Shown: piece by piece, positions 1-10,420 of the stretch | Layout: each line of letters opens with the position of its first letter | Position numbering within the stretch: position 1 is the stretch's first letter | Assembly: GCA_003022005.1 (NCBI GenBank) | Contig: PXRQ01000039.1 | Span: forward strand, 1-10,420 | DNA length: 10,420 nucleotides | From: Halobacteriales archaeon QS_5_70_15 | GTDB taxonomy: Archaea > Halobacteriota > Halobacteria > Halobacteriales > Haloarculaceae | Direction of reading: 5' to 3' | The notes under the pieces: model-generated | Seen by the model: the letters and a program-made list of their open reading frames with translations, nothing else | Database searches by the model: none | Told to the model about the DNA's origin: nothing | Made by a program: the position numbers and the translations under genes

Positions 1-721
1 GGTGGGTGACGAAGTGGTCGAGCGCCTGCACCGCCTGCCGTCGCGTCACCGGCCAGCGGAACCGCTCGGGGTCGGCCCAGTCGCCGCCGAAGGGCGGGTC
101 GTCGTACCCACCTGCGAAGGTATCGTTGACCCACTGCCGGACGCTGTCGGTTAGCTCGTCGGGCGCGAACGTCGGCGGCTCGGCAGGCGCCCAGTCTTCC
201 GGCGGCGTCTCCCGGTTCTGGTCGTCGTAGTTCCATTCGCCGCCGACCGGCTCGCCGTCGTCCATCAGATACCCGGTCTCCCGGCGCATGAACCGGTAGA
301 ACTCCTCGTGTCGGTAGCGGCCCTCGCCGTCCCACCGGTCGAACTGCGCCGGCGAACAGCAGAACCGCTCGTCGGGAACGAACTCGACGGTGCCGCCGGC
401 ATTCTCGACCAGTTCCCGGAGTCGCTGTCGTGCAGCGTCGGTCTGTGGCGCCGTCGTCACGAGGTGGTCGTCGGGCGCTGCCTGGAAATGCGCGGCGAGC
501 CCGTCTGCAAAGCTCGCTGCGCGACGATAGCGCACGTCCCGTCCCGCCGCCCGGAGCTCGTCGCGGAAATGACGCATCGCGCTGATCACCAGCGTCAGCT
601 TGTGCGGGTGATAGGGGAGCTTGCGAGCGAACGATTCCGCCTCGACGAGTAGTATCGGCTCGTCGGGGCGATTTGCCACCGGACCACGGGCGAGGTGGTC
701 CCCGCGGAGCCACACCGTCAC
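1..721 (-). CDS. Photolyase/cryptochrome-related protein (DPRP/PhrB-like), N-terminal part
   Basis: The frame is open from the left edge, so only the first 240 codons are present. The start is a GTG at 721-719; the product opens MTVWLRGDHLARG, which matches the usual opening of this family. An internal GTG at about residue 15 would remove that first strand. Family-like blocks are a KLPYHPHKLTLV segment followed by SAMRHFRDEL, and further on GYLMDDGEPVGGEWNYD with nearby N and R residues. These resemble the deoxyribodipyrimidine photolyase-related family, which includes the iron-sulfur bacterial photolyases that repair UV-induced (6-4) lesions using FAD and light. The FAD pocket and any cluster cysteines lie in the missing C-terminal half, so repair activity versus a cryptochrome-like sensor role cannot be told. 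The family assignment is recognition by eye. It is divergent from the halocyanin fragment at 832. Confidence 0.85.
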   Translation of the reverse strand, partial: MTVWLRGDHLARGPVANRPDEPILLVEAESFARKLPYHPHKLTLVISAMRHFRDELRAAGRDVRYRRAASFADGLAAHFQAAPDDHLVTTAPQTDAARQRLRELVENAGGTVEFVPDERFCCSPAQFDRWDGEGRYRHEEFYRFMRRETGYLMDDGEPVGGEWNYDDQNRETPPEDWAPAEPPTFAPDELTDSVRQWVNDTFAGGYDDPPFGGDWADPERFRWPVTRRQAVQALDHFVTH

Positions 722-780
722 GGCTGCCCTCGCATACCCGCGGTAACGGCTGCACGATAATGAATCCCCAGCCGTGACGG
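715..780. repeat. 12-bp perfect inverted repeat in the divergent photolyase/halocyanin promoter region
   Basis: CCGTCACGGCTG at 715-726 is the exact reverse complement of CAGCCGTGACGG at 769-780, with 42 bases between. The left arm covers the photolyase-like start codon (721-719). The right arm sits about 50 bases before the halocyanin fragment. A shorter direct copy, CGGCTGC, occurs at 721-727 and 747-753. Together these could be operator half-sites controlling both divergent genes, or a hairpin in the photolyase transcript. This is inference from symmetry only. A weak TATA-like TTACT at 803-807, about 26 bases before the ATG at 832, would fit a leaderless halocyanin transcript. Confidence 0.45.
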
Positions 781-831
781 GGCCGGCCGTAATCGACCCA
801 CGTTACTGTGTATGCGGCGTCCCGGTGACGG

Positions 832-1014
832 ATGAGCGACGACCAGACGCGGCGGGCGTTCATCGGTACCGCGACGCTCTCGACGGCCGGGCTGTTGGCC
901 GGCTGTGGTGGGTCAAACGGCGACCCCGAGGCTGGTACCGACTCGGCATCGATTGTTGATGCCTATCTCGATTCGACCACCAACTACAGTGGGGAGATCG
1001 ACGAGTCGGGTGCC
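832..1014 (+). pseudogene. Truncated halocyanin-like Tat lipoprotein (N-terminus only)
   Basis: From the ATG at 832 the product has a twin-arginine signal (R7-R8, followed by AFIG), a hydrophobic stretch and a lipobox LAGC with Cys25. An acidic linker and VDAYLDSTTNYSGEIDESG follow. This is the usual layout of haloarchaeal halocyanins: a Tat lipoprotein leader, then a short D/Y/N segment before the cupredoxin fold. The similarity ends at about residue 60-61 (about position 1012). The frame continues to a stop at 1305, but that part is antisense to the TadC-like gene and is proline- and serine-rich with no copper ligands. The copper domain is therefore absent, and the gene is either truncated by rearrangement or cut at a chimeric join. 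As it stands it would encode an anchored lipoprotein with no redox centre. Confidence 0.7.
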
Positions 1015-3446
1015 TATCCGACCGCGATCCAGACGACCAGCGCAATCGTCGAGAGGATGACGGCGAACTTCACGCCCGCCAGCAGTTTCACCTCACGGAT
1101 GTACCCCGCGATGAACGAGGACAGCAGCGCTTGCAGCGTGACCGCGTGGAAGAACAGCATCGATAGCGCGTCCGTGTCGACGGCGCCGCCGAAGCCGCCA
1201 CCGGGACCGGACCCGCCTCCGCCGCTGGCCTGCTCGGTCAGGCCGGCCATCACGTCGAGGAACTGCGTCTTCAGCAGCGCCATCACGCCCAGCAGCGTGA
1301 GGTAGGTCATGATGATAATGACCGTCTGCATCCGGGTCCGGGATTTCCGGGAGCGGTCGATGTCATCCTGGTTCTCGGCGGCCTGTGCCGCCGTCGAGAG
1401 CACGTCCTGAATCTGGCTGGAGGCCTCCTGGGCCTCCGCGATGAGTTTCACCGTCCGCGCCATCCGCGGGACGTGGTACTTGTTGTTGAACTCCCGCAAG
1501 GCGTCTTTGAGGCTGGTCCCGTAGTTGACCTTCGCGTGCATCGTCTCTAGCTCCTCAGAGAGCTTGCCGGCGGAGGTATCGGAGACGACGCGGATGGACT
1601 CGAGCAACGTCATCCCGGTGTCGTTGGCCGACGCGAGCTTCCGGAGGTTGTCCGAGAGGTCGCTGATAATCGCTTTCCGGGACCGGACGTTCCACTCGTA
1701 GAACACGGCCAGCGGGATGAAGTTGGTGTACATCGGCACGTACACCCAGAAGAACGTCCCGGAGACGGGATTCACTTGTAGACCGGCCAGAGTCAGGGGC
1801 GCCCAGCCGAGCACGATGGACAGCACCAACGTGAAGATGGATAGCGGCACTGTGAGCCCGAGCACCAGCAGCGGATGGTCGCGGAAGAAGTGGTGGGGCT
1901 TTTTCAGAATCTCCACCAGCTCGTAGGTCCCTTCCCGGGTCTTTATCCGGTCGAACACGCTGTAACTGCCGGTGTACTGCTCGATGAGGCCGAGGTTGAA
2001 CACCGCGATGCCCTCGTCAACGACGACCGCTTCCTCGTCGGAGTTCGGACGGAGGTAGCCGTCGCCGACGTCGTCGTGGGTGACCGTCGAGACCAGCACC
2101 AAGAAGGCGATACCGGTCAGCGGGATGAGCCCGTAGACGGTCCCGTAGATGAGCATCTGCTTGGCGTTGCCCATCATCGTCATGATGACCAGGATGATGA
2201 TGAGCAGGAGCGGGAACAGCGAGAGCGTCATGTACATCTCGCCGAACAGCTCCAGAGTCTCCAGCATCTTCTCCTGTTCCTGCTTGGTCGTCCGCATGTG
2301 CTTTTCCTTCTGGTCCTCGAGGAACGAGGTCATGTCCCCACCGGAGTTGATAATCGAGAGCATGTCGGTGAGGAACTGCGAGAGCTCGTCGGATGGGGTC
2401 TGAATCGCCTGGTTCCGGACCGCAGTCCGGTAGTCGGTATCGAAATACTCCGTCTCGAGGACGATGGATTTGAACTCCTGTGCGACCTCGCCGTAGGTGT
2501 CGTCTGCCTCGGCCATCGACTCCAGAATTTCGAGCTGGTTCAGCCCGCCCACGGAGAGGGCGTACATGAACGAAATCGCGTCAGAGAGGAGGATATTGAT
2601 TTCCCGTTCGCGCGCGTTCGCACGGAAGAACGGAATCGAGACGAGCGAGCCGAAGCCGATGCGCTCGCTCGAGACGCGGGCCGTGACGACGAACCGCGCG
2701 AGCGAGAGCGACACCGCGTAGAGGAAGAGGAGCGGGAGCGCCCACATGATCTGCGTGAACGGGTCCGGCGGGGAGAACAGCGCGCCGAAGGCGAAGATGC
2801 CGACGACGGCGTACTTCCACTTGTCGCGGAACGTCTCGTAGGGGACGATCTCGGCGTAGGCCAGCCCGGACATCACGAGCGGCAACTGCGCCGCGAGCCC
2901 GAACGAGATCGTGAGGAGGAAGATGAACTGCGCCCAGAGGACGATACTGTAGGTGGGTTCGAACCCCGCCTGGACGGCGTTCGAGGCCAGGAAGTTCAGC
3001 ATCAGGGGGAAGAACAGGAGGTAGGCGTAGGCCGCGCCGCCGAGCAGCAGCAGGAGGCTGGCCAGCGCGAGGACGACGATCTTCCACCGGGAGAGGTCGA
3101 CCCGGTCCGGTATCCAGAGGTCCCGCTCGCGGAGGCCGTCCCTGGCGTAGTAGAGCAGGAACGGCACGGAGAGTAGCGCCCCGACGACGAGGCCGATCTT
3201 CACCTGGAGGAGGATGACGTCGAAGGGGGTGACCGCCACGACCTGGATGTTCGGGTTGGTGTGGAGGTCGGCCTGCATCCGGTTCCAGACGAACGCCCGG
3301 AGCGCCCAGATGGTGAGCATGAGCCCGACCACGAACACCAGGAACACCTTCTGGAGGTGGCTCTGGGCGGCCGACAGCATCGCGCCGAGCGTTTCCCGGC
3401 CGCTGTCGACGGTCCGGACGGCGTCCTCGTCGATGGCGCCCGACAC
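1014..3446 (-). CDS. TatC-TadC in-frame fusion (Tat translocase core joined to truncated pilus platform protein)
   Basis: Read from the GTG at 3446 (opening MSGAIDEDAVRT) this is 810 residues. Residues 1-262 are a TatC: six hydrophobic segments (about 34-52, 76-100, 122-148, 168-194, 211-225, 231-254), with TPFDVILLQVKIG, AYAYLLFFPL, QLPLVMSGL and FSPPDPFTQIMWALP, as in the shorter of the two haloarchaeal TatC types. From about residue 263 (GFGSLVSIPFFRAN) it is a haloarchaeal TadC/T2SF protein. It has two repeats (about 275-425 and 586-727), each a helical cytoplasmic block followed by membrane segments, a glycine-rich loop at 741-754, and a plausible native C-terminus. The TatC lacks its usual C-terminal tail, and the TadC lacks roughly its first 150 residues. 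In-frame upstream codons to 3833 are GC-rich shadow sequence. No natural TatC-TadC fusion is known to me, so this may be a chimeric join. The two domain identities are secure; the fusion is not. Confidence 0.8.
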   Translation of the reverse strand: MSGAIDEDAVRTVDSGRETLGAMLSAAQSHLQKVFLVFVVGLMLTIWALRAFVWNRMQADLHTNPNIQVVAVTPFDVILLQVKIGLVVGALLSVPFLLYYARDGLRERDLWIPDRVDLSRWKIVVLALASLLLLLGGAAYAYLLFFPLMLNFLASNAVQAGFEPTYSIVLWAQFIFLLTISFGLAAQLPLVMSGLAYAEIVPYETFRDKWKYAVVGIFAFGALFSPPDPFTQIMWALPLLFLYAVSLSLARFVVTARVSSERIGFGSLVSIPFFRANAREREINILLSDAISFMYALSVGGLNQLEILESMAEADDTYGEVAQEFKSIVLETEYFDTDYRTAVRNQAIQTPSDELSQFLTDMLSIINSGGDMTSFLEDQKEKHMRTTKQEQEKMLETLELFGEMYMTLSLFPLLLIIILVIMTMMGNAKQMLIYGTVYGLIPLTGIAFLVLVSTVTHDDVGDGYLRPNSDEEAVVVDEGIAVFNLGLIEQYTGSYSVFDRIKTREGTYELVEILKKPHHFFRDHPLLVLGLTVPLSIFTLVLSIVLGWAPLTLAGLQVNPVSGTFFWVYVPMYTNFIPLAVFYEWNVRSRKAIISDLSDNLRKLASANDTGMTLLESIRVVSDTSAGKLSEELETMHAKVNYGTSLKDALREFNNKYHVPRMARTVKLIAEAQEASSQIQDVLSTAAQAAENQDDIDRSRKSRTRMQTVIIIMTYLTLLGVMALLKTQFLDVMAGLTEQASGGGGSGPGGGFGGAVDTDALSMLFFHAVTLQALLSSFIAGYIREVKLLAGVKFAVILSTIALVVWIAVG
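2642..2671. repeat. 9-bp inverted repeat at the TatC/TadC junction
   Basis: CGAGCGAGC at 2642-2650 is the exact reverse complement of GCTCGCTCG at 2663-2671, separated by 12 bases. It lies where TatC-like sequence (ending near Glu261) gives way to TadC-like sequence (from about Gly264). GC also steps at this point: sampled lines run 55-60% to the left and 65% or more to the right. The repeat encodes Ser-Ser-Glu-Arg on one arm and Gly-Ser-Leu-Val on the other, so it may be codon coincidence. It could also mark where a template switch or recombination occurred. Confidence 0.5.
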
Positions 3447-3673
3447 ACGGGCCCGTTGGGGACAACCGCCTATCAATCCCCTGTTTCGGTGCGTCAGTGA
3501 GATTCCACGACCCCGACGCGACGACCCCGGGCCGGTCCTCGCGCGGGTCGTCGGGAGGTGGTGGGGGTCCGACGGCGGGACGGTGTCGAGCGTCCGTCGC
3601 ACGGGCCCGGAACCGCGGGCACGTCCCGAGGCAAGAAGAAGGCTTACAAGCGCATAGAACCCACCCGAGGACG
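3447..3673. promoter_or_regulatory. Divergent promoter region between the two tatC genes
   Basis: This gene-free spacer separates the minus-strand tatC start (GTG at 3446) from the plus-strand start (ATG at 3674). On the plus strand AAGGCTTACAAG, ending at 3650, gives a TATA-like core CTTACAA at 3643-3649. That is about 26 bases before 3672, which fits a leaderless transcript starting at or just before the ATG. On the minus strand a less convincing ATTGATAG-type element lies near 3470-3478, about 30 bases before the GTG. The middle (3500-3640) is very GC-rich, with no feature I recognise. Confidence 0.5.
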
Positions 3674-5266
3674 ATGGGAGACGAGGTGCCCGACGAGGGG
3701 GCGGACGACGCGCCCGACCCGGAGTCCGGGGAGGAGCCGTCGGCCCGTGCCGACGACGACGCCGGCACCCCCGAGGACGCCTCGAACGACGCCGACACCC
3801 CCGAGGACGCGGGGACGGAAACGGGATCGCCACCGGGATCCACGGATGCCGATGGGGATGGTGAAACCGGGACGGACGAGGGGGATGCGGACGGGGGGCT
3901 CTGGGCGGACATCACCGTCCCCGAGGACGCCTCGACCGGCGATGCGGGGGACGCCGGGGGCGAGTCGGTCGACGCCGGCGCGGGCGGTCCGACGGACGAC
4001 GAAGCGGCAGCCGACGGGACGACGGACGAGGAGACCGCCGGGGTCGGGGACGAAGTGGACGGCGGGAACACCGACGGAGCCGACGAGGTAGAGGACGACG
4101 CCGGGGACGGGGACGGGATCCCCGACGACTACGACCCGTTCCAGCCGTCGGTCGACCTCGACTACGGGGCCCACCAGTACCCCAGTCCGGCCGCCGACGA
4201 TGACGGGGAGGGCGAGGAGCCGGACGCCGACGGCTCGGGAACGGACGGCCCGGACGGCCCGGACGACACGGACGACGTTGACGACACGGCCAGTACGGAT
4301 GACGCGGACGCCGGGGCAGGCGGCGCGTCCTCCGACGCCGGGCACGCCCCCGACCCGGAGGAGATGACCGAGGAGTGGTCGGCCGACGAGGTGGTGCCCG
4401 GCGGGGACATGGGCGAGGCGGGCGACGCCTCGGCGGCGAAGTCCGACGGGGGCTACGCCGACGGGACCGACGCGGTCGGCGGGTACGAACCGGTGACGGA
4501 GGACGACGAGGAGCTCTTCGAGGGGCCCCCCGACGACCAGGAGATGCCGCTCGCGGACCACATCGAGGAGATGGTCCGCCGGCTCGGGGTCGTCCTCGTC
4601 GTGATGGCGATCGTCTCGGGGATCGTCTTCCCGTTCGGCGAGCGGATCATCAACTTCCTCTGGTACAGCGTGCTGGTGTCGGACCCCGTTCCACAGCCGC
4701 GGGTCTACCACCCGCTCGCGCTGGTCCTCGCGCGGCTGAAGGTGGCGACGCTCGCCGGGTTCATCGTCGCGCTGCCCGTCTTCGTCTACGAGTCGTACCT
4801 GTTCATGCGACCGGGGCTCTACCCCCACGAACGGCGCTACTACCTCGCGAGCGTCCCCACCAGCCTCGTCCTCGCCACCGTCGGGGTGCTGTTCGCCTAC
4901 TTCCTCGTCCTGCCGGCGCTGTTCACCTACTTCCTCTACTACTCCGACGAGGTGACGATCATCGCGTTCGGGCTGACCGAGACGTTCGACCTGATGGTCC
5001 TCATGCTCGGCGGGTTCGCGTTCATCTTCCAGATCCCGCTGTTCGTGATGCTCGCCATCATGATGGGGCTCACGACCCGGCAGTGGATGGCCGACCGGCG
5101 CCTCTACTTCTGGGGAGCGTTCCTCGGGCTGGCGTTCCTGTTCAGCCCGGATCCGACCGGCATGGCGCCCATCATCGTCGCCGCGACGATGGTCGCGCTG
5201 TTCGAGGGGACGCTGTTCCTCCTGAAGTGGACCAAGCGGGGCCGCAGGCGGGCCCCCGGAGGGTGA
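3674..5266 (+). CDS. tatC: Twin-arginine translocase subunit TatC (second type) with long acidic N-terminal tail
   Basis: The product is 530 residues, starting at the ATG at 3674 and placed there by a TATA-like element at 3643-3649. Residues 1 to about 284 are a low-complexity tail rich in D, G, A, E and T, with no hydrophobic segment. The TatC domain follows: MPLADHIEEMVRRL at 291-304, then six membrane segments between about 305 and 517. Family blocks are FMRPGLYPHERR (377-388), FAYFLVLPALFTYF (407-420), FQIPLFVMLA (452-461) and SPDPTGMAPI (491-500). TatC recognises RR signal peptides and forms the core of the Tat pore; haloarchaea export most secreted proteins this way. It is divergent from the TatC of the fusion gene, the arrangement expected for the two haloarchaeal tatC genes. 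The tail is much longer than in bacterial TatC and would lie on the cytoplasmic side. Confidence 0.92.
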   Translation: MGDEVPDEGADDAPDPESGEEPSARADDDAGTPEDASNDADTPEDAGTETGSPPGSTDADGDGETGTDEGDADGGLWADITVPEDASTGDAGDAGGESVDAGAGGPTDDEAAADGTTDEETAGVGDEVDGGNTDGADEVEDDAGDGDGIPDDYDPFQPSVDLDYGAHQYPSPAADDDGEGEEPDADGSGTDGPDGPDDTDDVDDTASTDDADAGAGGASSDAGHAPDPEEMTEEWSADEVVPGGDMGEAGDASAAKSDGGYADGTDAVGGYEPVTEDDEELFEGPPDDQEMPLADHIEEMVRRLGVVLVVMAIVSGIVFPFGERIINFLWYSVLVSDPVPQPRVYHPLALVLARLKVATLAGFIVALPVFVYESYLFMRPGLYPHERRYYLASVPTSLVLATVGVLFAYFLVLPALFTYFLYYSDEVTIIAFGLTETFDLMVLMLGGFAFIFQIPLFVMLAIMMGLTTRQWMADRRLYFWGAFLGLAFLFSPDPTGMAPIIVAATMVALFEGTLFLLKWTKRGRRRAPGG

Positions 5267-5305
5267 CCCCACCTCCGGGCGGCCGGCAACGGCAGCCACG
5301 GCTCG

Positions 5306-5989
5306 GTCGTCCGACACGGTGAGACCGACTGGAACCTGCGCGGCCGGATGCAGGGGTGGGCGCCGGTCCCGCTGAACGGCACCGGGCGGGAACAGGCCGA
5401 CGACGTCGGCCGCTACCTCGTCCGCGAGTACGACGTCGACCGGGTCGTCTCGTCGGGCCTCGAGCGGACCCACGAGACGACCGAACTCGTCACTGCGCAC
5501 GTGGACGCGCCCGTGACCTGCGAGTCCGCGTGGCGCGAGCGATACATCGGCGTCTACCAGGGGCTCGACTACGAGGACGTCGTCGAGCGGTTCCCGGCGT
5601 TCGCCCTCGGGGAGAGGGGCATCGAAGCCGTCGACCGGACCCCGGAGTCCGGCGAGTCCCTGCTGGAGGTCCGCGAGCGCGTGGTCGAGGCGTGGCGGGC
5701 GCTGCTCGACGGCGACGACGCGTCGGGGACGGCCGCCGGCGACGGGGACGGCGACAGCGAGTGGGAGACGGCGCTCGTGGTGACCCACGGCGGCCCGATC
5801 AAACTCCTGCTCGGACACCTCAAGGGGATGGACGCCCGGACGTCGCTGCGCGAGCACGCCCAGTCCAACTGCGCGGTCAACGAGATCCGCGTCGACGGGG
5901 ACGACGCCGAGGTGGTTCGGGAGAACGTCACCGGGTGGGCCGACGGGACGGACGCGGGGGTGGGTGACCCCTCCGAGGACGGGGAGTAG
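5306..5989 (+). CDS. Histidine phosphatase (phosphoglycerate mutase-like), start codon missing
   Basis: The protein carries the branch's hallmark RHGETDWN, with the catalytic histidine codon at 5315-5317. It continues with GRMQGWAPVPLNGTGREQA, a VVSSGLERTHETTE block, the acidic WRERYIGVYQGLDYED segment, and the second catalytic histidine in VVTHGGPI (codon at 5786). It ends in an acidic tail at a TAG at 5987-5989. These residues point to a 2-histidine phosphatase acting on a phosphorylated small molecule or sugar; the substrate is not deducible. The nearest in-frame start, ATG at 5348, lies after the catalytic RHG and would give a dead protein. Between the tatC stop (5264-5266) and 5348 there is no ATG, GTG or TTG in frame. 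The region before VVRHG does not look like a normal beta strand with a methionine, so the true start appears deleted or altered. Confidence 0.8.
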   Translation, partial: VVRHGETDWNLRGRMQGWAPVPLNGTGREQADDVGRYLVREYDVDRVVSSGLERTHETTELVTAHVDAPVTCESAWRERYIGVYQGLDYEDVVERFPAFALGERGIEAVDRTPESGESLLEVRERVVEAWRALLDGDDASGTAAGDGDGDSEWETALVVTHGGPIKLLLGHLKGMDARTSLREHAQSNCAVNEIRVDGDDAEVVRENVTGWADGTDAGVGDPSEDGE

Positions 5990-6235
5990 TCCCGCCGACC
6001 GCCGCCGCACGGGGCGGGTCGGTCCGCCCGCGGGGTCGGCGGGATCGACCGCATCGAGCGCGGGCGGGACGGCCGCCGGCTCCGGATCGACTGCGAGCGT
6101 GCGGCGGCGTCCGACGTCCTCGCGGCGGCCCGGGAGGCGGTTGCCCTCGACGGGTTCGAGGTTCGCGAACCGGACCTCCGGGAGGTCTTCGCTCGGCACG
6201 TCCCGGCGGCAGGTAGCGGGGGTGGTGCGCCGTGA
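5990..6235 (+). pseudogene. C-terminal remnant of an ABC transporter ATP-binding protein (NosF/CcmA-like)
   Basis: An open frame without a start runs through 6040-6235 and ends at the TGA at 6233-6235, which overlaps the GTG start of the permease by four bases (GTGA). It encodes GVGGIDRIERGRDGRRLRID, then about 20 residues of helix, then FEVREPDLREVFARHVP. That is the pattern seen at the end of ABC-2 type ATPases, where a small beta domain is followed by a helix containing LEDVF. No Walker A, signature LSGGQ, Walker B or H-loop is present upstream, where the phosphatase ends at 5989. The overlap with a membrane permease supports an original ATPase-permease operon, with roughly the first 230 residues of the ATPase now gone. 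Confidence 0.68.
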
Positions 6236-6921
6236 GCGACGGCGGTCCGGATCCCGGATGCCAGCGCGAGACCGACGGCGGCACCGTCGCGGCGACCGGG
6301 GGCGGAAGCGATGTCCACGCCGACACCGCCGTCGGCTCCGGCCGGGAGCGGTCCGACCGGCTGTCGATGCTCGGCGCCGTCCGGACGGTCGCCCGCCGGG
6401 AGTACCGGGTCGCCGCGCGCAACCGCCGGGAGGTCGGACTGTCGGCGCTGTTCGCGCTGTTCGCGGTCGGGGTCGTCGGGTTCGCGGCGGCCCGCCCCGA
6501 CGCGAGACATGACGTCATCGTCGCCAGCCTCGTCGAACTCGGGGGCTACCTCGTCCCGCTGGTGGCGCTGGTCGTCGGCTACGACGCGGTCGTCGGGCCC
6601 GAGGAGTCGGGGACGCTCGACACGTTGCTGGCCTTGCCGGTCGCCCGCGGGACGGTCCTCGTCGGGACGTTCCTCGCGGTGTGCGTTCTCGTCTCGTCGC
6701 TCGCGAGCGAGAGGACCCGGGCGCTCGGGGTCTGGGTCTGGTTCGTCCTCCTCCACGACCTGCTCGCGATCGGAGCGGTGGCCGCACTCCGGCCTCCCGG
6801 GCCCGCGGCCGCGGCGAGCGGTGCCGGCTTCTCGACCCCCGTGCTCGTCGCGGCGCTGGCGGCCTGGATCGCTCTCCCCGTGGCCGCGGCGGCGCGGGCG
6901 ATGGCGCGGCGGCGGATCTGA
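6232..6921 (+). CDS. ABC-2 type permease, NosY-like, apparently shortened
   Basis: The GTG at 6232 overlaps the preceding stop and gives 229 residues; an ATG at 6367 (residue 46, MLGAVRTVARREYR) is an alternative start just before the family core. The core has an amphipathic RREYRVAARNRRE segment, then hydrophobic helices at about 66-84, 94-118, 141-159, 165-185 and 202-222. It includes GYDAVVGPEESGTLDTLLALPVAR, the most conserved stretch of NosY-like permeases. After LVGTFLAV the usual stretch of roughly 50-60 residues is missing and the chain resumes at VLVSSLASERTRALG. The end (STPVLVAALAAW) also looks joined after a gap. Such permeases move copper- or sulfur-related substrates for nitrous oxide reductase or function in generic export. 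With its ATPase reduced to a tail, this copy is probably not functional as shown. Confidence 0.72.
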   Translation: MSDGGPDPGCQRETDGGTVAATGGGSDVHADTAVGSGRERSDRLSMLGAVRTVARREYRVAARNRREVGLSALFALFAVGVVGFAAARPDARHDVIVASLVELGGYLVPLVALVVGYDAVVGPEESGTLDTLLALPVARGTVLVGTFLAVCVLVSSLASERTRALGVWVWFVLLHDLLAIGAVAALRPPGPAAAASGAGFSTPVLVAALAAWIALPVAAAARAMARRRI

Positions 6922-6941
6922 CGGCGACGGCTCCGATTCCC

Positions 6942-6963
6942 GACCCGGCTCGACTGCCGGGTC
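6942..6963. terminator. Hairpin between convergent genes
   Basis: GACCCGGC (6942-6949) pairs perfectly with GCCGGGTC (6956-6963) around a 6-base loop. It lies in the 44-base gap between the permease stop (6921) and the larE stop (6966), which face each other. A bidirectional terminator is the natural reading, although archaeal termination usually depends on T-runs and none is present here. Confidence 0.45.
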
Positions 6964-6965
6964 AC

Positions 6966-7892
6966 TCACTCCCCGACGGGGTAGTCGGCGTCGAGGACCG
7001 CGTTCGCGGCCTCCTCCTCGCTTCCACCGTTCTCCTCGTCGCTCTCTCCCGCCGGGCTCACACTTCCAGTCCGGTAGCCAGAGAGGTCGAGCGTGACGTG
7101 GTCGAAGCCGATCTCCGAGAGGTGTTCATTGGCGGCCTCGGCGAAGCCGGGGTCGAGCGCCCGGTCGAGTTCGTCCGCGCCCACCTCGATGCGGGCGAGG
7201 CCGTCGTGGTCGCGCACGCGGAACTGCTCGAAGCCCCAGTCCCGGAGGAGCCGCTCGGCACGCTCGACGCGGGAGAGCCGCTCCTCGGTCACCTCGATCC
7301 CCGTGGGTATGCGCGAGGAGAGACACGCCATCGAGGGCTTGTCCGCGACCGAGAGGTCGTACCTGCGGGCCGTCTCGCGGACGTCCTCCTTGGTGAACCC
7401 GTGCTCCAGCAGCGGTGAGTACGCGTCCATCTCCGCGACCGCGCGGAGGCCGGGCCGGTGGCCCTCGCCGGGGTCGGAGGCGTTCGTCCCGTCACAGACC
7501 ACGTCGATGCCGAGTTCGCGGGCCTTCTCGAACATCTTTCCGAGGCGCATCGTCCGGCAGTGGTAGCAGCGGTCGCCGTCGTTGACGACGAAGTCCGGAT
7601 CGTCGAGTTCGGAGAAGGCGACGGTCTCGTGGCGGATCCCGATCTCGTCGGCGACCCGTCGGGCGTCCTCGAGTTCGGCCTCGGGGAGCGTCTCGCTCCG
7701 GGCGGTACAGGCGACGGCGTCGTCGCCGAGCGCGTCGCGGGCGAGCGCGGCGACGACGCTCGAGTCCACGCCCCCGGAGAAGGCGACGAGAACGCCGTCG
7801 AACCCCGCGAGGTCGGCCCGTGCGGCCTCGATCTTCGCGTCGAGCGATCCCTTGACGTCGGCCGGCGCCCCCTCTCCCGCGTGGTCGGTCAT
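6966..7892 (-). CDS. larE: ATP-dependent sacrificial sulfur transferase LarE
   Basis: The product is 308 residues, from the ATG at 7892. It has an adenine-nucleotide alpha-hydrolase PP-loop, SGGVDSS at 39-45, followed by TARSETLPEAELEDA. A CYHC pair follows (C109, C112), then DGTNASD (134-140), DKPSMACLSSRIPTG (184-198) with Cys190 at the position that donates sulfur in LarE, and GYRTGS at 272-277. LarE adenylates the pyridinium biscarboxylate intermediate and transfers sulfur from its own cysteine to build the nickel-pincer cofactor. Many archaeal homologues occur without the rest of the pathway and may serve other sulfur-transfer reactions. No larB or larC is in this window. A TATA-like GGCTTTTCA on the minus strand (about 7915-7923), about 26 bases before the ATG, suggests a leaderless transcript. 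The N-terminal 15 residues and the acidic C-terminal loop at 283-297 look haloarchaeal-specific. Confidence 0.93.
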   Translation of the reverse strand: MTDHAGEGAPADVKGSLDAKIEAARADLAGFDGVLVAFSGGVDSSVVAALARDALGDDAVACTARSETLPEAELEDARRVADEIGIRHETVAFSELDDPDFVVNDGDRCYHCRTMRLGKMFEKARELGIDVVCDGTNASDPGEGHRPGLRAVAEMDAYSPLLEHGFTKEDVRETARRYDLSVADKPSMACLSSRIPTGIEVTEERLSRVERAERLLRDWGFEQFRVRDHDGLARIEVGADELDRALDPGFAEAANEHLSEIGFDHVTLDLSGYRTGSVSPAGESDEENGGSEEEAANAVLDADYPVGE

Positions 7893-8164
7893 GCGGGTGA
7901 TCTGGAGGGCGGGGGTGAAAAGCCGTACGGGCTACGGACGTCCGCCTCGTCCCCGCACCGACGGCCGGGGCCGGGGGATCGTGGACGCGCATCGGCGACC
8001 GCCGACCGTGACGCCGGGGACGCGGGACGGGCCCGTCCGAACGCCTCCCGTCCGGGCCCCTCCGTCGACCGGGCGGGCCGGGACGGAGCGCCCTCGTCGG
8101 CCGGGGGCCGAGGAGAACCCGCCTGGAGGCGAAGAGACACGGTTCTCGCGCACGCAGGGCACAC
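7893..8164. other. Gene-poor divergent spacer between larE and the 80-residue gene
   Basis: This 272-base spacer holds the minus-strand larE TATA-like element (about 7915-7923) next to its start. The rest (about 7930-8150) is very GC-rich, and both strands give arginine- and proline-rich translations that do not resemble a protein. No convincing TATA box precedes the gene at 8165. Confidence 0.5.
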
Positions 8165-8407
8165 ATGGTCGAGGGCGGGGACGATGGCGAGGACGAGAGG
8201 GAAGCCGACGGCGACGGGAAGACCCCCCGGGAGCGGGCGAGGCGGCTCGCCACGCGGCTCCGGTTCCTCCGGATGCGCGAGCGGACCGCGAACTTCGAGG
8301 ATCGCGAGGCGATCCGCCGGGAGATCCGGCGGGCAGAGGAGGAACTCACACGGCTCGCCGACGCCGGCGGGTTCGAGGTCGACGTCGATGTCCGCCGGGA
8401 ACGGTAG
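8165..8407 (+). CDS. Small charged helical protein of unknown function
   Basis: The ATG at 8165 gives 80 residues. Residues 1-20 are acidic and disordered (EGGDDGEDEREADGDG). Residues 21-67 are a run of arginine, glutamate, leucine and alanine with no proline after residue 21, predicted as one or two long helices (RARRLATRLRFLRMRERTAN, then REAIRREIRRAEEELTRLAD). The chain ends in a short VDVDV strand. There are no cysteines, no membrane segment and no nucleic-acid motif I recognise. Codon use and the acidic tail agree with the neighbours, and the helix-turn-helix of charges favours a real gene over a chance frame. It lies 70 bases before the flavoprotein gene at 8478, which has its own promoter-like element. 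I do not know the family. Confidence 0.6.
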   Translation: MVEGGDDGEDEREADGDGKTPRERARRLATRLRFLRMRERTANFEDREAIRREIRRAEEELTRLADAGGFEVDVDVRRER

Positions 8408-8441
8408 CCGCGCGCCTCGCCGCGGACGGCGGCGACTCGAA

Positions 8442-8452
8442 GGCTACATATC
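8442..8452 (+). promoter_or_regulatory. TATA-like element of the flavin reductase gene
   Basis: GGCTACATATC contains CTACATAT, centred about 26 bases before 8474. The ATG is at 8478, so the transcript would be leaderless or nearly so, as is common in haloarchaea. The 70-base spacer before the ATG is otherwise GC-rich. Confidence 0.55.
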
Positions 8453-8477
8453 GCGACGACGAAAACCGGCGGGGTAC

Positions 8478-9071
8478 ATGGCAGAGTACGACGCGGCGTC
8501 GCTGACCGGTCGCGAGCGGGCGCGGATAATCAAGAGCGCGGTGACGCCCCGGCCGATCGCCTGGGTGTCCTCGCGGAGCGAGGACGGGATCGACAACCTC
8601 GCGCCGTACAGTTCGTACAACTACGTCTCCTCGAACCAGCCGGTGGTGACGTTCCACTCGCCGAACGAGGACCACGGTGGACTCAAGGACTCGGCGCGGA
8701 ACGCCGTCGAGACGGGCGAGTTCGCCGTGAACGTCGTGACCGAGCCGCTGATGGAGGTCATGGACAGCACCTCGGCGAAGCTGCCGCCCGAGGAGAGCGA
8801 GTTCGACTCGGTGGGTATCGAGCGCGCGGAGTGTACGGCCATCGACGCCCCCCGGGTCGCCGCCGCCCCGGTGACGATGGAATGTACCCTCCACGACAGG
8901 ATCGAGGTGTCCGACCGGCTGATGGTCCTCGGCGAGGTCGTCCACTTCCACGTCTCCGAGGACGTCACGACCGACGGGAAGGTCGACCAGCGGGAGCTCC
9001 CGACGGTCGGACGGCTCGGCGGGCCGTACTACACCGTCTCCGAACCGGCCGAGTTCGAGCGCCAGTTCTGA
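8478..9071 (+). CDS. Flavin reductase-like, FMN-binding split-barrel protein
   Basis: The product is 197 residues. The ATG at 8478 was chosen because a TATA-like element lies just upstream and because MAEYDAASLTGRERARIIKS is the normal opening; in-frame codons further upstream are antisense to larE or non-coding. Family features are TPRPIAWVSSRSEDGIDNLAPYSSYNYVSSNQPVVTF at about 22-58, which lines the flavin site, then HSPNEDHGGLKDSARNAVETGEFAVNVV, the usual middle of the domain. A strand-rich C-terminal half contains LMVLGEVVHFHVSED and GRLGGPYYTVSE. Proteins of this family bind FMN and use NAD(P)H, or accept electrons from it, to reduce flavin for a partner enzyme; no partner gene is adjacent. 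It appears to be a single-gene unit ending at 9071. Confidence 0.88.
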   Translation: MAEYDAASLTGRERARIIKSAVTPRPIAWVSSRSEDGIDNLAPYSSYNYVSSNQPVVTFHSPNEDHGGLKDSARNAVETGEFAVNVVTEPLMEVMDSTSAKLPPEESEFDSVGIERAECTAIDAPRVAAAPVTMECTLHDRIEVSDRLMVLGEVVHFHVSEDVTTDGKVDQRELPTVGRLGGPYYTVSEPAEFERQF

Positions 9072-9124
9072 TCCGCTGTCCGGAGACCCGCTCGGCGGAC
9101 CTCGGACGGAACTCGAGACGACAG

Positions 9125-9173
9125 CTCCCGCGACCACGGGAGGGGCGTTCTCGGGGGGTCGCGTACCGACCCC
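9125..9173 (+). terminator. Two short hairpins after the flavin reductase gene
   Basis: CTCCCG (9125-9130) pairs with CGGGAG (9137-9142), and GGGGTCG (9155-9161) pairs with CGACCCC (9167-9173) around a 5-base loop. They lie 54-102 bases after the stop at 9071 and just before the AT-rich promoter at 9201. A T-run is absent, so the terminator role is a guess from placement. Confidence 0.3.
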
Positions 9174-9200
9174 GACTTCTCGTCATACCGATGTCGATAG

Positions 9201-9222
9201 ATATTTTAAGATATACTTATAC
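9201..9222 (+). promoter_or_regulatory. AT-rich promoter of the blue copper protein gene
   Basis: ATATTTTAAGATAT at 9201-9214, followed by ACTTATAC, is the only strongly AT-rich patch in this GC-rich part of the window. TTTAAGATAT fits an archaeal TATA box, and the 14-mer is a palindrome broken at two positions. Transcription from it would start at about 9235-9245, leaving a leader of roughly 95-105 bases before the ATG at 9339. That is longer than for the other genes here, so there is room for leader-based control. Confidence 0.6.
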
Positions 9223-9254
9223 AACCGGACAGTATTGCCTCTACTCGGCACTCG

Positions 9255-9314
9255 ATGGAGGTGGTGAGAACGGTGGACACACGCGACGCCGGGGGCGAAC
9301 AGCCGACGGATTAG
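9255..9314 (+). other. Possible 19-codon leader ORF upstream of the copper protein
   Basis: ATG at 9255 followed by 18 codons and a TAG at 9312-9314 lies wholly within the predicted leader of the gene at 9339. It reads MEVVRTVDTRDAGGEQPTD. No Shine-Dalgarno sequence is seen before it; the GGAGG at 9258-9262 lies inside it. It may be chance. It is listed because the long leader is unusual among genes in this window. Confidence 0.2.
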
Positions 9315-9338
9315 CGCAGTGGTCAGAACACGGAGACG

Positions 9339-10121
9339 ATGTCCAACAGAATCGACGTAACGGAACTCGACCTCAGCGACGCGGAGCTAGTACAGCTACT
9401 GAAGAACCACGGCATCGACCGCCGGATGTTGCTGAAACTGGTCGGCGCCGGGGCTGGGGTTTCGGCGCTCGGCGGGACGGCGGCCGGCGCCCCGAACCGG
9501 GGCAACCGGATCGACGAGGTGTACGGCGCCACGTACGCGGCGGGACGGGACACCGTCCCCTCGGGACTCGTCGACCACGCCGTGGACCTTCACGTCCACG
9601 AGGGTGACGCCGCCCACGAGGGGTTCCCGGCGCCCGACGGCGAAGACCCGGACGACCAGGACGACGCCCCGGAGACCTTCTTCGACCCGGTCGGTCTCCA
9701 CGTCAGACCCGGAGAGATCGTCAGCTTCACCACCCACGGCGACGGTCTCCACACGGTGACGGCGTTCGATCCGAAGTTCAACGAGCCACCGTTCCTCGTC
9801 CTCCCGGACCGGGTCCCGACGGACTACGGGTTCACGTCGCCTCCGGTCGCGGAGAACGACACGTGGCTCTACGAGTTCACCGAAAAGGGTGTCTACGACC
9901 TGTTCTGTCTGCCGCACGTGCCGCTGGGGATGGTGATGCGTGCCGTCGTGTTCGATCCGGAGGAGGACGACATCGGGAGTTCGACCTTCGACGAGCCCGA
10001 ACCGGATTCCGAGGCACCGCTCCCCCCGAACGCCGCTGCCGTGTTGGATACGATTGAACTGGATCCGGCGAACGTCGTCAGCGAGGGAACGGTCGCCTGG
10101 AGCGACCTGACGCTCCCGTAG
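9339..10121 (+). CDS. Tat-exported halocyanin-like blue copper protein
   Basis: The ATG at 9339 gives 260 residues. A 27-residue n-region (DLSDAELVQLLKNHGI) precedes Arg28-Arg29 and a hydrophobic stretch to about residue 50. This is a Tat signal, but no lipobox cysteine follows, so the protein is probably released or held by other means. The cupredoxin part runs from about 117 to 207: LHVRPGEIVSFTTHGDGLHTVTAF with His138, then VYDLFCLPHVPLGMV with Cys190, His193 and Met198. That is the Cys-x2-His-x4-Met pattern of type 1 copper sites. Such proteins carry single electrons at the outer membrane face in haloarchaeal respiration. An insert of about 20 residues separates the first ligand from the Cys loop, and an acidic tail of about 50 residues follows the domain. 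It is intact, unlike the halocyanin fragment at 832. Confidence 0.85.
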   Translation: MSNRIDVTELDLSDAELVQLLKNHGIDRRMLLKLVGAGAGVSALGGTAAGAPNRGNRIDEVYGATYAAGRDTVPSGLVDHAVDLHVHEGDAAHEGFPAPDGEDPDDQDDAPETFFDPVGLHVRPGEIVSFTTHGDGLHTVTAFDPKFNEPPFLVLPDRVPTDYGFTSPPVAENDTWLYEFTEKGVYDLFCLPHVPLGMVMRAVVFDPEEDDIGSSTFDEPEPDSEAPLPPNAAAVLDTIELDPANVVSEGTVAWSDLTLP

Positions 10122-10136
10122 CGTCGCTCCCCACGC

Positions 10137-10142
10137 TTTTTT
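10137..10142 (+). terminator. T-run after the blue copper protein gene
   Basis: Six thymines at 10137-10142 lie 15 bases after the stop at 10121, in sequence that is otherwise GC-rich. Archaeal RNA polymerase stops at such T-runs. No strong hairpin precedes it. Confidence 0.6.
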
Positions 10143-10161
10143 GAGGAATCCGGGGTGTGGA

Positions 10162-10204
10162 CGGTTCCCGGACCACGCACGCCGGTCGACCGGGAACCGG
10201 TTCC
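10162..10204. repeat. Inverted repeat upstream of pus10
   Basis: CGGTTCCCGG (10162-10171) is the exact reverse complement of CCGGGAACCG (10190-10199), with 18 bases between. The right arm also overlaps a 12-base perfect palindrome, GGAACCGGTTCC, at 10193-10204. It lies about 125 bases before the pus10 start, in the spacer after the copper protein gene. It could be a regulator site or an RNA hairpin; no known consensus is claimed. Confidence 0.45.
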
Positions 10205-10329
10205 GACCGCCGGCGTGTCGAACGTGCTCGACGCGTCCGAGCCCGAGGGTCCGCTGTCCGACCGGTCGTACGGCGAGGTCGACCGCCCGAACCCGAAGGA
10301 GCCATGGGTGGGGCACCCGATCCCGGTGC

Positions 10330-10420
10330 ATGAACACGGACGTCGGCGCGGGTCCCGAACCCCTCGAGGCGGCCCGGGCGCTCCTCGCGGCCGGGCCGCT
10401 GTGTGACGCCTGCCTCGGGC
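10330..10420 (+). CDS. pus10: tRNA pseudouridine synthase Pus10, N-terminal start only
   Basis: The window ends after 30 complete codons from the ATG at 10330. The product reads LEAARALLAAGPLCDACLG at its end; Cys25 and Cys28 form the first CxxC of the zinc-binding N-terminal region, and the GPxCDxCLG pattern is the typical opening of archaeal Pus10. That enzyme makes pseudouridine 54 (and 55) in the T-loop of tRNA in archaea. The acidic residues 4-13 are a short haloarchaeal lead-in. The catalytic domain is outside the window, so the assignment rests on this short opening only. There is no clear TATA box; the inverted repeat at 10162-10204 lies upstream. Confidence 0.72.
   Translation, partial: MNTDVGAGPEPLEAARALLAAGPLCDACLG

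Follow-up and report, generated by a model that had tools for sequence, protein, structure and literature searches.

Gene content of the window

The window, that is, the whole stretch of 10,420 nucleotides from Halobacteriales archaeon QS_5_70_15 that was analysed, contains on its minus strand one open frame of 810 codons, which begins with GTG at 3446 and ends at 1014; the open frame itself extends to 3833. Pfam analysis of the 810-codon frame placed a TatC domain at residues 24-238 (E 2.8e-43), followed by the T2SSF domain (PF00482) in two stretches (E 9e-29). The frame consists of a TatC domain and then, in frame, the last ~547 residues of a TadC/FlaJ platform protein. From the open frame and the Pfam placement, both the TatC-TadC join and a truncated halocyanin gene are therefore really present in the sequence. 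The features were as follows.

2..721, minus strand: DPRP (photolyase-related protein), N-terminal 240 aa, Haloarcula-like, cut by the window edge (Pfam PF04244, E 2.6e-56)
832..1013, plus strand: halocyanin-type lipoprotein gene, N-terminal ~60 aa, cut off at the join and divergent from the adjacent DPRP gene
1005..1016, no strand, approximate: join 1, from halocyanin to the 3' end of tadC (halocyanin pattern lost, tadC stop codon at 1014-1016)
1014..2662, minus strand: C-terminal ~547 aa of TadC/FlaJ, Haloarcula-like, without the first ~131 aa (PF00482 in two stretches)
2642..2662, minus strand: join 2, inside a 21-nt word made up of the last bases of an R codon, the codons for IGFGSL and one base of the codon that follows
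2642..3446, minus strand: first half of a haloarchaeal TatCt, with its N-terminal TatC domain (Pfam TatC, E 2.8e-43; identity to P0121)
3497..5266, plus strand, start putative: single-domain TatC gene divergent from tatCt (Pfam TatC at 354-562, E 7.7e-43), which we take to be of the TatCo type
5348..5989, plus strand: histidine phosphatase, branch 1 (Pfam PF00300, E 4.1e-35)
6966..7892, minus strand: NAD-synthase/asparagine-synthase-like ATP pyrophosphatase (Pfam PF02540, E 1.8e-10), presumably LarE-like

At the left end, the halocyanin family pattern was kept until about DESGA and then lost, next to the tadC stop codon, so the break that the initial annotation had noticed at the far end of the segment is real and lies 1.65 kb from join 2. 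A protein search for intact halocyanin relatives gave five candidates, none of them at E <= 0.001. The GC content did fall in 1014-2655, as had been stated, but this step alone is weak evidence because native Haloarcula tadC has the same GC content, already below that of the tatC half: the tadC segment of the window had a GC of 0.613, inside the range of 0.588-0.629 of the five native tadC genes from Haloarcula, and in a single genome of this genus the values were 0.608 for tadC and 0.638 for the tatC half. GC together with GC3 was considered as proof of foreign origin and judged weak, tadC being naturally lower in GC.

The two parts of the frame and their shared motif at the join

Residues 1-268 of the window frame were identical, letter for letter, to those of the intact 942-aa TatC protein P0121, and the first difference appeared at residue 269. 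P0121 contains two TatC stretches and continues past residue 268 towards the second one. Eight proteins of 928-972 aa were 82-97% identical to the TatC half over the aligned part (among the matches listed, the best 120 of 2,779), the best relative in named genomes reached 69% (among the best 80 of 239 relatives), and the best of 391 whole genomes was G315, with 77% identity. A second TatC lay in the same frame at all 82 tatC loci examined (the best 80 of the 239 relatives and two further stretches, some of them ending at contig ends), and Pfam found none in the window frame. The TatC of the window had been described as lacking its normal tail; the tail is indeed absent, but what is missing is the linker and the whole second TatC domain. 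Two TatC domains are the norm in haloarchaeal TatCt, as PMC13186574 states for Halobacterium.

The lengths of the TatC-like proteins also varied. Among the 61 stored, 14 had 928-1009 aa instead of 702-774 aa, and one more had 491 aa. A linker motif like AILDRFDEV occurred at least twice in 11 of the 14 long proteins, as if the linker between the TatC domains had been duplicated; the candidates were P0121-P0128, P0130, P0133 and P0134, together with locus L162 of G315. The two linker halves of P0121 were 33.5% identical to each other over 164 residues (E 3e-6), and those of P0122, P0126 and P0128 were 53-56% identical over 49-50 residues. The frame of G315 had 1016 aa and was matched by P0121 in two pieces that overlapped in the query, which may represent the same linker duplication.

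On the TadC side, residues 264-810 of the window frame aligned with residues 132-680 of the 680-aa protein P0001, with 529 of 547 residues identical and T2SSF in two stretches in both proteins. Since this alignment begins at residue 132 of P0001, ~131 TadC residues are missing, not the ~150 initially proposed, although the in-frame run of TatC into TadC itself was confirmed by the open frame and the Pfam matches. None of six TadC proteins stored and compared was identical to the TadC parent, P0001 being the best. A tadC on a Halobaculum plasmid matched the window by blastn at 1016-2662, the same borders as those of the TadC part.

The passage from one part to the other was located by comparing the proteins at the junction. 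P0121 and the window have VTARVSSERIGFGSL in common, followed by ARERWN in P0121 and by VSIPFF in the window; the sequence of TadC proteins here is (I)GFGSLVSIP. The switch is therefore placed within a motif that tatC and tadC share. Among 194 stored proteins, GFGSLVSIP was present in all 84 that contain SLVSIP and IGFGSLVSIP in 64 of the 84, while IGFGSL was found in three of the 61 TatC-like proteins (P0121-P0123). The initial annotation had put the join near 2655, and the switch does occur in this region, but at no single base: it may lie anywhere within 2642-2662.

At the nucleotide level, the Haloarcula tadC locus L124 matched the window at the join over 22 nt, of which 14 nt precede the split at the serine codon on its left side and 8 nt lie on its right side. 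The longest word that L124 has in common with the tatC side was 21 nt (2662 to 2642), where the bases on the tatC side are the window's own and would be those of tatC by the protein identity to P0121. In five other tadC loci the longest word shared with the tatC side, as the best of both strands, had 11-14 nt; in nine control loci it had 12-15 nt. The word that the true parents had in common may be less than 21 nt long, because L124 was the only one of the 10 tadC loci compared that contained the whole word, and P0001, the closest TadC protein, reads AGFGSL at this place and not IGFGSL.

Relatives and gene order on the two sides of join 2

The best relatives of the window differed between the two sides, and the order of identities was reversed across 2642-2662. 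To the left of join 2, DPRP was 70-76% identical in Haloarcula against 57% in G315, and TadC was 84-91% identical in seven Haloarcula/Halomicroarcula genomes against 74% in G315. To the right, the TatC half was 60-66% identical in Haloarcula against 77% in G315, and the same order was observed for the following genes when Haloarcula salina (L016) was compared with G315 (L162): 66 against 82% for TatCo, 42 against 60% for the phosphatase and 76 against 82% for the LarE-like protein. G315 is a relative and not the source of the right part. The two source organisms are related at the family level, since G315 and the Haloarcula genomes appear in one family search.

The gene order on the right was that of the usual tat neighbourhood. 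Among the 82 tatC loci, some of which end at contig ends, tatCo was a neighbour at 77, the LarE-like gene at 55 and the phosphatase at 40, and DPRP, halocyanin or tadC was found near tatC at none. The genes at 8547-9071 and 9339-10121 had their best matches among six genomes in G083 (51% and 63%, respectively) and did not group clearly with either G315 or Haloarcula; the link of the right part to G315 therefore extends no further than the LarE-like gene. The product of 9339-10121 resembled a plastocyanin/azurin-like secreted protein, with the Pfam Copper-bind domain just below the cut-off; among the same six genomes, it was at most 46% identical to any protein outside G083. It presumably carries a twin-arginine-like motif after ~27 residues.

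On the left, DPRP had the identities given above in 29 of the 32 genomes of the genus of Haloarcula rara (G011); two had no match and the remaining one, G009, had only a short fragment with stops. DPRP was likewise without a match in three further genomes that are close relatives in TatC. The divergent pair of DPRP and halocyanin was also adjoining, as in the window, in G008, G009, G010, G007 and G013 (loci L082 and L086 for G007 and G013), that is, in at least five Haloarcula/Halomicroarcula genomes. In contrast to the window, tadC and DPRP were apart in all seven genomes compared: they lay 0.48 Mb (G013) and 2.29 Mb (G011) from each other on one contig, and on different contigs in five genomes, including G009 with its DPRP fragment. 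On the single contig of G011, DPRP was at ~0.30, tatC at ~1.69 and tadC at ~2.59 Mb. The two joins, 1.65 kb apart, thus link three loci that are apart in these relatives.

These data bear on the possibility of a real recombination, in which a cell would have taken up Haloarcula-like DNA and joined it to its tatCt at the common word, leaving tatCt, tadC and halocyanin broken. Both left pieces look Haloarcula-like, as expected from one donor, and natural end-joining also uses short shared words. Such an event would, however, need two donor loci to be joined as well, and these lay apart in all seven genomes compared; in addition, P0121 is an intact relative with identity over 268 residues. It would further entail the loss of TatCt, which PMC7305310 lists among the genes considered essential in Haloferax volcanii, attempts to obtain deletion mutants having failed. 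A recombination in nature would require three loci to come together and a gene considered essential in Haloferax to be broken, and we regard it as very unlikely.

Origin of the joined frame

The initial annotation had proposed that a TatC-TadC fusion would tether Tat export to the pilus-like machinery, and searches for such a protein elsewhere did not support this proposal. In one protein search, all of the best 120 of 2,502 matches contained T2SSF only, with a best coverage of 74%; in a second, all of the best 120 of 2,779 contained only TatC or only T2SSF, with a best coverage of 76%. None of the 194 proteins stored from these two sets carried both TatC and TadC motifs. A looser test, which combined a tripeptide with the TatC motif, flagged three TatC proteins, none of which had the more specific TadC motifs. 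None of the patterns of the join matched in the viral contigs searched, and among the plasmids searched, six records had matches, three to tadC and three to tatC, none to both. Among the papers listed from the open-licence literature searched, none was, by title or the start of the abstract, about a fusion of TatC with TadC. The same join, looked for in related genomes, was found at 0 of 82 tatC loci and in 0 of 194 stored proteins.

A genuine expressed fusion, with Tat export coupled to a type IV pilus-like platform, would agree with the frame being open through both domains and with the two T2SSF stretches kept in the TadC part, as in P0001. It is also topologically plausible, the end of TatC and the first domain of TadC both being expected in the cytoplasm. 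Such a protein would, however, lack the second TatC domain and the first ~131 residues of TadC, and every match among those listed in the two protein searches had one domain type. On these grounds, a functional fusion is highly improbable. If true, two export systems would be connected for which no fused homologue appeared among the matches listed. It would be a great surprise if a haloarchaeon really had the recombinant gene and made a TatC-TadC protein that ties the export of folded proteins to a platform for pilus-like assembly.

The window is very probably a chimeric contig, a technical join of DNA from different haloarchaea, rather than a fused gene. What looks like a fusion would then be ordinary, most likely an assembly error at a short word present in both genes. 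The initial annotation had itself called a chimeric join at least as likely, and this doubt was supported by the identity with P0121 up to the word, the conservation of the TadC motif, the word in L124 and the 82 loci with an intact tatCt.

The steps leading to the window may be as follows. The right part, from ~2642 and at least to the LarE-like gene, would be a normal tatCt-tatCo neighbourhood from an organism nearer to G315, and the left part, up to ~2662, would derive from one Haloarcula-like organism or from two and consist of two pieces that meet near 1010. Within 2642-2662, the assembly, or template switching while the library was prepared, would have passed from tatCt to tadC via a short word for GFGSL or IGFGSL in both genes, of up to 21 nt, and the frame would have stayed open because the word lies in the same frame in tatCt and tadC. 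No fused protein would exist; a normal two-domain TatCt would be present in one organism and a normal TadC in another. The window probably originated from a metagenome, as its relatives suggest. We infer both the technical nature of the switch and the technique responsible, and a technical chimera accounts for all observations by known events. With this reading, a false domain fusion is removed, and a concrete route of error is proposed, namely a short word for a conserved glycine-rich motif that lies in frame in two unrelated membrane-protein genes.

Compared with known systems, the window resembles haloarchaeal TatCt (TatC2, two fused TatC domains) in that its residues 1-268 represent the first TatC domain and the usual divergent single-TatC neighbour is present, but it differs from TatCt by the absence of the linker and the second domain. 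Its TadC part is like an archaeal TadC/FlaJ-type platform protein (T2SSF, PF00482) in the alignment with P0001 and unlike one in the missing N-terminus and in its surroundings, where a Pfam scan of proteins of the window revealed no further pilus gene. The window also resembles the interspecies chimeric contigs of metagenome assembly, which are frequent in the benchmark of PMC8171044 and are recognised there by non-overlapping parts with best relatives in different organisms; the window shares this property and differs in that, by chance, the reading frame stays open across its join and through both membrane proteins.
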